Positions 1 through 64,000 of a stretch of DNA of 64,000 bases are shown here, piece after piece. The position numbers and the translations under genes are program-made. The notes under the pieces are model-generated. The model made no database searches. It was given only the letters and a program-made list of their open reading frames with translations, and was not told where the DNA came from. Source of the DNA: Clostridium sp. 12(A). Lineage in GTDB: Bacteria > Bacillota > Clostridia > Lachnospirales > Lachnospiraceae. How positions within the stretch are numbered: position 1 is the stretch's first letter; each line of letters starts with the position of its first letter. The stretch spans positions 1,984,001-2,048,000 of the forward strand of contig JAGI01000002.1 of assembly GCA_000526575.1 (NCBI GenBank). The letters are read 5' to 3'.

Positions 1-544
1 GATTTCTTGAAACAAGGGTTCCATCTCTTTCATAAGCCCTGTCTGCAAATACCTCGCTGGCATAAGAAAGTCCGCATTCTTTGGCTGCCCGGAGCATCTC
101 GCTTCCGCTTAAGGCCAGGAGCACCAGACTATCATCCACATCATGGATGGCTTCACAGATAGCGGCGGCCAGTTTGTAGTCCACGGCTGCCATGTTATAT
201 AAGGCTCCATGAGGTTTGACATGATAAAGGCGTATGGTGGCGCTGTCACAAAATGCTTTTAATGCCCCGATCTGATAGGTAACACATGCCTTTACTTCTT
301 TTGGAGACAGATTCATGTTTCTTCTGCCGAATCCATTTAAGTCCGGAAATCCAGGATGGGCCCCCGGCCTTACTCCGTGTACCTTACAAAGCGCAACGGT
401 ACGTTCCATGATCAGCGGATCTCCTCCATGAAATCCGCAGGCAATGTTTGCTGAGGTAATAAACGGAAGAATCTCTTCATCCATACCCATCTTGTAGGCT
501 CCGAAGCTTTCTCCCAGATCGCAGTTCAAATCAATGGTTGGCAT
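1..544 (-). CDS. pxpA: 5-oxoprolinase subunit PxpA (LamB/YcsF family), partial
   Basis: The 181 visible codons begin [15 protein letters not shown], the hallmark start of the LamB/YcsF family, followed by the family motifs [13 protein letters not shown] and [11 protein letters not shown] and by [10 protein letters not shown]. The family supplies the hydrolase subunit of ATP-dependent 5-oxoprolinase PxpABC, which opens 5-oxoproline to glutamate in the cytoplasm. The ATG at 544 is preceded by a clear GGAG ribosome site. The gene runs off the left edge, so its C-terminus (about 70 residues in a usual ~250 aa protein) is not seen. It lies 26 nt behind the DUF1445 gene in the same direction and should be the last or a late gene of the operon. 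Confidence 0.93.
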
Positions 545-570
545 ATTTCTTCTCCTTTCTTTTACAGGTG

Positions 571-1377
571 TCAGCTATATTTAAGAACCGTGTTCTTTAA
601 ATCGGTAATAAACATATGGCCTGGAGCATGGGTTATGGCAAAGGTCGGTTTGCTGTTCATTAAAACAGCCTGAGGAGTAACGCCGCATGGCCAAAATACT
701 GGGATTTCCCCTTCCTTTACCGTTACGGGATCGCCGTAATCGGGGACTGATAAGTCCTTAATTCCAATGGCTTCCGGGTATCCGATATGTATGGGAGCAC
801 CGTGTACCTTAGGCATGGCAGCGGTCACCGAAACGGCTGCCGGGACCTGACTATGAGGGATGGGTCTCATGCTGACCACCATGGTTCCGGAAAAAACTCC
901 TGCAGAGGTGCAGGGAATACTGGTATTGTACATGGGAACATTGACCCCTTCTTCTATCTGCCTTACGGGTATGCCTGCTTCTAAAAGCTCCGCTTCAAAG
1001 GAGAAGCTGCATCCGATAAGAAAGCTAATGAGCCTGCCCTTTGTTTTCTGGTATTCATCAAACAACGAGGAGATATCAGTCGGTTCTCCCGTGCAGATTC
1101 CATTTTCATATATCCGGTATCTTGGAATGTCTCTTGTAAGATCACTGCCTTTTGCCGTTATGGGAAAGGATTTACTGCCTGCATCCGATACCTCTAACAA
1201 GGGACAGGCTCTGGGATTTCTCTGACAGAACAGCAAAAAATTCCAGGACAGCTCTTCCGGAAGTATGACTAAATTTCCCTGAGCATACCCGTTGCACATT
1301 CCTGTCGTAGGACCATCTATCAAACCTTCCCGTATCAGTGATCTTACCTGCCATGGCTTACTTTCTGCATAATCCAT
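571..1377 (-). CDS. DUF1445 / YcsI-type protein, N-terminal half homologue of D-glutamate cyclase
   Basis: This 268-residue protein contains typical DUF1445 stretches: [19 protein letters not shown] near the start, then [11 protein letters not shown], and CGVTPQAV with [13 protein letters not shown] at the end. The family is annotated in bacteria as 'putative hydro-lyase'. In mammals the same domain is the N-terminal half of D-glutamate cyclase (DGLUCY), which makes 5-oxo-D-proline from D-glutamate. I chose the ATG at 1377 because AAAGGAAG lies just upstream; an in-frame ATG at 1410 would add 11 residues but lacks a comparable site. It sits between pxpC and pxpA, with the DUF4392 partner three genes upstream. 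A joint cyclase activity with that protein is inference. Confidence 0.85.
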
Positions 1378-1411
1378 ATCGTTTCTTCCTTTCATACTGA
1401 TTCGTTCCATC

Positions 1412-2440
1412 TTAATTTCCAGCCGCTGACAGGAAACCCTTACAGGCAGCTAAAAGCCTTTGTTCCTCTCTCCGGCAGATATTTACTGCCTCCTGTGGGG
1501 TTACAAACTGAAACGTCACCCATTCTCCGGGACGTAACTGAGCCAGGGCTGGAATGTCCGTGGAAATTACTGTTGCTATCTTGGCATAGCCTCCTGTTGT
1601 CTGGTGGTCTGCCATCATTACCATGGGAAGACCGGAGGCTGAAACCTGTACCGAGCCTTCCACAATTCCGTCAGATATGATATCCGCTCCCTGTATCATA
1701 TCAATTACAGGACCTTCAAGCCTCAAGGCCATGCGGTCACAGTCGCTGGAAAGCCGGTAAGGGTTACGAAGAAAGGTCCTCACTCCCTCCTCCGTAAATG
1801 CCTGAATCTGTGGCCCTTCTACTGCCCGTAAAAGTACATATTCCTCTGACCCATAATAGCGTTTGGGAGTAGACGGTCTTTGAAGCAATGGCTGTTTTAC
1901 AAAAGGCGAGGACCCATGTACATTTCCCTGAATGCTTTTCCAAAAATCTCTGACCTCTTCTGTGGATTTTCTGGTTGGAAGAATATCTCCCTGCTTTAAT
2001 GGCCTACCCTTTACGCCTCCAAGCCTGCATTTTAAATTGGTGGAACGGCTTCCCATAACGAGAGGAACATCGATTCCTCCATACACAGCCAGGTAAGCCC
2101 TTAAGCCCTTTCTCCCAAGGGATAAGGTGAGCACATCCCCTTCCTCCGCGTAAATTGGTTCATACATAGGAACCGGGGTTCCATTTAAGAAAGGCTCCAT
2201 GTCTGCGCCGGTCAAAGAGAACACCTCAGGGGAGGTGAAACGAATTTCTCCTCCCCTTAACGTAAATTCCACCACAGCGGCCCCACATTCTCCATCTAAA
2301 TTACCGGCCAGGAGATTGGATACTCTCATGGAATATTTATCGCAGGCTCCGCTTTCCTGAAAGCCCTGGCTTTGATATCCTCTTCTTCCCATATCCTGTA
2401 CCGTTGACAATGCTCCCGGCTGTAAGATTTCTAATGCCAT
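1412..2440 (-). CDS. pxpC: 5-oxoprolinase subunit PxpC (KipA-like, biotin-carboxyltransferase-like fold)
   Basis: The 342-residue protein starts with MALEILQPGALSTVQDMGR and includes RGYQSQGFQESGACD, ending with the family's GLPMVMMADHQTTGGYAKIATVI block. This is the standard signature of the PxpC/KipA family, previously annotated as allophanate hydrolase subunit 2-like. It acts with PxpA and PxpB in ATP-dependent cleavage of 5-oxoproline. The length is normal. The start is preceded by GAGGTGACTAA and lies only 4 nt after the pxpB stop, which indicates translational coupling. Confidence 0.94.
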   Translation of the reverse strand: MALEILQPGALSTVQDMGRRGYQSQGFQESGACDKYSMRVSNLLAGNLDGECGAAVVEFTLRGGEIRFTSPEVFSLTGADMEPFLNGTPVPMYEPIYAEEGDVLTLSLGRKGLRAYLAVYGGIDVPLVMGSRSTNLKCRLGGVKGRPLKQGDILPTRKSTEEVRDFWKSIQGNVHGSSPFVKQPLLQRPSTPKRYYGSEEYVLLRAVEGPQIQAFTEEGVRTFLRNPYRLSSDCDRMALRLEGPVIDMIQGADIISDGIVEGSVQVSASGLPMVMMADHQTTGGYAKIATVISTDIPALAQLRPGEWVTFQFVTPQEAVNICRREEQRLLAACKGFLSAAGN

Positions 2441-2444
2441 TTAG

Positions 2445-3131
2445 TCACCTCATTTCCTGTGTCCGGCTGATTGCATCATATTCCTTTTGATCGATTGGAA
2501 CAAACCGAATGGAGTCACCGGCCTTATAAAGCTTATCCTCTCCCATCTGAAGCTCAAAAAGCCGAAGAGGAGTCCGCCCAATCAACCGCCAGCCGCCGGG
2601 AGACTCCATCGGGTATATACCTGTCTGTTCTCCTCCGATTCCTACTGACCCAGACGGAATGACCGTTCTTGGCGTGGAAAGTCTTGGGGTATTTATCCGG
2701 GGATCCATGCCTCCAAGATAGGGAAATCCAGGCAGAAAGCCAAGCATATAGATGCGATAGTCCCTGCCGCAATGAATGTGAACTACCTGGTCTTCTCTTA
2801 AGCCGGTATGCTTTGATACAAAGGAAAGGTCTGGTCCGTAAATCCCTCCGTAGCAGACGGGTATTTCAATTAATTTCCCTGAATTCGTTTCTTCCTTCTC
2901 TTCCGCTTCCTGCAAGGCTAACAGGTATTTAGATACCTGTTCATAATCAGTAATCAGGGGATTGTAATAAACAAGAAGAGATGAAAAGGCAGGGACTGTC
3001 TCTATGATTCCTTCCGCCTTGGAGGATAAGACCTTCCGATTCAGTTCCATGACCCTGCGGTTTGTTGCTTCATCAATGGAATTTCCCAGCTCTGCAAGTA
3101 CCCCGCGGTCTCCAACTGCCTTAAGTATCAT
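2445..3131 (-). CDS. pxpB: 5-oxoprolinase subunit PxpB (KipI-like)
   Basis: The 228-residue protein shows the PxpB/KipI pattern: GDRGVLAELGNSID at the N-terminus, IPVCYGGIYGPDL in the middle, then GFLPGFPYLGGMDPRINTPR and IYPMESPGGWRLIGRTPLRLF. It is the second subunit of 5-oxoprolinase. The ATG at 3131 has an AAAGGAGAGG ribosome site. The gene follows the DUF4392 gene by 81 nt and is tightly coupled to pxpC. Confidence 0.94.
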   Translation of the reverse strand: MILKAVGDRGVLAELGNSIDEATNRRVMELNRKVLSSKAEGIIETVPAFSSLLVYYNPLITDYEQVSKYLLALQEAEEKEETNSGKLIEIPVCYGGIYGPDLSFVSKHTGLREDQVVHIHCGRDYRIYMLGFLPGFPYLGGMDPRINTPRLSTPRTVIPSGSVGIGGEQTGIYPMESPGGWRLIGRTPLRLFELQMGEDKLYKAGDSIRFVPIDQKEYDAISRTQEMR

Positions 3132-3212
3132 AATGTTCCTCTCCTTTCTGTAACATGGATTGCTTACTGGCTCTCAACCTATCCCGCTTTCGCCTTAGCG
3201 GTAATTTTCCTG

Positions 3213-4280
3213 CTACCGAAAGAATCCTTTGGCAATGACGGGAGCAAACCAGTGCTCTGAATTGCCGGAATATCGTACGGCATAGGCTGTACACTGTCGC
3301 ATCAGACTTAGGATACCTGTATTCATTCGGGTATTAAAGCCATCAATTCCCGGTAAAAGAGAACCTGTCATGTCCACCAGACCGCTCCTTGAAGCCACCC
3401 GCATCACCTCTGCTTCCATCTCCTCCCGGTGAAGAATCTCCATATCCCGCTTTAGATAGGCAATGGCAGCCATCATGGCGTAACAGCCCCAGTCCGAGCA
3501 GGTGGCTGTTATGATATGGTCGGTACTGCTGGCAGAAAGAATTCCTCCCTTGCAGCCGCAAGTGCATTCTTCTGGCCCGGTAAAGGGGACGTATTGGGTA
3601 ATGTGGCTTGCGATGGCACCCATGCCGATTTCATTTCCCAGATCACCGATTGCAATGTTTAAGACTCCGGCGGCCCGAAGCATATCCCACAAGATATCGC
3701 TTTTGGCTTCCAGGGCTGTCACATCCCGTCCTGCTGCGTTATGGTAGACTCCCAGATGATTGGCTCCAGGCGCTTCCACGGAAATAACGGCTGTGGGCAT
3801 GGCTTCTTTCATAAGCCACTCTCCGTCTATTTCTGCCCGTTTGGAATTTTTCGTAAAGGCTGCTACTCCCATACTGTAGGGAAGCTCTCTTACCACCTTT
3901 AAGTCTTCATAAATATGAAGGCCTACCACTCCGGCGCACTTTTTCACCGGTTCCACGCAATCCTCAGGGCAGAGAATGACAGGCTTAGCCCCAAATGCCA
4001 GAACCAGGGATCTTGCCAAAAGAATGGCGCTTACCATTCCATCCATTTCTGGCTGCTTATGGGGAAGAAGTACAAATCCTGTGAGAATATAGACAAAATC
4101 ATCTTCCTTCACCGTGTTGCACAAGCTTTCCGCCGCATTCATGGCAAGGGGCTCTCCCATGTAAGCACGGCTTCCTGCATAGAGAATCCTGCATACTCCG
4201 TATCCCCTGGGATCTAAGTTCATTAAAGAATCCAGATTTTCTCCGACGTTTCTTTTTTCCAGCTCTGCTCGTTCCATCAT
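3213..4280 (-). CDS. DUF4392 protein, C-terminal half homologue of D-glutamate cyclase
   Basis: The 355-residue protein carries the DUF4392 pattern: FVYILTGFVLLPHKQPEMDGMVSA near residue 65, a GAKPVILCPED segment, and ISVEAPGANHLGVYHNAAGRD, with GIGDLGNEIGMG-like text (IAIGDLGNEIGMGAI) around residue 215. This domain forms the C-terminal half of vertebrate D-glutamate cyclase (DGLUCY), whose N-terminal half is DUF1445. Both halves are present here as separate genes flanking pxpB-pxpC, which supports a two-polypeptide D-glutamate to 5-oxoproline enzyme. Two adjacent ATGs (4280 and 4277) are possible starts behind GGGAGGG. Enzyme activity is inferred, not shown. Confidence 0.85.
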   Translation of the reverse strand: MMERAELEKRNVGENLDSLMNLDPRGYGVCRILYAGSRAYMGEPLAMNAAESLCNTVKEDDFVYILTGFVLLPHKQPEMDGMVSAILLARSLVLAFGAKPVILCPEDCVEPVKKCAGVVGLHIYEDLKVVRELPYSMGVAAFTKNSKRAEIDGEWLMKEAMPTAVISVEAPGANHLGVYHNAAGRDVTALEAKSDILWDMLRAAGVLNIAIGDLGNEIGMGAIASHITQYVPFTGPEECTCGCKGGILSASSTDHIITATCSDWGCYAMMAAIAYLKRDMEILHREEMEAEVMRVASRSGLVDMTGSLLPGIDGFNTRMNTGILSLMRQCTAYAVRYSGNSEHWFAPVIAKGFFR

Positions 4281-4315
4281 ACCCTCCCGTATGTGATTCC
4301 AACGTGTGATAAAAA

Positions 4316-5173
4316 TCAGTCAAACAGGCTATTCTTTCCTGTATAAGAAAGGTATTCGCTGATGACCTCATTCTGGATCCGGGATAAGGAAACAGGGTCC
4401 TTTCCTCCTACCGGTTTGCCGTCGATCTGATTGGCATGGAGACAGAAATTAGAGGATGAGGTCACAATGATCTCGTCTGCGTCCATAAGCTCTGATAAGG
4501 TAAATGGGCGTTCGATTACCGCTATTCCCAGCCGATAGCAGGCAGATATCATATGGGTCTTAGAAATTCCGCGGAGAATCATGGTGTCATTGGGATGAGA
4601 GTAGAAAACTCCGCCTTTTAAGATAGAAACATTGCTGTGAGCGCATTCCGTCACAATATCTCCCCGGTGGAAAATGGTTTCATCGGCTCCTGCTTCCTTT
4701 GCCTTCTGTGAGGCTATCACAGAAGGAATGAGATTTAAGGTCTTGATGTTGCAGTGGTAAAATCTGGTATCCTCTCTGGTAATGAGCTTAATGGGGACAT
4801 CAGGATCATTTAGCTTATTGGGGCGGATCATGACCCACAGCTTACCGGTCATATCGTCTCCATAGGTATGATTCCTGGCACCTGCTCCCCTGGTCACCTG
4901 CCAGTATACGAAATGCGTTTCTCCCTCCACCATGGAAAGCAGCCTGGTCAAAAGCTCACCCAGTTCCTTCTTCTCCATGGGAATCTTAATATCCAGAGCC
5001 TTTGCGCTGGAATAAAAACGGTCCAGATGATCCTCTAAGAGATAAACCTTGTGGTTGCCTCCCACGGAAGCATCATAGACTCCGTCTCCAAAGAAATGAA
5101 CCCTGTCGTTAAATGGCACGGTAAGTTCCTCTGGCGTTCCGATTGTTCCATCATAGTATGCAAGTTCTTTCAT
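4316..5173 (-). CDS. dat: D-amino-acid transaminase (class IV, PLP-dependent)
   Basis: The 285-residue protein has the fold-type IV aminotransferase pattern FGDGVYDA near residue 28. The Schiff-base lysine is K144 in NIKTLNLIPSV, and the cofactor phosphate loop follows in TECAHSN. The segment TRGAGARNH contains the Arg-x-His pair (R100, H102) that binds the substrate carboxylate in D-alanine aminotransferases and is absent from branched-chain enzymes, so I favour DAAT over IlvE or a lyase. The enzyme would exchange amino groups between D-amino acids and 2-oxoglutarate, giving D-glutamate. Its start overlaps the stop of the preceding kinase-like gene by 4 nt. In this operon it would feed D-glutamate to the cyclase encoded downstream. 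Confidence 0.85.
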   Translation of the reverse strand: MKELAYYDGTIGTPEELTVPFNDRVHFFGDGVYDASVGGNHKVYLLEDHLDRFYSSAKALDIKIPMEKKELGELLTRLLSMVEGETHFVYWQVTRGAGARNHTYGDDMTGKLWVMIRPNKLNDPDVPIKLITREDTRFYHCNIKTLNLIPSVIASQKAKEAGADETIFHRGDIVTECAHSNVSILKGGVFYSHPNDTMILRGISKTHMISACYRLGIAVIERPFTLSELMDADEIIVTSSSNFCLHANQIDGKPVGGKDPVSLSRIQNEVISEYLSYTGKNSLFD

Positions 5174-5829
5174 TGATTCACCTTCTTTTCCGTAATGGCA
5201 CCAAATCTTAATCTTATGTATTCTTCAATTAACTCCACACATTGCTTTAGCCCCAGGCGCTCCGTATTAAGACACAGGTCATAATTTCGGGGATTTTTCC
5301 ACTGTCTTCCGGTATGATACATATAGTAGGAATTTCTGTATGTATCCAGCTGATCCACATATTTTTCTGCCTGCGTCTTATTAATTCCCTGGCGCTCCAT
5401 CTCTCGTTTTATTCTGAATTCATAGGGAGCATCGAGAAAGACTGATACTACATTTGGTTCATCCTTTAATATAAAGTCAGCAGCTCTGCCGATACACACA
5501 TAGGATTCCTGCTTGAGCAATTCCTTAAGCACCTTAGCCTGATAATTGAACAGATTCTGATCCGATAAGAAATTTCCGCTCTCCGGTGGTATGACCTCTC
5601 CATTATACACCCTTTTAGAAGCACGGTATAGAAATGTTTTCCTTGTGTTTTCGTCTGCTTCTGCAAAAATTTTCTCATTGATTCCGCTGTCCTCGGAAGC
5701 AAGGCGAAGAAGCTTACGGTCATAAAGGTCCATGCCGTAATCCATAGCCAGCGCTTTACCAATCAAGCTTCCTCCGCTTCCGCAGGTACGTGTTATGGCC
5801 ACTGCAAAATAGTTGCTGTCATCCATCAT
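5170..5829 (-). CDS. Cytidylate kinase-like family protein
   Basis: The 219-residue protein begins with AVAITRTCGSGGSLIGKALA, the P-loop pattern of the AAK26 cytidylate-kinase-like family. It continues with YDRKLLRLAS and with ESYVCIGRAADFIL, then RIKREMERQGI and DLCLNTERLGL typical of the family. These proteins are common in Lachnospiraceae but their substrate is unknown; they are distinct from the canonical Cmk. The gene lies 12 nt behind livF and overlaps the D-amino-acid transaminase by 4 nt, so it is translationally coupled into an amino-acid operon. A nucleotide-metabolic role there is not obvious. Confidence 0.8.
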   Translation of the reverse strand: MMDDSNYFAVAITRTCGSGGSLIGKALAMDYGMDLYDRKLLRLASEDSGINEKIFAEADENTRKTFLYRASKRVYNGEVIPPESGNFLSDQNLFNYQAKVLKELLKQESYVCIGRAADFILKDEPNVVSVFLDAPYEFRIKREMERQGINKTQAEKYVDQLDTYRNSYYMYHTGRQWKNPRNYDLCLNTERLGLKQCVELIEEYIRLRFGAITEKKVNQ

Positions 5830-5841
5830 AACGCTTTCCTC

Positions 5842-6540
5842 CTACTGTCCCAGATATGCTTTCTTTACCCGCACATCCCGTAATAGCTCTCCTGCATCTC
5901 CCTCCATGGAGATTTTTCCTGTTTCCATGACATAGGCACGATTTGAAATGGACAACGCCATTCTGGCATTCTGCTCCACCAGTAATATGGTGATCCCATT
6001 CTTATTAACTTCTTTTATAATGGAGAATATCTCCTTGACCAGAAGAGGGGATAACCCCATAGAGGGCTCATCCATGAGGATCATCTTCGGCCTTGCCATT
6101 AAGGCGCGGCCAACAGCCAGCATCTGCTGCTCTCCTCCTGATAAGGTTCCTGCAAGCTGTCGTCTTCTTTCCTTTAATCTGGAAAACCTGTCATAGACGT
6201 CTGTCATGGTGGCTTCCATATCCTTCTGATCTGCAAATGCTCCCATTTCCAGATTTTCTTCCACGGTCATCTGTGGAAAGATGTGTCTGCCCTCTGGCAC
6301 ATGAGCAAGCTTTAAGCGGATGATGATGCTGGGCTCTGTTTTTCTTAAATCAGTTCCTTCAAATTGGATTTCTCCTTCATCAGCCTTTTTAAGACCGGAT
6401 ATAGTCCTTAAAATGGTGGTTTTCCCGGCTCCATTTGCACCGATTAAGGAAACAATCTCACCCTGGTTAACGTGTAAGGATACGTTATGGATGGCTCTAA
6501 TCGCTCCGTAGGATACGGATAAGCTGCGGACCTCAAGCAT
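5842..6540 (-). CDS. livF: ABC transporter ATP-binding protein LivF (branched-chain/polar amino acid type)
   Basis: The protein is about 232 residues. It has Walker A GANGAGKTT, a Q-loop region VPEGRHIFPQMTVEENL typical of LivF, the signature LSGGEQQMLAVGRALM, and Walker B LILMDEPSMGL-like text. I start it at ATG 6540 (MLEVRSLSV) behind AGGAGGTGG rather than at an upstream in-frame ATG, which gives an 8-nt overlap with livG. It energises uptake with LivG. Confidence 0.93.
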   Translation of the reverse strand: MLEVRSLSVSYGAIRAIHNVSLHVNQGEIVSLIGANGAGKTTILRTISGLKKADEGEIQFEGTDLRKTEPSIIIRLKLAHVPEGRHIFPQMTVEENLEMGAFADQKDMEATMTDVYDRFSRLKERRRQLAGTLSGGEQQMLAVGRALMARPKMILMDEPSMGLSPLLVKEIFSIIKEVNKNGITILLVEQNARMALSISNRAYVMETGKISMEGDAGELLRDVRVKKAYLGQ

Positions 6541-7339
6541 CTTCCCCCACCTCCTCTTCCTCTTTTCCCAGATAAGCCTCAATGACTCTCTGGTTGTTTG
6601 CTATTTCCTTTGGAGTACCGGAGGCTATGGTGGTTCCGAAATCAAGCACCTTGATTCGTTCGCAGACCTTCATGACCAGGCTCATATCATGTTCAATGAG
6701 AAGAACCGAGATTTTAAATTCCTTTCGGATATAATTGATGATTTCAAGCAGCTCCTCCGTTTCTGTAGGATTCATACCCGCCGCTGGTTCATCCAGCAAA
6801 AGAAGCTTCATATCCGTTGCAAGAGCCCTGGCAATTTCAAGCCTTCTCTGCTCCCCATAGGGTAAGTTTCCGGCCTCCAGCTCCTCTCTGCCTTCTAAGT
6901 GAACCACCTTTAAAAGCTCCTTTGCACGGCTCGTAAGAGTCGCCTCCTGCTTCCAATACCCGGGAGTACGGAATATGGCATGAAAAAGGCCATAAGATAG
7001 CCTGGCGTTCATGGCAGCTTTCACGTTATCAATAACCGACATTTTCTTGAATAATCGGATATTTTGAAATGTTCTTGCAATTCCTGCTTCTACGATCTGA
7101 TAGGTGCTTTTTCCATTCATGCGCTGCCCATTTAAATAAAAGGAGCCTTCCGTTGGTTTATATACTCCGGTAATTAAGTTAAATACAGTGGTCTTCCCCG
7201 CTCCATTTGGCCCAATGAGTCCAATAAGCTCAGATTCTCCAATCTCTAAGTCAAAGCTGTCAACTGCCTTTAACCCGCCGAACTGGATTCCAAGATTTAG
7301 AACCTTTAACACTGGGTGCTTTTTTGCCTCTTCTGCCAT
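6533..7339 (-). CDS. livG: ABC transporter ATP-binding protein LivG
   Basis: The 268-residue protein shows Walker A GPNGAGKTTVFNLITG, the long LivG-specific insert with GIARTFQNIRLFKKMSVIDNV, a family-degenerate signature region NLPYGEQRRLEIARALAT, and Walker B LLLLDEPAAGMNP. Together with LivF it forms the ATPase pair of a branched-chain/polar amino-acid importer. The ATG at 7339 follows GGAGGTGTG and lies 2 nt from the livM stop. Confidence 0.94.
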   Translation of the reverse strand: MAEEAKKHPVLKVLNLGIQFGGLKAVDSFDLEIGESELIGLIGPNGAGKTTVFNLITGVYKPTEGSFYLNGQRMNGKSTYQIVEAGIARTFQNIRLFKKMSVIDNVKAAMNARLSYGLFHAIFRTPGYWKQEATLTSRAKELLKVVHLEGREELEAGNLPYGEQRRLEIARALATDMKLLLLDEPAAGMNPTETEELLEIINYIRKEFKISVLLIEHDMSLVMKVCERIKVLDFGTTIASGTPKEIANNQRVIEAYLGKEEEEVGEDA

Positions 7340-7341
7340 GG

Positions 7342-8331
7342 TTACACACCTCCATTCCTTTTTGTTCCTAAAAGCCGTTTGATGATGCGGGTTAAGGAAA
7401 ATTCCCAGGTTCCGAATATCCCTCCCGGCTTAAAGATCATGACCAATACAAGAATGACAGAATAAACCAGCATTCGGTATTGGGAGAACTGACGGGTCAT
7501 TTCCGGCAGGGAGGAAAGGAAGGCCGCACCTATAATGGAGCCGGTCAGGGAGCCGGTTCCTCCGATGATGACTTCGGATAGCAGTTCTGCAGAATACATG
7601 AAATTAAAATTGGTAGGAATCATGGCAGTCATATAATGAGCATAGATTCCGCCCCCCACTCCGGCAAAAAAAGCAGCCACAGTAAAGGTCATTACCTTAT
7701 AATAGGTCACATTGATTCCCGAAGCTGCTGCTGCGATATAGTCCTCCCGTATGGCTTTTACCGTCCTTCCAAACCGGCTTCTTACATACATATACATGAT
7801 CGCAACACAGCCTGCCATAATCCAGTAGCACCAGTAAAAATCAGACAGCTTTAAAATCCCGCTCATGGTCTTGCCGCCTCCTGTAATGGCGAAGTTGCAA
7901 AAGCACACCCGGATGATTTCAGCAAATGCCACGGTTACAATGGCAAGGTAATCCCCCCTTAAGCGAAGGGCTGGTATGCCGACCAGAATTCCCGTAACTC
8001 CGGCGGCGGCCCCTCCTGCCAGAAGGGCAACAAGAAACAGAAATAAATCCGGCAGACCTTTTCCGGCTAGAGCTGAGGATACAATGGCTGAGGTATAGGC
8101 CCCCACAGACACAAAGCCTGCATGCCCCAGAGAAAATTCTCCCATAAACCCTACCACTAAATTTAAGGAGGCTACCATTATAATTGTATAACAAGCCGTC
8201 GTGCATATTCCCTTTATATACTGGGTGGATGCACCAAATACTCTGTTTTCAAAGAGAAGGACAAATAATAAAAAGACAAATAATACGCCTAAAATATTTA
8301 ACAAATAAGATCTTTTAATTTGTTTTTCCAT
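7342..8331 (-). CDS. livM: Amino-acid ABC transporter permease LivM
   Basis: The protein is about 329 residues with many membrane segments. It has the family motifs GEFSLGHAGFVSVGAYTSA, LRLRGDYLAIVTVAFAEIIR and FFAGVGGGIYAH. I place the start at ATG 8331 (MEKQIKRSY) because AAGGAGGAG precedes it; the longer frame start is not supported. This overlaps the 3' end of livH (stop at 8342) by no coding bases. It pairs with LivH to form the membrane channel. Confidence 0.92.
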   Translation of the reverse strand: MEKQIKRSYLLNILGVLFVFLLFVLLFENRVFGASTQYIKGICTTACYTIIMVASLNLVVGFMGEFSLGHAGFVSVGAYTSAIVSSALAGKGLPDLFLFLVALLAGGAAAGVTGILVGIPALRLRGDYLAIVTVAFAEIIRVCFCNFAITGGGKTMSGILKLSDFYWCYWIMAGCVAIMYMYVRSRFGRTVKAIREDYIAAAASGINVTYYKVMTFTVAAFFAGVGGGIYAHYMTAMIPTNFNFMYSAELLSEVIIGGTGSLTGSIIGAAFLSSLPEMTRQFSQYRMLVYSVILVLVMIFKPGGIFGTWEFSLTRIIKRLLGTKRNGGV

Positions 8332-8341
8332 GCTCTCCTCC

Positions 8342-9232
8342 TTATACCTTCTCGCCCACATTCTTACCAAGAATGCCGGACGGTTTTACCAAAAGGATGA
8401 CGATCAATATGGCATAAGTAATGGCTTCATACCAGCCTGGAGCAAACAACTTAACAAAGATCTCGATCAGTCCTACTAAAATGCCTCCAAGCATGGCACC
8501 CGGTATAATTCCAATTCCCCCAAGGACCGCAGCAATAAAAGCCTTAAGCCCCATCATGGAACCCATATCATTGGTCACTCTTGGATATTTGGTGCAGTAC
8601 ATAAGGGCTGCCACAGCCGCCAGTGCAGAGCCAATGGCAAAGGTAACGGTAATTACCTTATTTACATTGATTCCCACAAGCACAGAGGCATCCCGGTCCT
8701 GTGGAACAGAGCGCATGGCCTTTCCCATTTTCGTCTTCTTGATAAAGAGCTGGAGTCCTGCCATCATGATGACGCCTATGAAAATGGTGAGAACTACATT
8801 AAGAGGAAGGGCTGCTCCCAGTACGTTGATAGTCGGAAGATCAAAGAGCTTCTGTACGTTCTGGGGCTTTGCGCCAAAGAGCACCATTGCCAGATTCTCA
8901 AGGAACAGACTCATGGCAAGTGCCGTAATAAGAGCTGACATGGAACCTGCCTGACGGACAGGCTTATAAGCCACTACCTCAACCACCACACCTACGAGAG
9001 CACAAACGATAATTGCAGCCAGAACGGAAAGCCAGGCGGGCATTCCGGCATTTACCATCAAAGGTATGGTATAAAATAAGGTGTATGCCCCAATCATGAT
9101 AAAATCGCCGTGGGCAAAGTTTATCATTCGGATAATTCCATAGACCATGGTATAACCCAGAGCGATCAAAGCATAAATAGCTCCCTGATTCAGCCCGTTG
9201 ATGACGCTTTGAAAGAATAATGAAAATGTCAT
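8342..9232 (-). CDS. livH: Amino-acid ABC transporter permease LivH
   Basis: The 296-residue membrane protein begins with the LivH pattern GLNQGAIYALIALGYTMVYGIIRMINFAHGD in its first membrane segments (quoted here only by position 12-42: key residues GYTMVYG and NFAHGD). It ends with AVLGGIGIIPGAMLGG. It has 8 predicted membrane spans. The ATG at 9232 is preceded by AAAGGAATCC. It is the second gene of the transport module, after livK. Confidence 0.92.
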   Translation of the reverse strand: MTFSLFFQSVINGLNQGAIYALIALGYTMVYGIIRMINFAHGDFIMIGAYTLFYTIPLMVNAGMPAWLSVLAAIIVCALVGVVVEVVAYKPVRQAGSMSALITALAMSLFLENLAMVLFGAKPQNVQKLFDLPTINVLGAALPLNVVLTIFIGVIMMAGLQLFIKKTKMGKAMRSVPQDRDASVLVGINVNKVITVTFAIGSALAAVAALMYCTKYPRVTNDMGSMMGLKAFIAAVLGGIGIIPGAMLGGILVGLIEIFVKLFAPGWYEAITYAILIVILLVKPSGILGKNVGEKV

Positions 9233-9321
9233 AGGCGGATTCCTTTCTCCTTGAAATGGAAAATGTGCAAAAGGGCCGATGTCCGGCCTTTATGCACATC
9301 TCCTGTTCATATCTATGCTTC

Positions 9322-10542
9322 CTAGTTCTTAGTGCCTTCTGGTGACAGGGTCATAAGCCATTTTACCTTACCGTTATCAAAGGTATTGATGGCAACGGAT
9401 TTCTCGGGGTCTCCGTTTTTGTCAAGAGTAAAGGTTCCACCTACTCCGGTAAAGGTCATTCCGGTCATTCCCTTTACGAGAGATGAGGTGTCAGAAGCAC
9501 CACCATTTTTAGCTGCTTCGGCAAGCATATAGATGGCGTCATAGTAGAGAGCTGCACAGGCATTTAAGCTTTCCTTGCCGTATTTCTCTGTATATTTGCT
9601 TACAAAGTTGGTAACCGCAGGGGCAGTATCCTCCGAGGAGTAATGGTTGGTGAAATAGCAGTTGCTGAACTTATCTTCAAAGCCCTTGGTATCTGCTCCA
9701 TCCCAGCCGTCGCCTCCCATGATGGCTCCGTCAAATCCTGCATCCCTGGCTGCTCCTACCAAAAGAGGAACTGTATCTAAAAAGGCTGGATAAAAAAGGA
9801 AGTCAGCTCCCTTTGCCACCACCTGAGAGGTCTGGGAAGAGAAGTCTGTATCCTTTGTGGTACATTCCCCGGTATAGACCACCTCAATGCCTGCTTCTTT
9901 TGCATTTTCAATAAAGGCATCCTTTAAGCCGTTGGAGTAATCGTCATCCTTTGCATAGATAATCGCAGCCTTTTTCCAGCCCTTTTCCTTGGCAAACTGT
10001 GCTGCCATCTTTCCCTGATAAGGATCAATGAAGCAGTCTCTGAAAATAGTGGGGCCTTTTAAGGTTACATCTTTATTCGTCGCCCCTGTTGCAAGGAGGA
10101 GCATATTGTCCTTGGTTGCCTGTTCTGCAATGGGAAGGGTAACCGAGGAAAAGAAGCTGCCGACAACGGCGTCGGGACTTTCCTTTAACAGGCTGTTATA
10201 CGCGTTAATGGCCTGCTTTGCATCACTTGCATCATCTACTACTTTACCGCCGTTTACGATTTCAATTTTGTATTCCGAATCGCTTAAGTTAATTTCTTCC
10301 GCCGCCATGGTAATGGCATTTTGTGCCCCCTCTCCATAAATGGCGGAGCCTCCGGTTAAGGGACCAATGACGCCTACCTTAATGGTCTTTCCCTCTTTTG
10401 CCGGTGCGCCGTTTGCAGCGGCTGTTGTTTCCCCCGAAGTGCTGCCCCCAGCAGCGCCTTGCTGAGCAGATGAACTGCAGCCTGCCAGGAGACTGGCGGA
10501 CATGGCCGCCGTAAGGACGAGAGAAAATAATCTTTTTTTCAT
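9322..10542 (-). CDS. livK: Amino-acid-binding lipoprotein LivK type
   Basis: The 406-residue protein has a lipoprotein signal peptide with the lipobox LLAGC (cysteine near residue 21), a Ser/Thr/Ala-rich linker, then the type I periplasmic-binding fold (KVGVIGPLTGGSAIYGEGAQNA). This is the Leu/Ile/Val-binding family, whose members also bind other amino acids and small amides. Ligand preference cannot be read from sequence. The neighbours make glutamate, D-amino acids or 5-oxoproline plausible. It is the first gene of the long operon, behind AGGAGG and a structured leader. Confidence 0.92.
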   Translation of the reverse strand: MKKRLFSLVLTAAMSASLLAGCSSSAQQGAAGGSTSGETTAAANGAPAKEGKTIKVGVIGPLTGGSAIYGEGAQNAITMAAEEINLSDSEYKIEIVNGGKVVDDASDAKQAINAYNSLLKESPDAVVGSFFSSVTLPIAEQATKDNMLLLATGATNKDVTLKGPTIFRDCFIDPYQGKMAAQFAKEKGWKKAAIIYAKDDDYSNGLKDAFIENAKEAGIEVVYTGECTTKDTDFSSQTSQVVAKGADFLFYPAFLDTVPLLVGAARDAGFDGAIMGGDGWDGADTKGFEDKFSNCYFTNHYSSEDTAPAVTNFVSKYTEKYGKESLNACAALYYDAIYMLAEAAKNGGASDTSSLVKGMTGMTFTGVGGTFTLDKNGDPEKSVAINTFDNGKVKWLMTLSPEGTKN

Positions 10543-10590
10543 ATTCGGTTCCTCCTCATGCTTTTTTAGTTATGCAAACATTATAGAAAC

Positions 10591-10728
10591 AAAAAAAAGG
10601 AGCTTTTTCCCACGGTGATGCTGGGGAAAACCTCCTCGTTCTCCTTTTGAATCCCATAGTAAAAGGACCCGAAAAAGCGAAAAGAGCCGCAACCGTAATA
10701 AAACGGTTGAGACTCCTTCGTTCTCTTG
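10591..10728 (-). promoter_or_regulatory. Structured leader with tandem repeated motif and attenuator, upstream of livK
   Basis: Reading the minus strand, two stem elements follow each other. The first, 10728-10681, has AAGAG pairing with CTCTT around a CAACCG/CGGTTG hairpin. The second, 10648-10591, has AAAAGGAG pairing with CTCCTTTT around TTTCCC/GGGAAA and ends in eight T residues. Both stems open with nearly the same sequence, GAGAACGAAGGAG and GAGAACGAGGAGG. A TCCTTTT/AAAAGGA pairing (10642-10667) would exclude the terminator stem, so the layout fits transcription attenuation. I found no T-box or known aptamer core. The ligand or factor is unknown. Confidence 0.6.
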
Positions 10729-10745
10729 TTTGATATGTTGGGTGA

Positions 10746-10774
10746 ATTATAGCACTTGTTTTTCTAAAATACAA
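10746..10774 (-). promoter_or_regulatory. Probable sigma-A promoter of the liv-dat-pxp operon
   Basis: On the minus strand TTGTAT (10769-10774) and TATAAT (10746-10751) are separated by 17 nt. The -10 box is extended by TGC (TGCTATAAT). Transcription would start near 10738, giving a leader of about 195 nt before livK. Confidence 0.65.
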
Positions 10775-10881
10775 TACATTTTTAAAAAATATTATTTTTT
10801 GTGAAATATATATAACTTTTAAAACCTTTTTATTTCATCTTCACAAAAATGGTTTCAATATCTGTCTATGACAACTCCTCC

Positions 10882-10910
10882 TTGAAAAATAGTCTTAACC
10901 ATGCTATAGT
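10882..10910 (+). promoter_or_regulatory. Promoter of the fluoride riboswitch-CLC gene
   Basis: TTGAAA (10882-10887) and TATAGT (10905-10910) are 17 nt apart, with an extended TGC before the -10. The predicted start near 10917 is exactly where the riboswitch aptamer begins. Confidence 0.7.
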
Positions 10911-10916
10911 CTTTCA

Positions 10917-10976
10917 CAGGGAATGAAGTTCTCCCCTGGCTGCGGCCTAAATTGCTGTTTGGCTGATGACTTCTGC
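10917..10976 (+). ncRNA. Fluoride riboswitch (crcB motif)
   Basis: The segment begins CAGGGAATGAAGTTCTCCC and ends GGCTGATGACTTCTGC. These match the two conserved parts of the fluoride aptamer: a GGnnATGnnGTTCnCC hairpin, and the later CTGATGRCTYCTRC strand. The ATGAAGT of the first part can pair with ACTTC of the second, forming the pseudoknot. A terminator follows directly, and the downstream gene is a CLC-type halide transporter, the usual fluoride-resistance target. An apparent reading frame starting at 10923 runs through this RNA and is not a real start. Confidence 0.88.
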
Positions 10977-11003
10977 TCGGTGCAGGAATTATCAGCTTTT
11001 TAT
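10962..11003 (+). terminator. Riboswitch-controlled terminator
   Basis: GCTGAT and TCTGC pair with GCAGG and ATCAGC across a short loop, followed by TTTTT (10998-11002). The 5' arm overlaps the 3' strand of the fluoride aptamer, so ligand binding should prevent termination, as in other fluoride riboswitches. The ribosome site of the CLC gene follows immediately. Confidence 0.75.
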
Positions 11004-11015
11004 GTTGGAGGTATT

Positions 11016-12224
11016 ATGTTAAAGAAAGTATTTCTTTTATACCGTGACCTTATTTTACTCACCTTAATTGCTGTTCCTATTGGAATTTTAGCAGGCCTTG
11101 TTGACACCGTATTCGGACGTACCCTGCTTTGGCTGACAGAGATCCGGTCACACCATGTTTTCTGGCTTCTTCCTTTTCTTGGCGTTGCAGGCGTCTTAAT
11201 CCTGTGGTTTTATAAGAAAGCGGGCGGCCGAAGCATAAAAGGTATGGCCCTGATCTTTGAAACGGGCCACGGAATAAGTCCGGATATCCCTCTCCGGCTG
11301 ATTCCCTTTTCCATCTTAAGTACATGGATTACACATCTGTTTGGAGGAAGCGCAGGAAGGGAAGGAGTTGCAGTGCAGATTGGTGGCACCATCGCCCATT
11401 GGTTCGGCAGACGGCTTCCCATCAAAGATAGCGGCAAAATTCTATTAATCGCTGGTATGGCGGCTGGCTTTGGCGGTTTGTTCCGCACTCCCATAGCTGC
11501 TGCATTTTTCGCTCTTGAGGTCCTTACCGTGGGAGTTCTGGAGGAAAAAGCAGTCCTGCCGGCACTTTTTGCTTCCTTTACAGCAAGCTATGTTTCCGGC
11601 TTATTGGGCCTTGAAAAGTTCACCTTTCTTTTAAAGGATCAGATACTCATTTCCTGGGAACTGGTTGTGAAGCTAATCCTTGCAGGTGTTATATTTGGCC
11701 TTACAGGAAGCTTTTTTTCCCTCTGTCTTCATAAAACAAAGGAATCCCTTTTAAAATGGTTTAAAAAGCCTTACTTGCGGATTTTTATCATGGGTACTGC
11801 CATCAGCCTTTTCTCCCTTCTTTGCTGGGAAGGACGGTATTCCGGACTTGGAACAAACTTAATTGCCATGAGCTTTGACCATGGCATATATACCTGGGAT
11901 TTTGCTTTTAAGCTTTTGTTTACTGTGCTCACACTAGCCGCAGGCTTTCAAGGCGGTGAGGTGACTCCCCTTTTTTCCATCGGAGCATCTCTTGGGGTCG
12001 TCCTCTCTTCTCTCCTCGGTCTTTCTCCTGTGTTTTTGGCGGCACTGGGCTACGCCGCAGTCTTTGGGAGCGCCACCAATACCCTTCTTGCCCCTATGAT
12101 CATGGGAGCTGAGATTTTTGGTTGGGAATATTTCCCTTACTTTGCTATCGTTTGTGCACTGGCCTATAGCTGTAACTTTAACCTGTCCATCTATCCTTTG
12201 CAGAAAAGAAAAGATGGAGATTAA
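11016..12224 (+). CDS. CLC-type fluoride/proton antiporter (CLC-F, EriC-F)
   Basis: The protein is about 402 residues with roughly ten membrane segments. It belongs to the CLC family: GGSAGREGVAVQIGG near residue 110 is the GREG selectivity-filter region, and GLFRTPIAAAFFALEV follows. The typical GSGIP motif of chloride CLCs is not seen, which together with the upstream fluoride riboswitch points to the CLC-F clade that exports fluoride. The start is ATG 11016 behind TTGGAGG; an earlier in-frame ATG at 10923 lies inside the riboswitch. A strong hairpin ends the transcript. Confidence 0.85.
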   Translation: MLKKVFLLYRDLILLTLIAVPIGILAGLVDTVFGRTLLWLTEIRSHHVFWLLPFLGVAGVLILWFYKKAGGRSIKGMALIFETGHGISPDIPLRLIPFSILSTWITHLFGGSAGREGVAVQIGGTIAHWFGRRLPIKDSGKILLIAGMAAGFGGLFRTPIAAAFFALEVLTVGVLEEKAVLPALFASFTASYVSGLLGLEKFTFLLKDQILISWELVVKLILAGVIFGLTGSFFSLCLHKTKESLLKWFKKPYLRIFIMGTAISLFSLLCWEGRYSGLGTNLIAMSFDHGIYTWDFAFKLLFTVLTLAAGFQGGEVTPLFSIGASLGVVLSSLLGLSPVFLAALGYAAVFGSATNTLLAPMIMGAEIFGWEYFPYFAIVCALAYSCNFNLSIYPLQKRKDGD

Positions 12225-12225
12225 A

Positions 12226-12273
12226 AGGGTGCTGTAAAATGGAAAACATAATGCTTTCATTTTACAACACCCT
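12226..12273. terminator. Bidirectional terminator between CLC-F and ABC-F genes
   Basis: AGGGTGCTGTAAAATG pairs with CATTTTACAACACCCT over a short loop. It lies between convergent genes, 2 nt after the CLC stop and 9 nt before the ABC-F stop. Confidence 0.75.
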
Positions 12274-12281
12274 ATATTTCA

Positions 12282-14021
12282 TTAAAGAAGCTTTATGATC
12301 TCTTCCAGCTCTTCCGATAACACCTTCGCCAGCTCAAAATCCTCACTTTTTAAAGCAGATTCTATTCTTGTCTCGATTGTCTTTTTCTTATCTTCTATCT
12401 CCAGATAATCCTTGCTGAAATGTTTGGCATAGATCATCTTACGGAATTTTCGGATGCTCATCTTCCGTATGGTCTTATCTTCAATCATTAAAACATAATC
12501 CGCACAATTGGCTATGGTCTTAAAATCGTGAGATACCATAAGCACGGCACCCTTATATTCCTTTACCGCCTTTTCCAGGGCAATCTGTGAATAAGTATCC
12601 AAATGGCTGGTAGGCTCATCAAGAAGGAGTAAATTGGCTTTTGTCACTGAGATTTTCGCCAATTGGAGCAGGTTCTTTTCCCCTCCGGATAAATTGCTGA
12701 TTTTTTGACTTAATACTTCATCGCGAAAGCCATAGTCCAGCAAATGCTCCCTGATTTCATCATAGGTCTTAAATCCTGCCTCAAAGAATTCATCCTGTAC
12801 CGTATTATCTTCCTTCAGCATCTCTCCCTGAATCTGAGATAAAAATGCCAGTGTCACATGTTCCCCTATCTCAATGGTATCCAGCTGGTTCTTATAGATA
12901 TCCCGAAGAAGGGTGGTTTTTCCGGTACCGTTAGGACCTATGAGTGCGACTTTGTCCGATGAACCAATGAAAAAGCTGGCATCTTCCAATAGAACCTCCT
13001 GAAAGGCCACATGGTAATGATCCACCTTTAATACCGCTGTATCCGTCACCTCACCTAATTCCGGTAATCGGATTTCCGGCTGATGGATTTCCACAAAGGG
13101 AGCTTTAATTCTTCTGGCTTCCAGACGTTCCAGTATCTTTACTCTTGCGTGGAGTGATTTCCCTCTGGCAGCTTCTGTATGAGCTGTTGCTACATTTCTA
13201 AGTTTATTAACAATTCCCTTTACTCGTTCAATCTCTTCCGTATCAGCCGCAGCCAGCTCCTGCAGCTCAATCTTTGTTTGCAGGAGGGAAAGCTTATAAT
13301 CAATATACCTTCCATTAAACTCCTGAAGCTCTTTATTTTCCAGATGAATGATTTTATCAAAGCAGTGGTCCAGTAAATACCGGTTGTGGGTTATGATTAG
13401 CATCATGCCTTTGTGAGCATTGATTAAGTCCTTAAGGGAATTTAAGTTTTCAAAGTCTAAAAATGCATCCGGCTCGTCCATGATAATGAGATGAGGATTT
13501 GTAAGCATTTCCTTAATGACCTGAATAAGCTTATATTCACCGCCGCTTAAGCTTGAGACCAGTGATGTTTCAAGTCTGCTTAGGTCTGCCAGATTAAGCT
13601 TTTTTCTGATGTTGTTTTCAAAATCATCTCCACCAATGGCTTCCAATGCATCAAGAGCCTCCTGATATTTTTCAAGTAAGGGCTCAATGTCTTCTGAGGT
13701 TCCCATCTCCACGCAGATCGCGTCAATTTCACTCTGCAGATGAATAAATTCTTCCCCAATGTAATCGAATACTGTAATATCTCTTGTTTTATCAAGCTGT
13801 GAGAACTGGCTGACATAGCCGATTCTTAAACCGTTGGTAATTTCCAGCTTTCCATCATACATAAACCGTTCCGGGTCCATGATGATGTCCGTCAAGGTAC
13901 TTTTACCGCTTCCGCTGGCTCCTATAAAAGCACAATGCTGCCCTTCCTCCAAGGTAAATGAAATATCTTTATAAAGCTCCTTTTCCGGAAAAGAAAAGGA
14001 AAAATTTTCTAACTTTATCAT
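12282..14021 (-). CDS. ABC-F family ATPase (ribosomal-protection/translation-factor type)
   Basis: The 579-residue soluble protein has two ATPase domains and no membrane segments. Domain 1 has Walker A GASGSGKST, signature SLSGGEYK and Walker B LIIMDEPDAFLD. A basic, helical linker lies around residues 250-300 (TAHTEAARGKSLHARVKIL). Domain 2 has GPNGTGKTT, NLSGGEKNLLQLA and LLLLDEPTSHLD, and a charged C-terminal helical extension follows. This is the ABC-F layout, whose members act on ribosomes and often give resistance to ribosome-targeting antibiotics. Domain 1 diverges from the usual DEPTNHLD. I start at ATG 14021 behind CAGGAG. A terminator in the leader suggests attenuation. Substrate class is unknown. 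Confidence 0.85.
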   Translation of the reverse strand: MIKLENFSFSFPEKELYKDISFTLEEGQHCAFIGASGSGKSTLTDIIMDPERFMYDGKLEITNGLRIGYVSQFSQLDKTRDITVFDYIGEEFIHLQSEIDAICVEMGTSEDIEPLLEKYQEALDALEAIGGDDFENNIRKKLNLADLSRLETSLVSSLSGGEYKLIQVIKEMLTNPHLIIMDEPDAFLDFENLNSLKDLINAHKGMMLIITHNRYLLDHCFDKIIHLENKELQEFNGRYIDYKLSLLQTKIELQELAAADTEEIERVKGIVNKLRNVATAHTEAARGKSLHARVKILERLEARRIKAPFVEIHQPEIRLPELGEVTDTAVLKVDHYHVAFQEVLLEDASFFIGSSDKVALIGPNGTGKTTLLRDIYKNQLDTIEIGEHVTLAFLSQIQGEMLKEDNTVQDEFFEAGFKTYDEIREHLLDYGFRDEVLSQKISNLSGGEKNLLQLAKISVTKANLLLLDEPTSHLDTYSQIALEKAVKEYKGAVLMVSHDFKTIANCADYVLMIEDKTIRKMSIRKFRKMIYAKHFSKDYLEIEDKKKTIETRIESALKSEDFELAKVLSEELEEIIKLL

Positions 14022-14080
14022 CTTTACTCCTGTCCATGTGTCCTGCACACTTCGGTTTTTGAGTGAAATAGAAAAGGATT

Positions 14081-14108
14081 AAAAAGAGCTTACCAAAATA
14101 AGCTCTTC
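14081..14108 (-). terminator. Leader terminator (attenuator) of the ABC-F gene
   Basis: On the minus strand AGAGCTTA and TAAGCTCT form a stem followed by TTTTT, 60 nt before the ABC-F start. Because the next gene upstream faces away, this terminator cannot end another gene and is best read as a 5'-leader attenuator, which is common for antibiotic-induced ABC-F genes. Confidence 0.7.
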
Positions 14109-14183
14109 CTTCTACGATCCTATCATTTATAATTTTTATCAAGTTATGTCTGTTTTAGACGATTACTTCTCGTCAACCTTCGT

Positions 14184-14212
14184 AGCATATCATTATTTGC
14201 AGTAGATTTCAA
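14184..14212 (-). promoter_or_regulatory. Candidate promoter of the ABC-F gene
   Basis: TTGAAA (14207-14212) and TATGCT (14184-14189) are spaced by 17 nt on the minus strand. It would give a leader of about 155 nt containing a GACGA/TCGTC hairpin and the attenuator. Confidence 0.4.
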
Positions 14213-14287
14213 CTATTTTAGAAGCAATTGATCAAATATCAGCGTCTAATCTTATTTATAAGTTCTTATGAATTAATATCCTATATA

Positions 14288-14343
14288 TTGACATGGAAAA
14301 AATACTATGATAGCATTATGAAGCCAGTTAGCACAAACTAACT
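14288..14343 (+). promoter_or_regulatory. Promoter and inverted repeat upstream of the siderophore-binding gene
   Basis: TTGACA (14288-14293) and TAGCAT (14311-14316) lie 17 nt apart. Directly after is the inverted repeat AGTTAG-N6-CTAACT (14326-14343), placed around the expected transcription start where a repressor would block. DtxR/IdeR-type iron regulators bind TTAG/CTAA-containing palindromes, so iron control is possible but not shown. Confidence 0.45.
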
Positions 14344-14479
14344 AATTGTTTCAAATCTAAACTTGCATATAAGAATAGGTTCCATTAAGATTACTCCTTT
14401 TGCAGCTATATGATTGCTTTATCTCAGTTTTATCTGTTGCAAACGGAATAAGCGTTTAAGAAAATAAGGAGACAATGCT

Positions 14480-15463
14480 ATGAAATTAATAACAAAAAGG
14501 AAGCTGATTCCCATCCTTTGTTTGTGTGTGACGGTTACATTCACAGCCTGCCAAAAGACCGATAAGGAGAACACTGAACCCTCAGGGAATATCGCAGAGA
14601 TCAATGATTCAGCCAATGGTCAGGCTGCAGCTTCTAACCCAAATAATACATCAGATGCCAGCACTCATACGGTAAGTACTATTATGGGTGATGTTGAGGT
14701 ACCGGTAAATCCTGTAAGAATTGTAGCCCTTGGCAATCCCGGCGACCTGGTATCCATGGGAGTGAAACCAATTGCAGGTGATAATGAAGTCGATTTATTT
14801 GACGGTCTTTTAACAGCTGACACTTATACTAAAATTACAAGCGAAGATTATGAAGGCATTATGGCATTAGAGCCAGACCTTATTCTGATTGCCGATACAC
14901 CAAAAAAGGAGGAATATAAAAAGCTCACCGCAATTGCTCCTACGGTTGCAACAGAAGCTTATACAAAAAACTTATCCGAACGAATTATTTTTACCGGTAA
15001 GGTGATTGGAAAAGAAGCAGATGCGAAAAAGGCACTTTCCGAATTCGAGACTCAGGCAGAAACATATAAAGCCCAGCTGAAAAATGTCGGAATTGATAAT
15101 AAGACCATAACTGTTATGGAAGGAACTTATTTATTCGGTGACAAATATGGAAGAGGTGCTGATATTGTCTATAATTATCTAGGCTTTAAAGCTCCCGATA
15201 AATTGCAGGAGGTATTCCAAAAAGGTGATAAATATCTGGAGATATCAATGGAAGTATTACCGGAATACTGCGGCGATTACATACTTAATTCCGTATGGGA
15301 CGGTTCCGAAGACTTGTCTCAGAATGCCGTGTGGAACAGCATCCCTGCAGTTAAGAACGGTCATGTTATAAATATAGATTTCTCCAATTATTTTTCAAGA
15401 GACTTATATACTTCCGGCAAGCAGATGAAGCTTCTGGTGGAAGCCTTGCTGGCCTTAAATTAG
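14480..15463 (+). CDS. Siderophore/heme-type ABC substrate-binding lipoprotein, orphan
   Basis: The 327-residue protein has a short signal peptide with a lipobox FTAC (cysteine near residue 24), a Ser/Asn-rich linker, and a cobalamin/Fe3+-siderophore binding fold: STIMGDVEVPVNPVRIVALG, LEPDLILIADTPK, and the C-terminal NAVWNSIPAVKNGHVINID. Such proteins deliver iron complexes to FecCD-type permeases. No permease or ATPase is adjacent; the gene stands alone between its own promoter and terminator. It may share a transporter encoded elsewhere or act as a scavenger. ATG 14480 is preceded by AAGGAG. Confidence 0.85.
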   Translation: MKLITKRKLIPILCLCVTVTFTACQKTDKENTEPSGNIAEINDSANGQAAASNPNNTSDASTHTVSTIMGDVEVPVNPVRIVALGNPGDLVSMGVKPIAGDNEVDLFDGLLTADTYTKITSEDYEGIMALEPDLILIADTPKKEEYKKLTAIAPTVATEAYTKNLSERIIFTGKVIGKEADAKKALSEFETQAETYKAQLKNVGIDNKTITVMEGTYLFGDKYGRGADIVYNYLGFKAPDKLQEVFQKGDKYLEISMEVLPEYCGDYILNSVWDGSEDLSQNAVWNSIPAVKNGHVINIDFSNYFSRDLYTSGKQMKLLVEALLALN

Positions 15464-15496
15464 GAAAGGAGCGCAGCTTTGCTGCGCTCCTTTCCT
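15463..15496 (+). terminator. Terminator after the siderophore-binding gene
   Basis: GGAAAGGAGCGCAGC pairs perfectly with GCTGCGCTCCTTTCC across a TTT loop directly after the stop codon. Confidence 0.8.
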
Positions 15497-15585
15497 GTTA
15501 TAATAAAAGCTTTTTTATACTCGCTGTCCCTACCAGCGTTTATTTCCCCCGTAAAACTTTAATAACGAAATGAATACTTACTCAA

Positions 15586-16743
15586 TTATCTGCCAAATAC
15601 ATCGGTAAAGGCATCCAGTGTTCTGTAATAGGAAGCCTTAGGAGTATTTAAGTTAGAGTGGAGTAATGGATTCTTATCACGTCTCCAGGAAACGTCATCA
15701 GAAAGTCCCCACCAGGTAAAGCCTGTAATTTTACCGCCCGATTTTTTAATTTCGTTTACGGATTTCATGATATCGTATACATATGTAGCCTGCGCCTGCT
15801 CAGAACTTGCTCCGGCATCAAATTCAGTAATCTGAATTTCTAAGCCTGCATTAGCAAATTTCGTATATGCCTGCTTAAAGTAAGATGCACTTGGGAAAGA
15901 TGTTTCTAAGTGAGCCTGACCACCAACACCATTACAGATTTTCTTCTCTGCATTGATGAAATTAATCATTTTTACAATATTGTCAGCTTCCATATACTCA
16001 TTATAATCATTATAGAATAAGCTGACTTTATCGGTAAGTTTGAAATAGCTTAATGTTTCATTGGCATAACGGAATGCATCTTTAACAAACTGAGGACTGG
16101 TTGTTACGCCGCCATAGATGCTGACCCAACCGGTGCCACCTGGGGAGTGAAGATACTCATTTACCACATCCCATGCGTAAACAACGCTGCCGTACTGGCT
16201 TGTGTAAACGTGATTCATCACAGTCTTAATATAGAATTCCATACGTGCATTCATTACAGACTGGCTTACAAAGCCGGTTCCGCCATTGTAATTGGTTTTA
16301 AAAAACCAGTTTGGTGTCTGGCCGTGCCATACAAGAGTATGACCACGCAGTCCTAAATTATTTTCATAACAAATCTTTAAAACCTTGTCCACTGTGCTGA
16401 AATTGATCTTCGGAACGGTAGACTCTGTATAATTACTAGGAATATAGTATCCCAGTGATTTTGCTTCTGCTACTGAAATCAGAGTCGGTGAACCGCCAAG
16501 CATGGCGTCCGGCTTCATCTCATTCTCAAGGGTGACACTGTTGTATCTTTGTTTAATGACATTTAAGGTCTGTTGGTTCTGGAGCTGATATAAATTTACG
16601 CAGGTACCTACCCGACCGTATTTGGCTCCATACGTATTCAGCAGAGTCTGATCTGCCGTTGCTGCCTGAGTAACTCCTAATGACGATAAGGTAAGCGCCA
16701 TTGCAGAAATCACTGTCAAAATCTTTTTCACTGACTTTTTCAT
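15586..16743 (-). CDS. Secreted endo-1,4-beta-xylanase, GH10
   Basis: The 385-residue protein has a Sec signal peptide with a likely cut after TQAATA (around residue 28), followed by a single GH10 catalytic domain. Motifs are VTLENEMKPD (about 70-79), GHTLVWHGQTPNWF, WDVVNE with acid/base E196, and ITEFD with nucleophile E307. It would cut xylan backbones outside the cell. No carbohydrate-binding module or anchor is present, so it is probably released. The ATG at 16743 follows AAGGGGG. No xylan-uptake genes are beside it. Confidence 0.93.
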   Translation of the reverse strand: MKKSVKKILTVISAMALTLSSLGVTQAATADQTLLNTYGAKYGRVGTCVNLYQLQNQQTLNVIKQRYNSVTLENEMKPDAMLGGSPTLISVAEAKSLGYYIPSNYTESTVPKINFSTVDKVLKICYENNLGLRGHTLVWHGQTPNWFFKTNYNGGTGFVSQSVMNARMEFYIKTVMNHVYTSQYGSVVYAWDVVNEYLHSPGGTGWVSIYGGVTTSPQFVKDAFRYANETLSYFKLTDKVSLFYNDYNEYMEADNIVKMINFINAEKKICNGVGGQAHLETSFPSASYFKQAYTKFANAGLEIQITEFDAGASSEQAQATYVYDIMKSVNEIKKSGGKITGFTWWGLSDDVSWRRDKNPLLHSNLNTPKASYYRTLDAFTDVFGR

Positions 16744-17127
16744 TGTATTACCCCCTTATGTATAATTGGTTAACTGAAAGGAATCCTTGCCGGTCGTAAA
16801 AAACAGATATCGTGGTACCAACATCGAACCAAGTTCCCCCCCCTTCCATTCTCCCTTTTTACGTTACCAGAACAAAAAACTCCTTTTCCTTGATTCATAG
16901 CTAAAAATAGAATCATATTTCTTCTATCTCTAGCTATGTGGTCATAAAGACAATACTAATGTAACACGTTATGCATCTTTCCCAGTAAAAATGTAAAAAA
17001 TCCGATACTGTTCGTCATATTTTCTTATAAAACCGCAAAAATTACATCTAAAATTCGATTTTTTTCTATTTATCACATATAAAATGCATTTATTGAAGAT
17101 TCTCCAATTTGGCCTCTCCGATAAAGG
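16744..17127. other. Intergenic region upstream of the xylanase
   Basis: This 384-nt stretch holds the xylanase 5' leader. It has an uninterrupted run of eight C (16836-16843; eight G on the coding strand) and AT-rich sequence with no confident promoter or reading frame. TAGCTA repeats (near 16890 and 16931) could form a weak hairpin. Confidence 0.4.
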
Positions 17128-17160
17128 TAAAAAAGGAACGCAGCCAAGCTGCGTTCCTTC
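17128..17160 (-). terminator. Terminator of the membrane pyrophosphatase gene
   Basis: On the minus strand AAGGAACGCAGC pairs with GCTGCGTTCCTT over a 3-nt loop and is followed by TTTT. It begins 24 nt after the stop codon of the pyrophosphatase gene. Confidence 0.8.
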
Positions 17161-17183
17161 CTAATAAACTAATTCATTTCACT

Positions 17184-19271
17184 TTAAAACAGGGAAAATG
17201 ACAGGAACAGGGAAGCCATTAACGAAGCTACCAGAGAAACCACAGTAATCTGTGTGTTAATGGATGGACCCGCGGTATCCTTAAAGGGGTCTCCTACGGT
17301 ATCTCCAACGACTGCTGCTTTATGAGCATCGCTTCCTTTTCCGCCATTGCCGCCTGCTTCAATGTATTTCTTTGCATTATCCCAGAGTCCGCCAGAGTTG
17401 CTCATGAACAGGGCTAAGAGAAGACCGCTGATAATATTACCGGTGAGATATCCGCCTGTTGCTTCCACGCCACCAATAAATCCAACAGCAATCGTAACAA
17501 TGATGCTGACAAATCCAGCTGGAATCAGCTCTTTTAACGCACCATGGGTCGCGATATCAATACATTTATCGTATTCCGGCATCACTCCTGGTTTTCCTTC
17601 TTTTAAGCCTTTGATTTCTCTGAACTGGCGATGGATTTCAGACACCATACGCTGTGCATTTCTGTCAACGCCAAGCATCAGCATGGCTGAAAAGATGGCT
17701 GGTATCGCTGCTCCCACTAACATTCCAAAGAATACGGATGGATTAATAATATCAAAGCCCTTTAAAACGACTGAGCCTGCTGCCTCATTGACCTCACTCA
17801 TAAACGCACCAAGCAGAGATATAATCGTAAGACCTGCTGCTGCAATGGCAAAGCCCTTGGTAACTGCCTTTACTGTATTACCTGCGCTGTCGAGAGAGTC
17901 TGTGATTTCTAAAGCTTCCTCTCCTAAATCACCCATTTCCACAAGACCTCTGGCATTATCCGCAATAGGCCCGTATGCATCATTGGATATGATCATACCA
18001 ACGATGGAAAGCATACCAACTGCTGCCATGGAAATACCAAACATTCCTGCAATGGGATCATCGGGTGAAATGGATGCACAAAGGTGGTAGGAAATCATTG
18101 CTGAAATTCCAATACCGACCATGGAAGGAAGTACACTTAAAAATCCATAGGATACACCGGACAAAATAGTAAATGCCGGGCCGGATTCTGATGCCTTTGC
18201 CACATTTCGGACAGGTTTTTTGTTGTCATTGGTAAAGTAATCACTGGTAATACCTATAATAACGCCCACAAGCAGACCAATTGCCGTTGCTCCCCAGATA
18301 CGCCAGTCAAAGGAAAAGAAAGCGGTCGCGCCTGCGGTCAGAACTGCAAAGATGCCTGTCGTAAGATACGTACTCATATTGAGTGCCATGGTAGGATCGC
18401 CTTTTTTCCCCATACGTGCGGCCATAACTCCAAAGATTGAGGATAACAGTCCAAGGGCTGCATAGCAAAATACCATAGCTGCGTAATCGACTCCCATCTT
18501 ATTGCCAAGAGCGATTGCCATAACCAGAGCAGAAGCCATGGAAGCCACGTTAGAATCGAATAAATCCGCTCCCATTCCTGCCACATCACCTACATTGTCG
18601 CCCACGTTGTCTGCAATAACCGCTGGATTTCTTGGGTCATCCTCTGGAATTCCAAGCTCCACCTTACCGACAAGGTCAGCACTGATATCTGCTGTTTTCG
18701 TAAAAATTCCTCCGCCTGCCTTGGCAAAGAGAGCCAGCGAACTTGCCCCAAAGCTAAAGCCAAGAAGTGCGGTAGCATCGTGGGTAATTGCCATGACTAA
18801 GGCAACACCTAAAAGAGAGCTTCCTACTACCGCCATTCCCATAACGGCACCGCCACGGAATGCAGATAAAAAGGAAGGTCTTAAGCCGCCATTTCTGGCT
18901 GACTCCGCTGTCTTTATATTTGCCATGGTTGCCACTGTAATTCCAATTTTACCGGCAAACGCGGAAAAAACAGTACCGCATAAATAGGCGATCACAATAA
19001 TCAGATTCGGTAAGATTGATCCACCTTTCCAGATAGGAGCCGGTAGAAATATAAAAATAGCAATCGCAGCTGCCCCACAGAATTTTGCCAAAACAAGATA
19101 TTCTTTTCGAAGAAATGTATTTGCACCCTTCCTTATGTAGCTGCCGATCTCTTCCACTCTTTCATTGGAAGACGGCTGAGCCTTGACCCATCGAAACAGC
19201 CAGGCCGCAAACCCAAAAGCAAGTGCAGATACCAAAATGGAAATAATTAAAAATAAGTCTAAATTACTCAT
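17184..19271 (-). CDS. hppA: Membrane-bound ion-translocating pyrophosphatase
   Basis: The 695-residue protein has about 16 membrane segments and the family's catalytic blocks: DDPRNPAVIADNVGDNVGD (near 215), GPIADNARGL, and VVGDTVGDPFKDTAGPS near the C-terminus. It couples PPi hydrolysis to pumping of H+ and/or Na+ across the membrane. The segment GNTVKAVTKG has lysine (about residue 468) where K+-dependent enzymes have alanine (GNTTAA). This suggests the K+-independent subtype, which is usually H+-pumping. Together with the pyruvate phosphate dikinase at 44.5-47.1 kb it fits a PPi-conserving energy metabolism. Confidence 0.92.
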   Translation of the reverse strand: MSNLDLFLIISILVSALAFGFAAWLFRWVKAQPSSNERVEEIGSYIRKGANTFLRKEYLVLAKFCGAAAIAIFIFLPAPIWKGGSILPNLIIVIAYLCGTVFSAFAGKIGITVATMANIKTAESARNGGLRPSFLSAFRGGAVMGMAVVGSSLLGVALVMAITHDATALLGFSFGASSLALFAKAGGGIFTKTADISADLVGKVELGIPEDDPRNPAVIADNVGDNVGDVAGMGADLFDSNVASMASALVMAIALGNKMGVDYAAMVFCYAALGLLSSIFGVMAARMGKKGDPTMALNMSTYLTTGIFAVLTAGATAFFSFDWRIWGATAIGLLVGVIIGITSDYFTNDNKKPVRNVAKASESGPAFTILSGVSYGFLSVLPSMVGIGISAMISYHLCASISPDDPIAGMFGISMAAVGMLSIVGMIISNDAYGPIADNARGLVEMGDLGEEALEITDSLDSAGNTVKAVTKGFAIAAAGLTIISLLGAFMSEVNEAAGSVVLKGFDIINPSVFFGMLVGAAIPAIFSAMLMLGVDRNAQRMVSEIHRQFREIKGLKEGKPGVMPEYDKCIDIATHGALKELIPAGFVSIIVTIAVGFIGGVEATGGYLTGNIISGLLLALFMSNSGGLWDNAKKYIEAGGNGGKGSDAHKAAVVGDTVGDPFKDTAGPSINTQITVVSLVASLMASLFLSFSLF

Positions 19272-19715
19272 ACACTATAAACCCCAACTTTCTTCTCTTA
19301 TTATTTTTTATTGTGTACTATATAACTATATACCTTTTTTCCAATTATTTTTATTTTACCCATCACCTCCATTAAGTGAAAATGAACGGGCTACCAATAT
19401 CTCTACATGAACAGGCCCTTTATTTGTGCGCAGGAAGCCCAGAATAAAAGAATGAGTTACCGCAGTATAAAAGCATGGGGGAACCTTCAGACTGCTTTAA
19501 ACCTAAAAGCCATGTGGCTTCTAAGCGTTCTATTTTTCTGGTTATCACCTCCTTAGTATATTTCAAGCCTTTAGGCATTGATTTTAAAAACATCTTAATA
19601 ACAGGTGCCATTTTTTAAAACATTATAGTCATTATATAACTTTACCAACAACAAAACAATTATTTTCCCAAAATTATGTGTTTATTTGCACAGTTTTTAT
19701 CAAATATCAATGCAG
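19272..19715. other. Intergenic region upstream of the pyrophosphatase
   Basis: This 444-nt stretch has no confident gene. A 63-codon minus-strand frame (19420-19611) lacks a ribosome site at its start, although a near-perfect AAGGAGGTGAT lies within it at about 19549-19559 with no start codon at the right distance. A second TGGAGGTGATG (about 19367) precedes a 20-codon frame. I leave both unannotated as genes. Confidence 0.35.
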
Positions 19716-21746
19716 TTACTTTTCTCTTTTTACCACCAATGTCTGAAATCCGCCAATTTCACCATGATCAGATTTATCTCCATACAGGAAAGTCCCAGCC
19801 TCAAGATCATCCATCAGCTCAGAAGAAAGCGTTACGGGTTCCCTGTTAAAATTCTGGATAAACAGATATTCAAACTCATCAGACTCTCTGGAGCACACTT
19901 CTAAGCCCTCTGGAATCTCTCCTCTTACCAGTGGTTCAATCTTACTTTCCTTCATGACCCTTCTAAAGAAGTCATCATAAAATTTCGCTTCTACATCTGC
20001 ACATACATAATAAGCAAGGCCCTTCCCATACTGATTTCTGGTCAGTGCCGGATATCCCTGATAAAAATCATCCCTGTATACAAAAAGCGCTTCCGCCCCC
20101 TGGACTTTTATAAGATCGCATAGGTTGCGGCACTCATACTCCTTCTCTTCCCATGTTCCAGAAACGGAAACCAGGTGATTGACCTCTCCATCGTATAGTC
20201 CGTCAATCTCAGTACTTCGAAGTCCCAGGACATCCATAAGACCGTAGGGAACACCTCCCAGAAAACAATGATCCCACTCATCCACAATTCCGGACCAATA
20301 GGTTACCATAAGTTTTCCACCTTCCTCTACAAAGGTCCGGAGCTTTTCTTCCACCTGACTGCGGAACATATATAGCATAGGGGCAGCTATAAACTCATAT
20401 CCTGTGAAATCATCTTCCATGGATATCACATCTACATTAAAGCCCAGTTTTTTTATGGCACTGTAGATTTTTACACAAGCCTCGTGATGATAAAGACTGT
20501 TATTCCTGGGGCCCTGGGCATCCTCCATGGCCCAACGGCTCTCCGTATCGTAAATCAATGCTACCTTAGAACGGACACTGGTTCCGGACACTTCCTTTAA
20601 GGAGTTAAGGGCTTCTCCTATCTCACACACTTCCTGGAATACCCGGGTATCCTCGCCGCCATAGTGGTCAATGACTGCTCCATGAAACTTTTCAGAGCTT
20701 CCATTGCTTTGCCGCATCTGAAAATACAGTACGCTGTCTGAGCCATGAGCCACCGCGTGAAGAGAATCCAGCTTTAGCATGCCGGGCTTTTTCAGCTTGC
20801 TGACCCCCTGCCAGTTGGTGCTGCTGGGACTGGATTCCATTAAGAGAAACGGCTTCTTTTTTAAGCTTCTCATGAAATCGTGCTGAAGCCCATTGTCTCT
20901 GGCGGTAAGAATCTCCGCCCTCTTATGCCAGAGCGGATAGGAATCCCAGGATACCACATCAATCTCCTGAGAGAAGCGTTTGTAATTCAGTCCCTTAAAA
21001 TCATACATGAAGTTAGCTGTGACCGGTTGCATGGCACCTGCCTCTCTGAGGGCTTTGATTTCACAGGCGGCAAAATCTGATGTCTGCTCTGTTACAAACC
21101 GTTTCCAGTCCAGGTTCAGACCATGAACCATATTCTCCCCGATGGTTGAGGGGCTTTCAATCTGGTCAAAGGAAAGATATTTATGGCTCCAGAATGCATT
21201 GCACCATTTCCGGTTCAGCTCCTCAATGGAATCGTATCGTTTCTTAAGCCATCCTCGAAAGGCATCCTGACACAGAGGGCAATGACATTCTCCCCCGTAC
21301 TCATTGGAAATGTGCCACATAATGACTCCAGGATGGTCTTTTAATGTCTGAGCAAGCTTCTGGTTGATCCGTGCTACCTTTTCCCGGTATACCGAAGAGG
21401 TGTAGCAATGATTATGTCTGCCTCCAAACAGCTGGCGCTGCCTTGTTTCATTCACTCTAAGTACGTTAGGATAGCGGTCTGACATCCATTTCGGCCGGGC
21501 TCCTGAGGGAGTCGCCATGATGACAGAAATTCCATTTTCATAAAGCTGGTCCACCCGTTTAAGAAGCCAGGTAAAATCAAACTTCCCTTCCTCCGGCTCC
21601 AGAAACGACCAGGCAAATACACCAAGAGTAACCGTATTGATACCGGCCTGCAAAAACAGCTCTATATCCTTATTCAATATTTCAGGCTGGTCCAGCCATT
21701 GCTCCGGATAGTAATCTCCTCCATGCCATAATCCCAAGTTATTCAT
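19716..21746 (-). CDS. Beta-galactosidase, GH42
   Basis: The 676-residue cytoplasmic protein shows the GH42 pattern. WHGGDYYPEQW lies at the start, then GVFAWSFLEPEEG, and WHISNEYGG with acid/base E149. Cysteines C114, C154, C156 and C159 fit the family's metal site, and FLLMESSPSSTNW carries nucleophile E304. A trimerisation domain and C-terminal beta domain follow. It releases galactose from beta-galactosides. I start at ATG 21746 behind AAAGGAAC rather than at the longer frame's beginning. It is the last gene of an ABC-importer operon, so the imported sugars are probably galacto-oligosaccharides. Confidence 0.93.
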   Translation of the reverse strand: MNNLGLWHGGDYYPEQWLDQPEILNKDIELFLQAGINTVTLGVFAWSFLEPEEGKFDFTWLLKRVDQLYENGISVIMATPSGARPKWMSDRYPNVLRVNETRQRQLFGGRHNHCYTSSVYREKVARINQKLAQTLKDHPGVIMWHISNEYGGECHCPLCQDAFRGWLKKRYDSIEELNRKWCNAFWSHKYLSFDQIESPSTIGENMVHGLNLDWKRFVTEQTSDFAACEIKALREAGAMQPVTANFMYDFKGLNYKRFSQEIDVVSWDSYPLWHKRAEILTARDNGLQHDFMRSLKKKPFLLMESSPSSTNWQGVSKLKKPGMLKLDSLHAVAHGSDSVLYFQMRQSNGSSEKFHGAVIDHYGGEDTRVFQEVCEIGEALNSLKEVSGTSVRSKVALIYDTESRWAMEDAQGPRNNSLYHHEACVKIYSAIKKLGFNVDVISMEDDFTGYEFIAAPMLYMFRSQVEEKLRTFVEEGGKLMVTYWSGIVDEWDHCFLGGVPYGLMDVLGLRSTEIDGLYDGEVNHLVSVSGTWEEKEYECRNLCDLIKVQGAEALFVYRDDFYQGYPALTRNQYGKGLAYYVCADVEAKFYDDFFRRVMKESKIEPLVRGEIPEGLEVCSRESDEFEYLFIQNFNREPVTLSSELMDDLEAGTFLYGDKSDHGEIGGFQTLVVKREK

Positions 21747-21825
21747 AAGCAGAAGTTCCTTTCTAAAAAGCACCGCTACCATTTCCCCACAGGAAAAACC
21801 GGCCGCGGTGCCTGTAATCATATTT

Positions 21826-22632
21826 TTATTTTACTGCACCTGTAATTCCCTCTGCAAAACTCTTCTGAAGAAGGAAGAAGATAATGACCGTTGGAATGGT
21901 ACAGATTAAGACCGCCAGCATAAGGGTTCCGTAATCCGTCACATATCCTTCTGTTAAGTTTGCTACCAGCATAGGCATGGTAATGCTTTTGGCATCTGAC
22001 ATGATTACCTTTGGCCAGAGATAGCTGTTCCAGGCGTTCATAAACGTAATGGTCATAGCCGCTGCGTAGGTCGACCGCATGGTAGGTAAGAACATTCGAT
22101 AAAAAATCTGTAATTCCGTCAATCCGTCTAAGCGGGCCGCCTCCATGATATCCGATGGAAAGGATCTGGCGCTCTGACGAAACAGCATGATTAAAAATGG
22201 CGTAGATATGGTAGGCAGTATGAATCCCAGGGTGCTGTTTAACAGCCTTGCCTTTGAAAACATCTGGTAAAGAGGTATCATGGTGGCTGCAAAGGGAACC
22301 ATCATAGCCAGCAAAATTACACTCATGACCCTGTCCTTTGCCTTATCATGAAAGACCTCAAAGCCGTATCCTGCTATGGAGCAGATAAGCAGGGAGATGA
22401 GAGTCATGATAATGGAATATTTAAAGGAGTTAAAAAGTGCTGTGCCTACGTTCTGGGAGCCAAACAGCTTGATCCAGTTATCCATGAGAGCCGTGCCAAA
22501 AACAAGCGTCCCTCTGGTGACATCCACGCTCCGGTTGGTGGCCGCCACCATCATCCAGTAAAGCGGAAATACAGAAATTAAAGAAACAAGGATTAAAAAT
22601 GTATAAGCGAAGAGCTTTTTTCCCTTAGTCAC
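21826..22632 (-). CDS. Carbohydrate ABC transporter permease (MalG type)
   Basis: The protein is about 268 residues with six membrane segments and the conserved cytoplasmic loop EAARLDGLTELQIFYRMFLPTMR that contacts the ATPase. The start is probably GTG 22632 behind AAAGGTAGGTGA, giving an 8-nt overlap with the preceding permease gene. A GTG three codons upstream is less likely. No ATPase gene is present; a shared MsmK-type ATPase elsewhere is usual for this family. Confidence 0.9.
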   Translation of the reverse strand: MTKGKKLFAYTFLILVSLISVFPLYWMMVAATNRSVDVTRGTLVFGTALMDNWIKLFGSQNVGTALFNSFKYSIIMTLISLLICSIAGYGFEVFHDKAKDRVMSVILLAMMVPFAATMIPLYQMFSKARLLNSTLGFILPTISTPFLIMLFRQSARSFPSDIMEAARLDGLTELQIFYRMFLPTMRSTYAAAMTITFMNAWNSYLWPKVIMSDAKSITMPMLVANLTEGYVTDYGTLMLAVLICTIPTVIIFFLLQKSFAEGITGAVK

Positions 22633-23518
22633 GTTTATCACCTACCTTTAACTGAACGAATGCAAGCACTGCCACCAAAAAGAGAATCAGATAGGACATG
22701 GATGCCGCATATCCGAAATTAGGTACATACTTAAATGAAACATTATAAATATAGTGTGACATGGTGATGGTAGCGTTTGCCGGTCCGCCATTGGTCAAGT
22801 TCACGGATTCATCAAACAGCTGCAGAGTTCCGTTGGTGGACATGATTGCAGTCAGAAGAATGGTTGGCCGCAAAAGAGGCACCGTAATCCGAAAGAATGA
22901 CTGAATGGGGGATGCTCCATCGATTTTAGCCGCTTCATAAACAGAATATTCAATATTTTGAAGGCCGGATAAGTAAAATACCATGTTATAGCCAGTCCAT
23001 CTCCAGATCAGTGCCAGAATGATTACGACTCTGGCACTGTTTGGATGTCCTAAAAAGTTATAGCCTGTGGACAGGAATCCCAATTTCATTAAGATATTGT
23101 TCACCAGGCCATCCACAGCGAATAAGGAACGGAAGATTACAGCATAGGATACCAGTGAGGTGGCACATGGCAGAAATATGGCGGTGCGGAAGAGCCCTTT
23201 AAACCGAAGATCCTTATGATTTAACAGGGAAGCCAGCACCAGCGCTAAAATCAACATAACAGGCACCTGAATAATCAGATAGATAAAATTGTTTTTCAGC
23301 GCCTGTACAAAAACCGGATCCTTGAACATTCGGATGTAATTGGTCACACCCGTCCATTTCATCTTGTTGCCGATTCCTGTCTGGAACGAAAGAAAGAGGG
23401 CCTGAATCATGGGCAGAAAGCTCATGATTGCAATTAAAAGAACCGCAGGAGTTAAAAATGCCCAGCCTGCCCTGCTCTGTTTCTGACCCAATGAAAGCTT
23501 ATTCTTAGAATGAATCAC
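22625..23518 (-). CDS. Carbohydrate ABC transporter permease (MalF type)
   Basis: The protein is about 297 residues with six membrane segments and the EAA loop YEAAKIDGASPIQSFFRITVPLLRP (key residues EAA and DGA). AGGAGG at about 23530 overlaps one possible GTG start (23530) and sits 11 nt before another GTG (23518), which I prefer. It forms the membrane channel with the MalG-type partner. Confidence 0.9.
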   Translation of the reverse strand: MIHSKNKLSLGQKQSRAGWAFLTPAVLLIAIMSFLPMIQALFLSFQTGIGNKMKWTGVTNYIRMFKDPVFVQALKNNFIYLIIQVPVMLILALVLASLLNHKDLRFKGLFRTAIFLPCATSLVSYAVIFRSLFAVDGLVNNILMKLGFLSTGYNFLGHPNSARVVIILALIWRWTGYNMVFYLSGLQNIEYSVYEAAKIDGASPIQSFFRITVPLLRPTILLTAIMSTNGTLQLFDESVNLTNGGPANATITMSHYIYNVSFKYVPNFGYAASMSYLILFLVAVLAFVQLKVGDKRD

Positions 23519-23543
23519 TGGAAATGCCACCTCCTAGCGTCTC

Positions 23544-24863
23544 TTACTTGCCCATTGCAAAATTAACCGTATCCTCTGCATTCTTGATCTCTGCGTCGAT
23601 GTCTCCGCCTGCTACTACCTTTGTAATGGCAGTTGCCACTGCATCACGTGCTTCATAGTAGTAAACTCCCGTATTATTGGATGGCACCTTGGAAGCAAAA
23701 TCAGTAATCATAGAGTAGACCGGAGCATCTCCAAAGAATTTCTGAGGCTCTCCATAAACTTTACTCTCTGCTGCCGGAAGGTATGTTGCCATAGCTCCAG
23801 ACTTTGGAAGAATGGTTTCATAAAGCTCTGTGCTTCCTGCAAAGGTCTTGCTTAAGAAATCATAGGCCAGTTCCGGATTTTTGCTTGCAGACGTTACTGC
23901 CCAGCTGGATCCGCCGTTATTGGAATAATTGGTAGCGCCTTCAACCCCTTCTAATTTAGGCATATTGGTGATTGCCCAATTGCCGGACTGGTCTTCTGCA
24001 GTCTGAATGCTTGCCATAATCCAGCATCCGTTGATGGTTCCTCCTACCGTACTGTTTGTTAAGGTTCCTACATACTGATCCCAGTCATTGACTTCCACAA
24101 GAACACCGCTCTTTACTAAAGAAGCATAGGTTTCCATTACTTTCTTAAGTTTGTCATTGCCAACCATGCTGGGCTTTCCGTCTTTATCAAACAGACTTCC
24201 GCCAGCAGATTGAAGCATCATCACAATTAAGTCGGATTCTCCAGCCTGACAGGATAAGAGAGGTTTGCCTGTCTTAGCAAGAATCTTTTCTCCCATTTCC
24301 TGATACTTGCTCCATGTGATATCTTTAAAATCATCTACTGTGTATCCTGCTTCTTTTAAAACATCTGTCCGGTAGCAGGCAACAACAGCTCCATTGTCAA
24401 ATGGCACACCGTAATTCTTTCCTTCTACCACTGAATAAGCCGTTTTTGCTTTTGGAAATTTGGAAAAGTCAATACCGCTGCTTGTTAAGTCTTTGAATGT
24501 ATCCGGATAGCTGATTACATTTTTCTGGAAGGCATTATCCTGAAGAAGAATGATATCAGGAAGAGAATCCTCATTTCCAGAGGTGGCGGCTGTGGTCAGT
24601 TTTGTCTGAACATCTGCCCATGGGGTTTCCACCACATTAAGCTTGAAATCCGGGTGGTCCTTCTGGTAAACCTTGGCTGCCTCATTCATGGCATAGATGT
24701 TAAAGGCTGGATCCCAGCACCAGACAGTCAGTTCATTGGAAGCCTTAGCTCCCTCCCCTTTTGTATCCCCTGTAGTACCAGTGCTGCCACCCCCTGTGCC
24801 GCAGGCAGTTAAGGATGCTACCATAGCTCCTGCCAATAATAGAGATGCGATTTTTTTCTTCAT
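23544..24863 (-). CDS. Sugar-binding lipoprotein, ABC solute-binding family 1
   Basis: The 439-residue protein has a lipoprotein signal with lipobox SLTAC and a Gly/Thr-rich linker, then the family 1 binding fold (ELTVWCWDPAFNI, PDIILLQDNAF, GGSSWAVTSASKNPELAYDFL). It is the receptor of the galactoside importer encoded just downstream. ATG 24863 follows AAAGGAGGAG. Confidence 0.92.
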   Translation of the reverse strand: MKKKIASLLLAGAMVASLTACGTGGGSTGTTGDTKGEGAKASNELTVWCWDPAFNIYAMNEAAKVYQKDHPDFKLNVVETPWADVQTKLTTAATSGNEDSLPDIILLQDNAFQKNVISYPDTFKDLTSSGIDFSKFPKAKTAYSVVEGKNYGVPFDNGAVVACYRTDVLKEAGYTVDDFKDITWSKYQEMGEKILAKTGKPLLSCQAGESDLIVMMLQSAGGSLFDKDGKPSMVGNDKLKKVMETYASLVKSGVLVEVNDWDQYVGTLTNSTVGGTINGCWIMASIQTAEDQSGNWAITNMPKLEGVEGATNYSNNGGSSWAVTSASKNPELAYDFLSKTFAGSTELYETILPKSGAMATYLPAAESKVYGEPQKFFGDAPVYSMITDFASKVPSNNTGVYYYEARDAVATAITKVVAGGDIDAEIKNAEDTVNFAMGK

Positions 24864-24951
24864 AGCGAAACTCCTCCTTTAAATTAATATAATTTCAAAG
24901 ATCGGATGAATCTCATCCAAGCATCTTTTTCAACCCGCACCCTGAATACAT

Positions 24952-25350
24952 TCAGGGGAAAATCACTTTATCATGCTTGATCACATTTCGTTTGTCCTTC
25001 CCATCCGGTACCATACGAAATACCAGAAAGGCAGCCTCCTCATTGGTTCGGTTCTCAATGGTATGAACGGAATTACCCACACGAATGACCATACCCTTAG
25101 ATGCGGTCTCCCGGTAGATGCCTCCTTCCTCCTTCCACCTGACGGTCAATTCTCCAGAGGTAACAACAAGTACCTCCTCGATCGCCCGATGCATATGCCA
25201 CTCCTGTGCAGATTTCGGAGAAATCACATTCTCATGAATCTCAAATTCATCAAAAATAAAATAATTGACCCTTGTTCCATTTCCCTTTTCTACGTAAATG
25301 GAATCTTCCGGGCGGTATAGTTCTAGCTTGTCCAAATCATATTCCCCCAT
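24952..25350 (-). CDS. Cupin-domain protein
   Basis: The 132-residue protein is a single small beta-barrel. QEWHMHRAIEEVLVVTSGELTV has the cupin motif 1 metal-binding histidines and glutamate, and GNSVHTIEN supplies the motif 2 histidine. Function is not predictable; it may be a sugar isomerase-like or sensing protein. It lies between the operon promoter region and the sugar-binding lipoprotein, 88 nt upstream of the latter. The ribosome site is weak. Confidence 0.7.
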   Translation of the reverse strand: MGEYDLDKLELYRPEDSIYVEKGNGTRVNYFIFDEFEIHENVISPKSAQEWHMHRAIEEVLVVTSGELTVRWKEEGGIYRETASKGMVIRVGNSVHTIENRTNEEAAFLVFRMVPDGKDKRNVIKHDKVIFP

Positions 25351-25401
25351 TCATTTCCAATCCAGTAAAAATAAGCTCATGTTGTCAACTTGTAACTATT
25401 A

Positions 25402-25414
25402 GGTATATTATACC
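25402..25414 (-). promoter_or_regulatory. Palindrome overlapping a -10 box upstream of the galactoside operon
   Basis: GGTATATTATACC is a perfect palindrome apart from its centre. On the minus strand it contains TATAAT, so a protein bound here would cover the presumed -10 of the cupin/galactoside operon. No good -35 is seen, which fits an activator-dependent promoter. Confidence 0.35.
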
Positions 25415-25448
25415 AATATTTTTGCTCATAAAGCTTTTAGATTCAATT

Positions 25449-25481
25449 AAAAAAAGCGCAAATTCAATCATTTGCGCTTTT
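25449..25481. terminator. Terminator after the AraC regulator gene
   Basis: GCGCAAA (25456-25462) and TTTGCGC (25471-25477) form a stem. On the minus strand it ends in seven T residues. The stem overlaps the stop codon of the AraC-family gene. Confidence 0.75.
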
Positions 25482-26409
25482 AATCCCAGCCTTTTTGTGC
25501 ACTGATCTTACAGTACAGCAATCTGCTCTCATAATTTTCTGAAGATTTCTTCCACTGATAAGGGGAAATATTCATGACTTTTCTAAAATTCCTGTTAAAG
25601 GCGGAAATAGAGGCAAATCCAGATAGAGCCGATACCTCTTCCATATTCTTTTCCGTTCTTTTTAACAGCTCACAGGCATTCTGGATTCGGATTAAGTTGA
25701 TGTAATCCACTGGCTTCATGTTCATCCCTTCCTCAAACACACGGCGGAAATGGCTTTCACTGATGCTGCAGGCATCTGCCAGATCGCTGATTCTGATTTC
25801 CTCCATGTAGTGGTTTGAGACAAATTCCAGAGCACCGGCAATGAGGGTGGTGTTGGACCTGGATCTCATGATCTTCTCCTCATCATCGGAAAGCCTTAAA
25901 AACTCCACCACACAGGCACCAAGAAGTCCTCTTATGCTGTCCTTATAGTATGGCTTTTTATTCCGTGCCTCCTCCATGATCCCAAGTATCAGCTTCGCCA
26001 GAACCGGATTCTCCTTTTCTGTTAACAGGTACCCGGTTTTCTTGATTCGCTTTAACATGGTTTTCTTCATCATAGAATCATATTGACTTAAGTCAGAGAC
26101 CAGCTTATCCAGGTCAACATACATCCATTCCCAAAATCCCTTTGTCCCATGATCGCTGCTCGTGGTATGGGGAAGCCGGGGAGGAACCACCATAAATGAT
26201 CCCCCGGAAAAAGGAATATGCTCCTGTCCAAGCACAACCTCTCCGCTTCCCCAGTGACAATATCCAATCTCTAATAAATTGTGAAAATGGAGAAATTTAA
26301 TCTGCTTTCCGTATTCCCTGATCCAGTCCTCTCCCAATAGTGCCAGTACGGCTTCCCCCTCCGGAATTTCATAATATCGATACTCTACCTTCTCCCTTTG
26401 TTTTGCCAA
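25480..26409 (-). CDS. AraC-family transcriptional regulator
   Basis: The 309-residue protein has an N-terminal cupin-like sensor region (FLHFHNLLEIGYC, FMVVPPRLPHTT) and a C-terminal double helix-turn-helix (ISDLADACSISESHFRRVF and VSALSGFASISAFNRNFRK, ending NISPYQWKK). The start is a TTG at 26409 behind GGGGGAAG. It sits immediately upstream of the galactoside operon in the same direction but ends in its own terminator, so it is likely the operon's regulator. Confidence 0.88.
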   Translation of the reverse strand: MAKQREKVEYRYYEIPEGEAVLALLGEDWIREYGKQIKFLHFHNLLEIGYCHWGSGEVVLGQEHIPFSGGSFMVVPPRLPHTTSSDHGTKGFWEWMYVDLDKLVSDLSQYDSMMKKTMLKRIKKTGYLLTEKENPVLAKLILGIMEEARNKKPYYKDSIRGLLGACVVEFLRLSDDEEKIMRSRSNTTLIAGALEFVSNHYMEEIRISDLADACSISESHFRRVFEEGMNMKPVDYINLIRIQNACELLKRTEKNMEEVSALSGFASISAFNRNFRKVMNISPYQWKKSSENYESRLLYCKISAQKGWD

Positions 26410-26434
26410 ACAGCTTCCCCCTTTTTACACTCAG

Positions 26435-26950
26435 CTAAACCTCTGCACCCCTGCTTTCCACATAAGTTCTGCACCCTGCAATGACCTGATAAATTTCCCC
26501 GATGAACAGACCAACGGAAACACCGCAAACCACCGAATACATGATATTAAAAGTTAAGTCTCCATGAAAATCCGGCTGAATTGCTAAAACAACATTCAGA
26601 ATGTACTTCATAAAAAAGTTAATCAATATGATTGTCAGTGGAAGGTAGGAACCTGTGCGGTAAAACACTCCTTCCTTTTTATATATCCTTCGAAAACGGC
26701 TATACAGGACATACCCCAGCATGCTTCCAAGACCTGCTGCTATCACATAGCAAACCAGGGCAATGGAAAGATAATGAAAGCTGGTAAAAAGCTTTTCCAG
26801 TCCCCATATCATAAAAACCAGGGGCACGATTACCATTCTTATCAAAGAGACTTCTCCATCCCTGGAGGAATTTAAGCCTCTTACAATGAGGAAGGCCAAT
26901 ATAAACCATACCATAGCGGGAGTTCTTTTTATTACTTCAATCAAAAACAT
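26435..26950 (-). CDS. Small integral membrane protein, unknown function (DUF6622-like)
   Basis: The 171-residue protein has five or six hydrophobic segments and begins VIKRTPAMVWFILAFLIVRGL, which recalls the DUF6622-type membrane family. That assignment is from memory of the pattern and not certain. A good AAGGAATTG site precedes ATG 26950. It is 25 nt upstream of the AraC gene and may be cotranscribed with it. Confidence 0.6.
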   Translation of the reverse strand: MFLIEVIKRTPAMVWFILAFLIVRGLNSSRDGEVSLIRMVIVPLVFMIWGLEKLFTSFHYLSIALVCYVIAAGLGSMLGYVLYSRFRRIYKKEGVFYRTGSYLPLTIILINFFMKYILNVVLAIQPDFHGDLTFNIMYSVVCGVSVGLFIGEIYQVIAGCRTYVESRGAEV

Positions 26951-27065
26951 ATCAATTCCTTCTTTCTTTTATTGGTACCCCTACCATAGTATCAAACGAA
27001 GAATTAGGCAATATGCTTTGACGTAAGCGGTCAAAATCCCCTCCTAAGCGGTACTGTTTGAAACC

Positions 27066-27464
27066 TTATTTACTGTCCCTCCTTTTTTTCAGCAGCTCAT
27101 TCATCTTTCGCACTTCCATTTTCTCAAGCTGATAGTTGAACAGGCGTAAGACAAGATAAATCGTAATCACCATCACCGGACTTGCAAAAACAGAAGCCAT
27201 TGACATGCCCCAGTGAAACAGAAAATTACAGGTTATGACAAACAGCCATACAAGAAAGAGATATAAAAGCTGTCTCCATATGGAAAATTCGAAGATAATC
27301 CCTCTGAAAAATATATGCTTTAACATGGCAGCCAGGAGGGAGCAAGCCAGATATTCATAGAGAATGGTTCTGCTTAACTCATTACCAAGCAATAGCTGCA
27401 TCAGGACAATTACGGTAAATACCATAGAAGTAAGCTGAAATATCTTTTTGATTTTGCTCTGCAT
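27066..27464 (-). CDS. DUF3021 family membrane protein
   Basis: The 132-residue protein has four membrane segments with a basic C-terminal tail (MEVRKMNELLKKRRD). Proteins of this type are regularly paired with small LytTR DNA-binding proteins, and this gene's ATG overlaps the LytTR stop codon by one base (TAATG). It probably modulates that regulator at the membrane. Confidence 0.8.
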   Translation of the reverse strand: MQSKIKKIFQLTSMVFTVIVLMQLLLGNELSRTILYEYLACSLLAAMLKHIFFRGIIFEFSIWRQLLYLFLVWLFVITCNFLFHWGMSMASVFASPVMVITIYLVLRLFNYQLEKMEVRKMNELLKKRRDSK

Positions 27465-27922
27465 TATTCTTTTTCCCCCATTCCCAGTTTTCTTTTTAAT
27501 CCAGGCACATACCGTCTTGATATGATCACCTTTTCCTGATTTACTAATAGGGCCTCTAAGTTTCCACTTAATTTGGGATAAAAAGAATAGATCTTATCAA
27601 AATTCAGCAGCATGGACTTGCTGATACGGATAAAGGAACACTCGGAAAGCTGTTCTTCCAAAACGTAAAGCTTTTCCGATATCTCCAGGGTCTCTTTTTC
27701 CGTGTATACAAAAACCTTACGGTCAATGGACTCCAGGTAAAGGATATCACCTGCAAGTATCTTAAAAAATTTTTCCTCTTTTTTACAAAGAAGATAGCCA
27801 GCTTCCTTCTCCCCTGGATTAAGAATATCAATGGCCTGGGTCACATGCTTTTTCATACCATGTATCCTGAAAACTACTTCCTCTTCTTCCTCCTGGGGTA
27901 TGAAGTTAATGTGTATTTTCAT
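27464..27922 (-). CDS. LytTR-domain DNA-binding regulator
   Basis: The protein is about 152 residues. Its C-terminal half is a LytTR domain (GDILYLESIDRKVFVYTEKE, FIRISKSMLLNFDKI, KVIISRRYVPGLKRKLG), and there is no receiver domain. ATG 27922 follows CAGGAG; the longer frame start is unsupported. Such stand-alone LytTR proteins with a DUF3021 partner form two-gene membrane-linked regulatory units, often autoregulated. Confidence 0.88.
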   Translation of the reverse strand: MKIHINFIPQEEEEEVVFRIHGMKKHVTQAIDILNPGEKEAGYLLCKKEEKFFKILAGDILYLESIDRKVFVYTEKETLEISEKLYVLEEQLSECSFIRISKSMLLNFDKIYSFYPKLSGNLEALLVNQEKVIISRRYVPGLKRKLGMGEKE

Positions 27923-28013
27923 AAGAGATACTCCTGATTCAAATAAGAAAAAGCCATCCCTGCCATGAATGAAACTACCTGGCATCATGACAGAGACCGC
28001 TTTTTATATAAGT

Positions 28014-28042
28014 ACTATAATGTTAAGTTATTTAAAGAACAA
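28014..28042 (-). promoter_or_regulatory. Promoter of the LytTR-DUF3021 pair
   Basis: TTGTTC (28037-28042) and TATAGT (28014-28019) are 17 nt apart on the minus strand, with the -35 inside the end of the ferritin gene. Confidence 0.45.
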
Positions 28043-28544
28043 GTGACGGTGCTGTATAGACTCTTGACGCCAGTTCAGAATCAATTAAATAGAGTCCTTT
28101 GGCATCATTACCAAATAAATCGTATCTCTTTATAATCTCATCCGTGTTTTTCTCTTCCTCGTTCTGCTCCTTTACGAACCAGTCAAGGAACTGCATGGTA
28201 CGGAAGTCTTTCAGATCATAAGCTGCTGCATAAATATCATGAATGGCAGCCGTTACCTTTAATTCGTGCTCATAGGCATTCACAGTTGGCTGGCGGAAAT
28301 CCTCATACGTATAATGAGGAGCCTTGATGTCATCCAGTACTACCTTTTCACCGTTGTTTAACAGATAATCCATAAAGAGCAACGCATGATCCCGCTCCTC
28401 CTGGGTCTGAATCTTGAACCAGTTTGCAAATCCGTTTAAATTACTGTCTGCATAATAGTTTGAAATATCCAAATACAGATAAGCAGAATAAAATTCAAAA
28501 TTAATCTGTTTATTAATTTTATCTACGATAATTTTATCTAACAT
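28032..28544 (-). CDS. ftnA: Ferritin (non-heme iron storage)
   Basis: The 170-residue protein matches bacterial ferritin along its length. It has INFEFYSAYLYLDISNYY in helix A and QTQEERDHALLFMDYL with ferroxidase ligands E and H, then FVKEQNEEEKNTDEII in helix D. It oxidises and stores iron in a 24-subunit shell. It is a single-gene unit with its own promoter. Confidence 0.93.
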   Translation of the reverse strand: MLDKIIVDKINKQINFEFYSAYLYLDISNYYADSNLNGFANWFKIQTQEERDHALLFMDYLLNNGEKVVLDDIKAPHYTYEDFRQPTVNAYEHELKVTAAIHDIYAAAYDLKDFRTMQFLDWFVKEQNEEEKNTDEIIKRYDLFGNDAKGLYLIDSELASRVYTAPSLVL

Positions 28545-28586
28545 GATTTCATCCTCCTTTTAATAATTAGTTACGTGTGTTACTAT

Positions 28587-28615
28587 ATTCTAACATTTTT
28601 GATAAAAATATTCAA
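28587..28615 (-). promoter_or_regulatory. Promoter of the ferritin gene
   Basis: TTGAAT (28610-28615) and TAGAAT (28587-28592) are spaced by 17 nt on the minus strand, about 40 nt before the start codon. AAGGAGGATG follows as the ribosome site. Confidence 0.6.
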
Positions 28616-28660
28616 TCTGCCAATCATTAAATTTTTCAAAACAAATAAACCAGGAATAAA

Positions 28661-28702
28661 ATAAAACCGGAACACCATGTATAGCATGATATTCCGGTTT
28701 TA
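28661..28702 (-). terminator. Terminator after secDF
   Basis: AAAACCGGAA and TTCCGGTTTT form a stem around a 20-nt loop directly after the secDF stop codon on the minus strand. Confidence 0.7.
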
Positions 28703-28707
28703 TGATT

Positions 28708-30870
28708 TTATTTTTCTTTTTTCTTCTCCCACATTGCCCATAAGGTACCGGCAACACAGATAGAGGAATAGCATCCGGTGATAACACCAAATAGCATTGG
28801 CAGAGAGAATTCAATGATGGACTCAATCTGGAAGTACATGGAAGCAACCATGATGACCACAACACAGATGGCGGTTGCCATGGATGTATTAATGGATCTG
28901 CCAAGAGTCTGGCTTGTACTTATGTTAACAAGATCCACGACGGACATTTTGCTGTCATTCTTTTTGTTCTCACGGATTCTATCATAAATAACAATGGTAT
29001 CGTTAATAGAATAACCGATAATCGTCAGTACCACCGCCACAAAGGCATCGTTTAACGGAATTCCAAATAGTACAAAGGCAAAGAACACGACCATCGTATC
29101 ATGGAACAGGGCGATCATAGCAGTGATTCCAGCGGGCAGACCTGAAATAGCAGAGAATCTGACCCATACATAAACGATAATAAAGAGAAGTGCAAGCCCA
29201 ATGGCAAGTCCTGCATTCCTGAGCGCTTTGGCACCGATGTAAGGCTCAACCACGTAGGTCTCAGAAAGCTTTGCATCAACCTTATCGGAAGTTGTGTTGA
29301 TAGCTTCTGTAATGGCCTTCTGTTCATCCGGAGACATACCTGCATTTCCTGCAAAGGTAACAGAAAGTCTCTTAAGTCCGGTCATGTTGTCCTCTTTAAT
29401 CTGGACAGTTACCGGTCTGTTGGTCTCTTTCTCTACGGCTGCCTGAATCTTTTCTGTATCTGCTTCATTGGATACGGAGTAGCTTAAAACAGCACCACCG
29501 GTAAACTGGGTATCAAGTGCAATTCCCTTTGTAAAGCAGCCTGCAATACCTGCAATGGTAATAACGCCTGAAATAATGGCAAATATATACTTCTTCTGGT
29601 AGAACGGTATGGTCTTAATATCCTTTCTCACACGGAAGTGTTTCATATCATTAAACTTCTTGTTTTCGATGAAGGATAACAGAAGATGCTTGGAAACCCA
29701 AATACCTACAAAAAGGTTTACGATCATACCGATCATAAGAGTATAACCAAAGCTTAACATGGTACCTGAACCTAAAGCCATAAGGATGGCAGCAATGATG
29801 GCGGCTGTTACATTACCATCAAATACGGATGAGAATGCATTCTTATATCCATAAGTAACTGCGCCTTTGATGGAGGCACCCTTTTTCAGCTCATCAGAGA
29901 TACGCTCTGATGTAATAATATTGGTATCCACCGTCATACCAAGGGTCAGGATGATACCTGCTATACCTGGAAGGGTCAGTGTATACTGAGGAATGGAGAT
30001 CGCAAGCATCTGAATGATCATCTGCATGAACAGGGTAATGCAGGCGGTAACACCTGGAAGCTTGTAGAACCCGATCATAAATACACAAATGATGAAGAAT
30101 GCTGCAATTCCTGCATAGATCATAATATTTAAGGCATTGTTACCAAGAGCAGGGCTGATGGTAGAGAAATTAGAGGTTGCAAGGGAAAATGGAAGCGCAC
30201 CTGCGTTGATCTTCTCGGCAAGGCTTTTTGCTTCATTATAATCCTTCATACCTGTAATCACAGCCTGTCCGCCGGAAATCTTTGTCTGAACGGTCGGGCT
30301 TGAAATAAGGTCGTTATCCATGTAAATGCTCATGCGTTTGCCGATTAAATTACCAGTGGCATCTTCAAAGAGCTTTGCACCTTCCTGATCAAAGCTAAGT
30401 GCTACTTCATATGCTTTGATACCGTTGTTGGTGACGGTTTCTGGTGCTGCTGTCTTAACATTCTTACCCTGAATTAAAACTTTGCCGTCTGGATCCCGGA
30501 AGGTAAGCTCAGCCATCTCACCGAGCTCTGCAATGGCATCCTCTGGATTAAAGTTTGTCTCACCAGACTTCCAGGGGAACTGAACGATGATATAACCGGC
30601 ATTTTTATCAACCGTTACTTCACGGTCTGAAATATTCTGGTTATCCATACGGGTTTCAATAATCTCTCTCGCTGTCTGGAGCTCTGCTTCCGTTGGCTTT
30701 CTGTTTAAATCCTGAGGCTCAAAGATCGCCTCCACACCGCCTCGGATATCTATGCCGTAACGCATATCTAAGATACCCTTCACATCGCTTCCAAGACCAA
30801 ACACTGCGAGAGCGCAGAGGGCTGCCAAGGCAACCAAGATCCCAGTAAGCATTTTCTTTCCTGGTTTCAT
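28708..30870 (-). CDS. secDF: SecD-SecF fusion protein translocase subunit
   Basis: The 720-residue protein is a natural fusion. The SecD part (about 1-415) has GIDIRGGVEAIF, the P1 domain and the membrane motif TLGMTVDTNIITSERI. The SecF part (about 420-720) has FTGGAVLSYS and TIIGYSINDTIVIYDRIREN. There are twelve membrane segments in total. It uses the proton motive force to aid protein export at SecYEG. The fused form is common in Firmicutes. It is preceded at 21 nt by a small membrane protein gene. Confidence 0.94.
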   Translation of the reverse strand: MKPGKKMLTGILVALAALCALAVFGLGSDVKGILDMRYGIDIRGGVEAIFEPQDLNRKPTEAELQTAREIIETRMDNQNISDREVTVDKNAGYIIVQFPWKSGETNFNPEDAIAELGEMAELTFRDPDGKVLIQGKNVKTAAPETVTNNGIKAYEVALSFDQEGAKLFEDATGNLIGKRMSIYMDNDLISSPTVQTKISGGQAVITGMKDYNEAKSLAEKINAGALPFSLATSNFSTISPALGNNALNIMIYAGIAAFFIICVFMIGFYKLPGVTACITLFMQMIIQMLAISIPQYTLTLPGIAGIILTLGMTVDTNIITSERISDELKKGASIKGAVTYGYKNAFSSVFDGNVTAAIIAAILMALGSGTMLSFGYTLMIGMIVNLFVGIWVSKHLLLSFIENKKFNDMKHFRVRKDIKTIPFYQKKYIFAIISGVITIAGIAGCFTKGIALDTQFTGGAVLSYSVSNEADTEKIQAAVEKETNRPVTVQIKEDNMTGLKRLSVTFAGNAGMSPDEQKAITEAINTTSDKVDAKLSETYVVEPYIGAKALRNAGLAIGLALLFIIVYVWVRFSAISGLPAGITAMIALFHDTMVVFFAFVLFGIPLNDAFVAVVLTIIGYSINDTIVIYDRIRENKKNDSKMSVVDLVNISTSQTLGRSINTSMATAICVVVIMVASMYFQIESIIEFSLPMLFGVITGCYSSICVAGTLWAMWEKKKEK

Positions 30871-30891
30871 ATCGTATCCTCTTTTCTACTT

Positions 30892-31332
30892 TTAATTTTG
30901 ACATAATGGATGAACGAACCTTAAGCTTCCTTTTTCTCCATCTGAATCGTGGATAAACCGTATCAGAAACATTTTCCCTATATAGCCGTCCTGCAATAAT
31001 ACCGTGATTACAGCCCACAGGATCAGAGGAATAAAAAGAAGTTCCGCTCTCATGATTAAGTACTTCATTGGCATCACTCCAAAGGAAGCTCTGCCAATGG
31101 AGGGGCTCATCATCTCTCCACTTGCTTCTTCGTCAAAACCGATATACTCTATGATGCCCTTGACGCCCTTATGGCTGGCCCCCTTCTCAGACACCGTCTT
31201 TTTCACAGGATGGGGCAGCTTTCGGCCAATGTCGATATTAAAAATATTAAATTCAGACGACAGCAGTGCAAAACAGAATAAATATGCCATGATTCTGCGG
31301 ATTACACTGCTGCTTGCGGCCTGATTTTTCAT
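30892..31332 (-). CDS. Hypothetical protein with two membrane segments
   Basis: The 146-residue protein has a hydrophobic segment near residues 13-32 (MAYLFCFALLSSEFN), a polar loop of about 60 residues, and a second hydrophobic segment (LLFIPLILWAVITVLL) near residue 100. I do not recognise it. A strong GGAGGGGG site precedes ATG 31332, and it ends 21 nt before secDF, so it is probably cotranscribed with it. Confidence 0.6.
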   Translation of the reverse strand: MKNQAASSSVIRRIMAYLFCFALLSSEFNIFNIDIGRKLPHPVKKTVSEKGASHKGVKGIIEYIGFDEEASGEMMSPSIGRASFGVMPMKYLIMRAELLFIPLILWAVITVLLQDGYIGKMFLIRFIHDSDGEKGSLRFVHPLCQN

Positions 31333-31431
31333 AGGTCCCCCTCCTGCAACATTTACACAAATTACTTACTTTTCAGAATATAAACACCAAAAAGCATTGT
31401 ACTACAAATAATCTGGAAACACAACCTTTGC

Positions 31432-32007
31432 TTATTCCACAGACCCTATTAACTTCCTAAGAATTATTTCCAGATTTTCCTTTTCTTCTTCTCCTAAAAC
31501 AGAAAACAGCTCATCGCTTCCATTCTCCAGCCCGTACAGCTGTAAATTCACTGCTTCCCTGCCTTTTTCCGTCAGCAATATCTTTTTGCCGTTCTCCTTA
31601 GAATCCTGAATGGATATTTCTTTTCTATTAGAAAGCTTTTCCAGAACCCTTTTTAATTCTTCCTTTAACAGACCGGAAGATTCCTTTAATTCCGTTGGAG
31701 AGATGCCATTGTTTTCTGCCAGTATATTTAATATGTAGCCCTTTAACTTCTTTCCCTTATTCTTTCCATCTGCCTTTTTCATAAGACATTCATTTGCTTT
31801 CTCATAAAGAACAAATAATTTAAGATCAGACTGAAGCTTTTTTAATTCTTCCTTATCAATCGCTTTCACAGCCTTTGCTTTCATGCTGTCCTTTTTTACT
31901 GTTATGGATTTTGCAAGAGATTTTCCTTTTCCGCAATGAGGGTCTTTTAATGAGCAATGCCGTTTGCAATAAGGGCAGTGATCCTCTTCTGTCCATTCCT
32001 TTTTCAT
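31432..32007 (-). CDS. MarR-like regulator with N-terminal Cys/His zinc motif
   Basis: The protein is about 191 residues. Residues 9-28 hold CPYCKRHCSLKDPHCGKGK, a Cys/His cluster that may bind zinc. A basic linker follows, then a winged-helix domain (LKGYILNILAENNGISPTELKESSGLLKEELKRVL at roughly 90-125; key residues SPTELKE) ending in acidic helices. I start at ATG 32007 behind CGGAGGTG; the longer frame start has no support. It faces away from the ECF S-component gene, whose promoter carries an inverted repeat, so it may control that gene. Confidence 0.75.
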   Translation of the reverse strand: MKKEWTEEDHCPYCKRHCSLKDPHCGKGKSLAKSITVKKDSMKAKAVKAIDKEELKKLQSDLKLFVLYEKANECLMKKADGKNKGKKLKGYILNILAENNGISPTELKESSGLLKEELKRVLEKLSNRKEISIQDSKENGKKILLTEKGREAVNLQLYGLENGSDELFSVLGEEEKENLEIILRKLIGSVE

Positions 32008-32242
32008 GGGAACACCTCCGTATTTCTCTCGTAATATAAGTCTTTTGTAATGAATTCGCTTATATCTATAACTTTTTATATAGATACCATTCAGCATAGC
32101 ATAAATTCTTAACCTTTAATGGCCTTAAAAGCCAGTCCTGGTCTAATTTCTATTATATTTATTTGGAGGAAGAATATCAAGCAAATATTCTCATTCTCAG
32201 GAAGAATACATCCAATCCTTAAAAACTGGTATGTATGATTTT

Positions 32243-32285
32243 ATTCAAATTGGATATTTGAATAATGCCAATGATTCATTATGAT
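32243..32285 (+). promoter_or_regulatory. Promoter with overlapping inverted repeat upstream of the ECF S-component gene
   Basis: TTGAAT (32258-32263) and TATGAT (32280-32285) are 16 nt apart. The perfect inverted repeat ATTCAAAT-TGGAT-ATTTGAAT (32243-32263) covers the -35 box. This is a likely operator. Confidence 0.55.
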
Positions 32286-32329
32286 AGACTTAAATTATTT
32301 CTAAGAGCACTACGAAAGGAGGGAACATC

Positions 32330-32875
32330 ATGAAATCCATGGGAACTAAAAAAATCGTATACGGGGCTTTCATGGCTTCACTGATTACCGTAGCCACTAT
32401 GGTAATTCATATTCCATCAGCCTTTAACGGCTATATTCATCTGGGAGACGGTCTGGTTTTAATCAGCGGGATTCTATTAGGGCCAATGACAGGAGGAATT
32501 TCTGCCGGGATTGGCTCCATGATGGCAGACTTCTTATCCGGCTATGCTTTCTATGCTCCTGCTACCTTAATCATAAAGGCACTGGCTTCCTTCTTTTCTG
32601 GATACCTCTATCAGAGGCTGATAAAAAGAAGTGGAATCGTTTCCTTCCGGCTTGTTCCTTTTATAAGTTCCGGCCTCTCATGCAGCACAATTGTCACCGG
32701 AGGTTATTTCTTATTTGAATGTGTGGTTTATGGCAAATCTGCTGCCCTCTTAAATATTCCTCTTAACCTTGTCCAGAACAGTTTCAGCCTGTTGATTGCC
32801 GGTACTCTGCTTCCATTTCTTCTTCGCAGAAATGAGTTAAGGAGCCTTGTCTTAAAAAAGGATTATGAGGAATGA
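32330..32875 (+). CDS. ECF transporter S component, vitamin-type specificity unknown
   Basis: The 181-residue protein has five or six membrane segments and the S-component pattern: KIVYGAFMASLITVATMVIHIP, YIHLGDGLVLISGILLGPMTGGISAGIGSMMADFL, and APATLIIKALASFFSGYL (read as key residues HLGDG, GSMMADF and KALASF). It would bind a vitamin or cofactor precursor and use the shared EcfAA'T energising module, which is not in this window. No riboswitch was recognised upstream, so the substrate is open. ATG 32330 follows AAAGGAGGG. Confidence 0.85.
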   Translation: MKSMGTKKIVYGAFMASLITVATMVIHIPSAFNGYIHLGDGLVLISGILLGPMTGGISAGIGSMMADFLSGYAFYAPATLIIKALASFFSGYLYQRLIKRSGIVSFRLVPFISSGLSCSTIVTGGYFLFECVVYGKSAALLNIPLNLVQNSFSLLIAGTLLPFLLRRNELRSLVLKKDYEE

Positions 32876-32896
32876 CCTGCAGGCTTTATAAATAGC

Positions 32897-32925
32897 TTGA
32901 CATGGACTATGAAAGTGCATATAAT
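32897..32925 (+). promoter_or_regulatory. Consensus sigma-A promoter of the SLC13-like gene
   Basis: TTGACA (32897-32902) and TATAAT (32920-32925) are separated by exactly 17 nt, a full consensus match. Confidence 0.8.
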
Positions 32926-32980
32926 GCAAATGATTTCAAAAAGGTCAGACTAAAATTATACTCATAAAGGACATTAATAT

Positions 32981-34135
32981 ATGATACAGCAAGAATTGCC
33001 CATGGATAAACATCCAGGGAATTATCTGGTACAGACCTGGATCAAGATAAAGCAGTATGTGACCAGTAACGTAATTTTCTCCGTTTCCCTCTTTGCCGCA
33101 ATCATTTCTTCCTTTTTTCAATTACCAAGGTGGGAATATATTGATTTTAAAGTTATCATCTGCCTGTTTGAATTAATGATAGTGGTAGACGCATTCGATC
33201 AGTTTCATTTTCTGCAGTATATCGCCACCAAGGTGTGTAAAAGCTGTAAAACAGAGCGCGCTCTTACCATGGCACTTTGTCTCACCTCTTTTCTCGTTTC
33301 CATGCTCTTGACCAATGACGTTACCTTGCTTGCCATTGTACCAATTTTAATTATTATCTCTAAAAAAAGCAGTTATGACATTGTGATTCCCTGTGTACTG
33401 GTTACCATAGCCGCCAATTTGGGAAGCAGCATGACCCCCTTTGGAAATCCACAGAATCTGTTTTTATTCTCCTTTTATAAGATGAGTACGGAAACGTTTC
33501 TTCGGTTCTCTCTGCCACTTTGTCTTCTTAGCCTGGTGCTCCTTGTTTTACTCGGCTTTATTGTTAAGTCAAGGAAGATACAGTTTGAAATGGAGGACGT
33601 ACGGATTCGGGATAAAAAAGGAATGGGGTTTTATACCCTTTTACTGATTCTTGTTATTTTAAGTGTGTTTCAAATAATTCCTTATCTGATCGTTTTTCCC
33701 ATCGTGATTTTATCCACCTTAATCACAAACAAAAAACTGTTAAAACAGGCTAATTATCAACTGATATTTACTTTTGTTTTTATTTTTGTAGCAGTCGGGA
33801 ATGTATCACATATTCCACAATTAAATCAATATCTCTCCGACCTGGTTCATACGCCCAAAGCAACTTATATCTATTCTCTTTTGCTGAGCCAGATCATAAG
33901 TAATGTTCCGGCAACCATTGCAATTGCTCCCTTTAGCTCCCACGCCCAGGCTCTTTATTACGGAGTCAACATCGGAGGGCTTGGAACACCGGTGGCTTCC
34001 CTTGCTAGCATTATCGCCTACTCTCTTTACAGCAGCCAGTACGGCGAGAACAAAGCAAAGTTTTTAATTCACTTTACTGTGCTTAATTTCAGCTGCCTTG
34101 CGGTTCTTGGAATCGTGGGCTTCCTGATGATATAA
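32981..34135 (+). CDS. SLC13/CitM-type ion transporter family permease
   Basis: The 384-residue protein has ten to eleven membrane segments. SMLLTNDVTLLAIVPILIII and AANLGSSMTPFGNPQNLFLF correspond to the conserved loops of the ion-transporter superfamily (SLC13 / ArsB / NhaD), repeated in the second half by QIISNVPATIAIAPF and NIGGLGTPVASLAS. The substrate could be an anion such as a dicarboxylate or arsenite, or a Na+/H+ exchange. Sequence alone does not decide. It has its own consensus promoter and terminator. Confidence 0.8.
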   Translation: MIQQELPMDKHPGNYLVQTWIKIKQYVTSNVIFSVSLFAAIISSFFQLPRWEYIDFKVIICLFELMIVVDAFDQFHFLQYIATKVCKSCKTERALTMALCLTSFLVSMLLTNDVTLLAIVPILIIISKKSSYDIVIPCVLVTIAANLGSSMTPFGNPQNLFLFSFYKMSTETFLRFSLPLCLLSLVLLVLLGFIVKSRKIQFEMEDVRIRDKKGMGFYTLLLILVILSVFQIIPYLIVFPIVILSTLITNKKLLKQANYQLIFTFVFIFVAVGNVSHIPQLNQYLSDLVHTPKATYIYSLLLSQIISNVPATIAIAPFSSHAQALYYGVNIGGLGTPVASLASIIAYSLYSSQYGENKAKFLIHFTVLNFSCLAVLGIVGFLMI

Positions 34136-34138
34136 GTA

Positions 34139-34179
34139 AAAAAAGCAGCGGATTTAAGAATAAAACCGCTGCTTTTTTC
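34139..34179. terminator. Bidirectional terminator between SLC13-like and prenyltransferase genes
   Basis: AAAAAGCAGCGG pairs with CCGCTGCTTTTTT around a 15-nt loop between the two convergent genes. Confidence 0.85.
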
Positions 34180-34197
34180 TATGGAAACGAATACTCA

Positions 34198-34821
34198 TTA
34201 CCCCCCTAGGGTCACATCCTGTCTGGAATACCATTCTACAGCATCATAAATATGCTGCGGTCTGAAATCAGGCCAGTAATCATCTACAATGTACATGTCT
34301 GAATAGACCGATTGAACGGGTAAAAAACCAGACAACCTTCTCCGTCCGCCCCAGCGGATCACCAAATCAATTCTTGAAACATCAGAGGTCTTTAACTGAG
34401 GTCCTATGGCTCCATCCTGAAGCCCTAGATCCCACTCCCAGCTATAGTTTATGAGAAAATTAATTTTCATGCCTCCTTCACCAAATCTGGATCTGGTGGT
34501 ATAGGGCTTTAATCTCTCAGGAAACATGGCTGATGATGTTTTTCCCAGTACCAGAAGCTCTGCGTCTTCTTTTGATAATCTCTCTACCGCTTTGATACAT
34601 GCTTCTGAGAACGCCTCCCGCTGTGTGGTGGGACGCTTGGTGTTATCCGCAGTAAAGCCGTAAAAGGTCATTTCTTCAATTCCCATATCTTTACAGATAT
34701 AATATAGGTCCATTCCCGGAGAAATTCCATTATCATATCCGTCTTCTTTTTTCATTCCCTGCTCCAGTGCCCAGCGCCGGTTTCCATCAGGTATGATTCC
34801 AATGTGCTTTGGAATTCTCAT
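34198..34821 (-). CDS. Divergent cis-prenyltransferase (UppS-like)
   Basis: The 207-residue protein contains recognisable UPP-synthase blocks: KHIGIIPDGNRRWA near the start (catalytic aspartate D12) and GFTADNTKRP, then RIDLVIRWGGRRRLSGFLP and YWPDF near the end. It is about 40 residues shorter than housekeeping UppS, has IPDGNRR where UppS has IMDGNGR, and shows SDMYIVDD in place of the usual AELYF segment. It is probably a paralogue making a different short cis-prenyl chain, not the cell-wall enzyme. ATG 34821 follows AAGGAGG. Confidence 0.75.
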   Translation of the reverse strand: MRIPKHIGIIPDGNRRWALEQGMKKEDGYDNGISPGMDLYYICKDMGIEEMTFYGFTADNTKRPTTQREAFSEACIKAVERLSKEDAELLVLGKTSSAMFPERLKPYTTRSRFGEGGMKINFLINYSWEWDLGLQDGAIGPQLKTSDVSRIDLVIRWGGRRRLSGFLPVQSVYSDMYIVDDYWPDFRPQHIYDAVEWYSRQDVTLGG

Positions 34822-34920
34822 TTGCTTCCTCCTTTTTCCATTTGGAAATATACAAAGAGTATAGCCATTTTTTATGATTCCATAATGGGAGTGAGCAAAC
34901 GAGTGAAAAATCTCAGCAGA

Positions 34921-35061
34921 CTATTTCTTAAACTGCTTTAGCTCTGCCGGCATCTTAGGCTGATGGTATATGTACATGCATCTGCTTTCTGCTGCCAGCT
35001 CTAAAGACTTTCTAGCCAGCTTCTCCATGAATTTTGCTGTATTGTTTGTTTTACTTTTCAT
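34921..35061 (-). CDS. agrD: AgrD-like cyclic peptide pheromone precursor
   Basis: This 46-residue gene is too short for routine calling. The peptide has an amphipathic basic N-terminus (MKSKTNNTAKFMEKLARKS), then a core with cysteine C28 followed by four residues (MYIY). Next is a C-terminal tail HQPKMPAELKQFKK. That order is the same as in staphylococcal AgrD, where a Cys-plus-four ring is followed by a PxEL-containing tail removed by AgrB. The predicted signal is a five-residue thiolactone, Cys-Met-Tyr-Ile-Tyr, with an N-terminal exocyclic tail of unknown length. ATG 35061 follows GGAGG. AgrA-, AgrC- and AgrB-like genes lie 0.8-3.4 kb away on the other strand. Confidence 0.87.
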   Translation of the reverse strand: MKSKTNNTAKFMEKLARKSLELAAESRCMYIYHQPKMPAELKQFKK

Positions 35062-35097
35062 AGTAACTACCTCCATCATATTCTATAAGATGGGTTC

Positions 35098-35146
35098 ATT
35101 ATAGTATCTTGGTACAAAAAATATATCACAATGTAATAATAACGGT
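35098..35146 (-). promoter_or_regulatory. Candidate agrD promoter with weak -35 and a LytTR-like half-site
   Basis: On the minus strand TATAAT (35098-35103) lacks a good -35 box at the usual distance. About 35 nt further upstream lies ACCGTTATT (35138-35146), close to the LytTR/AgrA half-site pattern. This fits a promoter that needs activation by the AgrA-like regulator, but a second half-site at the expected spacing was not found. Confidence 0.35.
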
Positions 35147-35187
35147 ACTGCATGTAATTTTTTCCACCTATTACTTCAAAGAATGAA

Positions 35188-35496
35188 TTAACCTCTTTTT
35201 TTGATTTCATTCCGGTCTTTTGCAAAGATTATTAACAGCAAAAGGGTCAGACAAAGCAATATATTGATTAGATTAAACAGGGAAATCAAATTTTCCAGCA
35301 GAAATTCATTACTATATTGGAATTTAATTTCACTCCATTCTAAATAATTGGTAATGATAATCGTAATAATAAAATTTATATTGTAAATTTTTCTATCTGA
35401 CTTTATTAAAAAATCTTTATCAAAGATGGTAAAGAACAAATACGTGATTAAAATAAGCATCCCCACCGCAAGTAGTAAAAACAAATATAAATTCAA
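35188..35496 (-). CDS. Small membrane protein of unknown function in the agr locus
   Basis: The 102-residue protein has three hydrophobic segments (LFLLLAVGMLILITYLFF at the start, IINFIITIIITN-like middle, and LCLTLLLLIIFA near the end) and a basic tail. It starts at TTG 35496 behind GTGAGGTGA. It is not recognisable as a known family. It lies upstream of agrD in the same direction and between agrD and agrA, so it may be cotranscribed with the pheromone gene. Confidence 0.55.
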   Translation of the reverse strand: MNLYLFLLLAVGMLILITYLFFTIFDKDFLIKSDRKIYNINFIITIIITNYLEWSEIKFQYSNEFLLENLISLFNLINILLCLTLLLLIIFAKDRNEIKKRG

Positions 35497-35833
35497 ATAG
35501 CATCACCTCACTTCCATCTGTAATAATATGTCAGATTGTGCTTCTGCTTTGCAGAGCAATACGAAAATATAACATTTCCCTTACAAAATACTTAACTTGT
35601 TGAAATTACGAGGTTATTTGTAATTTTTCCTTATTCCATTTCTCTCATTTTTTATTCATACTATAGCTAATACTTCTATACAAAATAAAACAATTATATA
35701 GTATAATATATGTTGTTTGTTACCATATTTTTCGGGATATACCCGGAAAATCATGCCGATTACAAAGCACACCCCCTTGATGCTTGGCAAGTAATGGAAA
35801 CTGTTGTAAAAACTAAATTAAGGAAGTGAGAAT
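35497..35833. other. Divergent control region between the small membrane gene and agrA
   Basis: This 337-nt AT-rich stretch must hold the agrA-C-B promoter. TATAAT occurs at about 35701-35706. A stem TTTTTCGGG/CCCGGAAAA with a 5-nt loop lies near 35730-35752 in the presumed leader, without a following T-run. Confidence 0.4.
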
Positions 35834-36571
35834 ATGTTACGAGTCGCAATTTGTGATGATGATTTTCTGTTCACAGGTATGTTAGAAAAAACATTAAGAG
35901 CTGAAGCTGAAGCTAATGGAATTGAAATAGAAATCGATGTATTTTTTGATGGTGTTATGCTTGAAAAATATATCCGCCAGGGAAACATATTTGACCTCAT
36001 ATATCTGGATATTGAAATGTCCCAGCAAAACGGAATTGAAGCTGCCCGCCATATCAGAGAGACCGATAAATCGGTATTATTAATTTATATCTCCGGGTAT
36101 GAGCAGTACTTAAAAGAGTTATTTGAAGTAGAGCCATTCCGTTTCCTGTCAAAGCCTTTGGATCATTCGAAATTCTCCCAGTATTTTCATGAAGCTTACC
36201 AGAGGATCAGCGAAAATAACGTTTATTATCAGTTTAACTTTAATAAAGAGATCAAAAAGGTCGCCCTAAAGGATGTTATTTATTTTGAAAGCCGGAACCG
36301 GATCATACATATTTATCTTAATAATGGTGAAGAGGAATTTTTCTACGGAAAGTTAAATGACGTAGAAAAAGATCTAAAGGAAATCAACCAGCGATACTTA
36401 AGAATCCATCAGTCTTATCTGGTAAATTATGATTACGTAAGAAAGATGAATTTCTCCAATCTGGTCATTGAAAATAACGGTGAGCAGATTACACTTCAGA
36501 TCAGCGAGGACAGGCAGAAAAAGATAAGGATGCAGTTATGTGATCTGGCAAGCAGAAAGGCAGGTGTCTGA
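35834..36571 (+). CDS. agrA: AgrA-like response regulator, LytTR family
   Basis: The 245-residue protein has an N-terminal receiver domain (acidic D8-D10, phosphoacceptor D59 in LIYLDIEM, conserved lysine in FLSKPLD) and a C-terminal LytTR DNA-binding domain (VALKDVIYFESRNRIIHIY, YLRIHQSYLVNYDYV). It is the transcription factor of the quorum-sensing circuit. ATG 35834 follows AAGGAAGTGAG. The next gene, agrC, starts 5 nt after its stop. Confidence 0.9.
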   Translation: MLRVAICDDDFLFTGMLEKTLRAEAEANGIEIEIDVFFDGVMLEKYIRQGNIFDLIYLDIEMSQQNGIEAARHIRETDKSVLLIYISGYEQYLKELFEVEPFRFLSKPLDHSKFSQYFHEAYQRISENNVYYQFNFNKEIKKVALKDVIYFESRNRIIHIYLNNGEEEFFYGKLNDVEKDLKEINQRYLRIHQSYLVNYDYVRKMNFSNLVIENNGEQITLQISEDRQKKIRMQLCDLASRKAGV

Positions 36572-36575
36572 TCCT

Positions 36576-37841
36576 GTGAATATGCTTTCTACTGCCATAG
36601 TAAGCCCGTTTCTTGCACTTTTTTATATCCTGGTCATAAGAAAATGTATCCATGCTTTTTTTCTTCCTACTCCCTTAAAACTACCTAATTACCTGGTCTG
36701 GATCGCCTATTTTCTTTTTCAGGTATACGTTGGCATGGGAGAACCGCTTTCACCGGTCATTACATTACTGTTAAACATGTTTTTTGTATTTTTAGTCACC
36801 AGCAGCGCTCATTCGGAAAGCTTAAGAAAGTGTTCCATCTTTTCATTTCTCATCTGTGCGATCTGGATGCTGGTGGAGATCATTGTCCACATGATCTTAT
36901 ATATGCTGAATTTTGATGATAACGCAGGACTTTCAGGAAACATTATTTCCAAGATTTTAATGCTTGTTTTTGCAATCATCACAGGCAACTGCCTTCAGCA
37001 GAGAAGTATCACCGATATCTCCTTTCGGTATATGGCTATCCTTTTTATTGTGCCGGCAGGAAGCATCTACATCATGCATAACATCTTTGTAATCAGCAAT
37101 CAATCCAGTGACGAATTATTATTTTCTTTTATTTCAGGCATTTTACTTTTATTTATTAATTATGTGATTTTTGAGGTATTTGAGTCCCTGGCCCAGAATA
37201 CGGATTACCAGAAAAAGACCCTGCTTTATGAGCAGCAGTTGGACCTTTGCAATCAGCAGGCAAAGGAAAGGGAAGTTCAGGACGCTGAGTTAAGAATGCT
37301 TCGTCACGATATCAAACAGCACCTTATCTGCCTGTTAGGAATGGTAAATGCTAATAAAAATGAAGAAGCTGTCCATTACTTAACAGCCCTGCTGGAAAAC
37401 GGTACCTCAAGGAAAATCCATGAAATCTCACGCAGCGGAAACATCGTGGTAGATTCTCTGGTGAATTATAAGTGCTCTGTGGCTCAAAAGGAGCACATTG
37501 AATTTAACGCCAATATTTTTATACCTCCTGTTCTCCCATTCCAGAATGGGAACCTTACCATTATTCTTGGAAACCTTCTGGAAAATGCCCTGAACGCTTG
37601 CCGTCATATCCAAAACGGAAAACGAATGATTGGAATTCAAATGACTTATCAGAAGGAAATCCTCTCCATCGTGGTTTGGAATACCTTAGAAGATTCCTCA
37701 AAAGATTCCCCATCAAAGCATGTTATGGGTATGCTTTCCATTGAACAGGCCGTTGCCACTTATAACGGAGAAGTGATAACAGAGACAGAAGGTAACATTT
37801 TTAAGGCCGCCGTCATCCTTTATGAGGGCGGAGAAACATGA
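36576..37841 (+). CDS. agrC: AgrC-like sensor histidine kinase
   Basis: The protein is about 421 residues. Six or seven membrane segments fill the first 200 residues, as in pheromone receptors. The kinase part has LRHDIKQHLICLLGM with the phospho-accepting histidine, and an HATPase domain of the GHKL type (ILGNLLENALNACR). I start at GTG 36576 behind AAAGGCAGG; ATG 36582 is an alternative. It should detect the cyclic peptide made from agrD and phosphorylate AgrA. Confidence 0.88.
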   Translation: MNMLSTAIVSPFLALFYILVIRKCIHAFFLPTPLKLPNYLVWIAYFLFQVYVGMGEPLSPVITLLLNMFFVFLVTSSAHSESLRKCSIFSFLICAIWMLVEIIVHMILYMLNFDDNAGLSGNIISKILMLVFAIITGNCLQQRSITDISFRYMAILFIVPAGSIYIMHNIFVISNQSSDELLFSFISGILLLFINYVIFEVFESLAQNTDYQKKTLLYEQQLDLCNQQAKEREVQDAELRMLRHDIKQHLICLLGMVNANKNEEAVHYLTALLENGTSRKIHEISRSGNIVVDSLVNYKCSVAQKEHIEFNANIFIPPVLPFQNGNLTIILGNLLENALNACRHIQNGKRMIGIQMTYQKEILSIVVWNTLEDSSKDSPSKHVMGMLSIEQAVATYNGEVITETEGNIFKAAVILYEGGET

Positions 37842-37890
37842 CAAAAGAGTTCAAATCTTTTTTCCTACAATTAAAGCAGGAGGTTGGCTG

Positions 37891-38460
37891 ATGGAACGGC
37901 TATCCATTGTATTTACAAATTACATTATGAAAAAAGGAGTCATTCCCAAAGAGAACTACGATATTTACCTTTACGGATTTCAAAGCTTTTTAGAACTGTT
38001 TCTCAATATTATTTGCAGCGTCATCATCGCCGTTGTGCTGCATATGGAAATCGAATGTCTCCTGTTTTTCTTATTTTTTATTCCTCTCCGTTCCTTTAAT
38101 GGAGGACTTCATCTGGAATCCTATTATTCCTGCCTGGTTTTCTCCTGTATGACCATGACGGCGATTTTGTTCCTTGTAAAGTATATTCATTTAAGTGCCC
38201 CCGTTTCTTTTATCCTATTTCTTGTTTTATTGACAGCTATTAAACTTACCGGATCCTATAACCATCCAAACCGACCAGTGGATGAGGAGGAGAATCAAGA
38301 ATTTGTACGAAAAACAAATCTTACCTTCTTACTCAGCTTCCTGGCTGCATTGGGGTTTCTAATGCTTCAATGGGACCGGTACCTTTTACTCCTGGCATTA
38401 ACCTATCTTCTTGTCTTTATCACATTGGTGATTTCTAAATTCAACAGGAAAACGAAATAA
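37891..38460 (+). CDS. agrB: AgrB-like pheromone-processing membrane protease
   Basis: The 189-residue membrane protein has the AgrB pattern. PLRSFNGGLHLESYYSCLVFS contains the catalytic histidine (HLES) and cysteine (SCL) in the family's R-x-x-x-GG-x-H arrangement, and NHPNRPVDEEENQ follows. It would remove the AgrD tail and form the thiolactone. I start at ATG 37891 behind GCAGGAGG, 49 nt after agrC. Gene order A-C-B with D on the opposite strand differs from the classic B-D-C-A. Confidence 0.88.
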   Translation: MERLSIVFTNYIMKKGVIPKENYDIYLYGFQSFLELFLNIICSVIIAVVLHMEIECLLFFLFFIPLRSFNGGLHLESYYSCLVFSCMTMTAILFLVKYIHLSAPVSFILFLVLLTAIKLTGSYNHPNRPVDEEENQEFVRKTNLTFLLSFLAALGFLMLQWDRYLLLLALTYLLVFITLVISKFNRKTK

Positions 38461-38466
38461 TCAGGA

Positions 38467-38519
38467 AAAGGGAAGGAAATCCTTGTAACCGGTATGTTAC
38501 AATTTCTTTCCCTTTTTTT
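38467..38519. terminator. Shared terminator between agrB and the holin gene
   Basis: AAAGGGAAGGAAAT pairs with ATTTCTTTCCCTTT, with an inner TTGTAAC/GTTACAA stem, followed by a T-run on the plus strand. The holin gene ends inside it from the other side. Confidence 0.8.
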
Positions 38520-38973
38520 CTATGGTGCCTTGCATTTCGGTCAATACCTTTTTTAAAAAGTCCGGAAGATTGGCCCCCATCCGCCCTGCATTTTCTAAAA
38601 TAGAAATGAGCTCATTCATGATCAGCCATATAGATACCAGCAGACCAAATATTGTTTTATGTTCAAATTTAATGCCTAATTCTGATGTAAATTTATAAAT
38701 AATGTAATCGGTGCAGATTGCCACAAATATGATGAATATGTAGCTTGCCTTTTTATAAATGCCTAACAGGCTTTTTTTACTGTTCCAACCATATTGCCTG
38801 TTATTGGGATGATCAAGAGCCTCCTTTTTTGATGCCAGCATACCGGAAAGATAATCAATGATCATCAACAAGGTTAATAAAAATACAGTTGGTATTAACA
38901 AATCAAATTGATCCATGACCCACGCACCTATTGCCCCCATCGTGCCCTTTTCTACAAATATTTTTTTATCCAT
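38497..38973 (-). CDS. TcdE/UtxA-like holin (phage holin family 4-1 type)
   Basis: The protein is about 158 residues with three membrane segments: residues about 23-45 (LLIPTVFLLTLLMIIDYLSGMLAS), 80-100, and 110-130. The pairing of IDYLSGMLASKKEA with NSKKSLLGIYKKASYI is typical of the toxin-secretion/phage-lysis holin family that includes C. difficile TcdE. ATG 38973 follows AAGGAGATTAAGC. There is no phage context and no endolysin beside it; instead it lies 42 nt behind a TcdR-sized sigma factor gene, so it is probably a dedicated release holin. Confidence 0.82.
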   Translation of the reverse strand: MDKKIFVEKGTMGAIGAWVMDQFDLLIPTVFLLTLLMIIDYLSGMLASKKEALDHPNNRQYGWNSKKSLLGIYKKASYIFIIFVAICTDYIIYKFTSELGIKFEHKTIFGLLVSIWLIMNELISILENAGRMGANLPDFLKKVLTEMQGTIEKKGKKL

Positions 38974-39015
38974 GCTTAATCTCCTTCCCAATTGATTTGT
39001 TATGTAATGTGGTTC

Positions 39016-39555
39016 CTACTTAAAATATTTCTCTTTTAACAGGTTATAAAAATTTTTTCTGACCCGGTGAACGTATTGACGGGACACCAGATTCTTTTCT
39101 GCAATGACAGCATCGGACTCGTCCCTAAAAACAATGTCGCAAAGAATATGGTACTGTTTTCCCTCCTGCTTCCCCATCAATCCTTTTAAATCCTCCAGAA
39201 AGACACAATCTTCAAATTCCGATTGATCCATATCCATGTTTGTAAAGAAATCATCTTCCATTACCATCTCTCTGTCAAAATGCAGCTTACTCTTTTTGTA
39301 CAATTCTAAAAATCTGTTCTTCAATGCTCTGCTTAGAAAGTAAATACATTGCCCCTCTTCCTGATAATACCCCATGGAATTAACTGCCTCCAAAAGACAA
39401 AGTACGAATTCTGAATGCATGTCCTCTTTTTCGTCCTTATACAAAAGACGAACATATTTGCTTATAAGCGGTTCCATTTTATCTGCAATCAGTAAGAATT
39501 TCTCTTTGTTCCCATCTTTATATTCCTTTATTAGTTTTTGAATACTATCTCCCAT
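39016..39555 (-). CDS. TcdR/UviA-type alternative sigma factor
   Basis: The 179-residue protein has a sigma region 2-like N-terminal part (MEPLISKYVRLLYKDEKEDMHSEFVLCLLEAV) and a region 4-like helix-turn-helix at the C-terminus (DAVIAEKNLVSRQYVHRVRKNFYNLLKEK; quoted key residues VSRQYVHRVRK). Its size matches the group of TcdR, BotR, TetR and UviA (about 170-185 residues), sigma factors for toxin or bacteriocin genes in clostridia. The gene has an AGGAGGG site and is preceded by a TTTACA/CTTTTT element like the promoters this group recognises, suggesting autoregulation. Gene and holin form one operon. Confidence 0.78.
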   Translation of the reverse strand: MGDSIQKLIKEYKDGNKEKFLLIADKMEPLISKYVRLLYKDEKEDMHSEFVLCLLEAVNSMGYYQEEGQCIYFLSRALKNRFLELYKKSKLHFDREMVMEDDFFTNMDMDQSEFEDCVFLEDLKGLMGKQEGKQYHILCDIVFRDESDAVIAEKNLVSRQYVHRVRKNFYNLLKEKYFK

Positions 39556-39574
39556 TTTCTTCCCTCCTAAAAGG

Positions 39575-39603
39575 TAAAAAGAAAAAAAGGGTAAAATTGT
39601 AAA
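39575..39603 (-). promoter_or_regulatory. Putative TcdR/UviA-type promoter of the sigma-holin operon
   Basis: On the minus strand TTTACA (39598-39603) is followed after 16 nt by CTTTTTA (39575-39581). TTTACA and a CTTTTT-like -10 are the elements described for TcdR/UviA-class sigma factors. It lies about 20 nt upstream of the start codon, overlapping the ribosome-site region. The T-rich context lowers its significance. Confidence 0.5.
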
Positions 39604-39687
39604 CTAGATTTTTTACAGATAAAATGTTTTTTTGTTCTTACTAATTGATTTTAGTTAAAAAACTATCACTTTTATAAAACACGTTAA

Positions 39688-39733
39688 AAACACTGAACAA
39701 GAGGAAGAAAAATCTTCTTATTCAGTGTTTCAA
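39688..39733. terminator. Long hairpin, possible terminator
   Basis: AACACTGAA and TTCAGTGTT pair around an inner GGAAGA/TCTTCT stem. On the minus strand TTTTT follows. It could stop transcription coming from the lipoprotein gene at 40.1 kb before the sigma operon. Confidence 0.55.
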
Positions 39734-40142
39734 GAGTTATTGTCCGGTATTATATGTAAATCAGAATACAATAAATAAATTTTTAACAAAGTGTTCAAAA
39801 CTTTATTATTATCTAATAACAATCTATATTTAACTATTCATATATACAGTTATACTGTGCTGTAATCTGAAAATTCACTTGTAAACTGGTTATATTAAGA
39901 AAAGACAGGTGAGTAATCCGAATAATTGGGGATATATTTGGGAATGCAACATAAGAAGTGAAAAGAAAAAATGGACCACCAAATGGGGGCCCATCACCTG
40001 TAACATCACTGATTCACAGATAATTTTTAATAAGTCTTTTAGTTGGCTGCTTGAACAGCAGCGGATAGATAGAACCAGTTCTTACAACAAAAACTGCACT
40101 CTTTATTTGTATTTCTTTATATTTTTATGTCTAACTTTGATA
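39734..40142. other. Intergenic region between sigma-holin operon and lipoprotein gene
   Basis: About 400 nt, AT-rich at the left. A plus-strand frame of 79 codons beginning with GTG at 39909 ends in a hydrophobic stretch but has no convincing ribosome site or family resemblance. I see no other supported feature. Confidence 0.35.
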
Positions 40143-40895
40143 TTATAATGACAATTTTGACAGATCGATTTTACTCAGTGGAATGTTTGGTTCCCCCTCC
40201 TTGATTCGTATAGTGATATCCTCATAATTGGCATCCAACATGACCAAGGGGACTTTTTCATTTTCTGACAGATCAGATATATTAAAAATCTTTCCAAACT
40301 CTCTGTAAGTGGTATCTTCTTCATTGACGGCTGCCATGGTAGGATTATAATCATCGTAGAAGCCTGTCACGTATTTACCATCCTTATAGGTTAAGCATAC
40401 ATACCCGGACCCACTGGTTCCATTGCTGACTAGAAAGAGGCTGTTTCTTCTATAATATATATTATTAATGGAATACCAGCCTTCCGGCTCATATAAATCA
40501 ATCACCTTTTCAGCCTTGTTATTTTGATATGTAAATATACTAATAGATACGGAATCACCTAATATTAATTCCGGTATGCCGTCATTATTAAAATCGTGAA
40601 GGCTTACGTAGGCCCAACGGTCAGAACCATTTCCTTCCCTTAAGCCATATGGATCGACTAAATATTCTTTTGCATAAGTTATTATGTCTTTATACGATTG
40701 TTGCCAGCCATTATCAACCGAAGATTTCTCCGATTTTTTATCGTCGGATTCCATTGTTTCTTCCTTTGCATCCTTTTGAATATGACTTTGACTTTCAAGT
40801 TTCACATTATCACTTTGAACCTTGGCGGTCCGACAGCCTGCTATCCCCGATATTGTAAAAAATGATATTGCAAGTAACATGAATCTCCTTCTCAA
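40143..40895 (-). CDS. Lipoprotein with FG-GAP/EF-hand-like calcium motif
   Basis: The protein is about 250 residues. It has a lipoprotein signal ending GIAGC and a polar linker rich in Lys, Glu and Ser. A globular part follows, with HDFNNDGIPELILGD, a DxNxDGxxE calcium-binding loop as in FG-GAP/VCBS repeats. The best start is TTG 40895 (MRRRFMLLAISFF) because it supplies the basic N-terminus of a signal peptide and follows GGGGGGCAGAG; ATG 40880 behind AAGGAG is an alternative. Function is unknown; it is a surface lipoprotein. Confidence 0.7.
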   Translation of the reverse strand: MRRRFMLLAISFFTISGIAGCRTAKVQSDNVKLESQSHIQKDAKEETMESDDKKSEKSSVDNGWQQSYKDIITYAKEYLVDPYGLREGNGSDRWAYVSLHDFNNDGIPELILGDSVSISIFTYQNNKAEKVIDLYEPEGWYSINNIYYRRNSLFLVSNGTSGSGYVCLTYKDGKYVTGFYDDYNPTMAAVNEEDTTYREFGKIFNISDLSENEKVPLVMLDANYEDITIRIKEGEPNIPLSKIDLSKLSL

Positions 40896-41250
40896 TTCTC
40901 TGCCCCCCAAATCTATTGTTGTTCCATTTTAACCTTTTAAAAACTGCTTTAAAAAATTAAAGTACGAACTAACTTAATATTATAGCAAAAATCCTACTTG
41001 ATATTTATTTCGTGTAATTAAACCGTACTTTATTGTAATTATTTGGCTGTAATTATTTGGTTGCAATTATTCCGTAGTAATTATCAATTAATTGTTACTT
41101 CAAATATCGGGCTAAAACAGTACCTTGATACATGATTAAAAAATCTGGTGAATCCACTATATATATAAGAATTATTTATTGAATGAGCTTAGAATTAAAC
41201 ATAATCAAAAAAAATTAATCATGATCCATGGAAATGCACTTTGGGTGAAA
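40896..41250. other. Intergenic region with short AT-rich tandem repeats
   Basis: Around 41034-41090 four degenerate copies of a 13-15-nt unit follow each other: TGTAATTATTTGGC, TGTAATTATTTGGT, TGCAATTATTCCG and TAGTAATTATCAAT. No gene is supported in this stretch. Confidence 0.6.
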
Positions 41251-41285
41251 GAAAAAAGAGAGGCTGTAAGTTATGCCCCTCTTTT
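41251..41285 (-). terminator. Terminator after the GH31 gene
   Basis: On the minus strand AAAAGAGGGGC pairs with GCCTCTCTTTT, followed by TTTTT, 11 nt after the GH31 stop codon. Confidence 0.65.
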
Positions 41286-41295
41286 GGTAAACATA

Positions 41296-43293
41296 CTAAT
41301 TCATTCTTTGAAACACTGGAATTGCCTCCAGGGGAGCCTGACAGTTCATGGTCTGCCCACCAGAGTATTCTTTATGATCAATCAAGTTTTTCCAGGTTCC
41401 GGCTGGCAGATAGACATTTCTCTCGAATTTACCAGGGTATAAAATTGGAGCGACCAGATACTCCCCGCCAAACATATACTGATCCGTTAATTCCCAACAT
41501 CTTTCGTCCTCTGGAAACTCATAGAACATGGTACGCATGAGCGGGGCACCATTCTCACTCGCTTCTATCATAAGCTTCTCTATGTATGGCTTTAAGGACA
41601 GTCTTATGTCTAATTGCTTTTTCATAATGGTAAATGCCATCTCCCCATAGCTCCACAGTTCATTAGGCTGGCCGGTAAACAGGCTTCCCCCGCCGTATTC
41701 TTTATTGGAAAGAGGCGGAATGTTATGAGGGCCACGGTCACCGTGCATTCTTAGAATCGGGCAATAGACTGCAAATTCAAACCAGCGCACCAGCAGTTCT
41801 TTAAAGGCCGGGTCATCTACATCGTCTGTCATAAAACCACCGATGTCCGTAGTCCACCAGGGAATACCCGCCAGACCGATATTTAAGCCACCGTATAATT
41901 GATCACGGAGTGACTCGAAGGTACTGGGTACATCGCCGGACCAAACCAGAGTGGAGTATTTTTGACTTCCTGCCCAGGCGCTGCGTACCAGGTGAAGCAT
42001 CTCCTTTTCCCGTCCCAGTTTGGTTAATCCGTCACAAAATGCCTTCGCATACATCTGGGGGTAGATATTGTTCACCTCTAGAGCACACCCCAAAGCATAC
42101 CGGTAATTATCAAAATCATACACTGCATAATCAGGTTCTGCATTGTCCAGCCAAAACATATCAATCCCATAGTCACAATAATTCTTTTGGCATTTCTCCC
42201 ATATATATTCTCTTGCTTCCGGGTTCGTAACATCTATGGTCAGGCAGTCTCCCTGAAAATCATAGGTCTGAATACTGCCTCGTTCCGTACAGATAAGAAG
42301 CCCTCGTTCAAACATTTCATTGAAATTTTCACTTTTTCGATCCACAGTCGGCCATACGGATACTACTACTTTAATCCCCATGGAATGAAGCTCATCACAC
42401 ATGGCCTTAGGATCCGGCCAGTATTCCGAATCAAATTTCCAGTCTCCCTGCCTGGTCCAATGGAAAAAGTCGATCACAATCACATCAAGGGGAATCCCAA
42501 GTTCTTGATACTTTCTCGCCACGGTCAAAACTTCCTCTTGGGTCCGATATCGTAATTTGCACTGCCAAAGTCCTAACAGACCCTGAGGCAAGGCTGGCGC
42601 ATGGCCTGTTACAGCCGTGTAATGTTCTACGATCTGAGCGGGAGTATCTCCCACCGTAATCCAATAATCCATCTCTTTCGCAGCCTCTGCACGCCACTCG
42701 GTATAATTTTTTCCAAAGGAAGCCTTACCAATTGCCGGGTTATTCCAAAGAAATCCATACCCAAGGCTTGAGATTGCAAACGGAATTGATACTTGGGAAT
42801 TACGCTGTGCAAGCTCTAAAATACAGCCCTTTAAATCTAAGTAGGCCTGCTGATATTGCCCCATGCCAAAAAGCTTTTCACCGTCGTTACTTTCAAAACG
42901 GACAGTGAGTGCATAATCTCCCCCTATAATTGGCTTGTAATCTCTCCCTACAATCTTTAAGCAACAGCTTTCCCCGCACTCCGTCCCAAAATAATTCCGA
43001 TAATATTCCCGAAGAAAAAGCTTATCATCCCGAAAAAACGAAAGGACTCCGGCTGCATTTACTTTTGCACGAATCCTGCCATTTTGAATCGTCGCAGATT
43101 CATTCCCATTGATTGTAATTTCAACGGAACTCTGTTTTGTTGATACCTCTTCACTAAGAGCCCAATTGCGTCCGGTAAAGTTCATGTACCGGGTTGCTCT
43201 CACACGAAGAGAATCCTTCCCCCAGGGCTCAATGCAAAGTTGTTCCGTTTGATGACGGATTACCAGAGAATTGTTAACATTCGAATAATTCAT
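41296..43293 (-). CDS. Alpha-glycosidase, GH31 (alpha-xylosidase/alpha-glucosidase type)
   Basis: The 665-residue cytoplasmic protein has the GH31 layout: an N-terminal beta domain, then a barrel. IDMFWLDNAEPDY carries nucleophile D383, and LVWSGDVPSTFESLRDQL carries acid/base D454. GIPWWTTDIGGF and LMRTMFYEFPEDE follow. The WLDNAEPD form resembles YicI-like alpha-xylosidases, but alpha-glucosidase activity cannot be excluded. I start at ATG 43293 behind AAAGGAGG; a longer frame reaching 43440 is not supported. A divergent AraC-type gene lies upstream and probably regulates it. Confidence 0.9.
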   Translation of the reverse strand: MNYSNVNNSLVIRHQTEQLCIEPWGKDSLRVRATRYMNFTGRNWALSEEVSTKQSSVEITINGNESATIQNGRIRAKVNAAGVLSFFRDDKLFLREYYRNYFGTECGESCCLKIVGRDYKPIIGGDYALTVRFESNDGEKLFGMGQYQQAYLDLKGCILELAQRNSQVSIPFAISSLGYGFLWNNPAIGKASFGKNYTEWRAEAAKEMDYWITVGDTPAQIVEHYTAVTGHAPALPQGLLGLWQCKLRYRTQEEVLTVARKYQELGIPLDVIVIDFFHWTRQGDWKFDSEYWPDPKAMCDELHSMGIKVVVSVWPTVDRKSENFNEMFERGLLICTERGSIQTYDFQGDCLTIDVTNPEAREYIWEKCQKNYCDYGIDMFWLDNAEPDYAVYDFDNYRYALGCALEVNNIYPQMYAKAFCDGLTKLGREKEMLHLVRSAWAGSQKYSTLVWSGDVPSTFESLRDQLYGGLNIGLAGIPWWTTDIGGFMTDDVDDPAFKELLVRWFEFAVYCPILRMHGDRGPHNIPPLSNKEYGGGSLFTGQPNELWSYGEMAFTIMKKQLDIRLSLKPYIEKLMIEASENGAPLMRTMFYEFPEDERCWELTDQYMFGGEYLVAPILYPGKFERNVYLPAGTWKNLIDHKEYSGGQTMNCQAPLEAIPVFQRMN

Positions 43294-43337
43294 AGTTCCT
43301 CCTTTCATGTAACTGCATACAGGTTTTATAGGTAACA

Positions 43338-43351
43338 TTTCAAACTTGAAA
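43338..43351 (-). promoter_or_regulatory. Palindromic site upstream of the GH31 gene
   Basis: TTTCAAACTTGAAA is a 6-bp inverted repeat with a 2-nt centre, 45-58 nt before the GH31 start. It may be an operator. A TTGGAT/GTATAA promoter-like pair lies just upstream of it on the minus strand. Confidence 0.4.
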
Positions 43352-43558
43352 CTTTGGTAAAAATTTCTTATACTAATAATATAGTGATAAATCCAATGGA
43401 AATCTTTAATTAATATGATGAAAAATAACATTATTTTCACATATATTAATAAAAGAGAAACTCAGGGGCTTAACATCAAAGGAGGCATCTTCGTACCTGC
43501 ATAACAGAACTGCTTTTCATAATTTATATACAAAAAAGCTAGTAGACGGGAGCCAAAC

Positions 43559-44443
43559 ATGAATGAAAAATATAAGCTGCTAAGAGAGCAGCTTCCTCAC
43601 GGAAACGCCATGTTTCCACTTATGGTTCATGAGATTAAGTCAGACTGTAGTTTTAAAGAACGAGTAAGCTGCCACTGGCATGATGAAGTTGAGATTCTTA
43701 TCGTAACAAAAGGACTGGGTGAATTTCATATAGATAACCGCAGTTATCCTTTAAGGAAAGACAGTATAGTCATCATTCCGTCCAATCATCTCCATTCCAT
43801 AACCAGTGAAATTGGTATGCCCTTTAATTTTTTCGCTGTAGTATTCCATCAAACTTTTTTAAACAGCTTTGTCAATGATGTTATCCAGCAAAAATACTTC
43901 AACAGTGTCATACGGGAAGAGACCGTGTTTCCAGAATTTATTTCACCAGAATTAGAATGGGAGCAAAAAATTCTTTCCTTGCTTTTAGAAATACAGGAGA
44001 TATTTAACAAAAAGGAAACCGCATATGAGCTTGATATAAAGACTAAGCTGTATGCCATCTGGCATCTGCTTTATGTTCATTCTGAAGAAAAAGGTACCCC
44101 CTCCCCTAAACATGCAGACTATAAAATGGAATTAACCAAATCAATCATTAAGTATATAAAAGAACATTATGACAGCTGTATTTCCTTAGAAGAGCTGTCC
44201 AAAAAATTTAATATGAGCGAAGGTCATCTCTGTCGCTTTTTTAAATCCATGACAAAAATGTCCATTGTAGAATATATCAATTACTACCGTATCAGCGTCA
44301 GTGCAGAACTTCTAAGAGAAACAGGCCGTGACATCGGCGAAATTGCCAGAATGACAGGCTTTAATAACATTAGCTACTATAATAAAATATTTAGAAAATA
44401 TATGCACATGACCCCTTCCAAGTTTCGCAAATGTGGAGCTTAA
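43559..44443 (+). CDS. AraC-family transcriptional regulator
   Basis: The 294-residue protein has an N-terminal cupin sensor (SCHWHDEVEILIVTKGLGEFHID, IVIIPSNHLHSI) and a C-terminal AraC DNA-binding domain (ISLEELSKKFNMSEGHLCRFFKS, IGEIARMTGFNNISYYNKIFRKY, MTPSKFRK). It is divergent from the GH31 gene across a 265-nt region and is likely its activator in response to a sugar. Confidence 0.9.
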   Translation: MNEKYKLLREQLPHGNAMFPLMVHEIKSDCSFKERVSCHWHDEVEILIVTKGLGEFHIDNRSYPLRKDSIVIIPSNHLHSITSEIGMPFNFFAVVFHQTFLNSFVNDVIQQKYFNSVIREETVFPEFISPELEWEQKILSLLLEIQEIFNKKETAYELDIKTKLYAIWHLLYVHSEEKGTPSPKHADYKMELTKSIIKYIKEHYDSCISLEELSKKFNMSEGHLCRFFKSMTKMSIVEYINYYRISVSAELLRETGRDIGEIARMTGFNNISYYNKIFRKYMHMTPSKFRKCGA

Positions 44444-44456
44444 TCACTCTGTGAAA

Positions 44457-44491
44457 GCAAAAAAGCACCCTACCAATTTTGATAGGGTGCC
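44457..44491. terminator. Terminator between AraC gene and ppdK
   Basis: GCACCCTA (44465-44472) pairs with TAGGGTGC (44483-44490); on the minus strand it is followed by six T residues, ending ppdK transcription. It also serves the convergent AraC gene. Confidence 0.8.
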
Positions 44492-44521
44492 AATTTATTT
44501 AATAATAAATTTTGTTTAACA

Positions 44522-47146
44522 TTAATTATTCAATGCTGCCTGTGCTGCTGCCAGTCTGGCAATAGGTACACGGAATGGAGAACAGGAAACGTAATCCAGA
44601 CCAATCTTATGGCAGAACTCCACAGAGGAAGGATCTCCACCGTGCTCGCCGCAGATACCTACATGCATATCAGGACGTACTGATTTACCTAGCTTTACAG
44701 CAGTCTCCATCAGCTTACCTACACCAATCTGATCCAGTTTTGCAAATGGGTCATTCTCAAAAATCTTTGTGTTATAATAAGCATTTAAGAATTTGCCGGC
44801 ATCATCTCTGGAGAAGCCATAGGTCATCTGAGTTAAATCGTTAGTTCCAAAGCAGAAGAACTCTGCATCCTTTGCAATGTCATCTGCCATAAGAGCAGCT
44901 CTTGGAATCTCGATCATAGTACCTACTTCATATTTTAAGCTGCTTCCTGCTGCTGCAATCTCTGCATCCGCTGTTTCCACAACAATGTTCTTAACAAACT
45001 TAAGCTCTTTTTCATCACAGATAAGTGGAATCATAATTTCAGGGCAAACGTTCCAGTCTGGATGAGACTTCTGAACATTGATGGCAGCACGGATGACTGC
45101 TTTTGTCTGCATTCTTGCGATTTCAGGATATGTAACGGTCAAACGGCAGCCTCTGTGTCCCATCATTGGGTTGAACTCATGGAGGGAATTGATAATATTC
45201 TTAATCTGTGCCACGGTTTTACCCTGAGCATCGGCAAGCTTTTTAATATCATCTTCATCCGTTGGAACGAACTCATGAAGAGGTGGATCCAGGAAACGAA
45301 TGGTAACAGGGTTTCCTTCCAATGCCTCATACAGTGCTTCAAAATCTCCCTGCTGAACCGGAAGGATTTTTTCAAGTGCTGCTTCTCTTTCCTCTACGGT
45401 ATCAGAACAGATCATCTCACGGAATGCATCAATTCTGTCACCTTCAAAGAACATGTGCTCGGTTCTGCAAAGACCGATGCCCTCTGCTCCAAGCTCTCTT
45501 GCCTTTCTGGCATCAGATGGAGTATCTGCATTGGTTCTTACTTTCAATTTTCTATATTTGTCGGCCCATGCCATGATTCTTCCGAACTCACCTACAATGG
45601 CTGCATCCATGGTTGGAATGATTCCGTCATAGATCTTACCGGTAGATCCGTCAATGGATAACCAGTCGCCTTCATGGAACTCTTTGCCTGCCAGTGTAAA
45701 TTTCTTATTTTCTTCGTCCATAGCGATTTCAGAACAGCCGGAAACACAGCAGGTTCCCATTCCACGGGCAACAACGGCTGCATGAGAGGTCATACCGCCT
45801 CGTACCGTTAAGATACCCTGAGCTGCCTTCATGCCTTCGATATCTTCTGGTGATGTCTCAAGACGCACCAAAATAACCTTCTCACCTTTTTCTTTCCATT
45901 CCTTTGCATCATCGGCAGTGAATACAATCTTACCGCAAGCGGCTCCGGGAGATGCTGCAAGAGCTTTCCCGATTGGCTCTGTACTCTTTAATGCCTCGCT
46001 GTCAAATTGTGGGTGGAGAAGGGTATCTAAGTTTCTTGGGTCAATCATCTTGACTGCCTTTTCCTCTGAAATCATTCCTTCATCAACCAGATCACAGGCA
46101 ATGGTTAAAGCAGCCTTAGCGGTCCGCTTTCCGTTTCTGGTCTGAAGCATATATAATTTCTTATCTTCAATGGTGAATTCCATGTCCTGCATGTCGCGGT
46201 AATGGTCTTCCAGCTTGTTACAGATTTCTACGAATTTGTCGTAAGCTTCCGGCAATTCATCTTTCAACTGATCGATCTTTCTTGGAGTACGGACACCTGC
46301 AACTACGTCCTCACCCTGAGCATTCATTAAGAACTCACCCATAAGGTGCTTTTCTCCGGTCGCCGGGTTACGGGTAAATGCAACACCAGTTCCTGATGTC
46401 TCGCCCATATTTCCAAATACCATCATCTGAACATTGACTGCAGTTCCCCATGAATATGGAATATCATTGTCGCGCCTGTAAATGTTGGCCCGCGGATTAT
46501 CCCAGGAACGGAATACTGCTTTTACTGCTTCCATAAGCTGAGTTTTTGGATCATCGGGGAAATCCTCACCGATTTTTGCTTTGTACTCATCACGGAATAA
46601 GTAAGCCAGTCTCTTTAAGTCCTCAGCCGTTAAATCAACGTCTTCTGTGATTCCTTTTTCCTTTTTCACCTTGTCGATTAATTCTTCAAAATATTTCTTT
46701 CCGACTTCCATAACAACGTCAGAAAACATCTGGATAAATCTACGGTAGCAGTCCCAGGCCCATCTTGGATTTGATGATTTTGCAGCCAGAACCTCAACTA
46801 CCTCTTCATTTAAGCCTAGATTTAAGATGGTGTCCATCATTCCCGGCATGGACGCTCTTGCACCGGAACGAACAGAAACCAGGAGAGGATTTTCTTTGTC
46901 ACCAAATTTTTTCCCTGCAATCTCCTCCATCTTAACGATGTATTCCATGATTTGACCCATGATCTCATCATTGATTTTTTCGCCGTCTTCATAATACTGG
47001 GTACAGGCTTCTGTTGTAATGGTAAACCCCTGAGGTACTGGAAGACCCAGATTCGTCATCTCTGCCAGATTGGCCCCCTTGCCCCCTAAGAGATTCTTCA
47101 TCTCAGCATTGCCCTCGGTAAACAGATAAACCCATTTTTTTGCCAT
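44522..47146 (-). CDS. ppdK: Pyruvate, phosphate dikinase
   Basis: The 874-residue protein is full length. It has KGANLAEMTNLGLPVPQGF at the N-terminal nucleotide domain, SVRSGARASMPGMMDT, the phosphohistidine loop GGMTSHAAVVARGMG near residue 455, and the PEP-domain end GICGEHGGDPSS with the catalytic cysteine. It interconverts pyruvate, ATP and Pi with PEP, AMP and PPi. In clostridia it often runs glycolytically, using PPi; the membrane pyrophosphatase at 17-19 kb is a second PPi enzyme in this window. ATG 47146 follows GAGGAGG. Confidence 0.96.
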   Translation of the reverse strand: MAKKWVYLFTEGNAEMKNLLGGKGANLAEMTNLGLPVPQGFTITTEACTQYYEDGEKINDEIMGQIMEYIVKMEEIAGKKFGDKENPLLVSVRSGARASMPGMMDTILNLGLNEEVVEVLAAKSSNPRWAWDCYRRFIQMFSDVVMEVGKKYFEELIDKVKKEKGITEDVDLTAEDLKRLAYLFRDEYKAKIGEDFPDDPKTQLMEAVKAVFRSWDNPRANIYRRDNDIPYSWGTAVNVQMMVFGNMGETSGTGVAFTRNPATGEKHLMGEFLMNAQGEDVVAGVRTPRKIDQLKDELPEAYDKFVEICNKLEDHYRDMQDMEFTIEDKKLYMLQTRNGKRTAKAALTIACDLVDEGMISEEKAVKMIDPRNLDTLLHPQFDSEALKSTEPIGKALAASPGAACGKIVFTADDAKEWKEKGEKVILVRLETSPEDIEGMKAAQGILTVRGGMTSHAAVVARGMGTCCVSGCSEIAMDEENKKFTLAGKEFHEGDWLSIDGSTGKIYDGIIPTMDAAIVGEFGRIMAWADKYRKLKVRTNADTPSDARKARELGAEGIGLCRTEHMFFEGDRIDAFREMICSDTVEEREAALEKILPVQQGDFEALYEALEGNPVTIRFLDPPLHEFVPTDEDDIKKLADAQGKTVAQIKNIINSLHEFNPMMGHRGCRLTVTYPEIARMQTKAVIRAAINVQKSHPDWNVCPEIMIPLICDEKELKFVKNIVVETADAEIAAAGSSLKYEVGTMIEIPRAALMADDIAKDAEFFCFGTNDLTQMTYGFSRDDAGKFLNAYYNTKIFENDPFAKLDQIGVGKLMETAVKLGKSVRPDMHVGICGEHGGDPSSVEFCHKIGLDYVSCSPFRVPIARLAAAQAALNN

Positions 47147-47590
47147 AAGTAAAGTTCCTCCTCAAAAATGTGTTGGTTAGTTTACTCTTCCACTATATTC
47201 CTAATCGGAAAAGTCATGCAAATATTATAACATAAATAGACGGCTAGTAAATAGCTTTTCCCAGTTTTTTATATAAAATTTCGTCATTTTTCGATACAAT
47301 TATGCTTTATTCGCGCTTATAATCTGTCTTTTTCTTATATACGATTATAGGTCGTATATGCGAATTTATGGGACAAAATACATTTTTTTGCTCTTTATTT
47401 AGGAAGCTTCCAGTAATTGGAAGTGACAAAATTGGTAAAAACCGTATAATAAACTGGGAGATATAAAACCGCGTTTATTTGCCATGGATTTTCGGTAAAA
47501 TAACATCAAATAAGATTGTCTAAGAAACAAAAATATGATACATTATTGTTATCTCTGAAAAACAATGAATAACAGGAGGAAAAAAGCATT
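47147..47590. other. Divergent region between ppdK and the nucleoside importer operon
   Basis: This 444-nt AT-rich region holds both promoters. For the plus strand GTGACA (47423-47428) and TATAAT (47445-47450) are 16 nt apart, giving a leader of about 135 nt. I looked for a purine riboswitch core in the leader and did not find one. Confidence 0.5.
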
Positions 47591-48754
47591 ATGAAAAAGA
47601 GAGCATTAGCATTGGCTATGGCAGTTTTAATGACTGCTTCCTTAAGCGCATGTGGTTCTTCCAATTCCGGCACATCTACAACTGCTGCGTCTGCGGAAAC
47701 AACGACTGCTGCTGCAGAATCCAAGGGGGATACTTCCAAAAAGACTGACTCTTCCACCGGATACGAGATCGCGCTGGTTACAGACTTAGGAACCATCGAC
47801 GACAAATCATTTAACCAGGGTGCCTGGGAAGGAATGAAGAAATACGCGGAGGAAAAAGGGATCTCCTACAAGTACTATCAGCCACAGGAAGGAACCACTG
47901 ATTCCTATCTTGAGACCATTGGTCTTGCAGTGGAAGGCGGAGCTAAGTTAGTTGTCTGCCCTGGTTTCTTATTTGAAGAGCCTGTTTTCATGGCTCAGGA
48001 TCAGTACAAAGATGTTAGCTTTATCCTTCTCGACGGAGAGCCACACAATGCTGACTATTCTGAAAAGAGAATTGAGAAAAATGTTATGCCTATCCTTTTC
48101 CAGGAGGACGAGCCTGGTTTCTTAGCCGGCTACGCTGCTGTTAAAGACGGCAATACAAAGCTTGGCTTCTTAGGCGGAATGGCTGTTCCTGCAGTTGTTC
48201 GTTTCGGATACGGTTTTGCAGAGGGCGCTGACTACGCTGCAAAAGAATTAGGCATTGATAACATTGAAATTATGTACAACTACACTGGTGCATTTGCTGC
48301 TACACCAGAAGCACAGTCCATGGCTGCTTCCTGGTTCCAGAACGGAACTCAGGTTATCTTCGGCTGCGGTGGTGCGGTTGGTAACTCCGTAATGGCTGCT
48401 GCAGAAGAAAAAGGCGGTAAGATGATCGGTGTTGACGTTGACCAGAGCTTCGAGTCACCATCTGTTATTACCTCTGCTATGAAACAGCTTTCCGTTTCTG
48501 TATATGATGGCGTAAAGGCTTACTATGACAATCAGTTCCCAGGCGGTAAGACAAGCATCTTTACCGCAAAGAACGACGGTATCGGCCTTCCAATGGAAAC
48601 TTCTAAATTTACAAAGTTTACAAAAGAAGACTACGATAAGATCTACGGCGTGTTAAAAGAAGGTAAAGTAACACTCGTTCAGCCTTCTCAGGATAACAAC
48701 AATCCTAACGTTGACTTAAAGCTTGAAAAAACAAAAATCAATTTTGTAGAATAA
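47591..48754 (+). CDS. Nucleoside-binding BMP-family lipoprotein
   Basis: The 387-residue protein has a lipoprotein signal with lipobox SLSAC and a Ser/Thr/Ala linker. The BMP/PnrA fold follows (IALVTDLGTIDDKSFNQGAWEG, GGAVGNSVMAAAEEKG, KMIGVDVDQS). Such proteins bind purine nucleosides and serve the ABC importer encoded downstream. ATG 47591 follows ACAGGAGG. A 205-nt gap with a strong hairpin separates it from the ATPase gene. Confidence 0.92.
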   Translation: MKKRALALAMAVLMTASLSACGSSNSGTSTTAASAETTTAAAESKGDTSKKTDSSTGYEIALVTDLGTIDDKSFNQGAWEGMKKYAEEKGISYKYYQPQEGTTDSYLETIGLAVEGGAKLVVCPGFLFEEPVFMAQDQYKDVSFILLDGEPHNADYSEKRIEKNVMPILFQEDEPGFLAGYAAVKDGNTKLGFLGGMAVPAVVRFGYGFAEGADYAAKELGIDNIEIMYNYTGAFAATPEAQSMAASWFQNGTQVIFGCGGAVGNSVMAAAEEKGGKMIGVDVDQSFESPSVITSAMKQLSVSVYDGVKAYYDNQFPGGKTSIFTAKNDGIGLPMETSKFTKFTKEDYDKIYGVLKEGKVTLVQPSQDNNNPNVDLKLEKTKINFVE

Positions 48755-48811
48755 TCTGCAAAAATAGCCCTGCGGGCATACCACGATGCTCCTTATTGGA
48801 GCAGATAGGAG

Positions 48812-48873
48812 GAAAGGAGATGCCGTTTGCTCACCAGTCAAACAAGACATGGTTTCTTACGGCATCTCCTTTC
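48812..48873 (+). terminator. Intercistronic hairpin after the binding-protein gene
   Basis: GAAAGGAGATGCCGT (48812-48826) pairs perfectly over 15 bp with ACGGCATCTCCTTTC (48859-48873). There is only a weak T-tract after it, so it may act as partial terminator or 3'-end protector that keeps binding-protein mRNA more abundant than the downstream genes. A smaller GCTCC/GGAGC hairpin lies just before it. Confidence 0.65.
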
Positions 48874-48959
48874 TCTATTTATAAGAAAAATAATCTAAGG
48901 CATATTTTGAAGAATTGGTACCGGGTCCCATAGTCAGGTACCGTAGTTAGGGGGATTTT

Positions 48960-50495
48960 ATGGACTATATTATTGAGATGCTTCACATCACAAAAGAATT
49001 TCCCGGTATCATCGCCAATGATGACATTACACTGCAGTTAAAGAAAGGCGAGATACACGCCCTGCTTGGTGAAAACGGCGCAGGGAAATCCACTCTTATG
49101 AGTGTTTTATTTGGTCTGTACCAGCCGGAAAAAGGTGTGATTAAGGTTCGCGGTAAGGAAGAAAAGATTACCGGACCACTGGATGCCAATACCCTGGGAA
49201 TCGGTATGGTTCATCAGCATTTTAAGCTGGTGGAGAATTTTACCGTACTGCAGAACATTGTTCTTGGTATGGAAACAACGAAGCGGGGCTTTTTAAAAAT
49301 GGACGACGCCCGCAAAAAAGTAATGGAATTAAGTGAAAAATACAAATTGTTCGTAAACCCGGATGCCCTCATATCGGATATTACGGTGGGCATGCAGCAA
49401 AGGGTCGAGATTCTTAAAATGCTTTACCGTGATAACGAAATAATGATTTTTGACGAACCCACAGCGGTTTTGACCCCTCAGGAGATCGATGAACTGATGC
49501 AGATCATGAGAGACCTGGTAAAAGAAGGTAAATCCATACTGTTCATCACTCACAAGCTCAATGAAATCAAGGCGGTTGCAGACCGTTGCAGTGTACTGCG
49601 CCGCGGTAAATATATTGGAACTGTAGACGTAGCAGATACCACAGCAGAGGAAATGTCTGAGATGATGGTAGGCCGTAAGGTAAATCTGACGGTTGATAAA
49701 AAGCAGGCAGCTCCCGGTGAAGTGGTACTGGAAATCAAAAACCTTTCTGTAGAAGCCAAACGGGAAGGACAGAAAAAGAAGCTGGTCCATGACGTTAATT
49801 TCCAGGTAAAAAGAGGCGAAATCGTCTGCATCGCAGGAATCGACGGAAACGGCCAGACAGAGCTTATACATGCGATCACCGGTATCTCTGATATGAGTTC
49901 CGGTACCGTTTCTATTAACGGGGAAGACATGACAAAAAAAAGCATCCGCTATAAAAATACCCATGGCTTGTCCCACATACCGGAAGACCGTCATAAACAT
50001 GGCCTCGTTCTGGAATATAACCTGGCTTACAACATGATTTTACAGCAATATTTTGAATCCGGTTTCCAAAGCGGTACATTTTTAAAGAATGATAAGATTT
50101 ATGAATATGCGGAAAAGCTAATTGGGGATTACGATATCAGAAGCAGCGAAGGCCCATTTACCATCACCCGCAGCATGTCAGGCGGCAACCAGCAAAAAGC
50201 AATTGTTGCCAGAGAAATTTCCAAATCCCCTGACATCCTTTTGGCAGTTCAGCCTACCAGAGGTCTTGATGTAGGTGCCATAGAGTACATCCACAATCAG
50301 CTAATCAAACAGAGAGATGCTGGCGCAGCTATCCTATTGGTTTCTCTGGAATTAGATGAAGTTATGAATTTAAGCGACCGTATTTTAGTCATGTTTGAAG
50401 GCGAGATTGTCGCTGACTTAGATCCTAAGAATGTTACGGTTCAGGAACTGGGTCTTTACATGGCAGGCGCAAAGAAAGAAGGTGAGCGGTCATGA
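48960..50495 (+). CDS. Nucleoside ABC transporter ATP-binding protein (two ATPase domains)
   Basis: The 511-residue protein has two ABC domains. The first has GENGAGKSTLMSVLFG, Walker B IMIFDEPTAVLTP and the signature DITVGMQQRVEILKMLYR. The second has GIDGNGQTELIHAITG, the family's degenerate P-loop, with SMSGGNQQKAIVAREIS and LLAVQPTRGLDVGA. This layout is that of RbsA/NupO-type proteins serving BMP-type binding proteins. ATG 48960 follows AGGGGG. Confidence 0.93.
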   Translation: MDYIIEMLHITKEFPGIIANDDITLQLKKGEIHALLGENGAGKSTLMSVLFGLYQPEKGVIKVRGKEEKITGPLDANTLGIGMVHQHFKLVENFTVLQNIVLGMETTKRGFLKMDDARKKVMELSEKYKLFVNPDALISDITVGMQQRVEILKMLYRDNEIMIFDEPTAVLTPQEIDELMQIMRDLVKEGKSILFITHKLNEIKAVADRCSVLRRGKYIGTVDVADTTAEEMSEMMVGRKVNLTVDKKQAAPGEVVLEIKNLSVEAKREGQKKKLVHDVNFQVKRGEIVCIAGIDGNGQTELIHAITGISDMSSGTVSINGEDMTKKSIRYKNTHGLSHIPEDRHKHGLVLEYNLAYNMILQQYFESGFQSGTFLKNDKIYEYAEKLIGDYDIRSSEGPFTITRSMSGGNQQKAIVAREISKSPDILLAVQPTRGLDVGAIEYIHNQLIKQRDAGAAILLVSLELDEVMNLSDRILVMFEGEIVADLDPKNVTVQELGLYMAGAKKEGERS

Positions 50496-51601
50496 AACAG
50501 AAATCAACCAAGAATTACACAGGCATACTCTCTTCCATTTTTGCCATTGTTTTAGGACTTATTGTAGGTCTTATTGTCCTGTTCTTCTGTAATTCAAAAC
50601 AGGCACTTCCGGGCTTTGCTACCATTTTAACCGGTGCATTTACCCATGGTGCAAAAGGAGTTGGTCAGGTCTTTTACTATGCCACTCCCATTATCTTAAC
50701 CGGTCTTTCCGTAGGGTTCGCCTTTAAAACAGGACTCTTTAATATTGGAACCCCCGGACAGTTTATCATGGGCGCCTTTGGTGCGGTATACGTTGGAATC
50801 ATGTTCACCTCATTAGGTCCGGTTCACTGGATCGCAGCCCTTTTGACCAGCGTTTTATTTGGCGCTTTATGGGGACTGGTGCCAGGTCTTTTAAAAGCTT
50901 ATTTCAATGTGAATGAAGTAATTGCTTCTATTATGATGAACTACACCGGAATGTATCTGGTAAACTGGATCGTAAAAAGCTATAAGCCGCTGTTTAACAA
51001 TCTGAGGAACGAATCCCGTAATGTTGCAGTCACAGCCAACATTCCTAAGATGGGTCTTGATAAGATTTTCCCGGGCTCCAGTGTAAACGGAGGCATTATC
51101 ATTGCAATCTTAGTCGTTATATTAATCTGGCTGATCTTAAATAAGACAACCTTCGGCTATGAGCTAAAGGCAGTAGGCTTTAACCGGGATGCCAGCAAAT
51201 ATGCGGGTATTAACGAGAAAAAGAGCATTATCCTTTCCATGATGATCGCAGGTGCCATTGCAGGACTGGCAGGCGGATTATTATATCTGGCAGGAACCGG
51301 TAAGCATATTGAGATTAAGGATGTACTGCCTTCTGAAGGCTTTACCGGAATCTCTGTTGCTCTTCTTGCTCTTAATAACCCCATCGGAATCCTTTTCTCC
51401 GGTATCTTTATTGCTTACTTAACAGCCGGGGGATTTTATCTCCAGCTATTTGAATTTTCAACCGAAATTATTGATATCATCGTAGCCGTTATTATCTACT
51501 TCAGTGCCTTTGCCTTAATGGTCAAGCTGCTGATCAGCAAACTAAGCGGCAGAAAAACAACCACCTCAGAACAGTCCAGGGAAGGAGGAAAGAAATCATG
51601 A
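50492..51601 (+). CDS. Nucleoside ABC transporter permease (NupP type)
   Basis: The 369-residue membrane protein has about ten membrane segments. GLSVGFAFKTGLFNIGTPGQFIMGAF, NEVIASIMMNY and FGYELKAVGFNRDASKYAGIN are typical of this permease family (key residues FNIG, NEVI and GFN). Its ATG overlaps the ATPase stop by 4 nt, and its stop overlaps the next start by 4 nt. Confidence 0.93.
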   Translation: MKQKSTKNYTGILSSIFAIVLGLIVGLIVLFFCNSKQALPGFATILTGAFTHGAKGVGQVFYYATPIILTGLSVGFAFKTGLFNIGTPGQFIMGAFGAVYVGIMFTSLGPVHWIAALLTSVLFGALWGLVPGLLKAYFNVNEVIASIMMNYTGMYLVNWIVKSYKPLFNNLRNESRNVAVTANIPKMGLDKIFPGSSVNGGIIIAILVVILIWLILNKTTFGYELKAVGFNRDASKYAGINEKKSIILSMMIAGAIAGLAGGLLYLAGTGKHIEIKDVLPSEGFTGISVALLALNNPIGILFSGIFIAYLTAGGFYLQLFEFSTEIIDIIVAVIIYFSAFALMVKLLISKLSGRKTTTSEQSREGGKKS

Positions 51602-52551
51602 ATGTAGTTTACTTTATCTTTCAGCAGACCATGTATTTCATGATCCCTCTTATGATCGTTGCCTTAGGTGCCATGTTCTCTGAGCGAAGCGGTATCATTA
51701 ACATCGCTTTGGAAGGAATTATGACCATGGGCGCATTTACAGGAGTTCTGTTTTTAAGCCTTACAGGGTCCAGCATGAGCGGTCAGAGCCAGCTTATCAT
51801 CGCTGCAGTGATCTCCATGGCAACTGGAATGGTATTTTCTCTGTTCCATGCCTATGCTTCCATTAACATGAAATCCGATCAGGTTATCAGTGGTACTGCT
51901 CTTAATATGTTCGCTCCCGCATTCGCTATCTTCGTAGCACGTGTCATTCAGGGCGTTCAGCAGGTACCTTTTAGCAACACCTTCCGTATCGTCTCTGTTC
52001 CAGTGTTAGGTAAGATTCCGTTTATCGGACCTCTCCTGTTCCAGAATGCATACATTACCACTTATATTGGAATTGCTATCTTTATTCTCTCTTATGTGGT
52101 GCTTTATAAGACAAGATTTGGACTTCGCCTTCGTTCCTGCGGTGAGCACCCTCAGGCGGCTGATGCAGCAGGAATCAACGTGTACCATATGCAGTATGCC
52201 GGAGTGCTTATATCCGGCGCTCTGGGCGGACTTGGAGGACTTGTCTTTGTAGTTCCCACCTCCACCAACTTTAACGCCGATGTGGCCGGTTACGGCTTCC
52301 TGGCACTGGCTGTACTCATCTTCGGACAGTGGAAGCCGGTAAACATTATGTTTGCCTCCCTGTTCTTTGGACTGATGAAGGCTGTGGCATCTGCTTACTC
52401 CGGAATCCCATTTTTACATTCCCTGGGCATTCCAAGCTACTTCTACAAGATGGTGCCATATATCATTACACTGATCGTACTGATCTTTACCTCCAGAAAC
52501 TCTCAGGCTCCTAAGGCAGAGGGTATTCCTTATGATAAAGGACAAAGATAG
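51598..52551 (+). CDS. Nucleoside ABC transporter permease (NupQ type)
   Basis: The 317-residue membrane protein has about nine membrane segments with ALGAMFSERSGIINIALEG, MTMGAFTGV and LRSCGEHPQAADAAGINV, the pattern of the second permease of BMP-type importers. It completes the importer with the ATPase and NupP-type partner. Confidence 0.93.
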   Translation: MNVVYFIFQQTMYFMIPLMIVALGAMFSERSGIINIALEGIMTMGAFTGVLFLSLTGSSMSGQSQLIIAAVISMATGMVFSLFHAYASINMKSDQVISGTALNMFAPAFAIFVARVIQGVQQVPFSNTFRIVSVPVLGKIPFIGPLLFQNAYITTYIGIAIFILSYVVLYKTRFGLRLRSCGEHPQAADAAGINVYHMQYAGVLISGALGGLGGLVFVVPTSTNFNADVAGYGFLALAVLIFGQWKPVNIMFASLFFGLMKAVASAYSGIPFLHSLGIPSYFYKMVPYIITLIVLIFTSRNSQAPKAEGIPYDKGQR

Positions 52552-52566
52552 TAAATTATAATAGGG

Positions 52567-52613
52567 AAAGAACCTTGGAAATGTCTTTAAAGACAGACCA
52601 AGGTTCTTTTTTT
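52567..52613. terminator. Terminator after the nucleoside importer operon
   Basis: AAAGAACCTTGG pairs with CCAAGGTTCTTT with an inner TGTCTTTAAAGACA stem, followed by TTTTTTT on the plus strand. Confidence 0.85.
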
Positions 52614-52656
52614 GCATCTACTTTAACAAATTATATGAAGAGGCTTTGCGTCCCGT

Positions 52657-53112
52657 TTAACGAACAGGGAACTTCTTACCTCGTCTGATGGATCCGTCAC
52701 TGTTCCATTCTGTGTAGACGTATGGACCACCGTCTGTGGTTCCATTTTCCGTAAAATAATGTGTACTGCCGTTGTAATCAATTAGACCAGTCATCATTTT
52801 TAGGGTACTGGTGTTGAAGTAATAGACATTGTCATTGATCTTCATAATTCCGCCCTGAAGCTCTCCGGTATCAGACGCATAATACCAGGTATTATCTCTT
52901 TGAATCCACCCGGTACGCATAAGCTGGTCATTGCCAAAGAAAAACCAATGGCTTTTATAATTGACCCAGTTATTGGTACAATAATCCCCTGATCCCCACT
53001 GGTACTTTACTCCCTGTGGTGTGGTGACAAATCCTGCCGCAAATGAAGACATCGCGCTTCCTATCGATAAAGCCATAGATAGTGCTGTAACTACTAAATA
53101 CTTTTTTTTCAT
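52657..53112 (-). CDS. Secreted protein with choline/glucan-binding-type repeats
   Basis: The 151-residue protein has a Sec signal peptide (cut likely after SSFAAG, about residue 27) followed by aromatic repeats: HWFFFGNDQLMRTGWIQRDNTWYYASDTG, then NVYYFNTSTLKMMTGLIDYNGSTHYF. These match the cell-wall-binding repeat type found in choline-binding proteins and glucan-binding toxin domains. No catalytic domain is present. It may be a wall-bound adhesin or accessory protein. It has its own good promoter. Confidence 0.75.
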   Translation of the reverse strand: MKKKYLVVTALSMALSIGSAMSSFAAGFVTTPQGVKYQWGSGDYCTNNWVNYKSHWFFFGNDQLMRTGWIQRDNTWYYASDTGELQGGIMKINDNVYYFNTSTLKMMTGLIDYNGSTHYFTENGTTDGGPYVYTEWNSDGSIRRGKKFPVR

Positions 53113-53157
53113 AGGTTTGACCTCCTTATCAATGCATTAGCATTTGGATTTGCCTAG

Positions 53158-53186
53158 AGTATATAACTGGATCGGTTTCAAGTCAA
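53158..53186 (-). promoter_or_regulatory. Promoter of the secreted repeat protein
   Basis: TTGACT (53181-53186) and TATACT (53158-53163) are 17 nt apart on the minus strand. Upstream, near 53240-53270, lie three imperfect GAAACCGTAA-like tandem units. Confidence 0.6.
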
Positions 53187-53319
53187 CAAAGTTTAGGTAT
53201 CCGTAAAGATATGTAAATTAATTGTAAAAAATTGGCAATGAAACCGGGAAACCGTAAGAAAACTGTAAATACTTTTCTGATTGACAAATAAATTTCACAA
53301 TTTCACCAATCAAATTTTA

Positions 53320-53409
53320 TCAGTTACCCGATCCCGGCTGATTCACCGTTCCGTCAGGTGCCTTACCTGAAAGTGCAACATCAATTTGAAGTGCTGCCTG
53401 AACTGCCAT
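53320..53409 (-). CDS. Tiny frame downstream of the SGNH esterase, uncertain
   Basis: A 29-codon frame starts one base after the stop of the esterase gene (TAAGATG) and ends at TGA 53322-53320. The peptide MAVQAALQIDVALSGKAP... looks composed like coding sequence but has no clear ribosome site or family. It could be a translationally coupled small protein or chance. Confidence 0.2.
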   Translation of the reverse strand: MAVQAALQIDVALSGKAPDGTVNQPGSGN

Positions 53410-53410
53410 C

Positions 53411-54562
53411 TTACTGCATCGGGGAGTGTCTGTCCATGGGCGTATTTAATTCAAGTTCCGATCCAGACTGTATGATGGATACCAGATAAAATAGCGTTTC
53501 CTCTTCCTCCACTCCTTTTAGAATCTTAATTTCTACTAGATGCTTTCCCGGCTTTCCGTGATGAAGGAGAGTGGTCAGAGCCAGACAGTCTCCCCACTCC
53601 TCATCGAAGTTTCCATCCAGAATCACGCCATGATCCCTGTCTCCATCAACATAGGCTGCTGCCACTGGCGCAGGTCTCTTTATGGTTCTTCGGTATTGTA
53701 CCAAAAGACAGCTGCCTTCCGTCTCAAAAACAATACGATCCCCCATGCGTCGGCTGATCCAGCCTCTTTTAAAGACATCGGTTACCCCGCATTTAACAGA
53801 ATCATCGGGTAGAAAGCCCCTGCACTGAAACGGAGTTATGTTGTTTTGGATTCGGCTGGCATATTGGTAGCTGCACGGAGTTAGGGGTACTGGTATATTG
53901 GCTTGACCTGTTTCCTCTGAGGATACAGGCTCCATTCCTTTTATTTCCTCCAACGCCATGGTGATTAAATCAGCGATTTTTTTATGTCCCTCGTCATTGG
54001 GATGAAGCCCGTCGGGAGTTATATCTTTTATGGCTGTCTTACCGTCTAATATATCCTGATAAAGAGTTTCCCTTACGGAAACATAAGGGATGGAATAGTG
54101 GTCCAGCACTTTCTTATGACGCTCAAATGCCGAGCTTCCATCTTCATAAAATGCATTGCACAAAGCCATGACTCCAGGCCTTTTAGAGTGGGATAAAATA
54201 CGCACAATCAGGCTTTCATATGTTTCCATGAAAAAATCCGTATTGTCATCATTGACCGAAAAATCAAGAATCAGAAAATCCGGATTACAGGAAAGGACAT
54301 CTTCCTCAACTCTGGCTGCACCGAATAAGGAATTGGTCCCCCCAATTCCAGCATTGATGTAGGTAAAACTTGCATCAGGATATGTTTTCTTCCACCACTC
54401 ATATACAAGATAAGCATAACAGGTTTCTGGTTTTGTGGCTAAGGAACCCTGAGTAATGGAACCGCCAAGAAATGCCAGCACCCCATGCTTTTCCTCTTTT
54501 ACCCTTTTAACAGCCTGAATGATATCTCTTGGATTCTCCAAGTGAATCCCACGTAATGTCAT
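53411..54562 (-). CDS. SGNH-fold acetyl esterase with C-terminal beta-sandwich domain (CE17-like)
   Basis: The 383-residue protein lacks a signal peptide. Residues 1-205 form an SGNH hydrolase: FLGGSITQGSL with the nucleophile serine, NAGIGGTNSLFG, LDFSVNDDNTD, and DGLHPNDEGH with the catalytic Asp-His. Residues about 215-370 form a beta-sandwich. This order, and its place in a mannan operon beside a CE2-like esterase, resembles the CE17 mannan acetyl esterase of Roseburia. It would remove acetyl groups from imported manno-oligosaccharides. The CE17 assignment is from memory of that architecture. Confidence 0.72.
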   Translation of the reverse strand: MTLRGIHLENPRDIIQAVKRVKEEKHGVLAFLGGSITQGSLATKPETCYAYLVYEWWKKTYPDASFTYINAGIGGTNSLFGAARVEEDVLSCNPDFLILDFSVNDDNTDFFMETYESLIVRILSHSKRPGVMALCNAFYEDGSSAFERHKKVLDHYSIPYVSVRETLYQDILDGKTAIKDITPDGLHPNDEGHKKIADLITMALEEIKGMEPVSSEETGQANIPVPLTPCSYQYASRIQNNITPFQCRGFLPDDSVKCGVTDVFKRGWISRRMGDRIVFETEGSCLLVQYRRTIKRPAPVAAAYVDGDRDHGVILDGNFDEEWGDCLALTTLLHHGKPGKHLVEIKILKGVEEEETLFYLVSIIQSGSELELNTPMDRHSPMQ

Positions 54563-54575
54563 CCTTCTCCCCCTT

Positions 54576-56273
54576 TTATATGCTGGTTAAAATATCTTTC
54601 TTTAATCTTTTTAGCTTTTCGTCTGCATCCTGAAATGATTTTCCTTTTACTCCAAAATAAAACTTGATTTTAGGCTCCGTTCCAGAAGGTCTGATGGCAA
54701 ACCAGGCATCCTCCGATAAGAGGAAGCGTAATACATTTGACTTGGGGAACCGTTCTGATATCCCTTCTCCTGTTTCATAATCTTCCTTTTTTATTATTTT
54801 AAATCCGCCTGCTCTAACGGGTGAATGGATTCGGAAGGTCTCCATGATTTTATTCATTTGAGCCAGACCATCTTCTCCTTTTAAGGTTACAGATTCCAGA
54901 CACTCCTGATAATAGCCAAATTCTTCATATAGCTGATTTAATTCTTCCCAGAGAGAACTGCCCTTTGTTTTATAATAGGCCGCGGCCTCGCACAAGACCA
55001 TGACCGCTGAAATGGCGTCCTTATCTCTGACACAGGTCTCCACCAGGCAGCCGCAGCTTTCCTCAAAGCCAAACTGGTAGGTAAATTCCTCAGATTCTTC
55101 AAAGAATTTTATCTGCTCTCCTATGTACTTAAACCCGGTTAAAACCTCAATCAGCTTCATTTTATACTTCTCTGCCAGAGGTCTTGCCATTTGTGTGGTT
55201 ACAATGGTTTTTATTACGGCACCGTTTAAAGGGAGGTTTCCTGTTTCCTTTCTCCTTGAGAGAAGATAATTGCATATGAGTATTCCGGTCATATTCCCGG
55301 TCAAACGGCAGTACTTACCGGTTTGGTCATCCCTTACATAAACACCCATACGGTCTCCATCAGGGTCCGTAGCCAGAACAAGATCAGCGTCTGCTTTTTT
55401 TGCAAACTTAAGAGCCAGCACAAAGGCGCTTTCATCTTCCGGGTTCGGTGTCTTTACTGTTTTAAAATCACCGTCTGGTTCCATCTGCTCCTCAACAGTA
55501 AACACATTGGTAAATCCCAGATGGGATAACAATCGCCGTACCGGCAGATTCCCGGTGCCATGAAGAGGCGTGTATACAATATTCACTTTACTTGCGGCCT
55601 GTAATAAAGCCTTGGGAGATGATACCCATTCTTCCATTTCCTTTATATACTCATCCTCCAGCTCATCTCCCAGCCAATGAAGCAGTCCCTTTTCTTCTGC
55701 CTCTTCCATTGAAAGTCTCTTGATGGAACCGTAATCCTTTATCCCGGTGATACATCGTCCTATTTCCTCGTCCTTTGGATAAGTAATCTGGGCCCCATCG
55801 TCCCAGTATACCTTATATCCGTTGTATTCCGGTGGATTATGGCTGGCTGTGATCACAATACCAGCGGCAAGAGAAAGGCTTAAAATAGAAAATGAAAGTA
55901 AGGGAGTAGGCGTCAGTCTGGAAAACAAGTAGACCGGAATCTGGTTTCCAGCCAGGCATCTGGCTGTCTCCTCGGCAAATTCCCTGGACATATGTCTGGA
56001 ATCATAGGCGATACCAACGCCCTTTTCCCATTTTCCATTCTCTTTAAGATAATTGGCTAGTCCCTGAGTCACCCTCGCCACCGTATACCGGTTCATCCGG
56101 TTGGTTCCGGCCCCCATAACTCCTCTGATTCCTCCGGTGCCAAATTCCAATTCCTTTGAAAAGCGATTCCTGATTTCTTCTTTCTTATTTCTGATCGCTT
56201 CCAGCTCTTTTTTTATTTCATGGGAAAACAAAGGACTGGTACACCAATATTCATACTGATCTATATATGTCAT
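54576..56273 (-). CDS. Alpha-phosphohexomutase (phosphoglucomutase/phosphomannomutase)
   Basis: The 565-residue protein contains all four family motifs: FGTGGIRGVMG near residue 45, the phosphoserine loop VITASHNPPEYNGYKVYW, metal loop ATDPDGDRMGVYV, sugar loop (GFEESCGCLVE) and phosphate loop IRPSGTEPKIKFYF. It interconverts hexose 1- and 6-phosphates. In this operon it would convert mannose-1-phosphate released by the GH130 phosphorylases to mannose-6-phosphate, and could also act on glucose phosphates. Confidence 0.92.
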   Translation of the reverse strand: MTYIDQYEYWCTSPLFSHEIKKELEAIRNKKEEIRNRFSKELEFGTGGIRGVMGAGTNRMNRYTVARVTQGLANYLKENGKWEKGVGIAYDSRHMSREFAEETARCLAGNQIPVYLFSRLTPTPLLSFSILSLSLAAGIVITASHNPPEYNGYKVYWDDGAQITYPKDEEIGRCITGIKDYGSIKRLSMEEAEEKGLLHWLGDELEDEYIKEMEEWVSSPKALLQAASKVNIVYTPLHGTGNLPVRRLLSHLGFTNVFTVEEQMEPDGDFKTVKTPNPEDESAFVLALKFAKKADADLVLATDPDGDRMGVYVRDDQTGKYCRLTGNMTGILICNYLLSRRKETGNLPLNGAVIKTIVTTQMARPLAEKYKMKLIEVLTGFKYIGEQIKFFEESEEFTYQFGFEESCGCLVETCVRDKDAISAVMVLCEAAAYYKTKGSSLWEELNQLYEEFGYYQECLESVTLKGEDGLAQMNKIMETFRIHSPVRAGGFKIIKKEDYETGEGISERFPKSNVLRFLLSEDAWFAIRPSGTEPKIKFYFGVKGKSFQDADEKLKRLKKDILTSI

Positions 56274-56297
56274 AATCTGCTCTCCATCAAATGACCA

Positions 56298-57368
56298 TCA
56301 AACCTGAGATTCATCCCGCCAGATTTCTTCTCCTAAACCATTGATATACTCCGACAGCTCTCCGGCCATTTCCTCTGATTCCGGAATCCTGATATGTCCC
56401 TGAGTTCCACAACCGTTTCTCTTATAAAGAAAATGAGATACACGGTCATCCTTAAGTGTGCCCCATACCTCTTCTATTGCCCTGTCCCAGTTATGGTGAT
56501 GGCAGAGTATGGTTGTGGTCAGGATTAGATATGCCTGTGGATAGAGCTCTCTTAACTTCTGAATGAAACAGGTGTAGTGGGCCTTCCATTCCATTGCTTT
56601 CTGACCATCATAATCTTCCTTCATAAAATCCATTGGGTGGCTGTCATTTTGTCCCAGAGCGATGATGACCACATGAGGGTGATAGGCCTTAAAATCCCAT
56701 AGGCTGGTTCTTCCTATGGTCGGTTGGTATTGAACCTTATCATAGACCCACTCCATACCAATGGGCCTTGGAGCTTCAAACCAGCCAGTTCCATTTCTAA
56801 GGGCAATTCCGCCCTGGGAGATGTTATGGATCAAGGCATGAAGCTTTCTTGCCGTCATCCAGGCATAAGAGTACCAGCTATTGGAGTACTCTCCCTGATG
56901 AACCGGATCTGCTTTTCCCACATAATCAGTGGCCTCTGATACTTCTCCTGCACTGACAGAATCCCCGTAAACCTCAATTCTCCGTTTGGGCAGAGGCTCT
57001 GGTTCCACGAGAAAACCACCCTCTGGCAGTAGGAACCCCTCTAAGGAAATGGTATGGCAGGAATCCTGACGCTTGAACAGCAACAGGCTGTGCCTGCCCT
57101 CTCCCAGTTCCTTTCCCAGACACAGACTGGTTTTTCCTTCCCTGGGAAGTTTTGCTTTTTGTTGGTCTCCATCTAGAATCCAGCCAATGTAATTATCCCA
57201 GTATACGGAATGGTTCTCCAGTTCCACTTCAACAGAGGCTCCTATAAATTCCAGCCTTACAAAACTGCAGGGATAAATAAATTCCGGCCGCCCCTTGTCA
57301 TCCCTTCCGATTCTGCCGCAGTACTGTAAAAAGGGGTGGTCCGCTTTTAGAAACAGCTTCTCATTCAT
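56298..57368 (-). CDS. Two-domain SGNH acetyl esterase, CE2-like
   Basis: The 356-residue protein has no signal peptide. An N-terminal jelly-roll domain (about 1-125; [34 protein letters not shown]) precedes an SGNH domain with [15 protein letters not shown] (nucleophile serine), [14 protein letters not shown] and [13 protein letters not shown]. This beta-sandwich plus SGNH order is that of carbohydrate esterase family 2. Its start overlaps the end of the fusion enzyme gene by 8 nt. It would deacetylate manno-oligosaccharides in the cytoplasm together with the CE17-like enzyme. Confidence 0.82.
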
Positions 57369-59706
57369 ACCTAATCAGCTCCTTATTTTTGTGAATCAGG
57401 GCAATTCTCTGCCTCACACAATCCGCACTCCTTAAAGGGTCCAAAGGCGTAGAAAACACATAATCCATTAGCTTCTCCACAGTGGTGACAGCCACATGGA
57501 TTCTGGTATCTGAAGAGGCATAATAAAGATATACTTCTCCATTTTCACGAACAATTGCCCCATTGGTAAATACCACATTGGAGACATCTCCTACCCGTTC
57601 CTCTCCTCTTGGTCCAAGTAGAAGGCCAGATGGCTCTGCTATGACTTTAGATGGCTCTTTTAAATCCGTTGCAAAGGCATAGAGAACATATCTGAGCCCT
57701 GCTGCCGTATTCCTGACGCCGTGAGCGATATGGATCCAGCCTGCCGGTGTTTTTATGGGAACAGCCCCTGCTCCATTTTTTGCTTCTGTTATAGTATGAT
57801 AACGGCGTCTGCTGGTGATAATCTCTTCGTCTATCACTCCGTGGCAGATATCTTTGCAAAGGCCAAAGCCAATTCCACCGCCGCTTCCAGTCTCAATAAA
57901 GTCATCCATGGGTCTTGTATAAAACCCGTAACAGCCCTCTACAAACTCAGGGTGGAGCATGACATTGCGCTGCTGGGGGGAACGAAGCGTTTTAAGATTA
58001 TCAAGCCGCTCCCAGGTTTTTAAATCCTTTGTTCTGACAATACCTGCCTGGGCCACTGCTCTTGATAAATCAGAAGAAGTCGAGTCGTGGCTTTCTGAGC
58101 AGAATACTCCGTAAATCCAGCCGTCCTCATGCTTTGTCAGCCTCATATCATACACATTAGTTTCTTCCGGGCAAGTGTCAGGAAGGGTGACCGGTTCTTC
58201 TAAGAAACGGAAACCATCAATTCCATTCTTGCTTTCTGCTACCGCAAAAAATGACTTCCGGTCATTTCCTTCCACCCTTGCAATGAGATAATACATTCCA
58301 TTTAATTCAATGGCCCCCGCATTCATCACTGCATTGATACCGAGACGCTCCATGAAATAAGGATTGGTGTTCCAGTTAACATCATATCTCCAGGTAAGAG
58401 GCACATGGTCCCTGGTCAGGACCGGGTATTTATACCGGTCTAAGATGCCATTATACCAATCCGTCTTTTCATTCCTCCTGCCAATTAACTGCTCCTGTCT
58501 GTTTTTTTCCACTTCATACCGCGGGTGAAGGATGCCAAGTCTCTTTATGGCTTCCATGCACATCCTTCCATTGTGGTAAGGGCATTTCCAAGGCTCCACC
58601 AGAGGATTGTCACCGGAAGGTGCTTCCCCTCCACAAATCCGGTAAAACCATTCTGACCCAGGTCTTTGGTCCACCAGCCGGTTCTTTATGTAGCTCCACA
58701 TATCCTCTGCGGCTTTAAGAAACCTGGAATCCTCCGGCTGCTTCTTAGAGGCATTTAAAAATCCCACCACGCCCTCTGCCTGAACCCACCAGATCCGGTC
58801 TTCATCCGCTCTGCCATTTTCACATTCATTTAATAGGCTATGGTCTTTATAAGCCAGCTCATAGACCTGTTCTGCCAGCATTCTGGTCAATGGCTCCATT
58901 CTCTTTTGATACTCCAAATCTCCCAGCATTTCAGTACAACGGTCAATGAGCCAGGAAGCCTCTATGTCATGACCATAGGAATGAAGATCTAAAAGAGATT
59001 TCCAGTCATTGTCAAAAAATACCTCCAGCCTCTTTTTTTCGGAATGAAACACATGGCTTTCAAATACATCTAAAAGATGCCTTAGGGTTTTTGCCACTCT
59101 GGGAGCATGGTCTACACGGTAAAGCTCTGTATACGCCTCCAGCAGATGAAGCAGCGTGTTCATGGTTCTTTCTGCCATAACTCCGTGCTCTGAAAGCTTA
59201 TCATTACTGATAGGGTGGAAGGAAGCATCGTAAGCTTCCCCATAACCATCTAAAGACCGGAAGGAATGCTCGATCTGGTCAAAAAGATCGTAAGCAAGGC
59301 CCAACGCCTCTGGCTGCCCAGAGGCATCATAATAGGAGGAAAGGGCGTAGACGGCAAATGCCTGATTATAGGTGTGTTTTGTCCGGTCCACCGGCTTTCC
59401 ATCGTAGGATACCGACCAGTACACCCCTCCTTCTGCCCGGTCCAGACAGAAATTTTTTAGGAACCGAAAACTATGATCCGCATATTCCAGAAGGTCTTTT
59501 CGCTTTAAAGTCATAGAAGCATTGGAAAAGAACCATAATATCCTGCTGTTTAAGATAACTCCCTTATCTGCCTTTTCATCCACCTTAAGGTCATGGCCCA
59601 CGTAGCCGTAATAGCCGCCATACACCTCATCCTTTAACCCTTCCCAGAATGGGAGCAGCTTTGTCTCCAGATGCTCCTTCATTTCTTCTGCCATCGTTTC
59701 CTTCAT
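57361..59706 (-). CDS. Fusion: mannobiose/cellobiose 2-epimerase and GH130_1 mannosylglucose phosphorylase
   Basis: The 781-residue protein joins two enzymes. Residues 1-390 are an AGE-family epimerase: R55 in NSRILWFF, H187 in [13 protein letters not shown]246 in [10 protein letters not shown] and H378 in [12 protein letters not shown] match the catalytic residues of cellobiose 2-epimerases. Residues about 425-781 are a GH130_1 phosphorylase: [44 protein letters not shown] with the catalytic aspartate, and [11 protein letters not shown]. In mannan catabolism these act in sequence: mannobiose to mannosyl-glucose, then to mannose-1-phosphate and glucose. A short charged linker (about 396-420) separates them. 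They are usually separate proteins. Confidence 0.9.
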
Positions 59707-59729
59707 GTATTACTCCCTTTCTGCCCCAG

Positions 59730-60743
59730 CTATCGTCTTCCTGGTTCCTGGTCCTCTTCCGTTAGAACACTATGTTCTTTTATGTAAGTGACTATTTCCT
59801 CTGCCCTTGTAAAGGCCAGGGCCACGTAGCTGTCTGCCGCGCCGTAATAGATGGCTATTCTTCCATCCTCCGGGTCACAGATTGTGGCACAGGGGAAGCA
59901 GACATTGGGCACAAATCCCCGTTCCTCATACCAGGTTTCAGGGGTAAGAAGGAAATTTTCACATCGGTATTTGACCACGGAAGGATTGTCAATATCTAAA
60001 ATAGCTCCTCCAATGCTGTATACGAACCCATTGCAGGTGCCGGAAACCCCATGGTAAAATAAGAGCCAGCCCTCATTGGTCTCAATAGGAGCTGCACCTC
60101 CACCAATCTTTAAGGATTGCCACCATTCCTTGCCCTTTCCCATTACGTGGCGGTGTTTTCCCCAGTAAACAAGATCCGGGCTCTCGCTTAGAAAGATATC
60201 TCCAAAAGGGGTATGACCGCTGTCACTGGGACGGGAAAGCATCATAAAATTCCCGTTTACCTTCCTGGGAAATAAGACGGCATTCCGGTTAAATGGAAGA
60301 AAGGGATTTTCAAGCCTGACAAATGTCTTAAAATCCTGTGTTTTCGCCATACCAATGGAAGCTCCGTAAAAATCCTGACACCATATGATATAGTAGGTAT
60401 CTTCCACCTTCACCAGACGGGGATCATAGGCATATCTGGGCATGAACTCAAGGCCCTCCTCATCCACAAAGGTAATCTTTTCTTCCTCAAACTCCCAATG
60501 AATCCCGTCATTGCTTCTGCCAAGATAAATATAGGGAATTCCATTGTTCTGCTCTCCCCGAAACACACCGATAAAGCTGTTTTCATAGGGAATCACGGCA
60601 GAATTAAATATCCTGGCCACATGATCTATGGGATTTCTTCCGATAATAGGATTTTCCGTATAGCGCCAGATTGGCGCTCCTGTACATGTTCCTGCTGGCT
60701 CCTGCCATGGCATTGCCTTTATTTTAGGTGTATATAATTTCAT
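59730..60743 (-). CDS. Beta-1,4-manno-oligosaccharide phosphorylase, GH130_2
   Basis: The 337-residue protein is a five-bladed propeller of GH130: NPIIGRNPIDHVARIFNSAVIPY, GVFRGEQNNGIPYIYLGRS, YDPRLVKVEDTYYIIWCQD with the proton-donor aspartate, and GGGAAPIETNEGWLLFYHGV. The closest pattern is subfamily 2, which removes mannose units from manno-oligosaccharides as mannose-1-phosphate. It lies between the importer genes and the fusion enzyme, so it would shorten imported chains to mannobiose. Confidence 0.88.
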   Translation of the reverse strand: MKLYTPKIKAMPWQEPAGTCTGAPIWRYTENPIIGRNPIDHVARIFNSAVIPYENSFIGVFRGEQNNGIPYIYLGRSNDGIHWEFEEEKITFVDEEGLEFMPRYAYDPRLVKVEDTYYIIWCQDFYGASIGMAKTQDFKTFVRLENPFLPFNRNAVLFPRKVNGNFMMLSRPSDSGHTPFGDIFLSESPDLVYWGKHRHVMGKGKEWWQSLKIGGGAAPIETNEGWLLFYHGVSGTCNGFVYSIGGAILDIDNPSVVKYRCENFLLTPETWYEERGFVPNVCFPCATICDPEDGRIAIYYGAADSYVALAFTRAEEIVTYIKEHSVLTEEDQEPGRR

Positions 60744-60752
60744 GGTTTCCTC

Positions 60753-61598
60753 CTAACCTTTGACTGCTCCCTGAGTCAGTCCGCTGTATATTTGTTTCTG
60801 ACAGAATATAAATACAAAAAGTGCCGGCAGCAAGGTAATGATCACACCTGCGCAGATATAGTTATACTGGCTTCCCAGGGGCCCTGTAAATTTATACAGA
60901 GACGTAGCCACGGTTACCAGACGATTCTTATCCTGGAGATATAAGTTTGCCATATAGTATTCGTTATAAGTTCCAACGCCTTTTAATATCATCACCGTTA
61001 TGATGGCTGGTTTTAAAAGGGGCATTAATACCCGGAAAAATACACCGAAATACGTACAGCCGTCCATAATTGCAGACTCATCTAAGGATAAGGGGATGTT
61101 TTCAAAAAACTGAATGAAGATGTAGATGGAGATTACATCGGTTCCCATCATCAGAATAATGTACCCTGTAAGCGTATTGATTAAGTGAAATTCATACATC
61201 AGCTGATAGACTGATACCTGCATGGCGATTCCTGGAAGCATGGCGGCAAATAGAAAGAGATTCCTGATGAGTCCATTTCCAAGAAACTTAAAACGGTTCA
61301 ATATGTATGCAAGCATGGAACCTGTGAGCACGGAACCAAGGAGAACAAATACTAAAATCACAAGGGAATTGCGAAATGCAGTTGCCATGTTTGCCTGATT
61401 CCAGGCCTGAATGAAATTCCCTCCATACAGCCAGTTTTCGGGAAGGGTCATGACATTGGTGGAAGCATATTCTTTTTCTGTCTTACATGCAGTTATGACG
61501 CATACCACCACAGGAGTCACGGATACAAAAGCGCCCGCCATAAGAGTCAGATATTGAAAGACCTTCCATAATCGTTTTTTTACTTTATGACGATTCAC
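60753..61598 (-). CDS. Manno-oligosaccharide ABC permease (MalG type)
   Basis: The 281-residue protein has six membrane segments and the EAA-like loop ESAIMDGCTYFGVFFRVLMPLLKP. It starts with GTG 61598 behind GGAGGGGG, overlapping the preceding permease stop by one base. It forms the importer channel with the MalF-type partner; no ATPase gene is in the operon. Confidence 0.9.
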   Translation of the reverse strand: MNRHKVKKRLWKVFQYLTLMAGAFVSVTPVVVCVITACKTEKEYASTNVMTLPENWLYGGNFIQAWNQANMATAFRNSLVILVFVLLGSVLTGSMLAYILNRFKFLGNGLIRNLFLFAAMLPGIAMQVSVYQLMYEFHLINTLTGYIILMMGTDVISIYIFIQFFENIPLSLDESAIMDGCTYFGVFFRVLMPLLKPAIITVMILKGVGTYNEYYMANLYLQDKNRLVTVATSLYKFTGPLGSQYNYICAGVIITLLPALFVFIFCQKQIYSGLTQGAVKG

Positions 61599-62584
61599 TA
61601 AGCCCCCTCCTTTCGGGAGATCATTTCTCTTTTTCTCCTCATCCTCTTTTCCCGCCAGGACTCCTCTTCTCCCTCTCCGAAGAAATATCTAAAAATAAGT
61701 TTCTGGAACAGAGTAGCTGCCAAAATGATTACAAGTAAAATCACAGCCATTGCAGAGGCCAGGCCTACCTTTTGATTTTCATGAGCCAGTTTATTCATGA
61801 CCACAAAATAAGTTGCGGTTCCAAAGCTTCCGTTGGTGATGACATAGGGCGGTTCAAATGCGCTTAAGGAACCAGTAATAGATAGAATCAGATTGAGGAC
61901 AATTACAGTTTTAATGCTTGGAAATACGATATACCGGAATTTTTTCCATTCATCTGCCCCGTCAATGGCAGCCGCCTCATACATGGTGGAATCCACAGAC
62001 ATAATGGCACCGATAAATAAAACCATGTTCTGCCCCATGTACCGCCATATCGAGGTAGCCGCTATGGAAATATTATTGATCCGCGTATCTTTCAGCCAGT
62101 AAGGCAACTGATCCTGTGTAAAGCCGAACCAGGAAAGGACGGTATCGAAAACAAACCCTCTGGTATAGAAAAACTTAAAAATAAAACCGACTGCGATTCC
62201 ACAGATGAGATATGGAAAAAACATAAACCCCTTAAACAAATTACCACACCGGATATTAGTACTGAGTACCGATGCAAAGTAAAGAGCCAGGGACATCTGA
62301 ACAAAGCATGCCCCTATGTAGTAAAAGCTCAGTCTCAATGCTTTAAAGCAATCATCTCTTTGGAACACATCCAGGTAATTTTGTATTCCTACATATTCCC
62401 TTTTTCCAATGTACTTCATATCGAAAAAGCTAAAGCCCATCATTTTCACAAAAGGAATATAGGTAAATACCAAAAGCAGGAATACAGGTATAAACATAAA
62501 TGTCAGGATGACAAGCCACCGGTTCACTTTCCCCTTTTGGAGCCATTTCACCACATGGGCCGCCATGTTCGATTTTTTACCCAA
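61598..62584 (-). CDS. Manno-oligosaccharide ABC permease (MalF type)
   Basis: The 328-residue protein has six membrane segments and the loop YEAAAIDGADEWKKFRYIVFP. A charged C-terminal tail (REKRMRRKREMISRKEGA) is unusual in length. It is placed 12 nt after the binding-protein gene. Substrate is inferred from the mannan enzymes encoded next to it. Confidence 0.9.
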   Translation of the reverse strand: MGKKSNMAAHVVKWLQKGKVNRWLVILTFMFIPVFLLLVFTYIPFVKMMGFSFFDMKYIGKREYVGIQNYLDVFQRDDCFKALRLSFYYIGACFVQMSLALYFASVLSTNIRCGNLFKGFMFFPYLICGIAVGFIFKFFYTRGFVFDTVLSWFGFTQDQLPYWLKDTRINNISIAATSIWRYMGQNMVLFIGAIMSVDSTMYEAAAIDGADEWKKFRYIVFPSIKTVIVLNLILSITGSLSAFEPPYVITNGSFGTATYFVVMNKLAHENQKVGLASAMAVILLVIILAATLFQKLIFRYFFGEGEEESWREKRMRRKREMISRKEGA

Positions 62585-62596
62585 AGCTGTCTCCTC

Positions 62597-63979
62597 CTAT
62601 TGGATCGCTCCGAACTTTTTCTGGGAAGCAGTCCATCTGGCATTCCAGTCAGCCATAATCTCATCAAGAGTCGGAGAACCGGTTGTGGCTGCTTCCAGGA
62701 TTTTAGAAACTCCATCGGGAGATACGTTAAGTCCTACTTCAGAATCATTGTTGATATCATTGTACAGTGTCTCCTCTCCCTCTGGAGCCGGGTTATCGAT
62801 GACTAATTCAATTCCATCAAACATCTTATAGACGTCAGGATACTTTTCTCCTACGCAAATAGGAATTCCGCCCTGGTCGTAGGCAAACTTGGATTTTTCC
62901 GTAAGCCATTTGATGTAAAGCATGGAAGCAATCTGATTATCCTGGCTGCTGTTTACATTAATCCCATAATTATAATCAGGAGCTGCAGAAACATATTGTT
63001 TTCCATTCACCGTGATAGGAAATGGCATATACCCGATATCATCCCCATGATCTCCCGCCCCCTGCATCTGGACTACAGACCAGGAGCCCAGTGCCATGGT
63101 CGCGATCTTACCGCTGTTCATCATGCCCTTGCTTCCCTCCCAGTCCGTTGTGGTTGGATCTTCTTCCGTCAGTCCCCGTTTCACAGCCTCATATAAAACG
63201 TAATAAACCGCATAAGGTCCTGTCATATCCGCCCGCTTTTCAAATGGATTTTTGCTGTGAAGCAGTTCGGTGTTGGCAAAGTCCGGATCTCCAGTGGCAG
63301 ATCCTGTAATATAGGCATCCCAGGCCGTCATCGTCCAGTTTGCTGCGAAATTGGTATACATGGGAATCGCGTCTGTATTGTCCTTGATTTTCTGTAAGGC
63401 AGCCAGAAAATCGTCGGGCGTTTTGGGAAGCTCCGTAATCCCTGCATCTGTAAAAACCTTTTTGTTATATACAATTCCCTGCACATTTCCCATAGACGGA
63501 ATTCCATAGACCACATTTTTATAGGAATAGTTATTCAGCATAACGTACTTCTTTTCCAGTTCTGTGATATCTCCAAAAGGAAGAAAATAATTTTTAAGTT
63601 CATTCTTATCGATCTGAGTAGGAACCATGCAGATATCGCCCCAATCTCCTGTAGTAAGTCTGGTAATAATGTCATCCGCATAACTGGTGATTCCTTCGTA
63701 TGTAATTGTTACGCCTGGATACATCTTCTGAAATTCTTTTATGTAATCCTGAAAGACCGTATCAATAATATCTGTCTTGTGTGTGATAAATCTTAAATCT
63801 GCTTTGATATCCTTATAATCTTCTCCCACCTTCAAATCTGTAAATTTAGGCAGCTCATCTGCCTTCTCTTCTTTGGCTGCCTGGGTTGCTGTGGCTTTTG
63901 CGCCGCCGCATCCTGCCAGGGAAACACCCATCACTACCGCCAGTCCTACCGCCCCAATTCGTTTCCAAACCTTCATCAT
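62597..63979 (-). CDS. Manno-oligosaccharide-binding lipoprotein (solute-binding family 1)
   Basis: The 460-residue protein has a lipoprotein signal with lipobox SLAGC (cysteine about residue 24), then a family 1 solute-binding fold (FQKMYPGVTITYEGITSYADDI, TALQ-type hinge, KIATMALGSWSVVQMQGAG, YVSAAPDYNYGINVNS). It is the extracellular receptor of the importer. ATG 63979 follows GAAGGAGGAAGC. The operon promoter lies beyond the right edge of the window. Confidence 0.9.
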   Translation of the reverse strand: MMKVWKRIGAVGLAVVMGVSLAGCGGAKATATQAAKEEKADELPKFTDLKVGEDYKDIKADLRFITHKTDIIDTVFQDYIKEFQKMYPGVTITYEGITSYADDIITRLTTGDWGDICMVPTQIDKNELKNYFLPFGDITELEKKYVMLNNYSYKNVVYGIPSMGNVQGIVYNKKVFTDAGITELPKTPDDFLAALQKIKDNTDAIPMYTNFAANWTMTAWDAYITGSATGDPDFANTELLHSKNPFEKRADMTGPYAVYYVLYEAVKRGLTEEDPTTTDWEGSKGMMNSGKIATMALGSWSVVQMQGAGDHGDDIGYMPFPITVNGKQYVSAAPDYNYGINVNSSQDNQIASMLYIKWLTEKSKFAYDQGGIPICVGEKYPDVYKMFDGIELVIDNPAPEGEETLYNDINNDSEVGLNVSPDGVSKILEAATTGSPTLDEIMADWNARWTASQKKFGAIQ

Positions 63980-64000
63980 GCTTCCTCCTTCATTATTTAA

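Follow-up and report, generated by a model that had tools for sequence, protein, structure and literature searches.

In agr quorum sensing the pheromone gene agrD usually lies beside agrB on the same strand, although this arrangement does not define the system. The window analysed here, a 64,000-nt stretch of the Clostridium sp. 12(A) genome, contains a 46-codon minus-strand frame (34921-35061) for which a first-pass annotation claimed the AgrD plan, split off and inverted from AgrA, AgrC and AgrB homologues and placed beside a 102-residue membrane protein (here M102). This raises the question of whether the frame is a genuine pheromone precursor, and how a signal gene placed in this way might be controlled.

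A split agr locus and its conservation

The genes concerned are as follows:

34921..35061, minus strand: agrD, 46-aa precursor, predicted ring CMYIY (Cys28-Tyr32), tail HQPKMPAELKQFKK; TIGR04223
35188..35496, minus strand: M102, 102 aa, predicted three-helix membrane protein, TTG start
35834..36571, plus strand: agrA, response regulator with a LytTR DNA-binding domain; PF00072 48.6 bits, PF04397 55.6 bits
36576..37841, plus strand: agrC, GHKL sensor histidine kinase (GHKL HATPase); PF14501 47.2 bits
37891..38460, plus strand: agrB, predicted AgrD-processing membrane peptidase, 189 aa; PF04647 118.8 bits

A profile search matched the small frame to TIGR04223 (quorum_AgrD) at 43.3 bits against a cut-off of 19, and GGAGGTAG precedes its ATG; an earlier start is excluded by an in-frame stop directly 5' of the start codon in genomes G007 and G011. 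At the level of sequence, the frame was confirmed as a genuine AgrD precursor of a cyclic-peptide quorum-sensing locus. The domain matches (PF14501, PF00072 and PF04397 all exceeding their cut-offs) bore out the proposed order AgrA, AgrC, AgrB, which form a single plus-strand gene run, with agrD and M102 encoded divergently and agrD 2.9 kb from agrB on the opposite strand. The start of agrC lies somewhere in 36540-36582, and that of agrB was corrected from 37822 to 37891, where a Met is found in 13/13 rows of an alignment covering 11 of the 15 loci described below plus G001 and G002. His74 and Cys81 of AgrB, which we take to be the catalytic pair, are invariant in the same 13 rows.

Of the 25 genomes of the genus, 15 have the split layout, with agrD, M102, agrA, agrC and agrB co-located in every one, so that the separated, inverted agrD beside the small membrane protein was correctly described and is conserved. 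The agrD frame is open and its ring cysteine (C28) kept in 15/15 orthologous loci, and no different AgrD above the family cut-off was found near AgrB; given these three results the earlier assignment stands, and the agr interpretation of the locus is supported. The 11 residues CMYIYHQPKMP, in which the cysteine lies four residues ahead of the charged tail, are identical in all 15 loci despite synonymous changes in 8 of the 11 codons, so that the ring and first tail residues have undergone solely synonymous change. The PAEL motif noted in the tail held in part, being present in 6/15 loci, replaced by PTDL in 2/15 and found in a version one residue shorter in 7/15. A five-membered thiolactone around CMYIY is predicted by comparison with known AgrD proteins, the placing of whose cysteine and tail is the basis for assigning the presumed ring-forming residues; these ring letters had no match in the literature searched.

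M102 occurs in the same 15 genomes that carry the split layout, and its TTG start follows a Shine-Dalgarno sequence both in the window and in 14/14 other loci. A search of 249 further genomes from the family gave no confident relative, sequence comparison gave none of solved structure, and the predicted structure was poor (pLDDT 59.3, pTM 0.32). An origin as an AgrB relic was considered and rejected, as profile comparison showed no similarity (hhalign probability 1.1). Candidate roles would be processing, immunity or receptor tuning.

A 31-bp element shared by agr and xylanase promoters

Upstream of agrD and M102 a conserved element was found, with a third copy elsewhere in the window:

35098..35103, minus strand: agrD -10 box TATAAT, at offset 57 in 15/15 loci
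35132..35162, minus strand: 31-bp element upstream of agrD, proposed AgrA operator
35598..35628, minus strand: 31-bp element in the divergent M102/agrA promoter region, proposed AgrA operator
16992..17022, minus strand: 31-bp element, third copy, lying 249 nt before the GH10 xylanase gene, with TACATT at offset 57
15586..16743, minus strand: GH10 xylanase gene, PF00331 214.7 bits, candidate output gene

The element precedes both agrD and M102 in all 15 genomes, at a near-fixed distance from -10-like boxes; at the M102 promoter these are TATAAT at offset 52 in 10 loci and TTATAT or TATATT at 54-55 in the other 5. When seven sites were compared with themselves, the best match fell at a 21-bp offset (0.54, with offsets 5-20, 22 and 23 giving 0.17-0.33), the two halves of a site agreeing in 4 to 7 of 10 positions. 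An ungapped 9-mer direct-repeat scan did not single out the element, and the two agr copies within the window, identical at 20/31 positions, did not differ significantly from shuffled sequence (maximum 21 in 40 shuffles), nor did those of G019 (21 matches against a shuffle maximum of 21). Promoter-like and terminator-like sites were not in excess in a simple scan.

A site matrix was built from the agrD and M102 promoter elements and is narrow, its training sites coming from two promoters of related genomes. Outside the training set it matched the GH10 promoter (27.7 bits) and two agrD promoters, that of G001 (29.6 bits) and that of G048, from another genus (26.6 bits), whereas the best score in ten Markov shuffles of the window was 9.8 bits as against 27.7 for the GH10 site. 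Beyond these sites nothing above 14.5 bits was found in the 1.264 Mb scanned (27% of the genome, window included). A strict divergent-element pattern run over the whole genome returned the site itself alone, with one match also in the backwards control, and is too specific for the agrD and xylanase copies, so that its negative result is uninformative on targets. Among three relatives with rearranged loci, the element stands before agrD in two (G001 and G048) and is absent from the agr locus of G002. That agrD keeps this element across three gene arrangements suggests that selection has preserved the promoter more than the order of the genes.

The available text of PMC4227749 describes AgrA of S. 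aureus as binding a pair of direct repeats immediately upstream of its promoters. At the agr promoters here, the feature bearing on a possible autoregulation is the conserved element with its 21-bp offset. We read the 31-bp element as a putative AgrA operator, and we infer that AgrA would bind it as an activator and not a repressor. The third copy suggests that the agr system may also control a secreted xylan-degrading enzyme: the translated GH10 xylanase has a signal-peptide-like N-terminus, and the promoter site was conserved in 5/5 genomes in which the gene was fetched. Flanks fetched from G023, G003, G018 and G001 contained neither gene nor site, which limits the output link to five close genomes.

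The reading that we favour, at a probability of about three in four, is a complete agr-type system with a separately promoted signal gene, in which AgrA elements give feedback on agrD and M102 and an output at GH10. AgrB would cut and cyclise AgrD into a thiolactone around Cys-Met-Tyr-Ile-Tyr; the mature peptide would be sensed by AgrC, leading to phosphorylation of AgrA, which would bind the elements, with their 21-bp repeat spacing, before agrD and M102, giving positive feedback on the signal, and the element upstream of the GH10 gene, its presumed output target. New here is the element common to the agrD, M102 and GH10 promoters. With a proposed operator, a circuit plan and a single candidate output gene at hand, agr control of plant-fibre breakdown becomes directly testable. 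That the locus represents a distinct agr architecture, with a signal transcriptionally uncoupled from its sensor and processor, feedback only on the pheromone and the new component M102, and a dedicated secreted-xylanase output, is put forward more tentatively; if this is true, the xylanase would be a public good under quorum control in an anaerobe that degrades xylan.

An alternative that we consider unlikely, though deserving of weight, is that the agr system is real and the element serves another regulator, for example of growth phase or sugar use, with AgrA acting elsewhere. A xylanase is a natural target for a sugar regulator, AgrA binding is predicted from sequence, and the element was not found at any of the genome's five remaining AgrD loci, just as it is missing from that of G002; against this, it precedes agrD in three gene arrangements, one in another genus, carries the 21-bp repeat offset and has no other strong copy in the scanned 27% of the genome.

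Other agr loci and known systems

Six frames exceed the AgrD cut-off in the whole genome, just one of them at this locus, giving six different predicted rings in one strain, and seven AgrB proteins are encoded; an AgrB search of genome contigs gave one locus, the source genome possibly lying outside the searched set. With seven AgrB proteins at hand, and a shared AgrB proposed for Clostridium autoethanogenum in the accessible part of PMC8748961, AgrD might be processed by, or signal through, another agr locus while the adjacent AgrA, AgrC and AgrB serve a different peptide; this seems improbable, since AgrD, M102, AgrA, AgrC and AgrB stand together in 15/15 genomes with the layout and no second AgrD above the cut-off occurs at the locus. 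A decaying, non-functional rearrangement, to which an AgrA match split over two frames in G005 and the dispersal of the agr genes across some 15 kb in G001 (not one of the 15) might point, is very improbable, as the other orthologous loci gave single full-length AgrA and AgrC matches (the G016 contig ending inside agrB), the ring codons vary only synonymously and both promoters are conserved.

In a family sample of 68 AgrD genes, 42 lay at most 400 bp from an AgrB gene on the same strand, 8 on the same strand at 0.4-5 kb and 4 on the opposite strand, and 14 had no AgrB within 20 kb; the spacing was taken from 91 of 97 AgrB rows, the six weakest, none sharing a contig with a listed AgrD, being omitted.

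Staphylococcal agr (agrBDCA, with a thiolactone AIP) comprises the same four protein families. In staphylococcal AgrD a charged tail follows the five-membered ring, as predicted here; the present locus differs in that agrA, agrC and agrB lie on one strand and the signal gene on the other, under its own promoter, and in the proposed feedback on agrD and M102 instead of the whole operon. The Clostridioides difficile order is given as agrACDB in the available part of PMC3754575, with A, C and B ordered among themselves as they are here; by locus name D lies between C and B, whereas here it is outside and inverted. For C. autoethanogenum the same portion of PMC8748961 describes Agr systems 1 and 2 as D-C-B and as D-C without AgrB, likewise non-classical sets with predicted five-membered rings; unlike this locus they have no adjacent response regulator gene, and an inverted AgrD accompanied by a small membrane protein is not described there. 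In Clostridium thermocellum an AgrD-type cyclic pentapeptide, its mature form established by mass spectrometry, was linked to xylose exposure, according to the text available of PMC5322536; its AgrD is apart from AgrB, as here, but its ring is a lactone through serine with no agr partners identified, compared with a predicted thiolactone accompanied by AgrA, AgrC and AgrB. Literature pairing AgrD with xylanase, as far as its available text goes, includes work on this species. Since agr genes in altered order or set apart from one another have precedents, the locus is an agr variant and not a new system, and rearrangements described in other clostridia make its layout less surprising than the first-pass annotation implied. 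Literature searches, covering sources available in part, found no agr work in this genus (a Lacrimispora species description mentions agrd once) and no strict match for a divergent or opposite-strand agr order, looser matches including PMC8748961 and PMC3673130; the portion of the phage agr paper PMC3901668 that was available contains nothing on gene order.

Neighbouring genes

A part in the agr system, such as acting on AgrD as a prenyltransferase, was considered for the UppS-like gene at 34198-34821 and rejected: the gene occurs in 24/25 genomes of the genus, and the nine stretches fetched around it from genomes lacking the split layout contained no AgrD, AgrC, AgrB, M102, holin or sigma gene, two of the nine stretches giving a weak AgrA-like match (24% identity). 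Downstream of agrB lie three conserved neighbours:

38497..38991, minus strand: holin-like protein, convergent with agrB; TIGR01593 47.8 bits
39016..39555, minus strand: sigma-factor-like protein, SRQ motif and conserved TTTACA promoter element
40143..40910, minus strand: putative lipoprotein, in 13/14 fetched loci, the contig of the 14th (L060) ending first

The holin gene adjoins agrB in 14/15 loci, the contig of the 15th ending first. It was rejected as an agr-bound gene because G013 (63% identical) and G006 (46%), both without the split layout, have relatives too, as do G018 at a second location (44%) and G002 at 2.5 kb from AgrB (61%). For the sigma-factor-like protein, a curated-family search gave weak sigma-factor matches, the NCBIfam ones below cut-off. 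An SRQ motif in region 4.2 and a TTTACA promoter element are the marks of TcdR/UviA-type group 5 sigma factors in the available text of PMC4031146; both are present here, the translation containing SRQ, with its position in region 4.2 assumed, and GTTTACA preceding the gene in 14/14 aligned loci.

Composition and conservation of the agr locus

The small minus-strand pheromone frame claimed by the first-pass annotation proved to be a real gene, its start being backed by a Shine-Dalgarno sequence and an earlier start ruled out by a stop directly upstream in two relatives. Its identity as AgrD was confirmed by a match to the curated AgrD family (43.3 bits against a cut-off of 19), and domain matches likewise bore out the AgrA, AgrC and AgrB homologues, with 37891 as the likely start of AgrB. 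The locus is laid out as follows:

34198-34821 (-), UppS-like prenyltransferase gene
34921-35061 (-), agrD, 46-residue pheromone precursor
35132-35162 (-), 31-bp element before agrD
35188-35496 (-), M102, 102-residue predicted membrane protein
35598-35628 (-), 31-bp element before M102
35834-36571 (+), agrA
36576-37841 (+), agrC
37891-38460 (+), agrB
38497-38991 (-), holin-like gene
39016-39555 (-), sigma-factor-like gene
40143-40910 (-), putative lipoprotein gene

The order UppS-like (-), agrD (-), M102 (-), agrA (+), agrC (+), agrB (+) was carried by 15 of the 25 genus genomes examined, including G016, whose contig stops within agrB, and G005, in which two frames share the AgrA match. The conserved block extended from agrD through the lipoprotein gene, and from AgrD to the sigma gene genome G021 was 93.8-99.6% identical to the window. 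M102 was present in all 15 layout genomes and absent from the remaining 10; the one match among 249 further genomes of the family was weak and partial (E 0.005, within a 642-codon frame). The proposed ring cysteine held throughout, with CMYIYHQPKMP unchanged in 15/15 loci despite synonymous variation at 8 of its 11 codons, a count that excludes G001, whose AgrD is only 56% identical, lies in a different layout and reads CMYVLHQPKQP at these residues. The PAEL tail described earlier stood only in part: it was found in 6/15 loci, with PTDL in two and a tail one residue shorter in seven, the AgrD tail being variable beyond MP.

A 31-bp element as candidate AgrA operator

The 31-bp element was found upstream of both M102 and agrD, on their strand, in 15/15 genomes, and the aligned promoters showed a pattern of a AAAAATTAC-like part, a GCAG-like part, CG and an A/T run closing with AC. 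In the agrD promoter TATAAT was located at offset 57 in all 15 genomes, and in the M102 promoter TATAAT was at offset 52 in 10/15 and TTATAT/TATATT at 54-55 in 5/15. The 14 distinct sites of the two promoters were compiled into a weight matrix, which was then applied to sequences that had not contributed to it. Matches were obtained at 29.6 bits in G001 between agrA and agrD (TATTCT at offset 57), at 26.6 bits in G048 between agrC and agrD (TAAAGT at offset 57; G048 belongs to a different genus and has the order A-C-D-B), and at a third position in the window:

16992-17022 (-), third site of the 31-bp element, 27.7 bits, TACATT at offset 57
15586-16743 (-), GH10 xylanase gene

Shuffle controls reached a maximum of 9.8 bits (ten Markov shuffles of the window) and 16.5 bits (five of 464 kb), and apart from the three window sites none above 14.5 bits was found in the 1.264 Mb scanned of the 4.6-Mb genome (27%, window included). 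The element was not found at the G002 agr locus or at the other five AgrD loci of the window genome, and within one genome the mutual likeness of the agrD and M102 elements was not above that of shuffles. Self-comparison of seven sites gave the best match at a 21-base offset, the two-turn repeat spacing expected for LytTR regulators. For Staph. aureus AgrA, binding to a pair of direct repeats immediately upstream of its promoters has been reported (PMC4227749).

The GH10 gene (PF00331, 214.7 bits) lies 249 nt downstream of the third site, and the site was upstream of the GH10 orthologue in 5/5 genomes for which the gene was fetched (the window, G099 of the same species, G021, G007 and G011). 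Neither gene nor site was found in 16 to 37 kb flanks of G023, G003, G018 and G001, so that the proposed link is drawn from the five genomes named, outside the second clade. On the proposed mechanism, AgrD would be matured by AgrB to a peptide of predicted structure and sensed by AgrC, and AgrA may then bind the elements and activate agrD, M102 and the xylanase gene. Because A-C-B is read from the opposite side of the divergent region, feedback would act on the signal and M102, not on the entire gene set; the element in that region may also act on A-C-B.

Separation of AgrD from AgrB in the family

Thirty-four genomes of a 110-genome family sample carried AgrD (68 in total). AgrB was on the same strand within 400 bp for 42 of these and at 0.4-5 kb for eight; four, including the window locus, were opposite in strand to AgrB, and 14 (13 from one genome) had no AgrB within 20 kb. 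Distances were based on 91 of 97 AgrB matches; the six weakest were omitted, and none of these shared a contig with a listed AgrD. From these counts, separation of AgrD from AgrB is a minority state and not unique. An AgrD opposite in strand to the nearest AgrB occurred in three other genera (G172 contig C18, G143 C6 and G025 C23; loci L088-L090), with the 31-bp element in 0/3 of these stretches. Genome G114 carried 13 AgrD above the family cut-off (L091-L101) and only two AgrB (L102-L103), neither of which shared a contig with a listed AgrD. Of the 11 stretches carrying its AgrD, 10 also gave a match resembling AgrC or AgrA, a pattern that looks like many pheromone-receptor pairs with one or two common processing enzymes.

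Six AgrD frames above the family cut-off and seven AgrB were found in the whole window genome. D and B were adjacent on the same strand in all five other AgrD loci, and no AgrD above the cut-off was found near the seventh AgrB (C2:739731). The six predicted rings, taken as Cys plus four residues with inferred boundaries, are CGYIY, CMYWS, CMFAH, CMGIY, CFFIG and, for the window locus, CMYIY.

Gene order differs among clostridia: it is agrACDB in C. difficile (PMC3754575), C. autoethanogenum has D-C-B and D-C sets (PMC8748961), and in C. thermocellum the cyclic pentapeptide of an AgrD was detected, no partners of this AgrD being identified (PMC5322536). In Enterococcus, fsrD is located within fsrB (PMC3673130). 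Given this variation, the window locus is a variant of agr. Literature searches on agr order, AgrD and xylanase, as far as they went, gave no account of the operator of this locus, M102 or the xylanase link.

The agr of G001 (L075, 4770-19601) is in two parts. The first, XRE regulator-agrA-agrD, lies beside a lanthipeptide-type synthetase (DUF4135 and LANC_like) and a C39 peptidase ABC transporter; the second, about 12 kb away on the opposite strand, comprises agrC and agrB together with copies of the XRE gene and of agrA, the latter shortened when the DNA is read by eye. This looks like duplication followed by complementary loss. A LanM-like protein is described as an agr effector in C. acetobutylicum (PMC10301443).

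Neighbouring genes and possible insertion of the agr block

Nine stretches surrounding the UppS-like gene were fetched from genomes lacking the layout; AgrD, AgrC, AgrB, M102, the holin gene and the sigma gene were absent from all nine, and a weak AgrA-like match was present in two. The gene found at 44522-47146 in the window was 1 to 3 kb from the UppS-like gene in three of the nine (G001, G009 and G012); in the window the two are about 9.7 kb apart, so that the agr block there looks like an insertion. The UppS-like gene itself is a core gene, present in 24/25 genus genomes; by eye, its product is without some residues conserved in UppS. At 38497-39555, the sigma-factor-like gene, with an SRQ motif, is followed by the holin-like gene, and the two may form a UviAB-like pair adjoining the agr locus. 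The TTTACA promoter element of the sigma-factor-like gene was kept in 14/14 loci.
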